Part shown: positions 1-64,000 of the stretch, piece after piece
Layout of the letters: every line of letters starts with the position of its first letter
Numbering within the stretch: the stretch's first letter is position 1
Assembly (NCBI RefSeq): GCF_000341285.1
Contig: NW_005178414.1
Location: forward strand, 25,228-89,227
Length of the DNA stretch: 64,000 nucleotides
Origin: Galdieria sulphuraria
Lineage: Eukaryota > Rhodophyta > Bangiophyceae > Galdieriales > Galdieriaceae
Direction: 5' to 3'
The notes under the pieces: model-generated
What the model was told of the DNA's origin: nothing
Database searches by the model: none
The model's input: only the letters and a program-made list of their open reading frames with translations
Program-made: the position numbers and the translations under genes

Positions 1-465
1 TTTTTGATAGATTTGGATAGTTGTACCCAATTGGTCTCTAAAATTGTGCAGTTATGTCGTAATCTTCAATTACAACGGGTATCTTGTCAAGGATTTGCGA
101 GTAAGTTGTACAGTAGTGCTCATCTACCGAAAGAAATAGTAGTAGAAAGAGCAGATTCCACTAGTAAGAGTTCAGCAGCTTTTCTAATAGCCTATCGTTC
201 TGGTATACTTGCAGTCAAATATTGTCACTCCAATTGGAAACCTCTTGTGTTGATATTAAGTAGAGACTTTGGTTTGATGTCGGTTGCTCAAATGTTGGAG
301 GTAATAAGAGTCGTTGGATAGATAAGGGAATCTCATATCTCTTTGTTGATGTCATAGGAAAACCTTTTTCGAGTTTATTTTTGTACTGATATGGATAAAG
401 TCTTTGAAATCAAAGATGCTTTGATACAAGCAAGTCAACAATGGCAAATGGAAAATAAATCTTGA
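1..465 (+). CDS. Hypothetical protein, C-terminal part (gene starts before the window)
   Basis: The reading frame is already open at base 1, so the N-terminus lies outside. Exons are 1-300 and 358-465. The intron 301-357 starts GTAATAAG and ends CATAG, and the frame continues exactly across it to a TGA at 463-465. About 135 residues are visible. The sequence has a hydrophobic strand-like segment (LVLILSRDFGL) followed by a short helical tail ending QWQMENKS. I do not recognise the family. The next gene begins 14 bases downstream on the same strand. The splice junction is well supported; function is unknown. Confidence 0.55.
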
Positions 466-479
466 ACTTTTTTCTTTGG

Positions 480-1578
480 ATGGAAACTCAAGATGTGGTT
501 GCTAAACATTATGATGAACTTGCTAGTGAAGATAGAGCAACTAGAAAGTCAAGTAAAATATTAAGTCTTCGTAACCTAAACAACTGGGTAAAAAGTGTTC
601 TCATTGCATTACATACGAGACCCGGTTATTCCGTCCTTGACTTGGCTTGTGGAAAAGGAGGAGACCTACAAAAGTGGCAAAGTCAACAAATCACTCAATA
701 TGTGGGATGTGATATTTCAAAAGAGTCGTTGAAAACTGCCCAACAGCGTTATCAACAACTCAAAAAGTGCACTTTTACTGCTCAGTTCTTGTGTGGTGAT
801 TGTTTTTCTTGTCGTTTAAGCCGTTATTTGGAACCCGATAGAAACTTTCACATAGTTAGTTGTCAATTCTCCATGCATTATGCTTTTAGTTGTGAAGAGA
901 AAGTGAGAAGATTGTTGGAAAATGTGACAGAGAGACTCGTAGCTGGTGGCTTCTTTATTGGTACGATACCTGATTCGAATGTTTTGGTGAGAAAGTTGCG
1001 TGCTTCTTCAGGCTTGGAGTTTGGTAACGAGTTTTATCGTGTTGTCTTTGATGATTCTTCAAGTAAAACATTTACGAAACCTTTTGGTATTCGATATCAT
1101 TTTTATTTGGAGTCTTCGGTGTTGGATATACCTGAATATTTAGTAGTTATGCCTGTATTTGAAAAACTTGCCAAAGGATATGGATTAGAGTTGCAGTTGG
1201 TTATGAACTTTCATGAATTTATTACCATGTATTTGTCAGCTGGTAGTCCTTTTATATCTTTATTTCATCGTATGAATATACTTCAAGATGGAGGTAAGAG
1301 AATTCTCCTCGTGACTAAATCAACTTTTGTGTTGTATAGGATTATCACCCGAGTTTTGGGATACTGCCTATTTATACACCGTATTTGCCATGAAGAAGCA
1401 AGGAGCTAGTCCTTGGTTAGGTTTGTCACCAGAATCCATTTCTTATGTAGACAATACAAGTTTTGAACGAAAAGTGATTGTTATGATGGACGATGAGGAA
1501 TTGGATTCGGAACGGATAACCTTTGTGGATAAAGAATGGAATGAAATGATTCCTAAACGAATCAAGCTGCAGAAATGA
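480..1578 (+). CDS. ABD1: mRNA cap guanine-N7 methyltransferase
   Basis: This enzyme transfers a methyl group from S-adenosylmethionine to N7 of the guanine cap on nuclear pre-mRNA. Exons are 480-1293 and 1340-1578 (46-bp intron), giving 350 residues. The SAM-binding motif is VLDLACGKGGDLQKW near residue 55. QFSMHYAF, near residue 130, is characteristic of the cap methyltransferase family. The C-terminus (FWDTAYLYTVFAMKKQ) is read only after splicing; the unspliced frame ends in unrelated residues, which supports the intron. The start is the first ATG in frame. It is a free-standing methyltransferase, as in yeast Abd1 and human RNMT, with no fused guanylyltransferase. Confidence is high. Confidence 0.93.
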
Positions 1579-1684
1579 TAATTTTTCCCGAATCGTCGAT
1601 GGGAATGAAGTAAGTTGGATAACTTCAACGTTTTTCTAATAAGGAAATCAGTTATTATTCATTCGTTTACTCTTTTCACGTTGG

Positions 1685-2017
1685 ATGAATTCTCACAAAG
1701 GCTCTTATTGGACTGTAACTGTCTTATCTTGTTCCGTGTTATCCGTTGCCTTGGGTTGGAGGAACTGGGAACTTTACAAGGAGTTGAAATATTTCCAAAC
1801 ACGTGCTCAAGAAGAAATAGGAAAAGTACAACAACAGCGTGATGAGAACCAAAGACGACTGAATGAATGGAAGCACAACTTGGACGCCCAAATAGACTCC
1901 CTTGTGGATGTTGTAGAAGAACAACAAGTACATACCACATCAGATAAAGTGAAAACCAAAGATGACTATAGACAACTTTTGAGACAATGGATAAAATCTT
2001 CTTTTGAACAACAATAA
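1685..2017 (+). CDS. Small single-pass membrane protein with coiled coil, unknown function
   Basis: A single-exon frame of 110 residues. Residues about 8-25 (WTVTVLSCSVLSVALGW) form one hydrophobic segment that could be a membrane anchor. A long charged helix with coiled-coil character follows (about residues 30-80, rich in E, Q, R, K). The architecture resembles small organelle or ER anchored assembly factors, but no family is recognised. The gene sits 106 bases after the cap methyltransferase stop and 67 bases before the next ATG, all on one strand. It is probably real, because the frame has normal composition and fills the gap between neighbours. Confidence 0.55.
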   Translation: MNSHKGSYWTVTVLSCSVLSVALGWRNWELYKELKYFQTRAQEEIGKVQQQRDENQRRLNEWKHNLDAQIDSLVDVVEEQQVHTTSDKVKTKDDYRQLLRQWIKSSFEQQ

Positions 2018-2084
2018 AAGCACACATTCTCTTTTGAGGGGAATAATTCTTCAAGTGGTTCGTTCCCACTTTTGTGTATCCACT

Positions 2085-4530
2085 ATGACTGCCAATGTTT
2101 TTGAAAACGAAGTACTTACTATGTTACGTAGTTCCTTCCGCAACTTGATCGAAGCTATAGACCTTGATATGATTTTGGATATGGAAGAGTGTTCGTTAGA
2201 CTTTCGTTTATGGCCTGAAAACGAGCTTTTGGAAACTTCTCGTTATGATATGGACAACGAAAGTAAAAGAGCGCTGGATACAGTTGTCAAGGAATTGTAA
2301 GTATAAGTCTGTTTCTGGTACTACTCTACTTAGATAAAGTTAGACTATCAAGTAGAAGAGTTGTACAGACCTTATTGACTTATGCTCTGGATCCTCCTCC
2401 ACCCAAGTGTTCACCTCAAGACAATAGAGTGAAAAAGTATCCCAAACTATCCGTTCAAATTCTAGTTTCTGTACCATCCGTTTTGAAAGTTTTGGCTGAA
2501 GATGAAGACTTGATGGCGAGTTTCTTTGCACGTCTACTTGGAGGTGGTGTTCCTGAAAACTCATCTCCAGAAGCCGCTTCCTATTCTTCCGTAGGTAACG
2601 GTACAGGCTCCGACGAAGAATGTTATGTTTCTTCAGAGTCTTCGGATGTTTCTCCAAAGTTGAGAGAGAAAAAGGATGGCACCAACGAAAAACTTGTATC
2701 CCAAACCAAACACGCCTTAACTTTATCATCACCTCCTTGGTTGGATGATGAACGCTCTAACCACTTTAACAAAATATTAGAAGCACTATTGGAATATCAA
2801 AAAGGCACAGCCTTATTGACGTTTGTAAGAAACTATGCATTTTCTAGGCTTCCTTATTGTGAAGATATGGATGAGCCTACTACTCTATTACATGCTTTAG
2901 TGAGAGGAATCCATTTGCGTTCTATTACAGAGTTGTTATTGAAAATGTTATCGACGGGGATTTCTCTTCGTTTATTTTCTTATTCATATGCTGGAGTCGA
3001 AGCATATGAAGATGAAAGAGAAGCCAGTAACTTGGATGAAGAATCAACTTGGAGTAGAGCTTATCTTCGTTTTCCTTTTGAAGAGGAAGTGGAACCTGAA
3101 GCAACAACATATAGTGTCGATAGTGATGTCGAAGAAGAAGAAAGTCAAGTGCTACAAGTTGGTTCTACAAACCCATCCTCCAAAAGAGAACAAACTTTAG
3201 AATGGCTATTTCAAAGTGATAATTGTATTCGACTAGTTCGCATTCTATTGCATCGATTGTATGTTGCTTTGTTACAAGATTTGCCTATCCATGAAAATAG
3301 TATAGAAAATAGTACAAATGTAACGGAACCTGGGAATGCTGTAGAAGTATTGCGTGCCATTAGTCGTGTATTAAGTCGTTTGGCTATCGTCAATTTACGT
3401 CTAACCGATGAAATGGACTCTTCTCAAGAAGTTGCTATACTTCATGACAAATCCAAAGGAGATTTATCCAGTGCATCTTCTTCTCAACCTATGGATGGAA
3501 AGCCACTCTCATCTTTGGAAAAAAAGCAAGATTATCGTAAATTGGAACCGGAAGCACATGTCATCGTAGATCATATGCTTCATATGTTGTACAAAGCTTA
3601 TGATCGATTATTTATGGAATGGGATTCCTCCAAGCGCATGGAATTCATAGCCCGACATTCCCAATTCTTAGCAGGAGTTCATTTTCTATTCGGTGCTGCA
3701 ACCAAAGTGTTGGCAGCTTTCTTGGATATTCGATTGGAATTGAATAACTGGGGAGAGCTTCCTCCTCTTATATCCGTATTGTTGAAATATGTAGAGTTTG
3801 CTGTGAATATGTTACAAATAGCACCTCAACAGCCATTGTTATATTTGGGCTCTTTATCGGAGAATCGAATCACCACATCTTGGGATCGTCCATCATCGTC
3901 TTGGTTAGGTTTACATCGATTGCAATTGGTCAAGTTTTTTACTGCTCTAGTTGGAGTTCCCCATATCGATGTACAAAGTGCTCTCGTACAAGCAGGTGAG
4001 TAGAGAATGGTTCAGTTGCCCATACTTGATATGAATTTTCAATAGAAGTGATAGCTCCCATCATTCAGTTGCTTTTCGACTATCCCAATCACAATGTGTT
4101 ACATTCCGAAATAGAACGTCTAGTCATTGCCATCATTCGAGGAAATACGGACTATGAACTGCGTCAGAATTTATTGGATGTTTTGGTTCCAAAAATATAT
4201 CAAGGTATTTCATATTTGTTGTAGAAAGTAAAAAACTTATCATGGCTTCTAGTGGCGGTAGATAGAAGAGAAGGAAAGATTGCTCCTTGGTTGTCCTATA
4301 TGGGACATGTCAAACGATTGGCAGAAGAATTGATATCTGCTTCTGCTACACAACCGAGTTTATGTCAAATGTTGAAGAGAAATAGTTGGTGGTCCACCTT
4401 TATGACGGTCAATAACAACAACAATTATAATAATATGTCTACCATAGTTGTTGGTCAATCCAAAGAAACCTCAAGTTTTGTAGATGAAGAAAGAAACGAA
4501 ACTTTGGATTCGTCATCTTCTTTGGTCTAA
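2085..4530 (+). CDS. SAPS-domain protein (PP6/Sit4 phosphatase regulatory subunit)
   Basis: SAPS proteins are regulatory subunits of the PP6/Sit4 protein phosphatase. Exons are 2085-2296, 2344-3995, 4046-4204 and 4253-4530 (introns 47, 50 and 48 bp), giving 766 residues. Family-like features are VLKVLAEDEDLMASFFARLL near residue 115, VIAPIIQLLFDYPNHNVLH in the exon 3 region, and APWLSYMGHVKRLAEEL near the C-terminus (SAPS proteins have a matching GYMGHL block there). Two low-complexity acidic or Ser-rich insertions lie around residues 140-180 and 310-340. The C-terminal tail is Asn/Ser-rich. The first splice (2296/2344) has several possible acceptors; the one chosen keeps the best SAPS match. 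The family call is from recognised blocks only. Confidence 0.75.
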
Positions 4531-4698
4531 CCAAACACAATATACGATGAAAAGAATAACTATGAAATATACAGGAAGAGATGCATGTTGTTGTGTGAAT
4601 AGTAAGAGAGTTATAACTCTCCATGGTGGGAATAATAGGAAAATAATGGTTGATGAACGAGTCAAAGGACAATATCATTGTTTGTTTTTATTCGCATC

Positions 4699-4718
4699 AT
4701 ATATATATATATATATAT
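4699..4718. repeat. (AT)10 microsatellite
   Basis: A perfect AT dinucleotide run in the 216-bp gap between two convergent genes (SAPS stop at 4530, F-box protein stop at 4747). It has no visible role beyond the shared 3' flank. Confidence 0.9.
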
Positions 4719-4746
4719 GAAACAACCAATTCAGAGAAAACGTTGA

Positions 4747-6313
4747 TTAAGAAAGAGGAGGATAAGAACGTTGCACTATACCAACAAGTCCTTTACCACT
4801 ATACTGGAGATAATGGCTTGAATAATCACAAGGAGGAATAAATATGATTCTTCGTTCTCCTTCCAAGGCAAGACCAGCTCTAATGAGTTTGACAATAATT
4901 AGCTTCCAAACAAAACAATACCCTACTGCACACTTACCTATTCCGATGAAGAAGATATTCAATAAATGCAAAATAACCTTCTTCATCTTCTCGAGTTTCA
5001 GGTTCAAAATAGAAACGTGCTGCATCAGGTAACACAAACGTTTCCAAATGAGATATATTGAATCGTCGTTCCACAATCAAAGTCTGTCCAAGACCATAAG
5101 GAATCAAGGGATTGCCTCCGAATTGATGTGCACGCAAATTGCAGATAAACCTACCAGTCTTCTGAAGACGGCAACAATAATACGGCATCTGATTCAAACG
5201 AGGGAAAAGCAACATCCATCTTCTGCTATAATTCTCCTCCAAAGGCATGTCGCCAGTCACCAAGGCCCAAGCACTCTCATCCCATTCAAGTGAACGCCAA
5301 CGACTCAAACATTGCTCTTTCCAAAGACTTTCATCGCTACAAAACTCGTACCACTTCTTGCACACACGACGAGCCCTTCCAAGATCATCCGCTTCGAGAA
5401 AACGAAGAATAAGTCTAACGATATCATCAGGTAAAAAGGAGAAAGGTTGTAAACATAAAAAACTCGAACAAGTGGAGTCCCAATGCTTCTTTAAACACAC
5501 ACAGCTGTCACTTTCTGTACAAACAGAACCACTTTCACGCAATTGACTTTGATTCTGACGAGCATAAGAAGAAGATACAACTAATAACGTTCTCAGACGA
5601 TCTCTAATAAAACTACAAGAGCCAGTTGCTAATGAAGGCTTCGAATCCACACATGCAACGATCCCTTGCAATTCTGATAAAATAAAAGACACAGAATCGG
5701 GTGACTCTACAAACTGGGTTTCATCCAACTCTTGAAAACTTTCATCTTCCCTATCTTCACAAAGCTCCCGTTGATGTAAAAAGCGGTCAAGGGATAACTG
5801 TTCAGAATACGGATGACTTAATCTTTGGGCTTGATATGAAAGGTCACAGCTTTCTAAATCCATCTTCTCTCTTGAAGTGCAATCTACGTCATTCACTAGG
5901 AATTCAATGAGTAAAGAAGTTTAGGATATTTAAAAAAACCTACCGTCGATAGGTGAGTGTTCGACTACGCCACTTTGTGAAATGTTTCCAAGGGTCAAGG
6001 GGGGGTATTGTGAACTCGTCGCACAATCTCTCACTCTCCTTTCCGGCGCTGTAAGTCCTTCTTCATCCAAATTACTCTCACAACACTCGTTCAAACAAGG
6101 CTGAGCTTCTTGTAACTGTTCTAGTGTCGACACTTGATTTTCAGGTATGCGTCGAAAATGGCGAAAGAATAGAGGACGTTGCGGCACACGTCTGGAGCTT
6201 TGCCTTCGGTGTGGAAAACAAACTCTAGGGAAAATAGCTTCCAAAGCTACTCTATCAGCACAACCTCTCAACGGAGTACCCTCCCCGTAGGAGGTGTTCT
6301 GCTCCTTCTGCAT
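4747..6313 (-). CDS. F-box protein with SPOC-like C-terminal domain
   Basis: Exons on the minus strand are 6313-5944, 5895-4938 and 4879-4747 (introns 48 and 58 bp), giving 486 residues. The N-terminal 270 residues are polar and probably disordered. An F-box follows at about 276-320 (FLPDDIVRLILRFLEADDLG, then RRVCKKWYEFCSDESLWKEQ). F-boxes bind Skp1 in SCF ubiquitin ligases. The last 130 residues contain LRAHQFGGNP, TLIVERRFNISHLETFV, FIEYLLHRNRAGLAL and RIIFIPPCDYSSHYL in that order. The order and spacing resemble the SPOC fold of Spen/SHARP and PHF3 family proteins (G/R-rich strand, LPP/FPP signature, YL...AG). The last exon completes this domain, so the splice is functionally supported. 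The F-box call is firm; the SPOC call is pattern recognition. Confidence 0.8.
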
Positions 6314-7422
6314 GAAAAATCCCCTCTAGCGGCTTAATTTCTCGAAACGACTACTCTACTTGGACAACTCACTCGGCCTCAATGAGGGTCCCTCGAAATC
6401 TAAAAGTTTTACATGAAATCAGCACAGGTCATTTGTATTAGTTTCGTAAAGGAAACTGACCTAAATCATTTTTCAAAGTTCTGCTTTAAACCATTCAAAA
6501 CGGTTCTCAAATAAACAGGGATAAATGAAGATTGCTTGGAATTTAAAAATATGTTTCAAAAACAAATCAATAAAACTGTAAACAAACTCGAACTTTTTAT
6601 CACGAAGACTACAATAGGTTCAGTGGTTCTCTCAAAAAAAAGATTGAAGTAGAGAAAAAAACAGCACTTTACACAATACCTTATAAAGCTGTTTCCCTTC
6701 TTTTGGGGTTGCTTTAGCATCTTAACGCAAAAACAAAAACAGACAAAAAATAATTTGCAATATCTCTTTAAATATTGCATTCAACTTGGTAAAAAGCGTT
6801 TTCAAGATCGCAAGATAGCAAATGAGTTTGAAGTGAAATATCTCGTGTTTCTCAATAAAGAAAACTAGAAGACTGTCCGGACAGACAAGCACATCGTAAA
6901 TAAAAAATAAATTAGAAAACAAGGTCAAAAAGAAAATGAAAAGAGACTTTAAAAATTCCGAAAAAAAATTAATTGCATAAAGAAATACTGAGCAGTTCAA
7001 TTTTGAAACACATAGTTTCGATATTGCGATTTCATACCTAGTCGATGTTCGTAATTGGACATTTTCTTTGTTGAAAAATCATAAAAATCCTTCAATTAGT
7101 TAATTTTCCGAGCTCGGAACAAATAAACTTTTAATTAATTCTTTTGATATTGAATAAGAAAGGTATTTCTTTAGAAATGGTATCTGAAATTATCGAAAAT
7201 TATTCATTATCTTTAATTTGTATTGAAAAATACATGACTTCTTTAAATAGGTTTTGAGTAGCATGAAATTTTTGCCTCTTAACTTATTTTTCTCTTGAAA
7301 AATAAATGCTTCTTGTAGCTTCTTAATTTATGACAACTTTTAACGTAGTTCAATCTTTAGACTGATGATTTCAGTGTTTTGCGACAAATTTATATTTTAG
7401 CATATAATTTTTCCTGCCCAGA
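6314..7422. other. Gene-free AT-rich intergenic region
   Basis: About 1.1 kb between two divergently transcribed genes (F-box protein on minus, ankyrin-BTB on plus). Only short, low-complexity Phe/Lys-rich frames occur, with no splice-supported coding. Two perfect palindromes stand out: CTGTCCGGACAG at 6873-6884 and TTCCGAGCTCGGAA at 7106-7119. It probably holds both promoters. I see no RNA gene in it. Confidence 0.5.
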
Positions 7423-9254
7423 ATGTCTGGTGTAATGGTTTCTTCAGACATTGCTCCAGATGATCTTGAGTTTCGAAAACTTTTGGAGTTTGATGTTGAT
7501 GACTTTTGGGAGAACCAAGAAACAGAAAGTGAACGCAGCTCGTTAGACGAGAACGAATACGATGAAGAAACTTCGATATATACATATGCGTCACTTCAAG
7601 CACTGTTAAGGAAGCAGGGCTTGGTACCTTCAGATGTTGATACTGTCAATTGGACTGTGAAGGGTCAAACCATTTTCCAACTTTGTAGAATTGGTGACAT
7701 TGAAAGTGTTCAAGCACTTGTTCAAAAAGGTGTTGAACTCAACGTGAGGGATGCTTGGGATGCCACGCCTCTTTATTATAGTTGCCTCTGTGGTCACGTT
7801 GGTAAGCTTTAAACGACTTTTGTATTTTAAATTATTATATTCTGTTATGAGGTTTGGTTCGCTATTTGTTGGAGCAAGGTGCCGTCTGTGACGTGGACAC
7901 TTTTGATGGAGAACGTTGTTATTATGCGGCACTGAACAAAGACATTCGAGATACTTTGCTAGCTTTTCGAGGACAGGTCAGCACAATTGGCTTCCTTTAT
8001 TTTCGATGAGGAGACACGTAATTTTTTTAGGTTTTACCACGTGGTGAAGATCAATTCTCTGGATATTTGAGAAGAGTTTTTGAGAGTCTTCAACAATGGG
8101 GAGAAGACAGTGATGCTGATATTTATTTTGAAATATTTGGCAACCAGGTGTATGCTCATCGCATTGTTTTAGCCACAAGGTGTCCCTATTTTGAAGAACT
8201 TATTCAAAAACGTTGGAGGTTTAAACGTCGCATAAAATTGAAGCATCCTTTGTTGAGTTTTCGTGCATTCTATGCTCTTGTAAAATACCTGTATACTGCA
8301 TCTTTGGATCTTTCGGAGGAAGATACTTCAGCATTTTTAGCTTTATGTCGACAATGTCGTTTAGAAGGACTCCAAAAAGCTATTCTAAGAGAGTTGAATA
8401 TTGCTGAAGCTAAAAGAGAAATGAAACATCGTGTTTTAGCGAAAATTACAGCTGGTGGTGGAGACAGTCTTCGCATTCTTATTTACGGAAACAAACATTT
8501 GAACAGTTTGCATGAAGATTTTTCTAAACTTGGTTTGAAGCTGTTAGATGTATCCAAAGAGTTTTCCGAGTTTGATGGAGATATGGAAAGTTGTTTGGAA
8601 TGGTTTCATGCTTGTCCAGGGAATCTCTATGCTGATGTAATATTAAAAGTACAGCAACGATTTTTATTTTGTCATCGATTTGTGTTGATGAGAAGTGAAT
8701 ACTTTAAAGGCTTACAGAGTTTTCGGAAAGATTATAATACAGATATGAGTAGTTATGAGGCTTGGACTTTGGATGAGTTGGATCCATTTATACTTTCTCA
8801 TGTTTTATATTATTTGTATTGTGAACGGTTGTTCATAGGGAATGAATTGTCGACACAAATGGTTGTTGATATTTTAGATGCTGGAGAAATGTTACTAGTA
8901 CCAGGAATCAAAGAGAGTTGTGCATCTTTATTAATACAAAATTTGTCATGTGAGAATGCCGTCAGTTTATTGGAAATAGCAGAGACTTTTTCTTTGAGTT
9001 CTCTGCGGGCTGCCTGTTGCCTTATTATAGCAGCAGATTTTTGGGATCTTGTTCGGCCAAGTAAAGAAGGGGATGAGTTTACCGATCTATTATCTCGTCT
9101 TGAACCCTATGCAGCTCGCTCCATTGTAGAAGATGTTCGTGAGTCAGCAGTAGCGCTTGGCGGTTCAGAAGACCGAACATTCGATGAGAGAGAAGAGTTG
9201 GGAGAGCGATTGGATGCGGTTTTCGAATTGTTGGGCTTTACGGATTTGGCATAA
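7423..9254 (+). CDS. Ankyrin repeat and double BTB/POZ protein (ABTB1-like)
   Basis: Exons are 7423-7801, 7852-7976 and 8031-9254 (introns 50 and 54 bp), giving 575 residues. Ankyrin-type repeats lie around residues 75-165 (ATPLYYSCLCGHVG, then LVRYLLEQGAVCDV, spliced across intron 1). The first BTB domain begins near residue 210 (DADIYFEIFGNQVYAHRIVL). The second begins near residue 370 (YADVILKVQQRFLFCHRFVL) and carries its own HR-V-L core. Ankyrin plus two BTB domains is the architecture of ABTB1/BPOZ, typically a Cullin-3 adaptor or elongation-factor partner. The substrate here is unknown. The N-terminal 60 residues are acidic. The start is the first ATG of the frame. Confidence 0.82.
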
Positions 9255-9312
9255 TGGATTTCTACGTAATGAACTGTGTTTGATAATAAAATTAACACAA
9301 CTATTATATAGT

Positions 9313-9792
9313 ATGGCTGTACCTAGAAGACGCAATACCAGCAGTCAGGTCAAAGTAGCTTTGCTCGTATGCACAGTTACTTTTTTTGCGATGGGTATCT
9401 TTGCCTATATTTGTTTTCGTGGGTTGGAGTTGTGGTTCAGTACCACTATGAGCTTTCAAAATACGCAAGTTTATTTGTTATCGGATGACAACTTTGATAA
9501 ATTTTTGGACAACGCAGAAAGGGATGTACTGATAACTTTCTATGCGCCGTGGTGCCCATACTGTAGAGGATTGAAGCCGGAACTAATAAAGTTTGCTGAA
9601 CAGGAAAGGTCGAGAGTATTTTGTGCAGCAGTAGATGTCACTCAAAGTGAATCTTTGGCTTCGAGGTACCATATTGAATCTTTGCCAACTATCATGTGGT
9701 TCCATAGAGATGATAAAGAGCACCCTGTAATATTTGAAAAGAAAAGAAGAGATATAACTGGCTTAGTTGCCTTTATGAAGGAGAATATGTAA
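9313..9792 (+). CDS. Membrane-anchored thioredoxin-domain protein
   Basis: A single exon of 159 residues. A basic N-terminus is followed by a membrane segment at about residues 14-36 ([20 protein letters not shown]). A thioredoxin fold follows, with active site [14 protein letters not shown] near residue 80 (CPYC) and the cis-proline motif SLPT near residue 125. The CPYC active site resembles PDI/TMX-type or glutaredoxin-like oxidoreductases rather than the CGPC of soluble thioredoxins. It likely acts as a thiol oxidoreductase facing the ER or another organelle lumen (inference). Start: the frame extends further upstream, but the ATG at 9313 directly precedes the anchor and lies after the stop of the previous gene. 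Confidence 0.8.
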
Positions 9793-9835
9793 CAGTGGGT
9801 TCAAAAGAAATGTGGAGATTTTATTTTCCAGGAGA

Positions 9836-11322
9836 ATGCACAAATCCAACCATCTTATGCTGTTTAGTTATTCACTTTTGTCTTTTCAAAACTCTTATGC
9901 TTTGTGTAAAAAGTGCAACAAGGTTATAAAAGGTAATTTACGTGTATTTTTGAGTAGACAAAAGAAGAAGGAGTCTTTCAGAGCGGTGTTTTTGGCAGCT
10001 AATACCAAAGACTTGTCTCCCGTAGCTCCGGTGCAGACCCAAGCTTGGAGTGAAAGTGAAACTACTAAAGTACACAAGAAAATTGTCCTTTTAGGCTCTA
10101 CTGGTTCTATTGGAACACAAACTTTGGAAATTGTGGATGCTTGTTCAGAAAATTTCCAAGTGGTGGGTCTGGCTTGTGGAGGCTCACGTTTGGATCAGTT
10201 TGTGTCTCAGATTCGTAAATATCGGCCGAAGATTGTTGCAGTATTTGATACTACCCAATTACAAAGGCTGCATACTTTGTTAAAGGACTTGGACTATGAT
10301 TGTCAAATAGGTGGTGGTGAACAAGGCTTGGTTGATTGTGCTTGCTTCCCAGAAAGTGACTTGGTTGTGACTGGAATTGTGGGTTGTGCTGGTCTTATTC
10401 CAACAGTGGCTGCCATAAAAGCAGGAAAGGACATTTGTTTGGCAAATAAAGAGACTTTGATAGCTGGAGGTCCTGTAATTGCTCCTTTGGTGGAAAAACA
10501 CCGAGTCAATGTCTTACCTGCAGATTCGGAGCACTCTGCAATTTTCCAATGCTTGCAAGGAGTACCAAGTGGTGCCCTATCCAAGATCATTTTGACTGCA
10601 TCAGGTGGAGGTGAGCTAAGAAGAATTGATCATTCGACATGTTTTGAACTGTTTCTTTAGCATTTCGAGACACACCATTAGAAGACTTACATTACGTTAC
10701 TCTAAACGATGCTTTGAAACATCCCAATTGGACTATGGGAGCTAAGATAACTATCGATTCCGCCACTTTAATGAACAAAGGATTAGAAGTTATTGAAGCG
10801 CATTTCCTATTCGGTACAGCATACGACAATATTCAAGTAGTCATTCACCCTCAAAGTATTGTTCATTCGATGATAGAGTTATGTGATACTTCTGTAATTG
10901 CACAAATGGGATGGCCGGATATGCGTCTTCCTTTATTATATGCGATGAGCTGGCCACATCGTCTCTTTCTGCCTTACTCTTCTCTTGACTTGGTTAAAGT
11001 AGGCACACTCTCTTTTAAGGAACCTGACAGAAACAAATATCCTTGTCTAGATTTGGCTTATGAAGCAGGGAAGAGAGGTGGAACAATGCCTGCAGTATTG
11101 AATGCTGCAAATGAAGAAGCTGTCTTCAGATTTAGAAACAATGAAATCAGTTATCTTGAAATAGCAAAAGTTATTGAACATACAATGAGTCATCATGAGA
11201 CTGGACTATTCGTTGAGCGTCCCTCATTGGACGATATATTATACGCAGATCAATGGGCACGCAAAACTGCTCGAGACTTTTCTCCAAAGCTTCATTTCAT
11301 GAAACATTCCGCCGTTGCTTAA
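9836..11322 (+). CDS. DXR: 1-deoxy-D-xylulose 5-phosphate reductoisomerase, plastid-targeted
   Basis: DXR catalyses the NADPH-dependent rearrangement and reduction of DXP to 2-C-methyl-D-erythritol 4-phosphate in the plastid MEP isoprenoid pathway. Exons are 9836-10610 and 10661-11322 (50-bp intron), giving 478 residues. The NADPH motif is [15 protein letters not shown] near residue 85. [11 protein letters not shown] and [16 protein letters not shown] are family motifs carrying metal-binding Asp and Glu. The intron splits ASGG/AFRDTP, and splicing restores the family sequence ASGGAFRDTP. Metal and substrate contacts continue in [18 protein letters not shown]. The first 75 residues are hydrophobic then basic and Ser-rich, consistent with a plastid targeting presequence. 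The ATG is 43 bases after the thioredoxin gene stop. Confidence 0.96.
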
Positions 11323-11374
11323 TATGGATAATTTTTTTTTCAAAATGATATTGTTTTGTATATTTTTATATGAG

Positions 11375-12388
11375 TTATTCGTTGTTGTCTTGGTCTAATT
11401 CTCTTAAGCACTCCATTATTCGCTCTTGCAACATACTAAGCTTCAATTTGGCTTCTTCCTTACTGGTCCCACTTATTTTATGCAAAGTTTGAGGAGTAGA
11501 CAAGTCAATCTTGGCTCCACTTCGTAACTGGATTTGTAGTGGAATATCTAGTTCGGAATAGGTCTCCAGTCCGTCACTTACTCGATTCGTTGTAGTTTGT
11601 GCAGGCGTCATATGTGATGCTCTCATTTCTTGCAAAAGTTTCGAAATGCTCTTATGCTCAGGTTCTGATTCTTTGGTTCCTTTTTGTTCACTTTGTAAGT
11701 TCTTTTTCCCTTTTGTTTGGATATTTCTGGGAGTTGCATTTTGTAGTCGCTGCTTTGTCTCTTCATTGACCCTTTCAGTTTCGGTTGTTACTATATTTGC
11801 TACTAACTTTCTCCTCCTTCTCATCACGGCAGATGCTGGTGTAGATGCCCATATATTTATATCGTCTGTTTCATGTCGATCTGTTGTAAGTGACTGTACA
11901 GAAGGCCTTGTAGCAGTTGGAGGAAGGGGAGGCTTTCTTCTTTTATTTTCAGTATCTTTGATTGAGGATTCAGGTTCATTCTTGGTTTTTCTCTTTTTCA
12001 CTCCGCTTCTTAGCTGTCTTTTAATACCCGTTTTGATTTCTGTCATTAGGAATGTCGATACATCTTCTCGATATTGTTGACGAAAGTCCGCCAGTGACAT
12101 CTCACGGACTTTCTTAGGTATCTTCACGAGTTGAACAGCCATACAATTCTGTAGAGTCACTGCGTGTGCTTCTGCCAACTCTTGCAACCCGCGTATCTTT
12201 GCTTGAAATTCCAACTCGAATTCGTCGAGGATTGAGTTGATTTTATTTCGAAACTCTTCCTTCTTATCTATTTGAGTCTCTGGAGGCAAGTTTTCTTTAC
12301 TGGTAGATAAATTTGTTTGTTGTGCGTCTACATTGGAAGAATCATTCGACGTGCTTTTGCTATTTGTCTGTCTCTTCCGTCCCACCAT
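11375..12388 (-). CDS. Borealin-like chromosomal passenger complex subunit
   Basis: A single exon of 337 residues. Residues about 45-105 contain a helix (KINSILDEFELEFQAKIRGL) ending in VKIPKKVREMSLADF. This resembles the Nbl1/Borealin N-terminal domain, in which a long helix ends with LPKALREMNW and binds INCENP and Survivin. The rest is basic, Ser/Thr- and Lys-rich and probably disordered, with nuclear-localisation-like clusters (KKRKTK, RRRRK). The C-terminal 70 residues regain helical character, as in borealin. In other eukaryotes the complex targets Aurora kinase to centromeres. The N-terminal match is short, so the call is moderate. It is convergent with DXR (52-bp gap). Confidence 0.6.
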   Translation of the reverse strand: MVGRKRQTNSKSTSNDSSNVDAQQTNLSTSKENLPPETQIDKKEEFRNKINSILDEFELEFQAKIRGLQELAEAHAVTLQNCMAVQLVKIPKKVREMSLADFRQQYREDVSTFLMTEIKTGIKRQLRSGVKKRKTKNEPESSIKDTENKRRKPPLPPTATRPSVQSLTTDRHETDDINIWASTPASAVMRRRRKLVANIVTTETERVNEETKQRLQNATPRNIQTKGKKNLQSEQKGTKESEPEHKSISKLLQEMRASHMTPAQTTTNRVSDGLETYSELDIPLQIQLRSGAKIDLSTPQTLHKISGTSKEEAKLKLSMLQERIMECLRELDQDNNE

Positions 12389-13621
<1,233 letters not shown>

Positions 13622-13754
13622 AAAAGACAATTTTTTAGTTTATAACTTTTCCTTCAACACTGTATATTCGCAAAAGTAGGAAAGAAGCACTCGTTGAAAT
13701 ATTCCAATTACCCCGACTATTTCATATGAACCGATCACTTTTCATCAACCCAAG

Positions 13755-15065
13755 TCACCTCATTTCATTTCTTTCATCCTCTAACAAGGACTTCATCAAA
13801 TGAATCAAGTTACTTAACCCAAACAAATAACCATCATTCTGCTGCTCTTCAACACAACGTTGTGTATGTGCAAAATCAATCATTCGCACATCCGAAATAG
13901 GACAGGTAGCCATCTCATCACCTTCATATACAAATAGTAAGGAGGAGGAATAAAAATTAAAATAATGTTGGTTCTCCAAATGTTGATAAAGCCATTGAAG
14001 CTTTGAAAGAAACTGTTCAATGATATCAACTCGCAAAAGTACTCCATTATGAAAAAATTCAAAAAGTTCATTCTTCAACTCATGAGACTTCAACTGACGG
14101 CCGTAGTATTTGTCATGAAATAAAAAAGTATGCGATGGCAGTTTATACACTTGCATGCCTGTAAAACGAATTCCAGTAGAAGATGAGGTCGTTTTTGTTG
14201 CTTTTTCTATATGTGCTTTCTTCTTTTCTTCAGTAGCATCATCATCGTAATGTCTTGTACCCATCTTACAGTCCAAAACACAGGGCTTCTTCAAATGACA
14301 AGTGAGGTCTTCAAGAATAATAAACGACTTGACTTCGTCTTCCTTTTGTAGCTCTTTCAATAAACAAGCTCTCGCCCAAGGATTGGTGTCCATGACCAGC
14401 TCTCCTACTTGGTCTTTCCAAATATTTCTCTCACTATCTTTCCTGTCTATGTGTAGAACCGTATTCACAGGCACCGAAGAGGTCTGTGAAAAGGGCGTCA
14501 CTTGGTTTTCCAGTATTCTCTTTGCCTTTGCTTGGGTCTTACGTTGACCAAAATACTTGGGAGTTACTGTACGAAGCCATTCAAGCTCTGAAGGCAAGTT
14601 GTCACTATAAATGAAGTTATAAAAGTCTATTTCCTTCTTTGCAGCAGGTTTCAAAACACGGCCTCTTTCAAAACTCGAGAGTGCGCCATGGCCACCTACT
14701 TGGTGAGGATAAGGAATGCCTTGAGAAAAAGCTTCCTCGCTACTTGTTCCAGAGTAGTTATCTTCGGCTTCTTCCACTCTTTCCAACTCTGGTGAATTAG
14801 GTTTGTCATTTTGGCAACCTTCCAAAATACGGGTCATAGGTCCTGTAGAAACCCTTTTCAATCCAGGTTTCGGTCCTTGTGTCGAAGAAGAAGGGGACGA
14901 AATAAATGCTTCTTCAGTAGTTGAAAGAAACGTTGCATCCGAATAAATGGTTTCGTTGGCAAAAAAGTGCTCCGAGGAACATAAAGTGGCTGGTGTTGTT
15001 TGGTGTTCTCGTTGTTGACTTAACTTGGCTAGTGCCTCCAAGCAGGTCGTACTTTTCTGGTCCAT
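13755..15065 (-). CDS. Inositol polyphosphate kinase (IPK/IP6K family)
   Basis: A single exon of 436 residues. The family signature PxxxDxKxG appears as PCVLDCKMGTRHYDDDA at about residue 258. Downstream are GIRFTGMQVYKL (substrate-facing strand), SLLFVYEG, and DVRMIDFAHTQRC followed by DGYLFGLSNLIHLM, the conserved DFAH and D-G-Y/L-G-L blocks. Members phosphorylate inositol phosphates or InsP6 with ATP. The TRHYDD-type signature resembles the IP6K branch more than IP3K, but substrate cannot be set from sequence alone. The N-terminal 150 residues are Ser-rich and probably regulatory. The start is the first ATG of the frame. Confidence 0.88.
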   Translation of the reverse strand: MDQKSTTCLEALAKLSQQREHQTTPATLCSSEHFFANETIYSDATFLSTTEEAFISSPSSSTQGPKPGLKRVSTGPMTRILEGCQNDKPNSPELERVEEAEDNYSGTSSEEAFSQGIPYPHQVGGHGALSSFERGRVLKPAAKKEIDFYNFIYSDNLPSELEWLRTVTPKYFGQRKTQAKAKRILENQVTPFSQTSSVPVNTVLHIDRKDSERNIWKDQVGELVMDTNPWARACLLKELQKEDEVKSFIILEDLTCHLKKPCVLDCKMGTRHYDDDATEEKKKAHIEKATKTTSSSTGIRFTGMQVYKLPSHTFLFHDKYYGRQLKSHELKNELFEFFHNGVLLRVDIIEQFLSKLQWLYQHLENQHYFNFYSSSLLFVYEGDEMATCPISDVRMIDFAHTQRCVEEQQNDGYLFGLSNLIHLMKSLLEDERNEMR

Positions 15066-15306
15066 GACTCCAAAGTTTTACTTCACTATCTAAAAGAAAA
15101 CGTCCTACTCTCCTGGTGCAATATTTTAAATATGTTACACATAACACACAACACTTTATTACGTGTTGTTTTCAAGAAGTTGTGGTTAGAGAAGCAGAAC
15201 TACAAGAAGCTCTACGAATCCCAAAGCCAAAAAAAAAGAATGAAAGGAATCGTTTTCTTTTTTATTCTGCTCCACAACAATGCCTTCGCATCTGTTGTTG
15301 AACCGA

Positions 15307-15965
15307 TTAGAATCTCATTTCATGAGGAAATTGTCCATAAGATAGTGAAAATCTAGAACATAGATAACTCTTCAAGAACGGTACTTCCTTCACTAAAGGA
15401 ACAAGTTGAGAATCTAGACTTTGTTGAGCCTTGATAAAAGTTTCCGGAAGTTTTGTTTTCCCAGTATCTGTCATTTCCTCTGTCTTTGGCTTTTTCTTAT
15501 TCTTCTTGAACCAGTCATCATCTACGGCTGGGATCTCCACTGATTGAATATCAACCTTGGTCCTTGTTGCAATAACATAACGTTGATTAACTCTACGCAT
15601 AGGAACTCCATTCAATGAATATGGTCCTGTAACCAATAAAAGGCCACTTGCGAGCTGCTTTAAGAATATTACTCTCCTTCCTCGGAAGCGACCACTCAAA
15701 AGGATCAAAACCGTGCCAGGAGTAATGGAAGCACGTAATTTGGTAGGCTTCTGCACTTTTTTCCGATGGACTCGCTTTCTTGGTTCGTCGTCCGCAGGAT
15801 ACCATTTTCTCTTTGGTTTGGTTATCTTGTCAGACGTTCTCGCCGACTGCTCTTTGTCTTGTCCAACCTTTCCAAAAAGTTTAGCATTTGGTGATTGGTA
15901 CAAGGAAGCTTGTTCACTACCTGTTCTTTCCCTTTCTGTTGAACTTCCCCACTTGTCGATGCCAT
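15307..15965 (-). CDS. RPL6: Cytosolic 60S ribosomal protein L6 (eL6)
   Basis: Exons on the minus strand are 15965-15921 and 15867-15307 (53-bp intron), giving 201 residues. The eL6 core is KWYPADDEP, then KPTKLRASITPGTVLILLSG, RFRGRRVIFLKQL, LLLVTGPYSLNGVPMRRVNQ and YVIATRTKVDI, ending FSLSYGQFPHEMRF. The body frame has no ATG upstream of KWYP. A 45-base first exon (MASTSGEVQQKGKEQ) therefore supplies the start, joined at donor GTAGTG and an acceptor after a TGCTAAA branch-like site and T-run. The acceptor is my best choice; two others a few codons downstream also keep frame. The length equals short eL6 forms such as yeast. Confidence 0.85.
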
Positions 15966-16263
15966 TGCAATACGGTAAAAACTGCTTGAATCGGCGTCGA
16001 CGACAAGTACTAATGAATGATTAAAGCTGATAGGAAGCGGGGCCTGTGAGAAAGGAAAGGGAGAGAAGCCCATTGGAGTTTTTTACATATCCAAGGAAAA
16101 CAAAGGAAATATGTTTTTTATTGGTAAATAGGCTTTCTACAGCAATATCAAATCCGTTCACAAGCACAGCTTCCGAGTTTCGACCTTGTTTTACCAACTC
16201 AAGTCTGTACAAAAGAGAGTTTCTATTAGATTGGTTTATGGCTTTTTCATAAAGACTTTGCAT
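15822..16263 (-). CDS. Possible small gene overlapping the RPL6 5' end (uncertain)
   Basis: Minus-strand exons 16263-16087 and 16043-15822 join in frame across a 43-bp intron with a strong pyrimidine tract (ends CCTTTCTCACAG), giving 132 residues. Exon 1 (MQSLYEKAINQSNRN...) has normal composition and a hydrophobic core (KHISFVFLGY). Exon 2 runs through the RPL6 start in another frame before stopping at 15822. It could be a short real protein, the 5' leader of RPL6, or part of a longer RPL6 transcript with an upstream ORF. I do not recognise the protein. Confidence 0.25.
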
Positions 16264-16454
16264 TTACTACTAGCTACTTAGTTCTCTCCTCGTTGTAGCA
16301 AACAACTTCAATAAGATTTCGGCCTGAGAAAAAGAGGCTTCTTATATTGCACAAATACCATGTGTCATTTTCAACAATATATGCAATATTGGAAACAATC
16401 CTACCATCCTCATAATAAAGCAGTTGTTTTGAAAATCGATTGTTGAAATCGTTG

Positions 16455-17258
16455 ATGATGGCGTCTCATCATGTATGGAAAAGTATGTTTTATCTATGGA
16501 GACAACCATATAAGTATTACTCTACAACAAAGAGCTATTGGGGGACACAAACTTGCTTCTCGTCAAGGCGACAACCTTTCTGTAGTACTAGCCCCGACAA
16601 GACAGCTGAACAAAATACTGCTCTCAACCAACAGAAAAACTTCCTTGCTTCACTCGTTGAAATGATTCCAGCGGGGATAACAGCCGCATACATTCACAAA
16701 GGTCACGATACTACTCATGGTGGTGGAGAAATGGTGTTAGAAGTTCCGCATGACAAGACAATACCTGTACTGCGGTTTCTTAGAGATCACTCTTCGTGTT
16801 TGTATGATTGCTTTATTGACTGTACTGCTGCTGATTTTCCTCAAAAGCCACAAAGATTTCGAGTAGTATACAATCTTCTGTCCCTTAAATATTCATCTAG
16901 AATACGAGTTCAGACTCACGTTGATGAGGTCACCCCGATTGAGTCTGCTACTTGTTTATTCAAAGGGGCGAACTGGCCAGAAAGAGAAGTATGGGACTTG
17001 TTTGGCGTATTCTTTTATAATCACCCTGATTTGCGACGAATTTTAACTGATTATGGGTTTGAAGGGCATCCACTCCGAAAAGATTTCCCACTAAGTGGAT
17101 ACGTTGAAGTTCGTTATGATGATACAGAAAAGAGAGTGGTTATCGAGCCAGTTGAAATTACGCAAGAATATCGAGCTTTTGATTACACAAGTCCTTGGGA
17201 GGTGTTTCCAGAAGGAGGTAATTTTGAAGAAGCTGAAAAATTACCAGAACGAGTATGA
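16455..17258 (+). CDS. NDUFS3: Mitochondrial complex I 30-kDa subunit
   Basis: This is the nuclear-encoded NADH:ubiquinone oxidoreductase subunit of the peripheral arm (bacterial NuoC, mitochondrial Nad9). A single exon of 267 residues. The first 60 residues are basic, Ser/Gln-rich and free of acidic runs, as in a mitochondrial presequence. Family blocks are [40 protein letters not shown] and [20 protein letters not shown], the last being the NuoC signature. The C-terminus PWEVFPEGG matches the family. The start is the first of two adjacent ATGs. Nuclear location is expected when nad9 has left the mitochondrial genome, or this is a nuclear copy; that cannot be distinguished here. Confidence 0.93.
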
Positions 17259-17375
17259 TCTCGAGTCGTTCATGTTATGAGTATTTGTTAGTTTCTCATT
17301 TAATTAGAGAATGACCAAAAGAAAAAATGAAAATCAGAATAAATTTCATTGCGCCAAATTATTGTTGGATTGGAC

Positions 17376-18078
17376 ATGACTGATTTTGTGGCAAGGTCCG
17401 CTTCCACTCCTGAAGAAACCAATAGTTCAGCAAATGTTGTTTCAGGTTCCGAGAACCCAAGAAACCCTGTCATGAACTTTTTTAGTGACAGACTTCCTAC
17501 TGCGGCAGAGATTCGAGAGCGACTTTTCCAAGTGTGGAGCAACTCCCAACCTTGGAATGAGTTTCTTAACACGTCACAGGTTTGCTTCCCAGTTAACTAT
17601 TTACAAACCGATAACCACCAAACTCGCTAGATGAACTTGCCGCCTTTTTCGGAACTGAAAGACAGGCTACAACAGAACTTGACACACTATGGACACAACT
17701 ATGCTGTTATACTCTTGGTGTTAAGTGGGATTACTGTGTATGTTTTGCTTTGTTCTTTGCTTTTTGGATACTAATACTACGCACAGCCTTGTGAGTCCAT
17801 TCGCCATTTTGGGTCTCATTATGATATTTGCTGCATATTTGTACTTGTTCGTTTTTCACGCAGATGCTCTCGTATTTGGAAACTTGCAACTGGATAATCG
17901 AGCCAAATCTATTTTTCTGTTAGTCTTCTCTCTGTTACTTTTAGGGCTTACAGGAGCAGGTGCAACCTTTACCTCCCTCGTGGCTGTAGTTGCTCTTATT
18001 GCCTTCATTCACGCCACTGTTCGAAAGCCGCCTGGTGAGGCAGATTTCGAAACGGCATATACGCCTGCAGTTGTATAA
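17376..18078 (+). CDS. PRA1-family membrane trafficking protein
   Basis: PRA1/Yip3 proteins bind prenylated Rab GTPases in ER, Golgi and endosome membranes. Exons are 17376-17579, 17631-17737 and 17787-18078 (introns 51 and 49 bp), giving 200 residues. A cytosolic N-terminus with QPWNEFLNTSQ (the family RPWxEF element) precedes a Leu/Arg segment. Two hydrophobic hairpins follow, the first joined by splicing (YAVILLVLSGITV then LVSPFAILGLIMIFAAYLYL). The second is SIFLLVFSLLLLGLTGAGA through VALIAFIHATVRKP, ending with the family-typical HA-RKP. The 3' end is convergent with ALG2, with 30 bases between stops. Confidence 0.88.
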
Positions 18079-18108
18079 ATTCAACCTGTGTTGTTGTTTT
18101 TGCTTTGT

Positions 18109-19383
18109 TCATCCACGTCCTACGTTGGACTTGGTTGTTATTAGCTCCGACACCATGTCGTCTAGTTGATTAGCCAAAGCTTCTCTAGAGAAACGCCGTT
18201 TCACTCGAAGGAAACCTTCTTCTCCCAACTTTTGAGCCCATTTTTCGTCTTCGAGCAACTTTACAATAGCACAAGCAAAGTCCTTTTGGTGAAGGTATGA
18301 AACAATAGAGTTTCACAACAAGGTGCAACCTACCTCAGGAGAGTCTTCGCAAAGCAATCCTGTCTCACCATCAATAATAGTTTCCTTTGGTCCACCGCTG
18401 TTGTGAGCAATCACAGGTTTCTTCATTGCCATTGCTTCTAAAGGAACAATACCGAAATGCTCATCGATGGGTGTGTAAACCACCATTTTACAACTTGACA
18501 ACAAAGATCTTCTTTCCTCATCAGAAATATTCAACAGAAATTCGACCTTACTGGTCAAGTCTAAATGTTCAACTAAAGACCTTAGATGCTGCAGACATGT
18601 GACGTTTTCATCAACCCGGGTATCATAGCCACCTGCTATCACTACCACCAAGTCAATCCACTGCTCATTGGTTAGCTTCTGTGTATCACGTATATATGCT
18701 ATGGCGTGAATTAACAAGTCAACGTGCTTCTTAGTTTCAAAACGATTCAAAGATACTATGGTTGTTGAAGATAGACTGTCCAGTCGTACATAAGGCTCCA
18801 CGGCAATACACGGATAAAGTACGGCAATGGCACTTTTCTTGGCTAGTTCAGGAAACGTGTCTTGAAACACTTGCGCCGTAAAGTGACTGTTGACCACTAT
18901 TCGTTGCGCCAGTGATAAGGTGTATTCCTCCATCTTGTCCATCCACCTTCGATAGCTGTGATATAAACAACTTCGGTTTTCTCTTTTAGCTAACAATAGA
19001 TCAGGAAAGTGGCAGTAAAACAAGGAAGGAATACCGAACAATGTCAATAATACAAGAGGCGAGGATACTGCATCGACTATTACAACGTCGGGCGTTGGTT
19101 CCACGAACAACAACCAAATAGTCAGCAAAAAACATCTCACAAGAGCACAGATGGCTTGAAACTTTCCAAATATTGTTCTTGGAATAATCATGAAAGGTGG
19201 CTTTACTATTTTCAAACTGCCGTCCTTGGTTTCGGGAAAGCATCTGTTGGGATCCCAAGAGGCGGTATATATCTTAACATCGTGACCCTTCTGTAAGACT
19301 GCCATAGCAGCGTCGACAAGCCACCTTTCTGCACCTCCAATGCCCAAGTCTGGGTGTATGAAAACCACTTTGTGTTGTTTCAT
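18109..19383 (-). CDS. ALG2: Alpha-1,3/1,6-mannosyltransferase ALG2
   Basis: ALG2 adds the second and third mannoses to the dolichol-linked oligosaccharide on the cytosolic ER face. Minus-strand exons are 19383-18334 and 18282-18109 (51-bp intron), giving 407 residues. The N-terminus FIHPDLGIGGAERWLVDAA is the Alg2 donor-fold motif. A hydrophobic region at about residues 80-110 and YCHFPDLLLA follow. In the GT4 C-lobe, EHFGIVPLEAMAMKKPVIA and NSGGPKETI carry the E-x7-E motif. The second exon supplies the final helix (DFACAIVKLLEDEKWAQKLG), otherwise missing. The true ATG is two codons inside the open frame. The gene is divergent from BUB3, with 39 bases between the two ATGs. Confidence 0.93.
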
Positions 19384-19422
19384 GAACACAATTTCTTACA
19401 AGAAGAATTCACCAAATTTGGA
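19384..19422. promoter_or_regulatory. 39-bp divergent intergenic region (ALG2 / BUB3)
   Basis: The only DNA between the ALG2 start codon (minus) and the BUB3 start codon (plus). Any 5' leaders must be shorter than about 39 bases or overlap the opposite coding sequence. Core promoter elements must overlap coding DNA. No TATA box is visible. Confidence 0.5.
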
Positions 19423-20514
19423 ATGCTGATGGAACCATCCAAGGATGCCGAACTCTATCCTCCGCCACTCGATGGAATATCAAAAGTTTGTTTTGGAACC
19501 AACTCTGCTTCGTATTTTATTCTTGCATCTTCGTGGGCTGGTAGTATATCCGTTTATGATTCCGTTGATGGAACTTTGCGTATAGAGTTTGGGAAAGCCA
19601 ACGAAAATCCACCGTTGCTGGACTGTGCTTGGATAGATGAACGTCAAGTAGTCGCTGGAAACAGTTTAGGACAAGTTTTATTATATTCTATGCAGTCGGT
19701 ACGTTGAATTTCTTCTCCAATAGCCTCCTTATTCGGTTATTAGACTTTACCAACTGAAGGCCAGTTGATTGGACAACACACTGCTGGAGTTCGCTGTGTG
19801 GCTTACAGTGAAACTATTGAAAGTGTTATTACTGCTAGTTGGGACTCCTCTATTCAAGTCTGGGATATTCGTGACAATTTATCGACAAGCAAATCTTCCG
19901 CAAGTCTAACAGGAAAGGCGTTTGCCTTGTCTTTGCACCAGAACACTTGTATAGTTGGTACAAGTAAACGCAAACTTGAGTTTTGGGATTTACGCAAGAT
20001 GGACAAAGCTTGGAATATTCAAGAGTCACCCATTCGCCAACAAATACGCTCCATAGCTTGCTCGCCCGATGCAAATCGTTTTGCAATAGGATCTACGGAA
20101 GGGAGAGTGGCTATCCAACCTTTTCCTTCTTTAGAGTCGAATGGATTGGAAACGAGTTCACACGCTAGTTTCTCTTTCAAGTGTCATCGACAGTCTGCAG
20201 GAGCTCCGGATGGTGCTGACTTGGTTTTCCCTGTCAATGTGATATGTTTTCATCCTGTTTATGGTACTTTTGCCACTGGAGGAGGTGATGGAGTTGTGAA
20301 TATATGGGATGGAGATTCTAAGAAGAGAATATGTCAGCTGCGTTCTTTTCCTTGCAGTATTTCCTCCTTAAGTTTTAGTTCAGATGGAAGTCAGTTGGCG
20401 ATAGCTTCCTCCTATACTTTCGAAGAAGGGGAACGAGATCATCCACCGGATGCTTTGTATGTACATTCTGTTGCAGATAATGAAGTATTGCCTCGTCACT
20501 TTCGCACAGAATAA
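19423..20514 (+). CDS. BUB3: Mitotic checkpoint protein BUB3 (WD40)
   Basis: BUB3 is a seven-bladed WD40 protein that recruits Bub1/BubR1 to kinetochores. Exons are 19423-19698 and 19744-20514 (45-bp intron), giving 348 residues. Matching blocks include the N-terminal PPPLDGISKVCFG, FILASSWAGSISVYD, TAGVRCVAYSE, ITASWDSSIQVWDIRD, IEGR-like STEGRVAIQPF, and SFKCHRQSAG. Near the end come FPVNVICFHPVYGTFATGGG and WDGDSKKRICQLRSFP, both typical of Bub3. The related mRNA-export factor Rae1 shares the fold, but FKCHR...YPVN favours BUB3. An alternative ATG lies two codons downstream. The 3' end runs toward the LHC gene on the same strand. Confidence 0.9.
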
Positions 20515-20640
20515 AAAAACATTTGTAAATAATCACATAGAAATGATTAGATCCATTCTTTTGTAGGGAACTTGCGTGTGGTGTTGAATTACCCAAACTA
20601 GTACGAGATTGTTGAGATTCGTTTGTGGTTAGATACAATC

Positions 20641-21429
20641 ATGTTGAATGCTGTCTACAGTGCTGCCTTTATTCCTCATCATCCTAGTTGGAAGATACTA
20701 AAGACTACACAAGGTTCATTATCTCGCCAATCTCTGTGTGTTCCCCGTCTGTTTCAAACTTTAGTATCCAACGCAAGTACCAAGTCCCTATCTGTTCCTT
20801 TTCTTGAGAGACCAAAGAATCTGGATGGGACTGCTCCTGGAGATGTAGGGTGAGTTGTGTCTTTTTATTTTGTCTCTTATTGATGAGTGAATATACTTAG
20901 TTTCGATCCTTTGTATATCTCCGACTTGTTAGATATTCAGTGGTTGAGAGAGTCGGAAATCAAACATGGCCGTATCTGCATGTTGGCTGCCGTGGGTTTT
21001 ATTGTTCAAGAATTTGTTCACTTACCGGGTGAAGTGTTCTCTAACAAAGTTGCCATTGATGCTCTATTTCAAGTACCTAGTGGAGGTCTTTGGCAAATTT
21101 TTCTATTCATCGGGTTGTTAGAATTTGTCATGAATAAGGGCAAAATGACGCCGTTGGATATGTTTTCCGATCCTAATAGAAAGCCAGGTGACTTTGGTAA
21201 GTTATCTTTTATATCCATCTATGGGTCGTTGTACTCAATTAACTCGTCAGGTTTCGATCCACTTGGTTTGGGAAAGGATCCGCAAGCTCGAAAACGATAT
21301 GAAGTAGCCGAAATCAAAAATGGTCGTTTAGCTATGTTAGCTGTGGGAGGTTTTATTCATCATATGTTATTGACTCATCAAGGCGTTGTTGAACAGTTGA
21401 CTCATTTCCGTTCTTTACCTGTCTCATAA
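20641..21429 (+). CDS. Chloroplast light-harvesting chlorophyll-binding protein (Lhcr type)
   Basis: Membrane antenna protein of the LHC superfamily; in red algae these serve photosystem I. Exons are 20641-20849, 20901-21196 and 21251-21429 (introns 51 and 54 bp), giving 227 residues. The presequence (about 50 residues) is Ser-rich and plastid-like. Helix 1 is SEIKHGRICMLAAVGFIVQE, the middle helix is GGLWQIFLFIGLLEFVMNK, and helix 3 is AEIKNGRLAMLAVGGFIHHM. The paired E-K-H/N-GR motifs hold chlorophyll ligands and the inter-helix ion pairs. Splicing intron 2 restores PGDFGFDPLGLGKDP. That intron is exactly 54 bases, has no stop and keeps the frame, so an unspliced read would look like normal coding sequence. 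Confidence 0.93.
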
Positions 21430-21596
21430 GAGACTTGAGTTCTTCTATTACATTTGGGATGCCATAAAAAGTCTTCGTCGATTTTATTGTTCTTCCAGAT
21501 AGGATTGTACTTTGAACTCAACGACTCAAAACACACAAAAACACACATATATTTATATATCTATAGGAGAGATATATGTCAATATGTATACATCGA

Positions 21597-22341
21597 CTAG
21601 GAATGATTCTCATGGTTGCTTTCATTTTGACTCGCATCTTTCATGGTGGAACCATCTTCTTCTACACCGTCTTCTATGCTTCCTATATTTGTCATTTCTT
21701 CAGAACCCAGTCCTTTGAAACCCTCTTCTTCAACCCCTACCTTCGTCACTACTGCTTTCCTTATCTGAACCAAAGTCAAGATCAGCCATGTCTTTAGAGT
21801 CCCACGCAGAACCTTTATCTATTTTATAGTGCTATTCAGACATCTCATGGTCACTTACCAAAGTCAAATTCATCTTCCGAGTCCTCGTCCTTCCAGTGTT
21901 CCCAGTCCACCTTGCAGTGGATGTTCTTCCCCGGTTGTTTCAACAATCTTTCCCAATAAGATCCCGTTTCTTTCTTCATAATAACAAACTGTATATTTCT
22001 AGCTGTTATATGATACTTTGATTCCTATTCCCCATAATTTCCAAGGTTTATACATCTGATCAGGTGACACAAGAGTCCATCTACTCACCTCTGCCTTGAT
22101 GGGATGCAACAGTTCCAAGTTTAGTTCATAATCAGCTTTCTCGTGTAGCTCTCCTCCTTTTCCTTTGAAACTGACTTTTCCTTCGTCTGTGAGGTGAATT
22201 TGTGCTTGGTTTTTGTCGACGTTGGGAACATCGACGGTAAGAAACAGTTTGTCCTTGCGTTGTGCCCAATAAAAGTCCGGTATATGACTATTTCTCCGTT
22301 GTCACTCCACTGTGCTGTTATTACAAAAATACTTACCTCAT
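21597..22341 (-). CDS. p23-like Hsp90 co-chaperone (CS domain)
   Basis: p23/Sba1 stabilises the ATP-bound Hsp90 clamp. Minus-strand exons are 22341-22337, 22287-22089, 22024-21859, 21791-21741 and 21682-21597 (introns 49, 64, 58-67 bp), giving 168 residues. The first coding exon is only 5 bases (ATGAG). The CS domain contains FYWAQRKDKLFLTVDVPNV, KVSFKGKGG, ESKYHITARNIQFVI and KKETGSYWERLLK. WxxW-like KVDWEHWKDEDSED is the p23 signature, followed by an acidic tail typical of the family. Every junction was set by phase and restores p23 sequence. The last intron is least certain; without it the protein would end 20 codons into exon 4. Confidence 0.85.
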
Positions 22342-22499
22342 AACTTGGTAAAACTTGGCAACACTTTTAATCCTCTCTTCACACACTCGCGTGTTTTCTT
22401 CAATCCCTTTCGGCCCTGAACCCTTTTTTTCGTCTTTTGGGCAAAAATGGTGGAAATGGCATACTTTCTAGAGACTTCTTTCGAAAATTTTCATATTTA

Positions 22500-23950
22500 T
22501 TAAAAGTCCAAGTCGGTACGAAAAACTTGGTCTTCCTTCCTAGCCATAACTCCTGCCATTTGATATTCTCCTACTCTTCTTTCAAAAAAATTGGTTTTGC
22601 CTTGTAACGATATCAACTCCATCCAATCAAATGGATTGGATACTTGATAATAGGAACGATAACCTAGAGCCTGTAATAACCGATCAGCACAATATTCTAT
22701 ATACTGTGACATTAAACCCGCATTCATTCCTATCAAAGCAACTGGTAAAGCATCTAAAATAAATTCCTTTTCATGATCCACCGCATCGACTATAATTTCT
22801 GTCACACGTTCCTATAATATAGGATGGATGAGTGGATTTTGTACTCGGATGAAAAAGGGATACTTACTTGAGATAACGGATGTTGAAGAAGACTATACAA
22901 AAGGCAAGCAAATTCACAATGCAAGCCTTCATCTCGTGATATCAACTCATTGGAGAAAGTAAGACCAGGCATCAAGCCCCGTTTCTTTAACCAAAATATG
23001 GAACAAAAAGAACCAGAAAAGAATATCCCTTCTACTGCTGCAAAGGCAACTAAACGCTCAGCAAAACTGCTGGAACATCGTATCCATTTTAAAGACCAAT
23101 CCGCTTTCTTTTTCACACAAGTAAGATTTTCGATGGCGTAGAACAAACGACGCTTTTCTGCCATATCTCGAATATAAGTATCGATAAGTAAAGCGTACAT
23201 TTCCGAATGTACATTTTCCATAGCCATCTGAAAACCATAGAAACAACGCGCTTCGGGTACTTGAACTTCAGTACTAAAACGAGCTGCCAAGTTTTCATTC
23301 ACGATGCCATCAGAAGCTGCAAAAAATGCCAAAACATGGGATATAAAGTGTTGCTCTGATGAATGGAGAGAATTCCAATCTCGTAAATCTTGGGATAGGT
23401 CGACTTCTTCAACTGTCCAGAAACTAGCTTCCGCACGTTTATATAATTCCCATATTTGCCTATATCTTATGGGAAATAAAACAAAACGACTAGTGTCTTC
23501 CAATAACAAAGGTTCCCAAGATGAAGAGTATACATCAGAACCATTGCAGTCAGTCGACTCAGTTTGGACACAGCTTGAAAAATCATGGGCGTGATGGTCA
23601 TCAGGACTGGAGACACTGCTGTTCGTTGCTGTCAAAGGCGAACAACTATGCACTTGTCCTGAATCAGTTTCCAACGGATTGGATTGCTCATCTGTTCCTA
23701 ATATTTGGCTAGTTATACCTAACTTTTGTATAGTCCAGTGTCTATGAATGGCAGGTGAAGCTTCTTTGCTACAAAAGGACAGGGAAGCAGAAGAAACACG
23801 TTCTTCGGTAGACAACCCAGAAATACCATCATAGAAAGATTTCGATTCATCATCAGACTCTAAACTGCAATTTCCTGAAGTTTCGTTGGTTGTAGAAAAC
23901 CAAGTTTGGTTCGGATAAGAAGGAGGAGACGTGGATAGGGTCGTTGCCAT
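22500..23950 (-). CDS. RNR2: Ribonucleotide reductase small subunit R2
   Basis: The R2 subunit carries the di-iron/tyrosyl radical cofactor for deoxyribonucleotide synthesis. Minus-strand exons are 23950-22868 and 22811-22500 (56-bp intron), giving 464 residues. The core starts near residue 150 ([20 protein letters not shown]). [19 protein letters not shown] supplies a Glu/His iron pair, [17 protein letters not shown] a further Glu and His. [14 protein letters not shown] carries the remaining ligands, and the tail [11 protein letters not shown] is the R1-binding C-terminus. The N-terminal 145 residues are Ser/Thr/Asp-rich and low in structure, longer than the usual 30-60. Splicing joins HPLSQ to [12 protein letters not shown], as expected for the family. 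Confidence 0.93.
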
Positions 23951-24194
23951 CCACGAATCAATCAATCAATCAGAGAATAGAATGAAAGGATATTAGTCCA
24001 AGAGAGAGAGAGAACACATGAGAGAGAGGATCTTCTTGTTCCATCTACAATCATTTTCTATTATAAACCATTTCAATCAAACATCATTTCTCTAATGAAT
24101 AAACCATAATATTGTATTTCATGAAAGAAAAGTTTCTCTCTCTCAGAAACAAGAAGGAATATGATATTGGAATGATATTCTTGGGCCAGCCAGT

Positions 24195-24586
24195 ATGATG
24201 ACTAGTAAAGAATTGAGAACTTTTATTCGCAAGTCACAAGTTCGTCAACAATATCGGTAAGCATAGACGAGCATGCGAGAAGGATGTTTGCCTTACTGAA
24301 AGACTCAAGTGAGTTTCTTCGCCTGGTGAAACTTGCTCCTTCCGTAGGTTGATTTTTCAAAGTATTTTTCTCTCTTAAACTGCGTCTAGTCGTTTCAACT
24401 GGAGTTGAAACTTGCAATAAAGTCCGAGTTTCGAAAACATTCGTCTGAAACACGGGAAAGTCATATTGCTTTCTTGTTGGCGGAAGGTCGAAGGTGAGTT
24501 TTCATTCTTTTCACTGCAACAAGCGTTGACCATACTTGTTAAGGCGACTAGTTGATCTGGAAAAGTATTTAAAGATGACTTTGTAG
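24195..24586 (+). CDS. LYRM2: LYR-motif mitochondrial assembly factor, LYRM2-like
   Basis: Small mitochondrial LYR-motif protein; human LYRM2 supports complex I assembly. Exons are 24195-24256, 24310-24343, 24390-24493 and 24544-24586 (introns 53, 46 and 50 bp), giving 80 residues. Phase is kept throughout: 62, 34, 104 and 43 bases. The product reads LRTFIRKSQVRQQYREFLRL, then SSFQLELKLAIKSEFRKH, ESHIAFLLAEGRRRLVDLEK. The order QYREFLR...IKSEFRKH...EGRRRL matches LYRM2 (LYRRIL...REEFRRN...QGNMQL). No single exon exceeds 35 codons, so simple ORF finding misses it. A minus-strand frame at 24453-24223 overlaps it and is rejected. A second ATG is three bases downstream. Confidence 0.85.
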
Positions 24587-25224
24587 TTTCTATATGGCTA
24601 TGTTTTCTTGTCTAACTGGAATCATCGTTTGTCTCTTTTGAAATATGCGTGCTAGTCCAACAAAGTGTTTTCTAGTTGCTGATTGGTCTCTTTTTGCAAA
24701 GGTTTCTTTAATATTGTGGAAGAGTAGTGCAAGTTGAAGATGATTGGCAGTGCAACATAGGAATAAAGGAGCTTGACTGGATGTTAAGACATTCTTTGAT
24801 ACTCTAAGGTATTTTGTATTGAAGCAAGTTTACGTTTCTCTGTAAAGCTAAGAAATGGATATAAAGAAAAGAGTCTTCTTAAAAGAAAAATGGTTCATCT
24901 TTTGTCTTTCCAAATAAAATGTGGTTGTAAGAAACAAATATTCATATCATTTCGTATTCTTAACAGTATCTATATATCACAAAACTTGAAAACGTCCATT
25001 TTGAACAACTATTCTAGTGACATGACTGTTCTTTGAATTGGTTTTCACCATTGTCCACATTGTGCTCAAGTTTCTTCTTCGTAAGATATTGGCGTGTTCC
25101 AGTTCTGTTCGATATAAAAGAATACAACGTCATAATGTAAAGAAATTATTTCAAGTTGTTTCTTCTTTCCTGGAGACAAATCTCGTGGAATTGAAAAGAC
25201 TCAAAAACTTGTATCTTTACATAT

Positions 25225-25267
<43 letters not shown>

Positions 25268-25567
25268 AACCGATTGCCAGTGTTTGAACATTTTACATAT
25301 CAGCTCCTTCTAGACGAATGAACTCGTCACACAACTGCTTTCTATTACATATGATACATTGGAGTTGTAACATTACGTTATATTCAACTGGACTGATGAC
25401 TGGTCGCAGAATCACTTATTACCTACAACAAAAACAAACTTTGGTGAGAATAGTATCAATATAATAATACACAATATTGGGGAAATATTTCAATCAGAAT
25501 ATTGCAAGAATCACTTGTACAATCATAAGGGGTAAGAAGACCAAAACAATGTGGTTATATAAACGAT
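24587..25567. other. Intergenic region with a long AT repeat
   Basis: About 980 bases between LYRM2-like and mL41 3' ends. The sequence is AT-rich with no convincing coding frame on either strand. An (AT)19 run lies at 25227-25264. I looked for tRNA and U6-type RNA patterns and saw none. Confidence 0.5.
25227..25264. repeat. (AT)19 microsatellite
   Basis: A perfect 38-base AT dinucleotide run, the longest simple repeat in the window. It lies in the gap between two convergent genes. Confidence 0.95.
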
Positions 25568-25924
25568 TCATCCATTTTCCACCGTAAAAGGACTTGTGTA
25601 AAATGGGGTATGGTTACTTACCCTTTCCGTTATTTTAGCTGTCGAGCTATCCAAAGGAGGGGTGAACATCTTCGGTGCTTTTTCCGATACATAAGGTTTC
25701 AACTCAAAGTCTCTCAAATCTGGAACCACAATGTTCGGCACTTTACTCCACTGAATGAGAAAACCGGATCTTCTCGTACGAGCACCAAATTTTTTCTGCT
25801 TCGATTCTTGGAAGAACTTTCCTTTTGGATGTTTCTCATCGACATTTGGGAATCTTCTGTGAACTTTTCTACCTCCTAAACCACGAGTTACTCCCGTCAC
25901 CAGTTGAAAGACACCGCGTAACAT
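25568..25924 (-). CDS. MRPL41: Mitochondrial ribosomal protein mL41
   Basis: Large-subunit protein specific to mitochondrial ribosomes. A single exon of 118 residues. The family core is RRSGFLIQWSKVPNIVVPDL followed by DFELKPYVSEKAP, matching the mL41 VPDLTGFKLKPYVSYKAP block. The basic N-terminus (MLRGVFQLVTGVTRGLGG) suits mitochondrial import. The frame stays open upstream of the first ATG but only with TTG as start, so 25924 is chosen. A consensus donor (GTAAGT) lies close to the 3' end, after ITER. A short 3' exon is therefore possible, but no acceptor gives a better ending. Confidence 0.75.
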   Translation of the reverse strand: MLRGVFQLVTGVTRGLGGRKVHRRFPNVDEKHPKGKFFQESKQKKFGARTRRSGFLIQWSKVPNIVVPDLRDFELKPYVSEKAPKMFTPPLDSSTAKITERVSNHTPFYTSPFTVENG

Positions 25925-26006
25925 CCTCTGTTTCACGTCCCTCTTTAGAAATGCAAAATGTTGCAATGAGTCAACTTTGTCTCTTTCCTATTGAAAAGGG
26001 AGTGAA

Positions 26007-28210
26007 ATGGATAAGTGGAAACAAGAAGACGTTAAACACCCGTTTCATTATGAAAGCACAAAACAACGTTCGACTCCCTCTTCAAGTGCAGTAGGTGGTA
26101 CGGAACCAACTGATGCCTATTATGAAGAGGATTTGCTCAAGGTTGGAGACTTTATCTCTAATTGGGATGGTTTGTTGGATGAGAACCTCGGAAGTATACT
26201 TAAGAACGTATTACCTGAATTGGAAGAGTTTGCTAGTTCTTCTCCTCATATGGAACAAGTTTTTTTGGAAGGAAAGCAACCCTCAACAGAATTGGACGTT
26301 AGCCAAGTTACCGTAGAAAGTACAGAACAGATATTGAGTGAATTGGACATATTTCAACTAGCAGACAAATTTTATAAGGTGATTGACCGAGCTTGGTTTC
26401 AAGCAGTAACTCCTTGGAAGTTTTGTCTGATGATATATCAGGCAAGAGACCCCAAAGTCAGGTCCATTTCGGAGAGTGAATTGAATAGACAAGATACGAA
26501 TATTGTTGTATGTACTGACCATGTATCACAACCTGATAAAAGCGTCGTGGGAACTTGTTGTAATATGGAGGACGAAATTCTCTTTCCAAAGGAACAATAT
26601 ATTTTAGCTTATTGTCTCGTGAGAAGAATAGTGCATGGAGGTGGAGGCGAATCTCCCTTTTTATTTCGTTTCTTTCGTGAAGCTATTAATCTCGGCTATA
26701 TCCATTCTAGAAGGGCAATGGAAGCCATTACTTGCCTCTTTTTCCATCATTTGAGTATTGCGAATAGATATCTAAGTAATAATGCTTCATCCATCAGTTG
26801 GGTTGACTACTTGAAATCGATTCATGGAAATGCATTTCCTGTGGAATTATTTGATTGGCAAGATTTGAGTGTGGTTCATGTTTATAGTGCAATGCAGTGG
26901 ATTCATTGCATAGTTGATTTAATGGAAAACTTCCGTTTTGATATGCAGTCAGAAGAGTCATTCCAAAGCAAATTGATTTTGGTGGAAACGGAACTTTTGC
27001 TTCGCTTTCATTTGGAGCCTTTGTCATTTGTAGGAATAGAAGAGACATTATCTTTGGTCAACACGAGAAGAAGAGAAGAAGAGAAAGCTTATATGGAGGA
27101 AGAAGTTGTTCAAGCGGATTCTCGAGTTGATATGCTGTTCAATGACTGTAGAACGGTTGCTTTGATAAGAGTGTGTGGTCGTCGTCATCATTTGCTATGG
27201 AAAGAATTGACTAGTTGGGTAGAAAGTTATACGAATAGGTGAGTACTTGTGACTAATATATAAGAAGTATTCAAACAACTTTTTGTAGAGACTTGAAGAA
27301 ATCCGTTAAACTATCAGCTCTCATGGAAGGACTTGTTCTTTCATGGATAGACAAAAGTCAAGTTCATTCGGAAAGGCAGATGGATGCAGAGTCGTTTATA
27401 AGAGAATTTTATGATTCCCGTAAACTTGGTGACTCAGTAACTACCAAAATATACAACTTTTGGTTGTGCCGACATGAGCCTAACCATCGTGAACAACTTG
27501 GAAGGGCCTTTGAGGAGTTGGCAAAAGCAGCAAGTTATCAAAGAGAGAAAATGGGAACTGGTCAACGTTATTATCAGGTGTTGAAACAACATGTTCATAT
27601 GATTAAAGACATTTTGAGACAATGGCTGATATGTCCCAGCGTGATCAATCAAACCCTACAAGAACGTTGGGGAGATCAATCTTCCATAGCATCTGAACTT
27701 GATTGGTTACTATACAAGGTAATGGAAAGCACCATATTTGTTTTGTTTGTTTTCTCAATCTTGTTATAGTCTACTTCTTTTCCGTTAGATGAATATATGT
27801 CGATGCTTATTGGATTTTCGTTGACTCAATGGGTGGTTATGTATTGTGCTTGGAATATTTATTCTTCTTGTCAACCAGGGAATGCTACTCGTATTTCTTG
27901 GTATAATGAGCTGTTGGAGAAATGGATTCGTGGCAATTCTTTGAATAGTTCTCGCGTACTTTCAAGCATTATGTTGTGGATTTTGTATTTTTCGTTTCAT
28001 GCGAAACTGGTAACAGGTTCTGTTTCCACCTATTTTCGTATCGTTCGAGGAATATCATTTATAAGGAATCCTGCAGCGTATGAGTCTCAAATAGCTTTTC
28101 CATTGTGTTGGATAGTCATGGATGAATTGGACAAGGCAACGGAACCAAACACTTTATCTTTCTTTTCTGATCGATGGCCCATGAGTAGAGGAAAATGGGT
28201 TCCAGAATGA
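26007..28210 (+). CDS. Hypothetical protein, 700 residues, all-helical
   Basis: Exons are 26007-27238, 27289-27718 and 27770-28210 (introns 50 and 51 bp; phases 2 and 0), giving 700 residues. No motif is recognised. The chain is mostly amphipathic helices (for example DIFQLADKFYKVIDRAWFQA, REAINLGYIHSRRAMEAITC, DLSVVHVYSAMQWIHCIVDL), with no membrane span or zinc-binding pattern. Such all-helical chains occur in scaffold subunits of large nuclear complexes such as Mediator, but I cannot assign it. It starts 82 bases from the divergent mL41 ATG. Its stop overlaps the next start (ATGA at 28207-28210). Confidence 0.7.
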
Positions 28211-29429
28211 GTAAAAGGCTTTATTTAGGTTGGATTAAGTGTTGTTTGTTGTTACCAAGAAAACCGTCTTCTGTAGGATCATTCAAATATCGTTCACTCA
28301 TCATATCTAGTAAAAAAGCAAATGCTGCTGATGACGACCAACCAGTTCCTAAGAGAAAGGTTAATAAAGGAGATAAACAGAATCGTCGTTCTTCACCGAT
28401 TTCCGGTCCTCCACAAGAAAAAACAAAAGAAGAAAATAACAATATTGATAATCATCATCACGCAGCACTATGGAACGATGCCGTCTCTTCCGTACAGTCG
28501 TGGATGGAAAAGTCACATCACAGTGGAGAAGGAACAAGTACCCAACAACCAAATAGTACTCTGTCCGTTGGGACGAATAATAGAATGATTTATTGTAAGT
28601 TATCAACTTTATAGACTGCTCTAATGACACAAATATTGTATAGCGGACAACACCTTTTCAATTGCTCCCAGCGACCTCACTTTTTTATGGGAAGAGTGTC
28701 CTCGTTGTTTCTATTTGAAAGTTCATCGCAAGTCATATCGTCCACGTCTACCGTTTCCTAGTGTGTTTGGAGCCATCGATCAACAAATGAAGCAATTCTT
28801 TTCCGGTAAAAGAACGGATGAGTTTTGGCAACACTTTCCAAATAACGGTGGTCGTTTTGCTACTTTGCCTCGGTCTTCAGCCATATGGATTGAAAGTCGA
28901 CCGTTGAAAATGGCCAAATATGATGCTTGGATAGTATTAAGAGGCAAGGTAAAAAAAAGGATAGCTAGCCATGGAGGAGCATCTATAGTTCACTCACTCT
29001 TTATGTGGATAGATCGATAGTTACTTACAAATGGATGATGGTACCCTTGGATTGGTTGACTTTAAAACGAGTCAGATAGGAAATCGTTTGGCTCCCATTT
29101 ATTCGAGACAGTTACATGCCTATGCTTGGAGTTTAGAGAATCCTTTGGAAACAACTGGTCCACTGATAGGCATAGTAAGTAATATGGGGTTGATTACTTT
29201 TCATCCACAATCATTTCAAGTGGATGCATCTTCATTTCTTTCACAGAAACCACTGGAAGCTTCATTCGGTGGCAGATTAGAATATTTGCCCATTCCACGA
29301 GAAGATGATCGATTCTTGGACTTTTTAGAACAAGTGGTTGGTCTATTGAAACAAGAACAAGCCCCGGTGATCGATTATCAAACCCAGTGTCCATTTTGTC
29401 AATATCTTATTCAACAAGGAAAAGTATGA
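28207..29429 (+). CDS. PD-(D/E)XK nuclease-like protein with two CxxC pairs, organelle-targeted
   Basis: Exons are 28207-28594, 28644-28948 and 29013-29429 (introns 49 and 64 bp), giving 369 residues. The N-terminus (MSKRLYLGWIKCCLLLPRKP) and the following basic Ser-rich stretch look like an organelle presequence. APSDLTFLWEECPRCFYLKV begins the conserved part (CPRC). The intron 2 junction yields RGKIDSYLQMDDGTLGLVDF then KTSQ, the D...DxK active-site pattern of RecB/Cas4-like nucleases (RGxID...VDFKT). SRQLHAYAWSLE is the QLxxY helix, and CPFC closes the C-terminus. Cys pairs flanking a RecB-like core recall the Fe-S cluster of Cas4, AddB and Dna2. The start overlaps the previous stop by four bases. 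Confidence 0.72.
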
Positions 29430-29492
29430 AAGGATACTATTGGGCAAAGATAAGTGGAATGAGTTGAATCGTTCCTTGACTCCAAGAAATAG

Positions 29493-30656
29493 CTATATGA
29501 TTATGTTATGGTCCAGAGAAGTGGATGAAATGAAAATTTCCAACTTACCTAATAAAGCACCAAATGAACAACTCGATGGTTGAAAAGACATACACAAAGC
29601 ATGCTCAGAAGAAGATTCAGGTCCCGTTATCCAACCCATAAAATTCATTCGAAAGACGGGTTCACATTGTGTTGAATAAAGTGCCACAATAGTGCGATAT
29701 TCTTGATTAGGTATCCATAACATGACTGCCAATCGTTGCGCGCTGGGATCCCATACGATATCCAACAAATGTGCATCATCGGGTACATTGGATATGCATT
29801 CTGTCCAAAGTAGTTGTTGTTCAAATATGTCGAGTGCATATAATCTGTTGCTGGAAGCTATGATAGAGACGGAAGATGAATGTTCGCTCCAAGCTACTTT
29901 ACATCGACTAGCCAGTCGTTGTTGTTTTTTCCATAGTTGAGGTTTCCACTCTAAAGTATCAAATACTGTAAAATGGTATTGTGAAGAAGAATATCCAACA
30001 AATAAAAAGAAATCTCCAAACGAAATGTCACAAACTGAAAGCGTCGTTTCTTTGATCAATACCAAAGCTTGTGACAGTGCTACATCCCATAATAAGATAC
30101 AACGGTCGAGACTACTCCACGACGCCAATATGGAACCATCCTTACTCCAACTGATATATTCCACTTGTTTATGTTGTTTCCAAGTCAACCAGTGTAATTG
30201 GTTCCTTTTCCACCACGCTATTCCCGTCCAACAACCAACTGCCAATTGCCAAGGACAAGTTGGTCGAAAAGCAATACTGCGAATGTTATGTTGTAAGTGT
30301 GAACGCAAAGTTTGTATTTGCACTTGTTGTTGTAAGTCTAATATAGCTATGGTATCTGTTTCTATTACACAAGCAATGTATTGACCACAATGAGTCAATT
30401 GAAAAAGACCAATACAAGAAGCTTTTCCAGTATCTTTTGTTTCACTAGCATCGTCATCATATTTCGACCACTGTTGCAAACAAGTACTAGGAAATACATG
30501 GGGAATACTACGAGCCCAAGAAATAGCTTGTTCTAGAAGTGGATCACTTGACCACTGTTGATGTAACCATTGTTGTACATGTGAGGAGAAATCTTCTCGA
30601 GGAAAGGAAACTAGTAGAGCTTGATATTCTATCCAAGTTGTTTGAAGGGATGCCAT
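29493..30656 (-). CDS. WD-repeat protein, ALADIN-like nucleoporin
   Basis: A single exon of 387 residues. At least four WD-type blades are visible: CGQYIACVIETDTIAILDLQ, NIRSIAFRPTCPWQLAVGCW, EYISWSKDGSILASWSSLDR with CILLWDVA, and DIVWDPSAQRLAVML. RSIAFRP-x-LAVGC and YISWSPDGSxLAS with LWDVA follow the order seen in ALADIN (AAAS), a nuclear-pore WD40 protein anchored by Ndc1. The first 75 residues are helical and Trp/Gln-rich. The blades are divergent, so another WD40 family is possible. It is divergent from EBP2 with only 24 bases between start codons. Confidence 0.6.
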   Translation of the reverse strand: MASLQTTWIEYQALLVSFPREDFSSHVQQWLHQQWSSDPLLEQAISWARSIPHVFPSTCLQQWSKYDDDASETKDTGKASCIGLFQLTHCGQYIACVIETDTIAILDLQQQVQIQTLRSHLQHNIRSIAFRPTCPWQLAVGCWTGIAWWKRNQLHWLTWKQHKQVEYISWSKDGSILASWSSLDRCILLWDVALSQALVLIKETTLSVCDISFGDFFLFVGYSSSQYHFTVFDTLEWKPQLWKKQQRLASRCKVAWSEHSSSVSIIASSNRLYALDIFEQQLLWTECISNVPDDAHLLDIVWDPSAQRLAVMLWIPNQEYRTIVALYSTQCEPVFRMNFMGWITGPESSSEHALCMSFQPSSCSFGALLGKLEIFISSTSLDHNIII

Positions 30657-30680
30657 GGAGGAGATGAAGAATATTGATTG
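30657..30680. promoter_or_regulatory. 24-bp divergent intergenic region (ALADIN-like / EBP2)
   Basis: Shortest gap between opposing start codons in the window. No room exists for separate leaders and core promoters, so transcription of each gene must start at, or inside, the other coding region. Confidence 0.5.
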
Positions 30681-31469
30681 ATGGAGTCGTCGTCATCTTC
30701 TCATCATTTGTTAAAGGAACAGAATAACAACACAGAATGGTTAGAAGATGGTGAAATAAAAGCAATACCAAAGGACTTGATAAAGGGAAAGACTCTTGTT
30801 GCAACCATACACGAACCAACACTGCTGGAGGAAAGTTTCCAGAACATAGAAATAAGGGGTAACTTACAAGACACTCTGTTGACTACTCTTCCTGGACACC
30901 TCACGGACAAGTTGGCTATGAATGACTTGGAAAGAGAATCAGTGTTTATGGAACAAACTTCTCAATCAGTATCTCAAGTGATAAAAACCTTATGCGAACG
31001 GGGAATACCTTATCGACGACCAGACGACTACTTTGCTGAAATGGTAAAAGATGATAAGCACATGGGTAAAATAGAAGAAAGATTGATGGCTGAGAAAGAG
31101 AGATTGGAACGTATTCAAAGGAAAAAGGAAGAACGAGAAGCAGCCAAACTATCCAAACAACTACAGCTGGAAAGAGAAAAGGAAAAGAAACAAAAAACGA
31201 AACAGTTTCAAGAAAACGTAGAACAACTCAAAAAGCAACGCAAAAAGAATAGTGACAAAACCATGGAGTATTGGGAAGAAGAAGAAGAAGAAGACGATGA
31301 CTTTCCTGTAGAGTTGCTAGAAGTGGAAGAAATGGGTGCCGGTAAGAGAAAGTGGTCTGCAACGGAGAAGAAAAAGAAACCAAAGGTTGCGATAAGTAGA
31401 GGAATAGTAAAGAAGAGAAAGCCTAAAGGTCGCTATTTTTCGAAAAACAAGCCAACACGCGGCCGTTAG
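30681..31469 (+). CDS. EBP2: rRNA-processing protein EBP2
   Basis: Nucleolar protein needed for 60S subunit assembly and 27S pre-rRNA processing. A single exon of 262 residues. An acidic N-terminus precedes the family core GIPYRRPDDYFAEMVKDDKH at about residue 115, followed by MGKIEERLMAEKERLERIQRKKE. The C-terminus is a long basic, coiled-coil, Lys/Arg-rich tail with nucleolar-localisation character and an acidic EEEEEEDDD stretch. Its length is shorter than yeast Ebp2 (about 430) mainly in the N-terminus. The start is the first ATG. The 3' end is 11 bases from the stop of the convergent LYRM9-like gene. Confidence 0.93.
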   Translation: MESSSSSHHLLKEQNNNTEWLEDGEIKAIPKDLIKGKTLVATIHEPTLLEESFQNIEIRGNLQDTLLTTLPGHLTDKLAMNDLERESVFMEQTSQSVSQVIKTLCERGIPYRRPDDYFAEMVKDDKHMGKIEERLMAEKERLERIQRKKEEREAAKLSKQLQLEREKEKKQKTKQFQENVEQLKKQRKKNSDKTMEYWEEEEEEDDDFPVELLEVEEMGAGKRKWSATEKKKKPKVAISRGIVKKRKPKGRYFSKNKPTRGR

Positions 31470-31480
31470 TTTACGGTTTA

Positions 31481-31796
31481 TTGTACTATGCTAGAGTTGG
31501 AAATATTCTTAAACGAATAATAAACAACTTACTTTGTTTAATATATATGGAATATAAGAACGTGACTTGGATACTATTTCTTCCACTCTTTCTTCCTCTA
31601 TCTCATCTGCGTGGCTATTGAACTGCTGTGTACTCCGCAACCATCATAAGTGAGTGACTTTTTCTAGTGAAAAGCCATAGTCACATACCTGTCTCACATA
31701 ATACTTATAGTAAGGCTGTACTTCCGGAGGTAAAGTTTTGATACATCTCAACATATGTCGATATAAAGCAAGTACTTTAGGTTTCGTGGACATCAT
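31481..31796 (-). CDS. LYRM9: LYR-motif mitochondrial protein, LYRM9-like
   Basis: Minus-strand exons are 31796-31689, 31625-31533 and 31495-31481 (introns 63 and 37 bp), giving 71 residues. Exon 1 contains the LYR motif (VLALYRHMLRCIKTLPPEVQ, then YYKYYVRQ). Exon 2 gives FNSHADEIEEERVEEIVSKS then SYIPYILNK. This follows LYRM9 order (LYRYLLRCCRQLP...YYRHAVRQ...D-W-MNKY). The third exon (YNKP, stop) is tentative: its intron is unusually short, but it completes the NKYNK ending known in LYRM9. Without it, the frame ends six codons after exon 2. The ATG is 13 bases downstream of the GCVT stop on the same strand. Confidence 0.75.
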
Positions 31797-31809
31797 GAAG
31801 AGAGTACTT

Positions 31810-33240
31810 TTAATTTCCTTTATAGTAATGATTGGGAACAAATGGCATTTTGACAAGTTCACCTGAAACTTGTTTTTGTCTTATTTCTATTTGAATGCAC
31901 GTTCCTGACTTTGCCCATTTCTTTTCCACATAACCCATTCCAATAGGTTTACCCAAACATGGACTAAAGACACCACTTGTGACTTGTCCAATAACTTGAT
32001 TATCCACCAAGATACTTTCATGACCTCGAGCAGGAGCTCCTTGTAATAGGAATCCCACTCTACGGCGTTCGACTCCTTCTTTCAACTGCTTCAATATAAC
32101 TTTATCTCCCAAGAATCCTCCACTTTCCTATCGATCATTCTATTTCATTACATGGTGAACAATCAATCAACCCATCATCACTTACGCGACGACTCTTTGC
32201 AATCGTCCAACTAAGAGAAGCTTCTACTGGAGTAGTGCGATCATCCATATCATTTCCATACAAACATAAACCAGCTTCTAATCTCAAACTATCCCTAGCT
32301 CCCAATCCACTTGGCCTAACCATAGAAGAATCACATAATCCATCAAATATTCTTTGAATGGAATCATTAGGAACCGATATCTCAAATCCATCTTCCCCAG
32401 TGTAACCACAACGACTCACCAAACACTCCACACCATCTACCCACATCATTCGGGCATTCATAAAATACAACATACTCAAGTCTTCAGTAACATGTTTCGA
32501 TAACACTTTCATAGCATTGGGACCTTGTAATGCTACTAATCCTCTTTGTTCTTGTAGTTCGACGATCACTTCTTCACCTTTACTTCGTGCCTGTTCTGCA
32601 TAATGTTGTAAATGGGACATATCTTTGTCACGACAACAAGCGTTGATCACCATATTACTTTTATGCCCTAAGAATATATCCAATACATTCAATACACTCA
32701 CTTACATATGATCACCCATATTGGTAACTATCGTATCATCGATGATTCCTCCTTGTTCATTGGTTAGTAAAGACAAGACAGCGTGATAAGGTGGAAGTGC
32801 AGCTATGTCTCCTACAACTAGGCGCTCCAAAAAGGAAACTCTATGTCGACCATAAATACTGTATATATAAAGAACTCAGTTATGAAAGACAATTGATTCT
32901 TTCGTCCATACCGAACTTGACCCATATGGGATACATCGAATAGACCAGCAGACTTTCTTACAAACAAGTGATTATCTCTTATACCATCGTTATATTGTAA
33001 GGGCATTTCGTATCCACAAAACTCGGTCATCTTTGCCCCATACTTTAGGTGAGAATCATAAAGTGCCGTCCTTTTTAGTCCTGTAGAAGTTTCTGTAACC
33101 CAATGACGCTTGATAGTAACATTTGGTGCATCAACTTTATGTAATAACCACTTGGACTAGACTGGTATGAATAGGATGGTGAAATATCTAAAAGATATTC
33201 TTACACAACTAGAACGAAAGAATCCAGCGCTTCTCATCAT
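31810..33240 (-). CDS. GCVT: Aminomethyltransferase (glycine cleavage T-protein), mitochondrial
   Basis: T-protein releases ammonia and passes the one-carbon unit from the aminomethyl-lipoyl arm to tetrahydrofolate. Minus-strand exons are 33240-33205, 33156-32912, 32858-32706, 32657-32186 and 32127-31810 (introns 48-58 bp), giving 407 residues. Exon 1 encodes a short basic presequence ([12 protein letters not shown]). Core blocks are [58 protein letters not shown] and [13 protein letters not shown]. Then comes [20 protein letters not shown], with the catalytic-site Asp region. The five-exon model restores T-protein sequence at each junction. Confidence 0.93.
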
Positions 33241-33323
33241 GAAAACAACAACACAATTCACAATATTCCCATTTCAATCTCTTCCATTCACAAAAGAGGA
33301 TATTCACGAGTTGTTGATGGATA

Positions 33324-36300
33324 TCAACAATTTAACAAATCATCTACACTTGGTTTGCCTTTGGAAGACTTGTTAGTCTCTACAGGTTCGCTTATCAACA
33401 AATCATCAAAGCTTCTTTGTACACTTTTCGTTCTGGTGTTGGATTCAGTCGGCTCATAATCCAATTCAATGAGGGCTGAAGAATCAAACCAATCTTGTTG
33501 TTGTTGTTGTTTGTTTGTATGATCCGATACTTGTTCTTCTCTATCAGAAGAAGATGATGAGGATGATGGTCTATTTGGGTCATCCTCCTCCTCCCCATAT
33601 TCTTCAGATATTCCACGAGATGTAGCAATCAAGTCATCATCTGTGTTGTGGTTCATGGAAGAAGTCCATTCATCATGACTTGTGAAATGGTCTTGTGGAG
33701 TATCAAATGCATCTGAACCACTTCGATGTCGATTTCGAAATATATTGGTTACTTTACCGACCCATTTACGAACTTTTTTCTTATTGGTTCGTTTGATATG
33801 TGGAGAATGATGACTAGAAGGAGGAGTTGAGGGTTGCCTATGAAAGTGTCCAAACTCCTTTCCAACAACAACGTCGTGTTGAGAAGAAGACTGAATATTA
33901 GAATCATTCTTCTCATCCCATAACATCGTTTCAGTCATTGGCATCTTTTGTATTTGTAACAAACCAGATAAACATCCAGCATAAACTCCACCCAATCGAA
34001 TCGGAATATCAAAGTTTCCTGTTGCATAAAGTGGTAAAATAAAATATCCTGCTGCTATATCTTCCACAAAAGGCGTCTCAATCATAACTCGACCTAATAA
34101 ATATTGATCACAAAGGTCTGCCACATCTTGTGTCAATAGCATTCGAACCAATACAGCTTCCGACCAATAAGGTTGATTACCACGTTGAACTATTTTGGTT
34201 GTAACTCCATCTTCGACCCAATCATTTTCAAATGACAAATAGAAACTCAATGGAAGACCAGGGTCTGTACCTGGAGGTAGACGAAGATGGTTTGCAGCTA
34301 AATGAGAAATCCAAACATCACAAATATATATATCTTTGGTCAATTGAGGTAATGGTCTACCAGGTATATATTCATCAATAAGTGGTTGTATAAGTGAATG
34401 GGGAGAAGAGCTGCTGGTTGCATTATGAAAGGGAATTCTTTCATGAGTTTGTAAGTTCTCAAGATACTCCCAATTAGGAAAAGAATTTCTCATCAAAGAT
34501 GTTCCACTTTCAAATGTCATTACTTGAGAGCCATCAGCCATTTTAGCCCATATAGGATCGCCTTTCGCATTCTTCCTTGACCAATGAAGGTCTCCATGAA
34601 TCATGCCACTTAAATAAAAATAGGGAAACTGATTGGTGATATCAAAGTCCGGTCTTCCTACTCTTAAATGGGTTAAGACATCAAATAATTCACGTGGACC
34701 CTATCAAAACCTGTTATTCATAACCATAAAAATATCTCTTCCAATTGACTCACCTGTACATGAACACCTACAAAACATAATGCAACTCCAGAAACTTCCA
34801 AACCTATGGCAACTCCTCCATTGTGACTATTTGTTCTATCCAAACGAATGTTGTTGTTGTTGTTGATATCAGAATTCATAACATGAGTGGCTTTACTCAT
34901 CATACTGGAACGATAGGCATGTTCATTCACTTCCATAATCAAACCTTTTGAAATATTGCCTTTTACAAAGACAGCCATGGATGGTCCCCATATTCGATCT
35001 GCAGCAATAGCACTAACTAAATGATAACCAAAAGTATCCATATCTAAAGGAACAGCTGCCAGACCATATTTACGACTATTCGGACCAGGTGAAGGAACGA
35101 TGAGACAAAGTATTTCAATATCGTTTGAATAATTTGGATGAATATGCTCTTCATATGAAGGAATTCCCCATTCACTAAAACTGGATGGTGCTTCATTACT
35201 AGTGGAAAATATTCGGACTCTTATGCGTTGACCATATCCTGGAATGGATAAATCCGACCAACTTACTAGAGCTCTTAAGAAACGTTCTCTAGCTGCTGGA
35301 CCTCCCTTGTGAAAATGCAAGTCCAAAGGATTAGCTATAGTGAGAGATTCGGGACAAACAGACTCATCAAACCACAATCGTAGCCTTGCCTTGCCTGAAG
35401 TTGATAAACGCTTACTCCATTGGAGAAAACTCTTTCTAGGATATTCATAATGAATACCTTCAGGAGATGTAAGTACCATTCCTTGTTCTCTCAACTCAAC
35501 CATAACATATTGTTTATCTCCTCCTGGAGACAAACGTTGAACATTATTATATCTGCTCCATAATAAAGTACGAGAAAATATAGAATTGATTACTGCAACT
35601 CCTAACCACAAGTCCATAGCATCTTGTCGTTCTTCATCCACAAAATTCTTATAATACATTCTCATGACTGAATTGACTCCATCTTTAAAAAGTCCTTTGG
35701 TTGAGCGCTTTCCAGAACGTGTATAATCGGTCTTCAAAGCTCCAGTTCCCTACACAACAATCATTCACTCTATACAAAACTTGTGCACTTTGAATACTTA
35801 CCGCATATTGTTTGGATAGTATATCGGCATTATTGGACCATATCTTATTGAATTGAGATTCACTCGTTGTTTCTAATCGTGATGGACCAACTAGGCTATT
35901 AGATTTCGTCTTGTTCCATTGCATACCAGCAATATAGACTGACTTGGCTTGAGGTACCAATAAATGTCGAGCAATAGCGCTTTGAGCTACGTTGGTTCTG
36001 TCCAAACAGTCCACACAGTTGACTCGAAATACTCCATCTTGTAGACTACGAACTGTACAATTACTCTCATCTTGACAATGCAATACAAAGAATTTCTGTC
36101 TACTAGCAAAACTCTTTACTTGTTGAAGTAAAGTTTGCATACCTTGTTCCCAATCTGTTCCAGAACAATGAGCATGAAAGTCAAAAGAAACGAGTTGTGG
36201 ACGATAGAAAGGTGATATACTATCCGAAGCTAATTGAGAACATAATTCATCCATATCCAACTCAAAATGTCTCGAATAAGTGGCAGCTAATATTGCTTCT

Positions 36301-37398
36301 GAGCCAGTTTGATCGACCAAAGAAAGTGCCACCAAAGAGCCATAGGAACGAATGAGGTTTTGAAAATGTTTTCGAAAACTTTGTCGACACAAGTCCAGTG
36401 GTGCATCCAATTCTGGAGGAGGTTTTACAGAGCCCTTATTTTGTCTCCAAAAAACGGGAACAGAGCCACGAATAATCACAAAAGATGAAAAGGAATCATT
36501 CTTTCTATGAGAAGAGGATTTCCAAATAATCTGTTCTGTTTCAACAAAATTGGCAACATCTCCTCTTCGGTCAATTCCACGAGTGATATATCGTAAACCA
36601 GCTCTCTTTCTACTTCGACGACTTATCAATGTCAGCATAAAAGTTTCGGACTGATTTCCCTTCCAATCTTCTAAAGCATTATTTGTATGTTCATGACATA
36701 TCAATTGCAATTCTGTTGTTTCTACAAAACCATAAATAGTCTTAAGACACCAAGGCATATGAGCATTGCCCAAATATTTACAAAGACGATAATTCCACCA
36801 AAAGGAAAAGCTATCAGAAGATGTACTATTACTGGAAGCATATTGTTTCTGAAGTCTTCTAGTCAAGTCGCACTCCGCTGAGAAAAATACGTGTCCAGAC
36901 TCCAATAGTTTTGTTTGTGATAAACCCAATTCTCTATCTGCTTTGGTATCAGTACCAACAAATAGCTTTGCAAAACGAATCTAATGCCACACAAAATATA
37001 TATAGTTTGGAATAATATTTCTCAAGTTCAATACTAACCTTGGCAATGGCATAAATAGGAGTGGCACCTGGTAGTTGACCCACTCGTTTCACTTGTAAAG
37101 CAAATACAGCAAAAGGTCCACTCAATAAGTGTAAAACTCCCAAGAATCCAACAGCTACTTCAACACCTTGTGGTTTACCATAAGGCACTTTGGTTGTCTC
37201 TGTTGGTTGTCCATCAAAAGGAATGACTAGAAAGGAGGATGTTTCAGTGTCTTGTCCTACAGAGTTGGTTGTGGAGAGTCTATTCGTGGCATCAATTATG
37301 GCATTGATATCACTCAAGTCTATATTGTTGTTTACAAACGGACGAATATTTTGTATAACCACACGGTCAGGATAATAAAGAATACGTATGGGAGTCAT
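33324..37398 (-). CDS. SAC-domain phosphoinositide phosphatase with degenerate 5-phosphatase-like and C2-like domains
   Basis: Minus-strand exons are 37398-37039, 36980-35802, 35749-34754 and 34700-33324 (introns 58, 52 and 53 bp), giving 1303 residues. Residues 1-580 form a SAC phosphatase: PVFWRQNKG, the catalytic CVDCLDRTNVAQ (C-x5-R-T, near residue 450) and a RRSTKG-like RSTKGLFKDGVNSVMRMYY block. The middle resembles the 5-phosphatase fold (GGVAIGLEVSGVALCFVGVH, GMIHGDLHW), but GDLNYR is altered and the PxWxDR and SDHxPV motifs are absent. A C2-like segment follows (IYICDVWISHLAANHLRLPP). The tail is Ser/Asp-rich. The architecture recalls synaptojanin with an inactive second phosphatase. 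It probably acts at a membrane-trafficking site. Confidence 0.8.
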
Positions 37399-37525
37399 TC
37401 ACAAATAACCCAAAGAAATAAAAATGGCCCTTCCAAGTTGAAAATAATAATAATATGAACAAGTCATAAGGATTGAAATACTTTTCTACATAAAATACAA
37501 TTCCTAATCGTTCCTCATCTGTTTA

Positions 37526-37825
37526 TTAATATCTTTCGTGAGCACCACAACCTCGAATTCCCGTTCCGACAGCAAGGAAAAACCCAAAAGCCATACCAGC
37601 TCCAACTGTACTTCTTAAAGCCAATCCAATTCTCTATCCAACAAAGAAATATTTCACTCCGTGGAAACTTTCTTCATAGTTTATACTCACCTGTGGCCCT
37701 GTCAAACCTTTATGTCGAAAGGCTTCAAAACCTCCATACAAAAGACCAAACGATCCACCCACCATAGAACCCAATAAGGCTCCCATTTGTATTTTTCTCA
37801 TACAGTCTCTCGTTTCTGGACTCAT
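37526..37825 (-). CDS. ROMO1: ROMO1/Mgr2-family inner-membrane protein
   Basis: Small inner mitochondrial membrane protein; yeast Mgr2 couples and gates TIM23. Minus-strand exons are 37825-37691 and 37633-37526 (57-bp intron), giving 80 residues. The first helix is KIQMGALLGSMVGGSFGLLY with Gly-zipper spacing. The second exon gives RIGLALRSTVGAGMAFGFFL then AVGTGIRGCG. Human ROMO1 (79 residues) has the same two-helix plan and ends MGIRC. The ATG at 37825 is the first in frame; upstream codons are only TTG. The spliced frame explains what an unspliced reading leaves truncated. Confidence 0.9.
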
Positions 37826-38096
37826 ATCAACAACTACAACGCTCGTCAACTTTTGTGTCCAGAATGAATAACAAAAGGTGGGGATGAATCAAGATTTCCT
37901 TTCTGTTCCATTTTATATGTATTATTATGATACATGAAATAAGAAAGTAATCAACTCTTGACAATCATAGAAAAGGACCTGTCTTTATGATATCCATATA
38001 TAGTGTTTTCATAAGAATCATAATATAATCAAAAACAAGCAAAGTAACTAACTTGAACACAACTATAATTAGCAAACTATCGGTATATGAATACAA

Positions 38097-38336
38097 CTAT
38101 TTCAATAAACTTGTATCGGAATCCTTCCAAGACTGAGAGTTGTCAACTAGTCCATCCACTTCATCATCTTCTAGCCTTAAACCATTCGTAGAAACTTGTC
38201 TTTGAGTATCTTTCCCTGGTTGACTATAATACTGCCAAAGAGAATATCCTATAAGAGGGAAAGTGAAAAAGGCTCCAAATATAGTGATTCGATTGCCACT
38301 TTGAGTCTTCCAACTAAACGGACCAAACAGAACCAT
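38097..38336 (-). CDS. Small single-pass membrane protein, unknown
   Basis: A single exon of 79 residues. A hydrophobic segment at about residues 15-35 (ITIFGAFFTFPLIGYSLWQY) is followed by a polar acidic tail. The topology resembles small inner-membrane or ER assembly proteins, but no family is recognised. A (TC)n tract immediately precedes the ATG, as in other genes here. The frame could be extended upstream to 38438, but that part is Arg/Ser low-complexity encoded by the repeat, so it is excluded. Confidence 0.5.
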   Translation of the reverse strand: MVLFGPFSWKTQSGNRITIFGAFFTFPLIGYSLWQYYSQPGKDTQRQVSTNGLRLEDDEVDGLVDNSQSWKDSDTSLLK

Positions 38337-38365
38337 CTCTCTCGCTCGCTCTCTCTCTCTCCCCC
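38336..38365. repeat. CT-rich tract upstream of small membrane protein gene
   Basis: Interrupted CT repeat just upstream of the ATG on the minus strand (purine-rich in sense). It may be leader or promoter sequence. Confidence 0.8.
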
Positions 38366-38492
38366 TCCCAAAGACACAAAATAATATTCTTGAGGATGTA
38401 ATGTTTATCATTCTTATTTTCTTGTTCAATAGAAGCAACTCTTGTCATGATATTATCATAATTGATATCTATCCATAATCATATCCTATCCT

Positions 38493-38495
<3 letters not shown>

Positions 38496-38523
<28 letters not shown>
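38496..38523. repeat. (AT)14 microsatellite
   Basis: A perfect AT run in the divergent spacer between the small membrane protein and the sugar transporter. Confidence 0.9.
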
Positions 38524-38526
<3 letters not shown>

Positions 38527-38604
38527 GATGGATGAGAAAGCAAGCCATTAGATTAGTCCAAATGACAATGAATGAATTGCTGCAATCGGATTGATTGACA
38601 TATA

Positions 38605-40192
38605 ATGACTCAAGTTGATAGTATTCAAGTTGAATATTCAGAAGACTATGGAGAAAGAATAATAGAATTGGAAAGTCAAAGCAATGGAAAAAAGAGTTTA
38701 GTACTGTTATCTTTGTTTCCAAAGCCTCAATATGCAATGTATTATCTGGGGTTGTTTATTTGTGTGGGAGGCTTCGTCTATGGTTTGAATGTTAGTCTCA
38801 TAAGTGGAGCTTTATTATTTCTGAAAACAGATATGAAACTCGATACTCCACAAGAATCCCTTATTTCTAGTGGTATGTCTTTAGGCGGTATTGGTGGTGC
38901 TTTGCTGTAGGTTTTGTTTTCTTTGTGATTGGAATATAGCATTGAATATGAATAGGGCTATTCCTTTCAATGAATATTTAGGTAGAAAGTATAGTATATT
39001 GATTTCCTGTTTATTTTATACCATAGGCGCTATTTTAGAGGCTTCTTCACATAGTTATGGAGAATTGGTTTCAGGTCGAGTTGTTCTTGGGATGGGAGTT
39101 GCTCTAGGCACTATGACTATTCCTATTTATGCCTCGGAGTGTTTTCCTAAGAGTAGAAGAGGTGCTATTATATCACTTTATACTGTTATGATTATGTTGG
39201 GAATATTATCTGGTTATATAGTGAGTGCTATATTTCTTCATGTGGTTGGCACTTGGAGATATATTCTTGGTTCTTCTTTGGTATTTTCTTCCTTGTTGAT
39301 GGTGGGAGTGTTATTCTTTCCTGAAAGTCCTCGTTGGTTGATGAGAAAGAATCAATTATGCAATGCCTATATCACATGGAAAGGTCTTCGTGGCATGGAT
39401 AGGGATGAAGAACGAGAAGAATTCTTCATGATGGAAAAAGTATGTCATAGTGAGAAGGAAGCTTCTCAAGATCGCTGGATATTATTTGACTTGTATAGAA
39501 TTCCTTATTGTCGCAAAGCATGTATTCATGGAATTCTATTTATGTTCTTTCAACAGTTTTCAGGTACCAATTCTATTCTTTATTTTCTGGGTAGTATGTA
39601 TAGAAAAGCTGGACTTTCCGTACATGATTCTATCTATGTGAGTATGATTGGAGGTGGAACTCTATTTCTTTCTTCCATTCCTGCTATTTATATGGTGGAC
39701 CGCTATGGAAGAAGACCACTTTTATTGATTCTAACTCCTGGAGTTCTTGTGGGACTGATCATCATTGGTTGTGCCTTTTTTAGTTGTTGTACAGACTCAT
39801 TGGTTGCCATATATACTGTGGGAGTTGTATTTTATTATATATTTTGGGGTTCTTCTTTAGGTCCTATTCCATTTGTGATGAATGCTGAACTGTATCCCAA
39901 TTATTTAAGAAGTTATGGAATGAGTTTAGGAATTCTTTCCAACTTTATTGGCAATTGGATAACATCTTATGCCTTTTTAGAAATGACTCAGGCAATGACC
40001 AAACCTGGAACTTTTATAGGTTTTTATGGTGGAATTACTGCAATAGGTTGGTTTTATTTCCTCTTATGGGTTCCAGAAACCAAAAATTTGTCTTTGGAAG
40101 AAATCAAAGATATTTTGGATCGTCCTTGGAAAGATATTCTCATTCACAATATAAATCAAAGAATGGGTTTCCATCGTAAAAATAACAACTAG
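38605..40192 (+). CDS. MFS sugar transporter (SP family)
   Basis: Exons are 38605-38906 and 38956-40192 (49-bp intron), giving 512 residues. Twelve hydrophobic segments are expected and most are evident, beginning with YYLGLFICVGGFVYGLN. Family motifs are PESPRWLMRK near residue 225, GRK (NEYLGRKYS) and DRYGRRPLLL after helix 8, with PETKNLSLEEI in the C-tail. Substrate residues include FQQFSGTNSILYFLG after helix 6 (the QQxxGxNxxxYY motif is slightly altered). It is likely a proton-coupled hexose or polyol transporter at plasma membrane or vacuole. Galdieria-type algae are known for many such transporters; the exact substrate cannot be told. Confidence 0.92.
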
Positions 40193-40236
40193 TACAAAAG
40201 CTTCAGTTGAGTATGTCAATAAAAGGCATATCACAT

Positions 40237-42018
40237 TTAAACATAGGGCAATCGATCCAATAATGTCTTGACCTTTTCACTCACAACAATCTTTCCTTCA
40301 GTAGAAAATACAATCACATTCTCTTCTTGACATTCCAAACGATAACTAAACAATGCCATCATACAAAGATTTTTAGCCATTGCAGTAGGTGAGTTGTCTC
40401 CCATCCAACATATATCGGATAATTCAGCACCATTTCCTAAATGAAAAGTTGCAAGTGCATCATAAGGAAGTCCTTTTAAACGTTTCACATAACATATATA
40501 CAATGCACAAAGTGACAACAACAACTCCTTCTCTTGTTCTAATTGTGAATAGTCCCATTGTGAAAATTCACTTTTCATTCTCAATGGTTGACGATTCAAA
40601 TCTCCATAAAGGATACTCAACACTGTTTCCACTCGAATATAAACATCTTTAGGCATCGATACTGGAAACTCTCGAGTACCGATTCTCAAAATAAAATATC
40701 TCCAAAGCCAATCCACAAAATCTCCCAATCGACTCAGTGAATAAATTCTATCCGTTTGTTTCGTGACTTGAGGTATTCTTTCGCGCATCACTCGATTCAA
40801 TAATAGTCTTGAAAAATTCATTCTTGGTAACATAAAGGAACGAATATGTTCAATCACAGTTGGATAACTGGTAGAAAGATTGGATTCGTCGTTCTTTATC
40901 AATTCTTCTATTTGATGAAGACTGGTGGCTGGTTGAGGTAAGAAAACAACTTCACAAAAAGACAATGGAATGGAGGGTAATCCTATTTGAGTGAGAGCAT
41001 AGATTCGTCGATATTTATATTGTATTCTTCGATTTCCTTCATCTTGTGATTCTACTGCATGAAGTCTCTTTAGTGCTCGGGAATAGGCTACTAGAAATGG
41101 AGCATAGTTTGCATTCAATTCATGAACTCTCAAAAAGCTTTGACCAAAACAAGGCGCAAGTACTCGATGATTGTATCTAACGAGCCATGAAATACTATCC
41201 GTTGCTACTTGAAAAGGACGATCGACTAGGAAATAGGATTCCAGTTGCTTCACTTGTTCTGGTGTATAAATAATATTCAAAAGATATCTCACATCACATA
41301 AAACTTCAAGTCCTTTGGGATGATTGAGAAGCAAAGAGAAAAAGTTCCAATAAAAGAACCATCCATAATATTTCTCCACTCCAGGATAATAAAATAGAGA
41401 ACCTTGAAAGTCTCGTGCATAGTCATCATCCCAATCTTGACTATTCAGGTTCATAGAAGATGACAACTTTAAAGAAGGATACAACTTGGAAACTATAGAG
41501 GAATGGGTTGGAAAGTCAACCATCAAAATACCCATCATTCTTGCCTTTCTTGATATATCTAAACGTGGAAATACATCCACAAAGGTATGAGCAAAAGATT
41601 GTATGATGGATTGCGTTATTTGTCGAACAGAGAATAACTTCATCTTTTGTGGTGCTGGAGGTTTCTTCAATACTTCCCATAAAGTGTTGTGAGTAGTGCG
41701 ACGAACATCGAGAAGAGATTGTTTTCTTTCTTCATCTGCAGAATTGGAATCGCTACTATTCTTATTTGTTTTGATATTTAAATCTGTTGGAGACCACTCT
41801 GTCAAAGCAGCAATGCACTCCACATAACTCTTTGCAGCATCCAAAGGGGACGAAGAATAGTCCGATTCAACAGACTTTTTGGATATGTTTGTATTTTGCG
41901 TTGATCTTGTTTCTTGTGGTGTGAAACTTGAAAACTTGTTATGACTAGTCACAAATAGTTGAAGTGAATGTCTTGTTTGTAGGGAAGTCTGCCATAAGAA
42001 TTTACATAAACTATTCAT
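40237..42018 (-). CDS. MLYCD: Malonyl-CoA decarboxylase
   Basis: Converts malonyl-CoA to acetyl-CoA and CO2, in mitochondria and peroxisomes of other eukaryotes. A single exon of 593 residues. The signature ATFHLGNGAELSDICWMGDN near residue 535 contains the FHLxNGA histidine block, followed by SPTAMAKNLCMMALFSYRLE. Earlier blocks are WDDDYARDFQGSLFYYPGVE, LDRPF-like VDRPFQVATDSISWLVRYNH and CFGQSFLRVHELNANYAPF. The N-terminal 100 residues are Ser/Thr-rich and presequence-like. It is about 100 residues longer than human MLYCD. A (CT)n tract sits directly upstream of the ATG (42021-42039). The C-terminus PYV is not a classical peroxisomal signal. Confidence 0.88.
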   Translation of the reverse strand: MNSLCKFLWQTSLQTRHSLQLFVTSHNKFSSFTPQETRSTQNTNISKKSVESDYSSSPLDAAKSYVECIAALTEWSPTDLNIKTNKNSSDSNSADEERKQSLLDVRRTTHNTLWEVLKKPPAPQKMKLFSVRQITQSIIQSFAHTFVDVFPRLDISRKARMMGILMVDFPTHSSIVSKLYPSLKLSSSMNLNSQDWDDDYARDFQGSLFYYPGVEKYYGWFFYWNFFSLLLNHPKGLEVLCDVRYLLNIIYTPEQVKQLESYFLVDRPFQVATDSISWLVRYNHRVLAPCFGQSFLRVHELNANYAPFLVAYSRALKRLHAVESQDEGNRRIQYKYRRIYALTQIGLPSIPLSFCEVVFLPQPATSLHQIEELIKNDESNLSTSYPTVIEHIRSFMLPRMNFSRLLLNRVMRERIPQVTKQTDRIYSLSRLGDFVDWLWRYFILRIGTREFPVSMPKDVYIRVETVLSILYGDLNRQPLRMKSEFSQWDYSQLEQEKELLLSLCALYICYVKRLKGLPYDALATFHLGNGAELSDICWMGDNSPTAMAKNLCMMALFSYRLECQEENVIVFSTEGKIVVSEKVKTLLDRLPYV

Positions 42019-42104
42019 TCTCTCTCTCTCTCTCTCTATTTATGATGAATATAAAATGGCTATTTTGCCATTCTTCTTTATGAATTTATTTCAAAGAAAC
42101 AACG

Positions 42105-42897
42105 CTAAACAAGTGTTTGTAAACGACGACCATATATTCCTTGTCTTGCAGCATAGATTCCCAACACTCCTACCAAACCTAAACCTGTACTATAAATACT
42201 TGCTGGTTTGAGACCCGCAGTTGACTTGTACACAAGACCAGCTGAAATACCAGCCAAAGCATAGTTATATACGGCATCATCTCCAATATAATGATCATAA
42301 ATGGATTCGAATCCTGAAAACATAAGTGCTAGAATTCCACAAGCGTTGGCCAATGCAGCTCCTCTTCGACCACTGGCATTCAATATAGCGTTGACTCGTA
42401 GTTTCCAGCTTTTACCTCCTGAAGAACGAAGACCCTCTATACATCCATAAGAACCACCAGTTACTGCACCACTTAAATAAGATACTCCTGTCCAATACAT
42501 GAGCTGCTCTCCCCAGGACTTTTTACGATAATCCTAAGGCAACACATATTGAGTTGGTACTTTCTCAAGATATAATATATATATATATATGCAATACCGT
42601 ATAGTCTTCTGCAAAAAGATATTCAGGAGAATTTCCATAACCTGGTGCATATACACCTAATGCAGGTGCAATAGTTAGTGGGTTAATTCTATCCAAGTGA
42701 CCAAAGTCTAGAGTAGGTGACTCGTTCCCACTTTGTTCAGTAGAAGAATAGTCTATAGTAGAGAATGGGTCATCTAAATACAATATATTTTAATCAGTAT
42801 ATCAAGGTTTTATTCGTATTCCCCACAGAAAAGACTTACTTCCTGTATCAAAAATAGAACTTGTATCAAAGTTGTCTTGTTGTTGGTTGGAAGCCAT
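42105..42897 (-). CDS. TIM23: TIM23 mitochondrial import channel subunit
   Basis: Core of the inner-membrane presequence translocase. Minus-strand exons are 42897-42840, 42773-42598 and 42533-42105 (introns 66 and 64 bp), giving 220 residues. The N-terminal 80 residues are polar, as in the receptor domain of Tim23. NSPEYLF and GEQLMYWTGVSYLSGAVTGG follow, with SYGCIEGL. Then come the Tim17/22/23 signature region RRGAALANACGILALMFSGF (the R-G-x3-GN-x-G-like PRAT motif is close) and three further hydrophobic segments rich in Gly. Splicing removes an AT repeat in intron 2. The small ROMO1/Mgr2 gene lies 4.3 kb away. Confidence 0.9.
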
Positions 42898-42985
42898 CGT
42901 CTACCCCAATCCCAAATAATCGACGGTGATAATAAGTGTTATGAAGTGTCAATCTCATCTTGTTGAGATAGCTGTTACTGAAAAC

Positions 42986-43027
42986 ATATATATATACTTA
43001 TATATACACTTATATATAAATATATTC
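42986..43027. repeat. TA-rich simple repeat
   Basis: Interrupted TA tract in the divergent spacer between TIM23 and the methyltransferase gene, ending 11 bases before the first ATG on the plus strand. Confidence 0.8.
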
Positions 43028-43037
43028 AAATAGATAA

Positions 43038-43923
43038 ATGAAACATACCATTTTAGTTATCAATCATTGCAAAGGACGCTTGATGATGGATCAAATAGAC
43101 CCTCAAGTGGTACCTCTCTTCCAAGGCTTATTATCTCTAGAACAAGTATATGAGAAAGGTCGAGAAATACAACGAAAAGCTTTGGAAAGAGAATTCAACT
43201 ATCGGTGAGTTTCTCCTTTCTACTTGAGACTCTCTCTATATTCATAACTGGAATAGTTGTGTCGAAGGTTTCTATTTTCTAAGGATAGGATTACGAAAGA
43301 ATCCCTTTTTTGAGCATATACAACATAAAAAAGCTTTACAAGATGGTTGTATACTTGAAGTGGGTTGTGCTTTTGGAATAGACGGTCGTGACTTGGTGCT
43401 TTCACAAGGAGTGAAACGAGAAAACTATTTGGGAATAGATGTGTCGCGCACTTTTATTGACTTGGGTTTTGAGCTTTTTGAAGATAAGGATAAAATGGAG
43501 AACTGTTTTGCTGTCAAAAGTATAGGAGATGAGGATTGGGTTAGTTTTGTAAAGTCGAAACTCAAGAGAGTGGATGTGGTCGTTGCTACCTTGGTGTTAC
43601 ACGTGATACCAAAGGAGTGCAGAGACTTTGTCAGCAAAGTGTATCAACTATTGGAACCTTATCAGGGTGTATTTATAGGAGAGACTATGGGAATTGATTT
43701 GCCTGATGAGGAACCTTTTTATTTTGAAAGACATGATAGTCCAAGAGTGTGTCATACAAGTGTATCTCTTACCAAGTTGTTCAAGTCTGTTGGTTTTAAA
43801 AGAGTAGAAACTATCTTTTTATCTCGTTGGACAAGAGGTGGAGAAGGAATAACTGCAACTTGTGAGGAAGATGAAGAAAAGGTTAAGAACCGAGCACGTT
43901 TAGCTTTTATTGCCTTTGCATAA
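43038..43923 (+). CDS. Class I SAM-dependent methyltransferase, target unknown
   Basis: Exons are 43038-43204 and 43257-43923 (52-bp intron), giving 277 residues. Exon 1 is helical (LLSLEQVYEKGREIQRKALE). Exon 2 opens with GFYFLRIGLRKNPFFEHI, followed by motif I LEVGCAFGIDGRDLV, the acidic strand YLGIDVS and motif IV VVVATLVLHVIP. The post-motif I region matches a Rossmann methyltransferase. DVVVATLVLHVIPKECRDFV is the active-site strand and helix. The substrate (small molecule, protein or tRNA) cannot be assigned. The alternative start at 43083 (MMDQIDP) is possible. The following gene, 79 bases away, is a second methyltransferase of a different type. Confidence 0.75.
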
Positions 43924-44002
43924 TATATGGTTTTGGCCATTTTTTGGTAATAAAAATAGTTTAAGTATTTTGGAAAAGCAATTAGCCATACAATCCAATT
44001 TC

Positions 44003-45007
44003 ATGTGGGGAGATCGTATTGCGAAAGTGTTGAAAGAAGCTCAATATCCTGAAACTTGGCCATATACAGCACAAGACTTTTCCCGATTAGATGAGAGTAG
44101 TGACTTATTATTCTATTCTCATCCAAGGCTGGTTTATCATATCGACGACTTTGCTGTTAGAGCACTCACCAAGTTCTATCGACAACACTTTATTCCCAAT
44201 GCTGATATCTTAGACGTGTGAGACAGTGATCAGAGTTGAACAGACTCAAGAAATAAAACTTTTTTTTAGTTGTTCTAGTTGGGTTTCTCATTATCCTGAT
44301 GATTACAAAGCTAGATGGGTTGCCGGAATAGGATTGAACGAATTGGAGTTGTCAAAGAATCCCAGACTCGATGTAAGTATTCTAAGGAAAAAGGATATCT
44401 TTGTATGTGCAAATAGTTGAGATGAAGAATAATATTGTTTGAAATAGACCTATGACGTCATTGACTTGCAAGAGAATCCAACCTTTCCATATCCAAATGA
44501 GAGATTCGATATCGTGACTATGGTAGTTAGTGTAGACTATTTGACTAAACCTTTGCAAGTATTTCGAGAAATAGGAAGAGTCCTTCGTTCAAAGGGAACG
44601 GCCTATATTAGTTTCAGTAATCGGTATGCAAATATTTCTTTTAGAATGAAATGCAATGGTTGATTTCAGCTGCTGATAGTTGTTTTCCTACAAAAGCAGT
44701 TTCCGTGTGGTTATCTGCTAGTAATGATTGGGTGAGTATGAAAGTTGTAAAACATAATAATAATAATGTCTTGTAGCAACGCGTATACATAGTCGGAAGT
44801 TTCTTTCATTATACGCAAGTATTTTCGTTCTTTGTCATTCAAAATACCAATGGATATATCTTAGTGAAATGTTTGATACTCCAACAGCTTATGACTTGAG
44901 TCCGAATTGGGGTATTACAGGTAATTGTCACAACTTGTGCTTCTCAGGTAATAGCTAAAACGATAATATTAGATCCTCTTTATATGGTCACTGCAAATAA
45001 ACTGTAG
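44003..45007 (+). CDS. SAM-dependent methyltransferase-like protein (plastid/cyanobacterial type)
   Basis: Exons are 44003-44217, 44270-44372, 44448-44623, 44680-44731, 44777-44826, 44865-44920 and 44973-45007, giving 228 residues. Introns run 38-75 bp. ILDVCSSWVSHYPDDYKARW is the motif I region of a methyltransferase-like family known in plants and cyanobacteria. VIDLQENPTFPYPNERFDIV and REIGRVLRSKGTAYISFSNR continue the fold. VSVWLSASNDWQRVYIVGSF and ITDPLYMVTANKL complete the family C-terminus, and each needs splicing. The start is the first ATG; upstream the frame continues with TTG codons only. The 44826/44865 junction has the shortest intron and is least certain. Confidence 0.75.
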
Positions 45008-45037
45008 AAAAGTCCCATTTGTATTGTCGAAATATTA

Positions 45038-46955
45038 TTAAGAAGCTGTTATCTCTTTGCCCTTTGTTTCGTCATTTGATTTTCTTATATCGTCTTCTAT
45101 TTGTCCTAAGCGCGAAAACATATTACCGAATAGTCTGCGATCCTTTGCATCTTGTTCAGCCTTCACTTGGCGAAGTTCACGCATCTTCTTCTTCAGCGCT
45201 ACATTGGAAGGATCTAGCTCTAAAGCTCGCTTTAGATCTTTCTCTGCCAGTAACACTTCAGAACTGCGTAGATATGCAGAAGCTCTTCTAAATAATGCCT
45301 ATAAAGAAAACAAATGAACAATCAGAAATACAAAAACCTTGCGATTGACCAACCTTCACATTCACTGAATCTATTTCCAGTGCTTTATTGCATTGCTTCA
45401 GCACGCCATTCGAATTGCAGAATTTCTCTTCACAAGCTGCAAGATTCAAGTAGGTCTGCAAAAGAATCGACTTGCCTTGTTGTTTCTGTTCTGCATTGAG
45501 ATCTGACTTGTTCTTAACATCAAACTCCAAATTATTTACCACTTTTTCATATTTCCTAAAAGAAAATTTCGATATCCATTCCAATATAAAGTACACAATT
45601 ACTTACTTCTTAGCAAGCTTATATCTGCCGGATTTGAACAATTCATTGCCTTTGTCCTTTGTACGCAATGCATTTTCTATCTTTTCTTCCTTTGATAAAT
45701 TCCAAGAGTCTTTGGCTCTTTCAAATGAAACCAGTTCCAATTCAACTATCACTGTTGAGTCTTTTGAAACACCTTCAGGAGGTACTATTCCGGCTTCCTT
45801 AAAGGCATAATTGGGTGCAACAGTCAAAACTGCCTTTTCGCCTTTTTTCATAGTTTCTAAAGCCAAGTCAACTCCTTCGATAACGACACCATCTCCTACA
45901 ATGACTTCCCAATTGGATTTCTCTTCGATTATCTTTTGAGTATTGCAATCCTTCATAATCATATTCACAATGGCTTTGGTATCATCCGAAGGTTTTTCCC
46001 AACCTTCTCCTTCTTTTACCATCTTCTTGACAACTCCACCATCTTTAGAGACATCTTCGACTTTATTCCATCGAATCAACTCCAACTCATATTCCACACA
46101 ATCTATATCATGAGGAATTTGAAAAGGGAGACCGGCTACTCTAATGCGTTCATCTCTACATACAAGACGAAGCTTTGCTGATTTTTTCATATCTTTTATG
46201 GCCTATATCAAATGGACTGTTTCAATATCTTGTACATTGTGGTCCATAACAACTCGATACCTTTTCCAAAAACTCAGGGACTTGGTTTTCTCCCATGACA
46301 AAAGACAACTCCTTCTCTTCCCAGAGAACTCGATTGTCTTTGGTCTTTGCCAATACGTTCACAAATACCTCAAACTTATCCGTTGGGCGTTCCCAGCCTG
46401 TTCCTTCTTCCAAAATATACTTCATAACCTTGCCATCTCCAAACATATCCTTCACACTCGTCCAGTCTACAAGTTCCATTTCAAATACCAGAGTTGCGTT
46501 TTCTTTATAAGAAAACTTCTATTCAACCAATAGTTGCATCGCACTTGAACAACAAACTCACCTGGTATTTTAGGAGGCATTCCGTTTTCCCCATATCCAT
46601 ATTCAGGCTTGATCGTAACTTTTGCCTTTTCACCTTTTTTCATAGTAGCCACAGCTACATCCCAACCCTTTATCACCTGACCGCTGCCAAGTGTAAACTT
46701 AAGGGGCTCTCCTCTATCATAACTGTTATCGAAGACATCTTCTGAGCCTAGAAGCTTCCCAATATAGTTTACTCGTACTTCGTCTCCCTTTTCTGGTCGC
46801 TTGTAACCTTCACCTTGTTTCAAGATAACCTTTTCTACTCCTCCATCACCAGTTAAGTCTCCTTCATATTTGTTACCAACTGATTCATTATCTGACAAGT
46901 CGTCGTCTTCTAGCATAGGAGGACTGGTATCCATCAACTCATCATCCGACATCAT
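45038..46955 (-). CDS. FKBP-type peptidyl-prolyl isomerase with TPR domain (FKBP62/65-like)
   Basis: Hsp90-binding immunophilin. Minus-strand exons are 46955-46562, 46502-46261, 46202-45607, 45555-45354 and 45298-45038 (introns 51-59 bp), giving 564 residues. The first FKBP domain is intact (VRVNYIGKLL, VFDNSYDRGEPLKFTLGSGQ, VIKGWDVAVATMKKGEKAKV, YGYGENGMPPKIPG). Two further FKBP-like domains are diverged (VMKYILEEGTGWERPTDKFE; VIEGVDLALETMKKGEKAVL), lacking much of the active-site pocket. A TPR region follows (GNELFKSGRYKLAKKYEKVV; ALFRRASAYLRSSEVLLAEK), consistent with a Hsp90-tail clamp. Plant ROF1/FKBP62 has the same plan. Its stop lies 30 bases from the convergent methyltransferase stop. 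Confidence 0.92.
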
Positions 46956-47105
46956 CTTCAATTGATTTAGACTAATGTGAAGACTTTATCAATAATCAGC
47001 CGCATGAATCATTAGGTTTTCAAAACTTTTATCGAAGTTTCCAGAAGAACTCATGGCGCCCAAACATTTTCTCATTCTTCCTACTGATCAATACTTTTAT
47101 TTATA

Positions 47106-47720
47106 TTATTGTTTCCAACGGTTCCCACAATGGTGACAAGTTACAAACGTAGTCATGGGTTCATCCGCACTACGTGTCTGCATCTGAAAAAAAGAGCACT
47201 TGCGAAGTCCACACTTTCTGCACTGAAACTCTTCCGAAAAAGTTTGAGTATCAACACTTTTCTTTGACTCGCGAATACTTTCTTTTCTCAGTTGTTCGCG
47301 CTCCTTTTTAAGTTCCGGGTTGGCCAACTCATGGGGTGTCATGACTACAAAGTCCTTGGGAAGTATCGTTCTCGACAAAACAGCTTCCCTTAAACTCGCG
47401 TTTTTGGCGTCTTTCAAGTTACGGTACAAACTTCGAAATCTTTCTTGGTAGTCTTTCCCCGTTTCTTTATCACAGCTCTTGAATAGTTCTTCTTCTATTT
47501 CTTCGACCGTCACGTGGATAGGTTTTTGTTTTTCTTGTTTCCTTTCTTCAGTTGTTGTAAGAACTTGGTAAAATAGTGTGCGCACTTTGTCACGCATGGG
47601 TATGCCTGTGATACGAAACTTGAACGGTTTGCCATCTCGTTTTTCTTGTGAGTTGTTTTCTTGTTGATTTGCTGTTTCACGTTTTCTTTTATTTCCTGTT
47701 TCAGTACAAGGCGCATCCAT
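47106..47720 (-). CDS. TFIIS-like transcription elongation factor, lacking the N-terminal domain
   Basis: TFIIS rescues backtracked RNA polymerase II by stimulating RNA cleavage. A single exon of 204 residues. The central domain includes MRDKVRTLFYQVLTTTEERK, then a helix bundle and the linker VVMTPHELANPELKKEREQL. The C-terminal zinc ribbon is FQCRKCGLRKCSFFQMQTRS followed by ADEPMTTFVTCHHCGNRWKQ. The acidic DE pair of the catalytic hairpin (SADEPM) and four cysteines are present. The N-terminal LW domain (about 80-100 residues in yeast and human) is missing; only a 30-residue basic leader precedes the core. I found no upstream exon for it. Confidence 0.85.
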   Translation of the reverse strand: MDAPCTETGNKRKRETANQQENNSQEKRDGKPFKFRITGIPMRDKVRTLFYQVLTTTEERKQEKQKPIHVTVEEIEEELFKSCDKETGKDYQERFRSLYRNLKDAKNASLREAVLSRTILPKDFVVMTPHELANPELKKEREQLRKESIRESKKSVDTQTFSEEFQCRKCGLRKCSFFQMQTRSADEPMTTFVTCHHCGNRWKQ

Positions 47721-48170
47721 TCATTCAATTGAAGGGGTTTTAACTCATCCGAGGATGGTTGAATCGTCTCTTATGATAATGTTCATCTGATTTTGTACAA
47801 ATTTTCTTAGAGACGACATAAAGACAATGTTGATACATATGAAAATGAGTTTGCTTGGACAGTTGATTCGGAGAAGTTTCTCTTTTTTGAGTTTATATAC
47901 TAGAATTGGAAAGATACCCACCATTCCTATCTTCATGTCTTTTACATTCACCGTTTGCAACCTAATCATTATTCATATCAACATATTTATGATTTCTTAG
48001 CACCCATTCAGGAATAAACGCGGTTGGAGACAAGTTATCTTCGAAAATCAATACTAGAAGAGTATAAAAAGTTTATACAAAAAGCGTTTGGTAGAACGTG
48101 TCTTTCTTTCCATAACTAAACAACAACTCATTGATAACCTGATTTTCCATATATGCTCATCTATTGGATA
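47721..48170. other. Intergenic region with one doubtful small ORF
   Basis: About 450 bases between TFIIS and the formin. A plus-strand frame at 47827-48000 (57 codons, basic start then hydrophobic, IFMSFTFTVCNLIIIHINIF) could encode a mini membrane protein, but nothing else supports it. No RNA gene was recognised. Confidence 0.3.
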
Positions 48171-51100
48171 CTAGTCACAACCGAAAATGAAGGCATAGAT
48201 GAAAGAGATGAAAATTGTACTGATAATTGGTGGTGGTGGAGGAGGAGGAGGAGGAGAAGGTGGTGTTGTCATTGGAAGAGTTTCCAAACTCTTGTAAACA
48301 TTGTGAACTTCTAGCCTTTCGTGAACTTGTTGTGGCTGAGTTTTGACTCTAGCAAATTGGATACCAGTCCTTTGAAGTACTTGCAACTGTTCAGTTTCAT
48401 CCCAAGCCCTTTGAAAGTCAGAAACAAATCGATATAAATGCTGAAAGACGGAATTGTAACAAGCAGCTGTGTCAACAGAAGGCAAATACAGAATAACATC
48501 CTCCATGTTTTCCTGCCAAGTATGAATCATCGTTCTCAAGTTTTCCATTGTCCTTTGAGCTTTCTCATACCAAGGCATCATCATTTCTCCAAATGGCATG
48601 GAACACGATTCTTCAAGGCTTCGACAGATCTCCGTATGCATCTGTTGCATATCTATAAGAAGCATTAGTATGATTTTCATTCAAAATGAAATGGAGTCCA
48701 ACCATGTTCTAAACCTTCAAATTGTGCCAATACATTGTCACTGTCCAAAAATGCACACAAACGTAGAGAGGGTAGTTCATCTGCAAATGATAATACCTGT
48801 GGCATATTTCTTTTCAAAATGCTAATCATGTAATTGAGTAACGTGACGCGGGAGAAACGGGAAGAACGGACTCCATTAAAAATGTTGATATCTTCAATGG
48901 AATAGCCTTTCGCATTTCCTTGTGGATGGTGTGCATTGAGAACATTTCCAATGGACAAGCTCAACGAGACGATTTCTTTCAAACCATTGCTTTGACAAAT
49001 TTCTTTGGCACCTTGCATCAGTGCTTCCAAATCATGCAATACTTTGTCACTCGTTTCTTGAAACATGAGCTTAAAGAGGATACTTTGGACTTTCTGACTA
49101 CATCGGGGAACTTCACACAAGGTAAGAAGGAATCTTTCTGGAGGTGAAACTGTTGTAAGATCTACATTCTTGGCTTTATCCAAAAGCTGCTGTTGAACAT
49201 CCGAGGACGGGACAAGACTTGATAAGAGAGGTAAAAATTCGTCCATCTTAGTGACAGAAGAGCAATCGCCATTCAAAATAAGTTCTTTCACCTTCTCACC
49301 GCCAAGGTTACGAAAGCGTCCCATTAGAATCTCCAAATTACGAGCATATCTGTCATCAAGGAAAGTTACTTGTTGCACGGCTTCGCCATAAATACCTGAA
49401 CTTTGTTGAACAGAAAAATTCGTCTGTTCCAATTGCAATTGGAATATCGCTTTTATTTCACTCTCATCAACCTTCCAAGTGATCGCTTGTGTCTCCTGCC
49501 AAATAGAGTCTTTGAGACGATTCATTGGAATCTTATGCCAATGAATTCTTCTGGTTGTAACGTCATTTCTGGACTGAACATTGCTCACTTCAAGTTCAAG
49601 ACTCTTTTCTTCCAAAGGAACTATCACTCTTGATGGCCGCATGCCTGGCATACTGTGAATCTCTATAGCTTGTTTCTTGCCACCTGAAGGCAAGCTGGGT
49701 TCACCTAATGAGTGAAGAGGCTTTTGTCTCTTGTTTACCTCTGTTGTTTCGTTTGAATGATGTAATATTACATTGCTTTCATCCTTGTCAGTACTGATAT
49801 TGTTAGGTTCCTGAAACGGCTGTATTGTCTCAGGTGACTGTGTGGAATGATCGATACATGTTGTGTTCAGATCTTCCATTTGAAGTGTAACAGCTTCCAT
49901 TATGTTCTGTTTCGGAGCATAGTCACAGGTAACTTCCACTTGTTTATCATCTTTAAATTTCTTGAATATTTTCTTCATTCCATGAAACTTTAGCAACTGC
50001 AATTTGTTCGAAGATAAATCACAAGATGGAAATGAGTTCAACCTTGAACCAATGATATGGATCGCTCGAAATGCTCTTATTGTCATGACCAGTTCTTCTC
50101 GTTCCATATTACTTTTTGTGGAGATATGAAAAACTTTGTCGTTTTTGAAAGCAATAAGGAAACACTTTGCTGTTTCGTCGTTGATAGACTTGGCTTCTTG
50201 ATCAATTCTCACCCAATTCAACTGCGATAATGAATATTTACCAATCGCCTTCCGAAAATGATATCGGTTATGAATCGTGATTCTTTCACTGGTAACTTTG
50301 AAAAGGAAACATTGTTGCTGACTTAGTCGACGGCTAGTGTTTATATTATTTTCAAAGTCTCCAATGATCACGACATCTACCCAATACTCTCCTACTTCTC
50401 GAATTATGCTCTGTTCCAATCTCGACCTCATATTTTCTGGTAAAACAACAGGTGACGCAAGTTCAAGAAAGATGGATTTTGACTCGAGAGTATCTGGATT
50501 GCAATTGCTTGAAGATTGACAAGAAACTTTTGCAAGAAGCTGCTGACCTATGTCGTCTGCTGTTACTACCCTCCGATTTTGATTTGCAGTTGAAATAGGT
50601 TCGATGTTGTCGTCTGAAGATAGAGGAAGCTTTCTGTACCACTGTATTTTTATCTAACAGGCTCCATCATAAAAAAACTTTATAGTGAAATTTTACAACT
50701 ACTTACGAAATTTCTGTCCCATTGAATCCACCCACGTAGACGTACTTCAGTGCCTATTTTCCCCGATCCAATTATCTCTAAGCCTTCTAGAACTCCGTCC
50801 AAATACTCTCGCTGACCTGATTCAGCAGCTTCAAGCGATCTTCGAATCTGTGCCACTAGCTTTCGACTTTGAAATGCTCTCCACGTAGCTTAATGCCTGT
50901 TTCAGCATATGTTTTCGGAAGCAATAATTGGCATTCTCACCTTGGATTCGACATGCAGCTTGTTCTCTAAGGAAAATTGTGTCAAAACTCTAAGCAATTG
51001 CAACAGAGCATGCATACCTGTTTACGTTAATTGTGAACATTTCAAATGTCTCATTGAGTTGATTCATCATTCTAGCTTCTTCTTCTTGAAGTTGAAGATA

Positions 51101-52109
51101 CCTGCTCGACTCTTCTTTAGTAAAAACAATTTTCCATATTCAAGGTATCAATTACCTTTTTGTTCGAAGAAGAATATTCCACCAAGCACTACAGGTCTCC
51201 CTGCTTTGAAATAATATATCAAATGAACAATTGTTCGCTGTAACTTTGATCATTGTGGACTTGTGTCTTTTTAACTTATCAGTTTTTGTCATTTTCATAA
51301 TTTACTGCCATACCTTTTTAAGAAAAATTTTGAGAGAGAAATCATCTCATCTGGATTTGTATGAGAAGATGTCTCCGTTTCAAAGATGCATAGTAAATGT
51401 TGTTTCAATTGAATGTAGCGTTTCAAATAAGAGGATTGCTTGGGATATTTTACAGAAACCATAGTAGTCTTTATGTGTTGAGAGGCGTCTTCCATCAGGT
51501 ACTTGGCAACATACAATCTAATCAAATGGTTCAAAAAGGAAACAAAAGGTACGCAATTTAACCTTTTCACCTTCTTCTTACACCATTTAGAAACTTTTCT
51601 TGTTGACTAACAGAAGATATGTCCCTATCGTCCAAATAAAATTCCTCGGAATGCAAGTACTCCTTTTGAATGATTTTTGTCGTTGTCGTATTCATTGTTT
51701 CCTTTTTCGTCTGCTTCATTCTCCTCGATGCATCGCTTATTTCTTCTCCAAACAGCAGATCATACACGCTGTCTTGTTCCAATGCTTGTTCTACTTGTTT
51801 TCTTGTAACAAGTCGATCTTCCCAAATCAACTATCATTAGTTTCCATTTAGATATTGAACGCTAGAAATATTTATAATGCATGACTAACACAAGGTATTT
51901 GTACTTTGCCATGTAAACTTTCCAAATCTTCTCTTGCCTTTCTATTGGAGAACACGTCCACTTTTTCATAAGTTGACTTATTTGTATCCAACCATTGCTA
52001 CATGTCTTCAGTAGAGGTTGAAGATTGATGCACAACTCACCATAATTTTTTGTCCTAGAAGAAATGTAGAGGGAATAGCGCCACTGGAAGAATAATACAA
52101 AACCTTCAT
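48171..52109 (-). CDS. Formin (FH2) with N-terminal thioredoxin-like fold, IQ motif and C-terminal poly-proline tail
   Basis: Minus-strand exons are 52109-52041, 51997-51890, 51830-51571, 51517-51314, 51203-51156, 51104-51018, 50966-50941, 50888-50707, 50653-48703 and 48652-48171, giving 1138 residues. Residues 1-85 (MKVLYYSSSGAIPSTFLLGQ, YEKVDVFSNRKAREDLESLH, QIPCLIWEDRL) resemble the SH3BGR/glutaredoxin-like fold. An IQ motif (CRIQATWRAFQSRKLVAQI) lies near 270. A PH-like stretch at about 420-520 has CFLFKVTSERITIHNRYHFR. FH2 spans about 700-1060 (IHWHKIPMNRLKDSIWQETQ, DKVLHDLEALMQGAKEICQS, LSLSIGNVLNAHHPQGNAKG). FH2 domains nucleate actin filaments. A run of nine prolines and a hydrophobic end (IISTIFISFIYAFIF) follow FH2. 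All phases match; the first four exons rest on shorter motifs. Confidence 0.75.
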
Positions 52110-52756
52110 TCCTCCACTCTCTTTTTCAAAACACAAAATGAAATGAATCTCTTTGTTTTTGTTGAGATCAAAAAGTAAAGAAGAAAAAATAAAAATTTTG
52201 GCGCAATAAAAATGGCGCAATTTCTTTCTTTTTGAAAGATATGGATCAGTTTTGTGTGCAAGAGAAAGGCAATAAAGTTGTCTGGTTAGATGTTTTGGAC
52301 CTTGTCCTATAACTAGACCAAGTTGAATTTATCTGCAGATAGTGATACTTAGATTCCTGGAGAGTGCTGATAAGGCTATGTCTAGTCGGCAAAACCCCTA
52401 TGTAAAGTTATTCCTAAAATAGGATGAGACCCTTTGAAAGTCTTCATCCAACTTTATAATGTATAAACAGTTTAAGCTGCACAAAAAATCTCAGACGATT
52501 GTACTCCTTATTCCTTAGAATTCAACACCAGGGGAAATTTCCTTTGAAGGATTTACATACAAAATATCTCTTTAAAGCCTTTCAATCAGCTTCATGAAGA
52601 GAGGATGAAACGTTCAATGTCTAGTTGACTTGGATGTTGTGCCTCGATCAAGGGTCTCTATACAGTTACCAGAAGAGACTTGGACAAGAACCAAATAGGC
52701 ATTCATTCAAAATGAGAAAATGTATAGCCAATCAATTTTAACAGTCAGTCAGCGAT
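52110..52756. other. Intergenic region, nothing recognised
   Basis: About 650 bases upstream of the formin and downstream of the NTF2-like gene, both on the minus strand. No convincing frame, repeat or RNA was found. It likely holds the formin promoter. Confidence 0.4.
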
Positions 52757-54106
52757 TTATTCATTAGACAACCACATTTTTACAATTTCATTTCTTTCAA
52801 CATTCCAAGTTTCCTGGTGCCGAACTATCTTTCCTTCCAGATCTATTGTCATAATGTTTCTGCTCAAATATTGTACTCTTCCACCCAAAAAACGCCCTTT
52901 TCCATATATACGATATACTGCTATAACTGTCTCCGGATTAGGATGAACGACACTCATAATATTACAGTCCATATACTGGAACAACAGTCTAGTTAATATA
53001 CGAATACCTCGATGAACTTGTTGAACTGCTGAAATTCCGTATGCGACAACAAAAGGGTTCTCCAACTCGACAAATTCCGAGTAAATGTCTCCCAGATCCA
53101 CTGGTGAGGAGAATAGCCTTGGAGCCTGTTCCTTTGACCAATTGATAATTTTGTTTACACGCGAATGATACCACTCTGATCGCTGAATATAGGTTTTCTT
53201 CCGAAGAAAGGCACTAAATAAATTCTTTTGAAGTACTGCGATATCCAGACTACCTCCCTTAACGGTCTTTTCCATATTGCTAGAGGAAGAATTTTCGCAA
53301 CTTCCATTGCTATGAAATAAAGTTTTGCTTTCATTTGATAGGTTGCTCACTGTCTTGGGTATGTTTGAAAGGTCGGCAATGGACTCCGACCAACGTTCTT
53401 GCCAACCCATTATATTCCCATTAGAGTCTAAATGAATACGAAGAAATACAACTTGTTGCACTTTTCTATTGTTAACTGCCAAACATAAATGAAATCTTGC
53501 CACCAGTTGACCTTCTTCAGGAGACAAATACTCCATATCGTCCAAACTTAAAAACTCAATCTTTAACCAATTTTTGAAAAATGAGAAGGAGGAAATAAAT
53601 AGTAAAAACAGTAGCTTCGGGATATGAAGAACCACTGGGAAGCCCAATCGTTCCAACACTGGGTGAGATAGTGTCACATTTCTGGACAGTTTGTGAGATA
53701 ATGCTGTACCAACCCTTAGGGTGTGTGGCAAAAAGTAAAAGTCCCGTAAAATATTCTCCAACTGCCCTTTTAAAAGTTGTTTTTGGGAGTAAACTACCGA
53801 ATATTGCACCGTTTCTCCTTCTGTTTGTTGTTCTTCAGCCTGAGTTGTTTGTCTCCAAAGCTTTTTGGTGTTGTCCCCCAAAATATTTGTCAAATGAGTC
53901 ATCCAAGTGCTCAACTTTTCGAGAACGCACTTGAACGAGACTTTTTCTTGTCGGCGAAAGTTTTCCTTCCTTTTGTGACAACGCAACAAAGGACAACATT
54001 TGGACGCTTTTGAAGTTCCAATACCCTCTGGATAAGTTACAAGACCCTCCTTTCTATGACGTATGGCTACGAAAGGTCTTGTTATAGACACAAATGTGCA
54101 GCACAT
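52757..54106 (-). CDS. Probable plastid protein with two NTF2/DUF2358-like domains
   Basis: A single exon of 449 residues. The first 65 residues are basic and Cys/Ser-rich, like a targeting peptide. A hydrophobic patch (VLHIPKLLFLLFISSFSFF) lies near residue 165. Two halves each end in a strand-Trp pattern typical of SnoaL/NTF2-like DUF2358 proteins of plants and cyanobacteria: FLRIHLDSNGNIMGWQERWS and SRNIMTIDLEGKIVRHQETW. The second is preceded by FLGGRVQYL. The function of the family is not established. The fold call is pattern-based. The first ATG in frame was used; upstream codons are TTG-initiated only. Confidence 0.55.
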   Translation of the reverse strand: MCCTFVSITRPFVAIRHRKEGLVTYPEGIGTSKASKCCPLLRCHKRKENFRRQEKVSFKCVLEKLSTWMTHLTNILGDNTKKLWRQTTQAEEQQTEGETVQYSVVYSQKQLLKGQLENILRDFYFLPHTLRVGTALSHKLSRNVTLSHPVLERLGFPVVLHIPKLLFLLFISSFSFFKNWLKIEFLSLDDMEYLSPEEGQLVARFHLCLAVNNRKVQQVVFLRIHLDSNGNIMGWQERWSESIADLSNIPKTVSNLSNESKTLFHSNGSCENSSSSNMEKTVKGGSLDIAVLQKNLFSAFLRKKTYIQRSEWYHSRVNKIINWSKEQAPRLFSSPVDLGDIYSEFVELENPFVVAYGISAVQQVHRGIRILTRLLFQYMDCNIMSVVHPNPETVIAVYRIYGKGRFLGGRVQYLSRNIMTIDLEGKIVRHQETWNVERNEIVKMWLSNE

Positions 54107-54349
54107 GCACACTTGAAACAAACAAGTCTCACGCCACCACAATGGCTACCGACGAATGAATATGGAGGAATCGGATAATCTCATTCTCATCTTGTCTGGT
54201 TGCTTCGAGACGGATAATGATTGGATGGAATCCGTGATGGGGAGATCCACGTAGAAAAAATGGATGCGACGACTTGTCTGCCATTCCATATTTGTGGATA
54301 AAGTAGAAAGCAAGCGATGCACATAGAAGGGAGTCATTTGTAAAGAGAC

Positions 54350-55029
54350 ATGTTGAGCATACAAGGTAATGCTTGTATCTCTATTGATATTTATGCTGAC
54401 TGTTTGATGTGTAGTTTTGCAAGTCTGGAGTAGTAAGAGTATTGAGTTGGAGAACCTCAAGTTGGCTACCCAATTTGAAATGGCAGTTGAAGAAGCACCT
54501 TTATATAGAAATCTTTTAGCTTCTCATTCAAGAAAAAAGAAAGGACAAAAGAATAAGGATTGTAATAAGCAAAGGTTGATGCCAAATCATTTCATATCTA
54601 CGTAAGTTGCACTGGACTTCTTCCACTGCTTTGATTGACAAGTCTAGTGCAATACCAGATATCTACTATGTTATGAAACTATATAAAACTGCAGCTTGGA
54701 GAAGAAACACTCTAGTTGGGAATGTCATTCTTCCTATGGATGATTTAAACAGCTTCAAGGACAATGGACCAGTTTGGTGTAATATGATACACTGGAACAG
54801 AAAATTGAGTTCTGTTGAAACAACAGGTCGAGTTCTTCTTAGAATAGTATCAACGCCTACCCTTGGGATATTCAACGGCGATTGTGGAAATATTTCCTAT
54901 TCAGATACTCAATATTTGCTGTTTGGAAATGTGAATCAGCCTTGTGTCAAGTCCAATGATCCTCATACGGAATTGAATCATAAGAACAATATTGTTCGTG
55001 AACAAGTCACTGCACCTTATTTCGAATAG
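54350..55029 (+). CDS. Small protein with C2-like fold, unknown function
   Basis: Exons are 54350-54365, 54415-54601 and 54648-55029 (introns 49 and 46 bp), giving 194 residues. Exon 1 encodes only five codons plus one base (MLSIQ). Across the junctions the product reads LSIQVLQVWSSKSIELENLK, ISTAIPDIYYVMKLYKTAAW, then GNVILPMDDLNSFKDNGPVW and TTGRVLLRIVSTPTLG. The pattern (L-x-V-x-V start, a V/I-P strand and W...G-x-V/L-L-x-I end) resembles a C2 domain. The Ca-binding Asp set is not obvious. No family was assigned. Confidence 0.5.
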
Positions 55030-55239
55030 TTGTTTTGAATAGCTTTATGACCCACCAAAGACAGTGTGGTAAAACAAACTAAATATAGTGCACTTGTTGC
55101 GTATTTTCTATTAACTTTTTGAGCAAGCTCCTATTTTCACCATACTCTTCTAAGGAACTTCTACCTTATCCACTACGTATAGACAAATTATCCCTCCATA
55201 CTACAGACTATTTGTTTTGTATCTCATCAACTGCCGTCT

Positions 55240-55787
55240 TCAAGGTGATGAGGAGCCATCTTCACTAGCTGCCCTACGCGAACGGCCTTCTTCACCTTTC
55301 TCTGCAGACATAGCTTCCCTATATCTGTACATTTTGGATCCCCACAATATGAGAATTTTGAAAATAAAGAACAAACTGCTTACCTCGCCAAATAGATTTT
55401 GAGAGGCTCTACATAGTTGTCAAAACCCAAAGTATTCATTGCCCATAGAATATCGTCGCCATTGATAGTCTTGCGTTTTTCACGTTGACATTTATCACTA
55501 GCTTCTGAAGTAATAAAACTAACAAATTCTGAAACACACTCTTGAACGGTATCCTTGCCGTCTTTCGCTATCTTTGCGTTTGGGGGTAGAGCCTATCAAC
55601 AAATACCGTAAACAACAACAAAAAACTCGTCAAATACGAGAGACTTCAACAACTTTACCTTTTTCATGATTCTTGCGATATTTGCAGTTGGCAAAAATTT
55701 CTCTTGTTCCCTTGCGTGATAACTTTCATCTCCTGAACCTCCACCTCCACCTCCAGTAGTGCTTGAGGTTGTCTGTGCCTCGGCCAT
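55240..55787 (-). CDS. NF-YB: CCAAT-box-binding factor subunit NF-YB (HAP3)
   Basis: Histone-fold transcription factor subunit that pairs with NF-YC and NF-YA on CCAAT boxes. Minus-strand exons are 55787-55659, 55592-55384 and 55318-55240 (introns 66 and 65 bp), giving 138 residues. The conserved core begins [18 protein letters not shown] (exon 1), continues [20 protein letters not shown], then [20 protein letters not shown] and [20 protein letters not shown], and ends [10 protein letters not shown]. Splicing fits the family exactly. The N-terminus is Gly-rich and the C-terminal tail short and acidic/Ser-rich. Flanked by the convergent C2-like gene and S-formylglutathione hydrolase. Confidence 0.96.
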
Positions 55788-55969
55788 ATTGTCACTTTCA
55801 AACTAGATTAGTGGCTAACTTCAATCCTTCCACGGAAAAACTGGGAAATAATAACCGATGTAAAATGTAATGTGATATTTACATGGCTGTACAAATTATA
55901 CATGAGTAGAATTTCTCATTGTAAAAAAATCTTTATTCAACAAAAGCTTTTCAATAACAACAAAAATGT

Positions 55970-57016
55970 TCAAATGGAAGCATTTGGTTTTTGGCTCAAA
56001 GCTAAATTATGATAAGCAAAATGATCATGAATAAATGTAGAAATAAAATTATATTCATGATCGTAACCTTGCCGCATACGAAGTGTCAACTTCTGACCCA
56101 CCATGTCACAAGCTTTATGAAAGTTTTCTACCAACAATTGGTCTTTTAAAAATGGATCCAAAGTTCCTTGGTCAATGAATATATCTGAAAATTGAGGACC
56201 CTTTCCCTTTATCAGCTCCGTTGCATCGTATTGTTTCCAGGACTCCTTATCGTTGCCCAAATAGCCTCTTAAACATTTACGACCAAAGGAACAGTTTAAA
56301 GGATTGCTCACAGGAGCAAAAGCTGAGACTGAAAGATATTGAGTGGGATTCTTCAATGCACAAATAAGTGCTCCATGTCCTCCCATAGAATGACCAAAAA
56401 TACTTTGTCTAGTATTATCCACGTTGAAATTGGAACATATCACTTCTGGAAGTTCCTTTGTGACATAATCAAACATATGATAACATTTGTTCCAAGGTTG
56501 TGTCGTAGCGTTTACATAAAAACCTGATAGTCACGTAACTCTTGAAACTACGAACAGAGATATTCGACACACCTGCACTACTTCCAAAGTTGTATTCGCG
56601 ATCTTCTCCTTCAATTCCTAACCAGAAACTCCAATGAGTACGATTAGCAATAACTCACACACTGTGATAACACACCAGTGTCTCGAGGAGAGGTATCAGG
56701 ACAGACAACCAAAATACCGTAAAACGCTGCATAACGTTGAGCTCCACTGTAAAGAACAAAAGTTTCATCGTTGCAAGTTAAACCAGCCAGAAAATATAGC
56801 ACGGGTACTTTTCTGTCCTACAAAGTATCAAACCAGAACGTCATAGACTATGTCCCTTCTTACCTTTATCTGCGGAGGCACAATCACGTGAAACTTTGCT
56901 GAAGTGTTACCTAAAGTAGGAGAGATATGTGAGTATCTTTCCACAGTAGCACCAAAACATTTTGAAGATGACAGTTGATGAATGGAATGCTGCATTTTGT
57001 GGGTGAAGAAATCCAT
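55970..57016 (-). CDS. ESD: S-formylglutathione hydrolase (esterase D)
   Basis: Cytosolic serine hydrolase of the formaldehyde detoxification pathway. Minus-strand exons are 57016-56864, 56817-56676, 56617-56573 and 56523-55970 (introns 46, 58 and 49 bp), giving 297 residues. [15 protein letters not shown] opens the fold, [12 protein letters not shown] and VVCPDTSPR follow, and a 45-base exon gives [18 protein letters not shown]. The nucleophile motif is [13 protein letters not shown]. The catalytic Asp lies in [20 protein letters not shown] and His in [16 protein letters not shown]. The start ATG is 18 bases downstream of the SMC3 stop on the same strand. A second ATG (56995) would also serve. 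Confidence 0.95.
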
Positions 57017-57034
57017 TTCTGCTTTCCATTTATT

Positions 57035-61101
<4,067 letters not shown>

Positions 61102-62016
61102 ATGGCGCCTAATCTTCAACGTATTTCGATGCTATCCCATCATCCTTCTTTACACTTTTTATCCAAACTATCCACTTTATCCTTACAAAGAAACCAAGAG
61201 AAGCAAGCTCTCGTGGAAGAATTAGAAGAAAGGATTGAACTATTAAATAGACTAGAGACGACTCTTAGCAAAACTCTCAACTGTTTTCCCGAGGAACGTA
61301 CGTTTGCAATATTTCCAGACAACTTTAGTCAATACCTATCTTCTAGTTGTTACCTTTTTGAAAAATAATGACAGTGTTACTAGTTTGGCAGAGTTTGCAG
61401 CTGAATGCAACGTCGATCCGTTGAGAGATACTCAGACTGAACTGCTGATAGCAGCTTCTCAGAAACTAGAAAGATGGTGGCAAGTTGAGAAACTAGTAGA
61501 AGAAGAGAAAAAGAGAAATTATGAAGCGGAAAAACTGTTAAAAGATTTTGAGGCTTTTAAAAAAGATTTAGAAACTGTAATAACTGGCTTCAAAGCAGAG
61601 CAATCTTCCGCTACTCAAGCAAGTGTCGACCAAGAAAAGAAAGCTTTGGAAAAACTTAAAAAAGCTTTTGAAAGTTATGAAGCAAACTCTAGTTGCCAAC
61701 CTGTTGATGTGACACATGAAGAAGTTGTAGAACTAGGTAAAAAAGTAACTTTGTTGGAAGCGCAAGTTATTGAGGAGCAGTTGCAACTCGATACTTATCA
61801 GATGCTTCCTCAGGTAGGTTGTGCATCTGGCTGTGATCGTCAATCAATATCATTCTTATAGGATCCTGTTTTGGCCAGAATTGTTCTCGATGAAGCCAAA
61901 GAAGTAAGATTGAAAATGAGAAATATTTGAATCTGTCTTTTTTGACTATTTTCTAGAAACTGAAAGAGTTTAGTGCAGAAAGAGACAGCATATTACGAAA
62001 CATGAAATTTGTTTAA
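61102..62016 (+). CDS. Coiled-coil protein, possible augmin subunit HAUS1-like
   Basis: Exons are 61102-61297, 61347-61813, 61862-61903 and 61957-62016 (introns 49, 48 and 53 bp), giving 254 residues. The protein is almost entirely helical (VEELEERIELLNRLETTLSK; EEEKKRNYEAEKLLKDFEAF; VTLLEAQVIEEQLQLDTYQM). The end reads LPQDPVLARIVLDEAKEKL, close to the LPPDxxLAxxxIExxK block of the augmin subunit HAUS1, where it ends the last coiled coil. Size suits HAUS1 (278 in human). Similarity outside this block is low, so the call is tentative. Augmin nucleates branched spindle microtubules. Confidence 0.4.
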
Positions 62017-62611
62017 TATTTAGTCAATATTTTTGACACTTTTCTTATTCTCCAGATATACTAGTCGTACAATATTTCATACTTAAAAAGATACCAAGTT
62101 TATATTTCTCTTTAAAGCCTTGGGAACTTGTTGGGGTTCTAAAAGTTTTGCTTTTGAGATACGCCAAACTTGTATGAAAGTTGTGTGCTTTTACCTCCAA
62201 AAGGAGAAATAGTAATAAACACTAGTGCCAAAATTTTACGAGTAGTTTATTTGCATTTTCATACTTTGTTGTTTTCAGCATGTTTTATATTTGGAGTTCT
62301 CGAAAAGTCTCGGAATTAAACCAAGTTTACCTATCACGATATCCCTAAGGAAGATAATCAATTTCTCCCTAAACAAATATTTCATTTCAACAATTTTTTT
62401 AGATATCTGCTTTTTTAATCATAAACCATCTTTCTACCAGTAATCTGTGTTTTATCTCATCTCCTCCAATCAATCAATCATGAATTCACTCCATAAGAAG
62501 AATTGTTATGGTGTTGCAACGGCTTCATTTCTACCAATCATCAACTGTGGATTGGAATAGCAAGCATTTCTCTTCCATAGTGGTGACCAATACATTTGCT
62601 TCCTCACTAAA
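62017..62611. other. Intergenic AT-rich region, nothing recognised
   Basis: About 600 bases between the HAUS1-like stop and the glycine decarboxylase ATG, both on the plus strand. No convincing frame, repeat or RNA is seen; it should hold the downstream promoter. Confidence 0.4.
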
Positions 62612-64000
62612 ATGGCTCTTTTGCTAAAGGAAGCACCTAAGTTTGCCAGAATAAACTGTCTCCAACTTGTTAAAAAACACAAAGAGCTGGTTAGAAGGAG
62701 TCGAACTTGGGAATGGTTGCCTTCACGTTTGGTTCACGAAGACTACAAGCATGGTAAAGTTGTTGGTGAATGGAAAAAAAATTTCAATTCCGTTAGCTCA
62801 TTTCCTCGTTTTCTATATTCAACAAGTATGTCAACGTTGTCTTTTATTTGTTTAGCTTTCGTTGATTGTTTTTCAAGGTATTCGATCAGTCTTGGAAGCT
62901 CAAGATATCTTTGAAAATAGACACATTGGTTCAGGGAAAGAGGCAGATATACAAGCCATGCTTCAAGCCCTAAAATTGAATACGCTTGATGAACTAATTC
63001 AAGAAACAGTCTGTTTTAGAAGCTGTATTGAGTTTTCTCGTACTGACTTGTGTTTGAAATAGGTGCCTGCCAAGATAAGAAGCAAAACCGGTCTCGGAAT
63101 AGGATCGGGTTTGACGGAGAGTGAAGCACTCAAATATATAAGGAAACTAGCACAAAGAAATGAATTGTATCAAAATCATATTGGTATGGGATATTATGGA
63201 ACACTGGTCCCAGCTGTAATACAAAGGAACATATTGGAAAATCCGGCTTGGTATACTCAGTATACACCGTACCAAGCCGAAGTTTCACAAGGTTTGTTGA
63301 ATGCGTTTATTTGGTGTCGTATTAAACGATAAATGTGTAGGTCGTCTCGAATCACTGTTGAACTATCAAACCATGGTTTCGGATCTTACTGGTTTACCTA
63401 TTGCAGGAGCTTCATTGTTAGATGAAGCCACTGCTGCAGCTGAAGCGATGGCTATGTGTTATGCTCTTTCGAAGCAAAAGAAAAGAATATTTGTCATATC
63501 CGACTCATGTCATCCACAAACCATAGGAGTTATTTGTACTCGAGCTGAAGGTTTCGGTATCGAAGTTGTAGTTGGAAAGATGCATTCTTTCAATTGGAAA
63601 GAAGTACAAGGTCAAGTTTGTGGAATTCTATTGCAATATCCAACCACACAAGGTATAATCGAAGACTATGAAAATATCATTACAGAAGCTCACCATTCTG
63701 GAGCAAAGGTATGGTGAACATTGTTTTCTAAAAGAATCAAAGAGATGAAATAATTTAGGTTATTATGAGTTGTGATTTGTTGGCTTTGACTATGTTGAAA
63801 CCTCCTGGTGAGATGCATGCCGACTTTGCCGTAGGATCGTCGCAAAGATTTGGAGTGCCAATGGGTAACGAAGGTCCACATGCTGCTTTTTTTGCAACGA
63901 AAGATGAATATAAACGCTTAATGTACGTATACTATCATTTAATATTGACAATCACTATCCACATTAGCATTGTTTCTTAGGCCTGGTCGTATTATTGGTG
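62612..64000 (+). CDS. GLDC: Glycine decarboxylase P-protein, mitochondrial (5' part; runs off the window)
   Basis: PLP-dependent P-protein of the glycine cleavage system; partner of the GCVT product found 30 kb away. Exons visible are 62612-62753, 62878-63008, 63063-63291, 63341-63708, 63759-63922 and 63981-64000+ (introns 124, 54, 49, 50 and 58 bp). A basic presequence leads to [80 protein letters not shown] and [16 protein letters not shown] are P-protein blocks. [19 protein letters not shown] and [20 protein letters not shown] follow. The PLP-lysine lies beyond the window. Intron 1 is twice the usual length and could hide a small exon, though none keeps frame. Confidence 0.93.

Follow-up and report, generated by a model that had tools for sequence, protein, structure and literature searches.

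In nearly all formins, the profilin-binding FH1 region stands ahead of FH2, as stated in a review that also mentions, citing Goodson et al. 2021, that some red-algal formins may break this rule (PMC11194305), and a departure of red-algal formins from the FH1 order is probably already in print. Regarding the other end of these proteins, formin tails following FH2 are described as changing nucleation and processivity (PMC10797183). Outside the formins, two proteins are of interest for the present work: the plant actin-bundling protein SCAB1, whose fused Ig-PH is described as forming an atypical phosphoinositide-binding site (PMC10730221), and AIR9, which associates with microtubules, contains A9 domains, and plays a part in cytokinesis (PMC3488599).

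Here, we analysed a formin gene located in a stretch of 64,000 nucleotides of the Galdieria sulphuraria genome (hereafter, the window). Its only run of at least five prolines lies behind FH2, and its N-terminal half contains PH-like and Ig-like regions. In the literature searched, we found no earlier description of the C-terminal tract of this orthologue group, of the Ig-PH resemblance to SCAB and AIR9, or of the frame problem in the tail, and likewise no precedent for a delivery of profilin-actin from behind FH2.

Gene Structure and Orthologues

Assembly of the gene model resulted in ten exons on the minus strand (Table 1). The nine introns, ranging from 43 to 59 nt, all possess GT-AG borders, and the exon phases are consistent, so that the limits and the exon number given by the first-pass annotation were reproduced with an open frame of 1158 aa. 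Intron 3 begins at position 51570, and intron 7 finishes at 50889. An Rfam scan of window positions 46000-54500 resulted in no match.

Table 1. Features of the formin locus, with positions as in the window.
Feature	Position	Strand	Evidence
Whole formin gene, 10 exons, 1158 aa + stop	48171..52109	-	Gene model, phases, GT-AG introns, collinear orthologues
Exons 1-5	52109-52041, 51997-51890, 51830-51571, 51517-51314, 51266-51156	-	
Exons 6-10	51101-51018, 50966-50941, 50888-50707, 50653-48703, 48652-48171	-	
Glutaredoxin/SH3BGR-like region, residues 1-85, without active-site CxxC (exons 1-3)	51753..52109, introns included	-	PF00462, PF04908
First PH-like region, residues about 146-251 (exons 4-5)	51156..51517	-	PF00169, below cut-off
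IQ motif, residues 281-297 (exon 7 and start of exon 8)	50860..50962, intron 50889-50940 inside	-	PF00612
Ig-like region, residues 318-420, nearest SCAB-Ig / AIR9 A9 domains	50438..50799, intron 50654-50706 inside	-	Pfam, below cut-off
Second PH-like region, residues 421-555	50033..50437	-	PF00169 in P0001
FH2 domain, residues 713-1079	48411..49561, intron 48653-48702 inside	-	PF02181, E 1.6e-57
Nine-proline run, residues 1132-1140, after FH2	48228..48254	-	Position common to 4/4 proteins; 9/9 invariant
Hydrophobic C-terminal reading, residues 1141-1158 + stop, not common to relatives	48171..48227	-	Frames, hydropathy, 1/18 invariant

A protein search revealed three orthologues. P0001 from Galdieria partita has 1158 aa and is 73% identical to the window formin; P0002, with 19 member sequences, has 1157 aa and 62% identity, and P0003, which carries the label G. 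phlegrea Soos, has 1133 aa and 39% identity. They span 96-97% of the window formin and display the same layout. Aligned with P0001 and P0002, the window formin is gap-free at all nine exon joints, while P0003 revealed a one-residue insertion near the joint preceding the IQ motif. Since the three orthologues share the layout and run through all joints, the window formin is, judged by these alignments, a real and single gene. Two separate transcripts, split between exons 3 and 9, had been named as the alternative and are ruled out by the continuity of the orthologues across all nine joints. P0002 is probably a spliced transcript, because its longest contig measures 3,833 nt for a reading of 1157 aa, leaving little room for nine introns.

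Adjoining the formin gene, an open frame of 462 aa (window 52757-54145, minus strand) matched DUF2358 with an E value of 7.5e-6, over the cut-off. Also on the minus strand, a 204-aa frame at 47106-47720 displayed a TFIIS central domain and a zinc ribbon, the usual N-terminal domain not being seen in that frame, and is adjoined by an FKBP-type isomerase at 46467-46985.

Modules of the N-Terminal Half

The N-terminus had been described as SH3BGR/glutaredoxin-like, with redox input suggested. The glutaredoxin side of this description was weakly supported by a match of PF00462 over residues 5-67, which reached 23.8 bits (E 5.1e-5) with residues 1-91 alone, just over the cut-off of 22.9, and 18.9 bits in the whole protein; the SH3BGR family (PF04908) also matched weakly, at E 0.039. 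In contrast to glutaredoxins, all four formins lack the active-site CxxC/CxxS, at whose position SSSGAIPST or TSSGAIPST was found instead. Since no active-site cysteine pair is present in any of them, redox input is unlikely, and redox sensing by the N-terminus was discarded on the same ground.

Instead of the single PH-like region proposed before, the analysis points to two such regions with an Ig-like region between them. For the first, PF00169 matched the whole window protein with E 1.5e-4 and its best stretch at 169-236, below the cut-off; the region alone gave E 8.9e-4 for the window copy and no PH match for P0003. Across the four proteins, 43 of its 106 residues were invariant. The second region showed its best stretch for PF00169 at 460-540 in P0001. 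Taken alone, it gave E 0.011 in P0001 and 0.1 in the window copy, while the corresponding regions of P0002 and P0003 resulted in no PH match. Based on these profile matches, the formin probably harbors two PH-like regions.

The IQ motif stood up in part: an IQ-like sequence is present and was retained in P0001 (100% identical to the window copy) and P0002 (82%), but its PF00612 match (E 0.0058) stayed below the cut-off, and the motif was lost in P0003 (12%). The Ca/calmodulin input suggested along with it is therefore possible, given the two orthologues that kept the motif and a calmodulin gene in the genome (contig C44, 65-79% identical exon by exon).

For the Ig-like region, SCAB-Ig and IG_AIR9 were the only Pfam families listed in the four proteins, the former in all four (E 0.0037-0.17) and the latter in two (E 0.0019 and 0.22); none of these matches reached the cut-off. 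The best scores were 17.7 of 27.6 bits required for SCAB-Ig and 18.4 of 27.5 for IG_AIR9, and a consensus of the region scored no higher than the individual members. With SCAB1 and AIR9, the formin thus shares an Ig-like region followed by a PH-like one, but its Ig match lies below the cut-offs, and neither the other domains of SCAB nor the A9 array were listed by Pfam. A protein search with the Ig-PH region retrieved P0001 and P0002 alone among 874 candidates, P0003 not being among the matches, and a profile search of the PDB resulted in no hits at E up to 10. Scanning the source genome itself for SCAB-Ig, SCAB-PH, and IG_AIR9 gave no match; the controls were silent too, and the domain is split by an intron. 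AlphaFold2 yielded a mean pLDDT of 31.6 for P0001 with three sequences and of 38.0 for the second PH-like stretch with four, both values marking poor models. We consider the resemblance of the Ig-PH region to SCAB and AIR9, as seen in these profile scores, a lead.

FH2 Domain and Comparison with Known Formin Classes

The FH2 domain claimed in the first-pass annotation was recovered by Pfam over profile positions 9-372 of 372 (Table 1); its identity is certain, and its sequence is that of a normal FH2. Solved FH2 chains matching it included those of DAAM1, diaphanous homolog 1, FMNL3, and INF2, among others, and the FH2 domains of these four can be aligned with that of the window formin, the key Ile being kept. 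In the profile alignment, I790 stands opposite the Ile of NLSIFLG in diaphanous homolog 1 and is invariant in the window formin and its three orthologues, while R944, likewise invariant, stands opposite the Lys of DTK, so that the charge is kept. We take this Ile and Lys to be the actin-contacting residues I845 and K994 of mDia1.

Apart from FH2, the window formin differs from the formin classes compared here. The Pfam scan extended to E 5, with filters dropping most matches above about 0.1, and within this range it listed no GBD/FH3 match of the kind found in Diaphanous-type and canonical formins, and neither the PTEN match of plant class II nor the RhoGAP-like match of plant class III formins. 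Unlike the transmembrane plant class I formins, the protein has no N-terminal transmembrane-like stretch, the best 19-residue hydropathy outside the tail being 0.87. What it has in common with plant classes I-III is the FH2 domain and possibly the theme of membrane targeting by the N-terminal half. Among known formins, red-algal ones lacking an N-terminal FH1 also stand close to the window formin (Goodson et al. 2021, cited in PMC11194305). A profile search with the three orthologues, in which the 7994 candidates sharing most words were scored, retrieved these and one dinoflagellate formin.

Altogether, four FH2 genes, including the window formin, were found in the source genome. One of the other three, C7 (about 2100-6675, plus strand), revealed a PTEN C2 domain match in its spliced N-terminal half (E 3.6e-4; 20.7 bits, below the cut-off of 27.1), followed by proline runs and FH2, a layout resembling plant class II in a red alga. 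Rhodophyta are given as having neither PTEN nor class II formins in Table 2 of PMC2386819, for which Cyanidioschyzon merolae was the only one analysed. A second paralogue, C56 (4062-6061, plus strand), displayed a charged N-terminus that by eye looks like a coiled coil; its proline run is located just before a gap of 20 N and the FH2 matches, and part of the gene may be missing from the assembly.

Proline Tract behind FH2

For comparison of the domain order, FH2 and all runs of at least five prolines were mapped in 18 proteins, i.e., the window formin, its three orthologues, and 14 other formins. The tract of nine prolines noticed after FH2 at first reading was confirmed in the window formin and turned out to be common to all three orthologues. 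None of the four proteins carried such a run before FH2, and the sole run in each (P9-P10) was located 46-57 residues C-terminal to FH2. Canonical formins, in contrast, display the FH1-type run ahead of FH2. Among the 14 other formins, which are hits of the searches run and no survey of formins, 13 had runs before FH2 and none had one after it, P0009 being the lone member without any.

The same order was not found in the paralogues. C7 possesses two P13 runs before FH2. In C56, a single P10 run apparently precedes the FH2 of that gene, while C1 has a proline-containing stretch before FH2, with no run of five or more. Since a run of at least five prolines after FH2 was detected in none of these three loci, the reversed order is, as far as the sequences tell, a property of one orthologue group and not of the genome.

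Regarding its conservation, the tract was invariant at nine of nine positions across the four proteins, compared to 4 of 52 in the preceding linker and 1 of 18 in the following tail. The alignment anchors itself on the proline run, so that the value of nine of nine is slightly overstated; the presence of the run in all four proteins does not depend on the alignment.

We propose, at an even chance of being right, that this formin of the Galdieria lineage is placed by its N-terminal half and uses the C-terminal tract as a short replacement of FH1. The PH and Ig-PH regions would bring the protein to a phosphoinositide-bearing membrane or to the division site, and the IQ motif may add an input by calmodulin or a light chain. 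The FH2 dimer would nucleate filaments and hold actin barbed ends, while the C-terminal tract would bind profilin-actin and supply it from the tail for nucleation or elongation. Potential partners are encoded in the genome, which contains actin-family genes and two profilin genes; the products of the latter start with MSWQ and carry a later Trp, residues that we take to be the ligand-binding aromatic pattern.

The main rival to profilin delivery is that the tract serves as a docking site for adaptors of the SH3, WW, or EVH1 type, or for profilin purely for localisation, with elongation proceeding without delivery of profilin-actin. Such docking would be in line with a conserved tract whose linker to FH2 is not conserved, and also with the presence of only one tract, compared to two or more runs in 11 of the 14 other formins. 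Runs of P9-P10 are, however, a classic profilin ligand, and the aromatic pattern presumed for the profilins of the genome fits such binding, so that we regard adaptor docking as possible but on the unlikely side.

The proline run might also be neutral low complexity in a formin that has no FH1 at all. Short tandem arrays of CCN codons are able to expand, a proline run can be retained as mere low complexity, and FH1-less formins such as Dictyostelium ForC exist; moreover, the adjoining linker and tail evolve freely. Against this, at least nine prolines were found at this place in all four proteins down to an overall identity of 39%, which makes a neutral run improbable.

C-Terminal Tail

Following the proline run, the assembled frame of the window formin ends with IISTIFISFIYAFIFGCD, a hydrophobic stretch for which a function as tail anchor had been suggested. 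Its GRAVY value of 1.94 (best 15-residue hydropathy window 2.43) compares with 0.01 in P0001, 0.54 in P0002, and -0.51 in P0003, so that a hydrophobic tail is absent from all three orthologues. Tail-anchored proteins are defined by a stable C-terminal hydrophobic segment, and such a segment was found in the assembled frame of the window formin alone.

Reading the same DNA in an alternative frame resulted in LSVQFSSLSSMPSFSVVTSIQ followed by a stop, and this reading resembled the C-terminus of P0002. Its end, SSMPSFSVVTSIQ-stop, corresponds to SSMPSLSVMTSVN-end in P0002; aligned, SSMPSFSVVTSI stands over SSMPSLSVMTSV, and both finish one residue later. The alternative frame scored 45 against the P0002 tail, compared to a shuffled mean of 21.7, and none of 2000 shuffles scored as high, whereas the assembled frame scored 11 at a shuffled mean of 11.3. 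Against P0001 (p 0.12) and P0003 (p 0.80), the alternative frame was non-significant. At its very start, in turn, the assembled tail is similar over four residues to the beginning of the tail of P0003 (IIST/ILST, p 0.016). As judged from these alignments, the simplest reading would be a small insertion or deletion between the IIST stretch and the P0002-like stretch. Relative to P0002, the frame change sits before SSMPS; one base gained or lost among the four consecutive T at 48214-48211 could, for example, account for it. The change would be either a sequence error or a private mutation of the strain, with no conserved anchor resulting either way. Gaps of 20 N occur elsewhere in the assembly and suggest scaffolding, although they do not tell the technology used. 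An intron from GT at 48220 to AG at 48171, recognized by eye and leaving a protein ending in PIIISNR, was considered as well; it is made less likely by the coding match between the alternative frame and P0002.

A formin whose C-terminus ties actin nucleation to a membrane, perhaps in the source species alone, is thus very improbable: the assembled frame does end strongly hydrophobic and its start resembles that of P0003, but no orthologue has a hydrophobic tail, and it is the other frame that aligns with the C-terminus of P0002. Contact with the membrane via the N-terminal PH and Ig-PH regions is more plausible than via the C-terminus, and dropping the tail-anchor claim averts a false lead.

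Significance for Galdieria and for Formins

In Galdieria partita, four actin genes are reported, diploid cells needing ACT3 for cytokinesis and haploid cells needing ACT2 for motility, while the single myosin of Galdieria is dispensable for cytokinesis (PMC13353863). Since these actins are needed and the myosin is not for cytokinesis, the Galdieria formins are natural candidates for the builders of the actin structures used in cytokinesis and motility. Beyond this organism, models of elongation build on a geometry in which FH1 precedes FH2. A natural formin whose sole tract follows FH2 would allow one to test directly whether the side of the tract and its distance matter for delivery.
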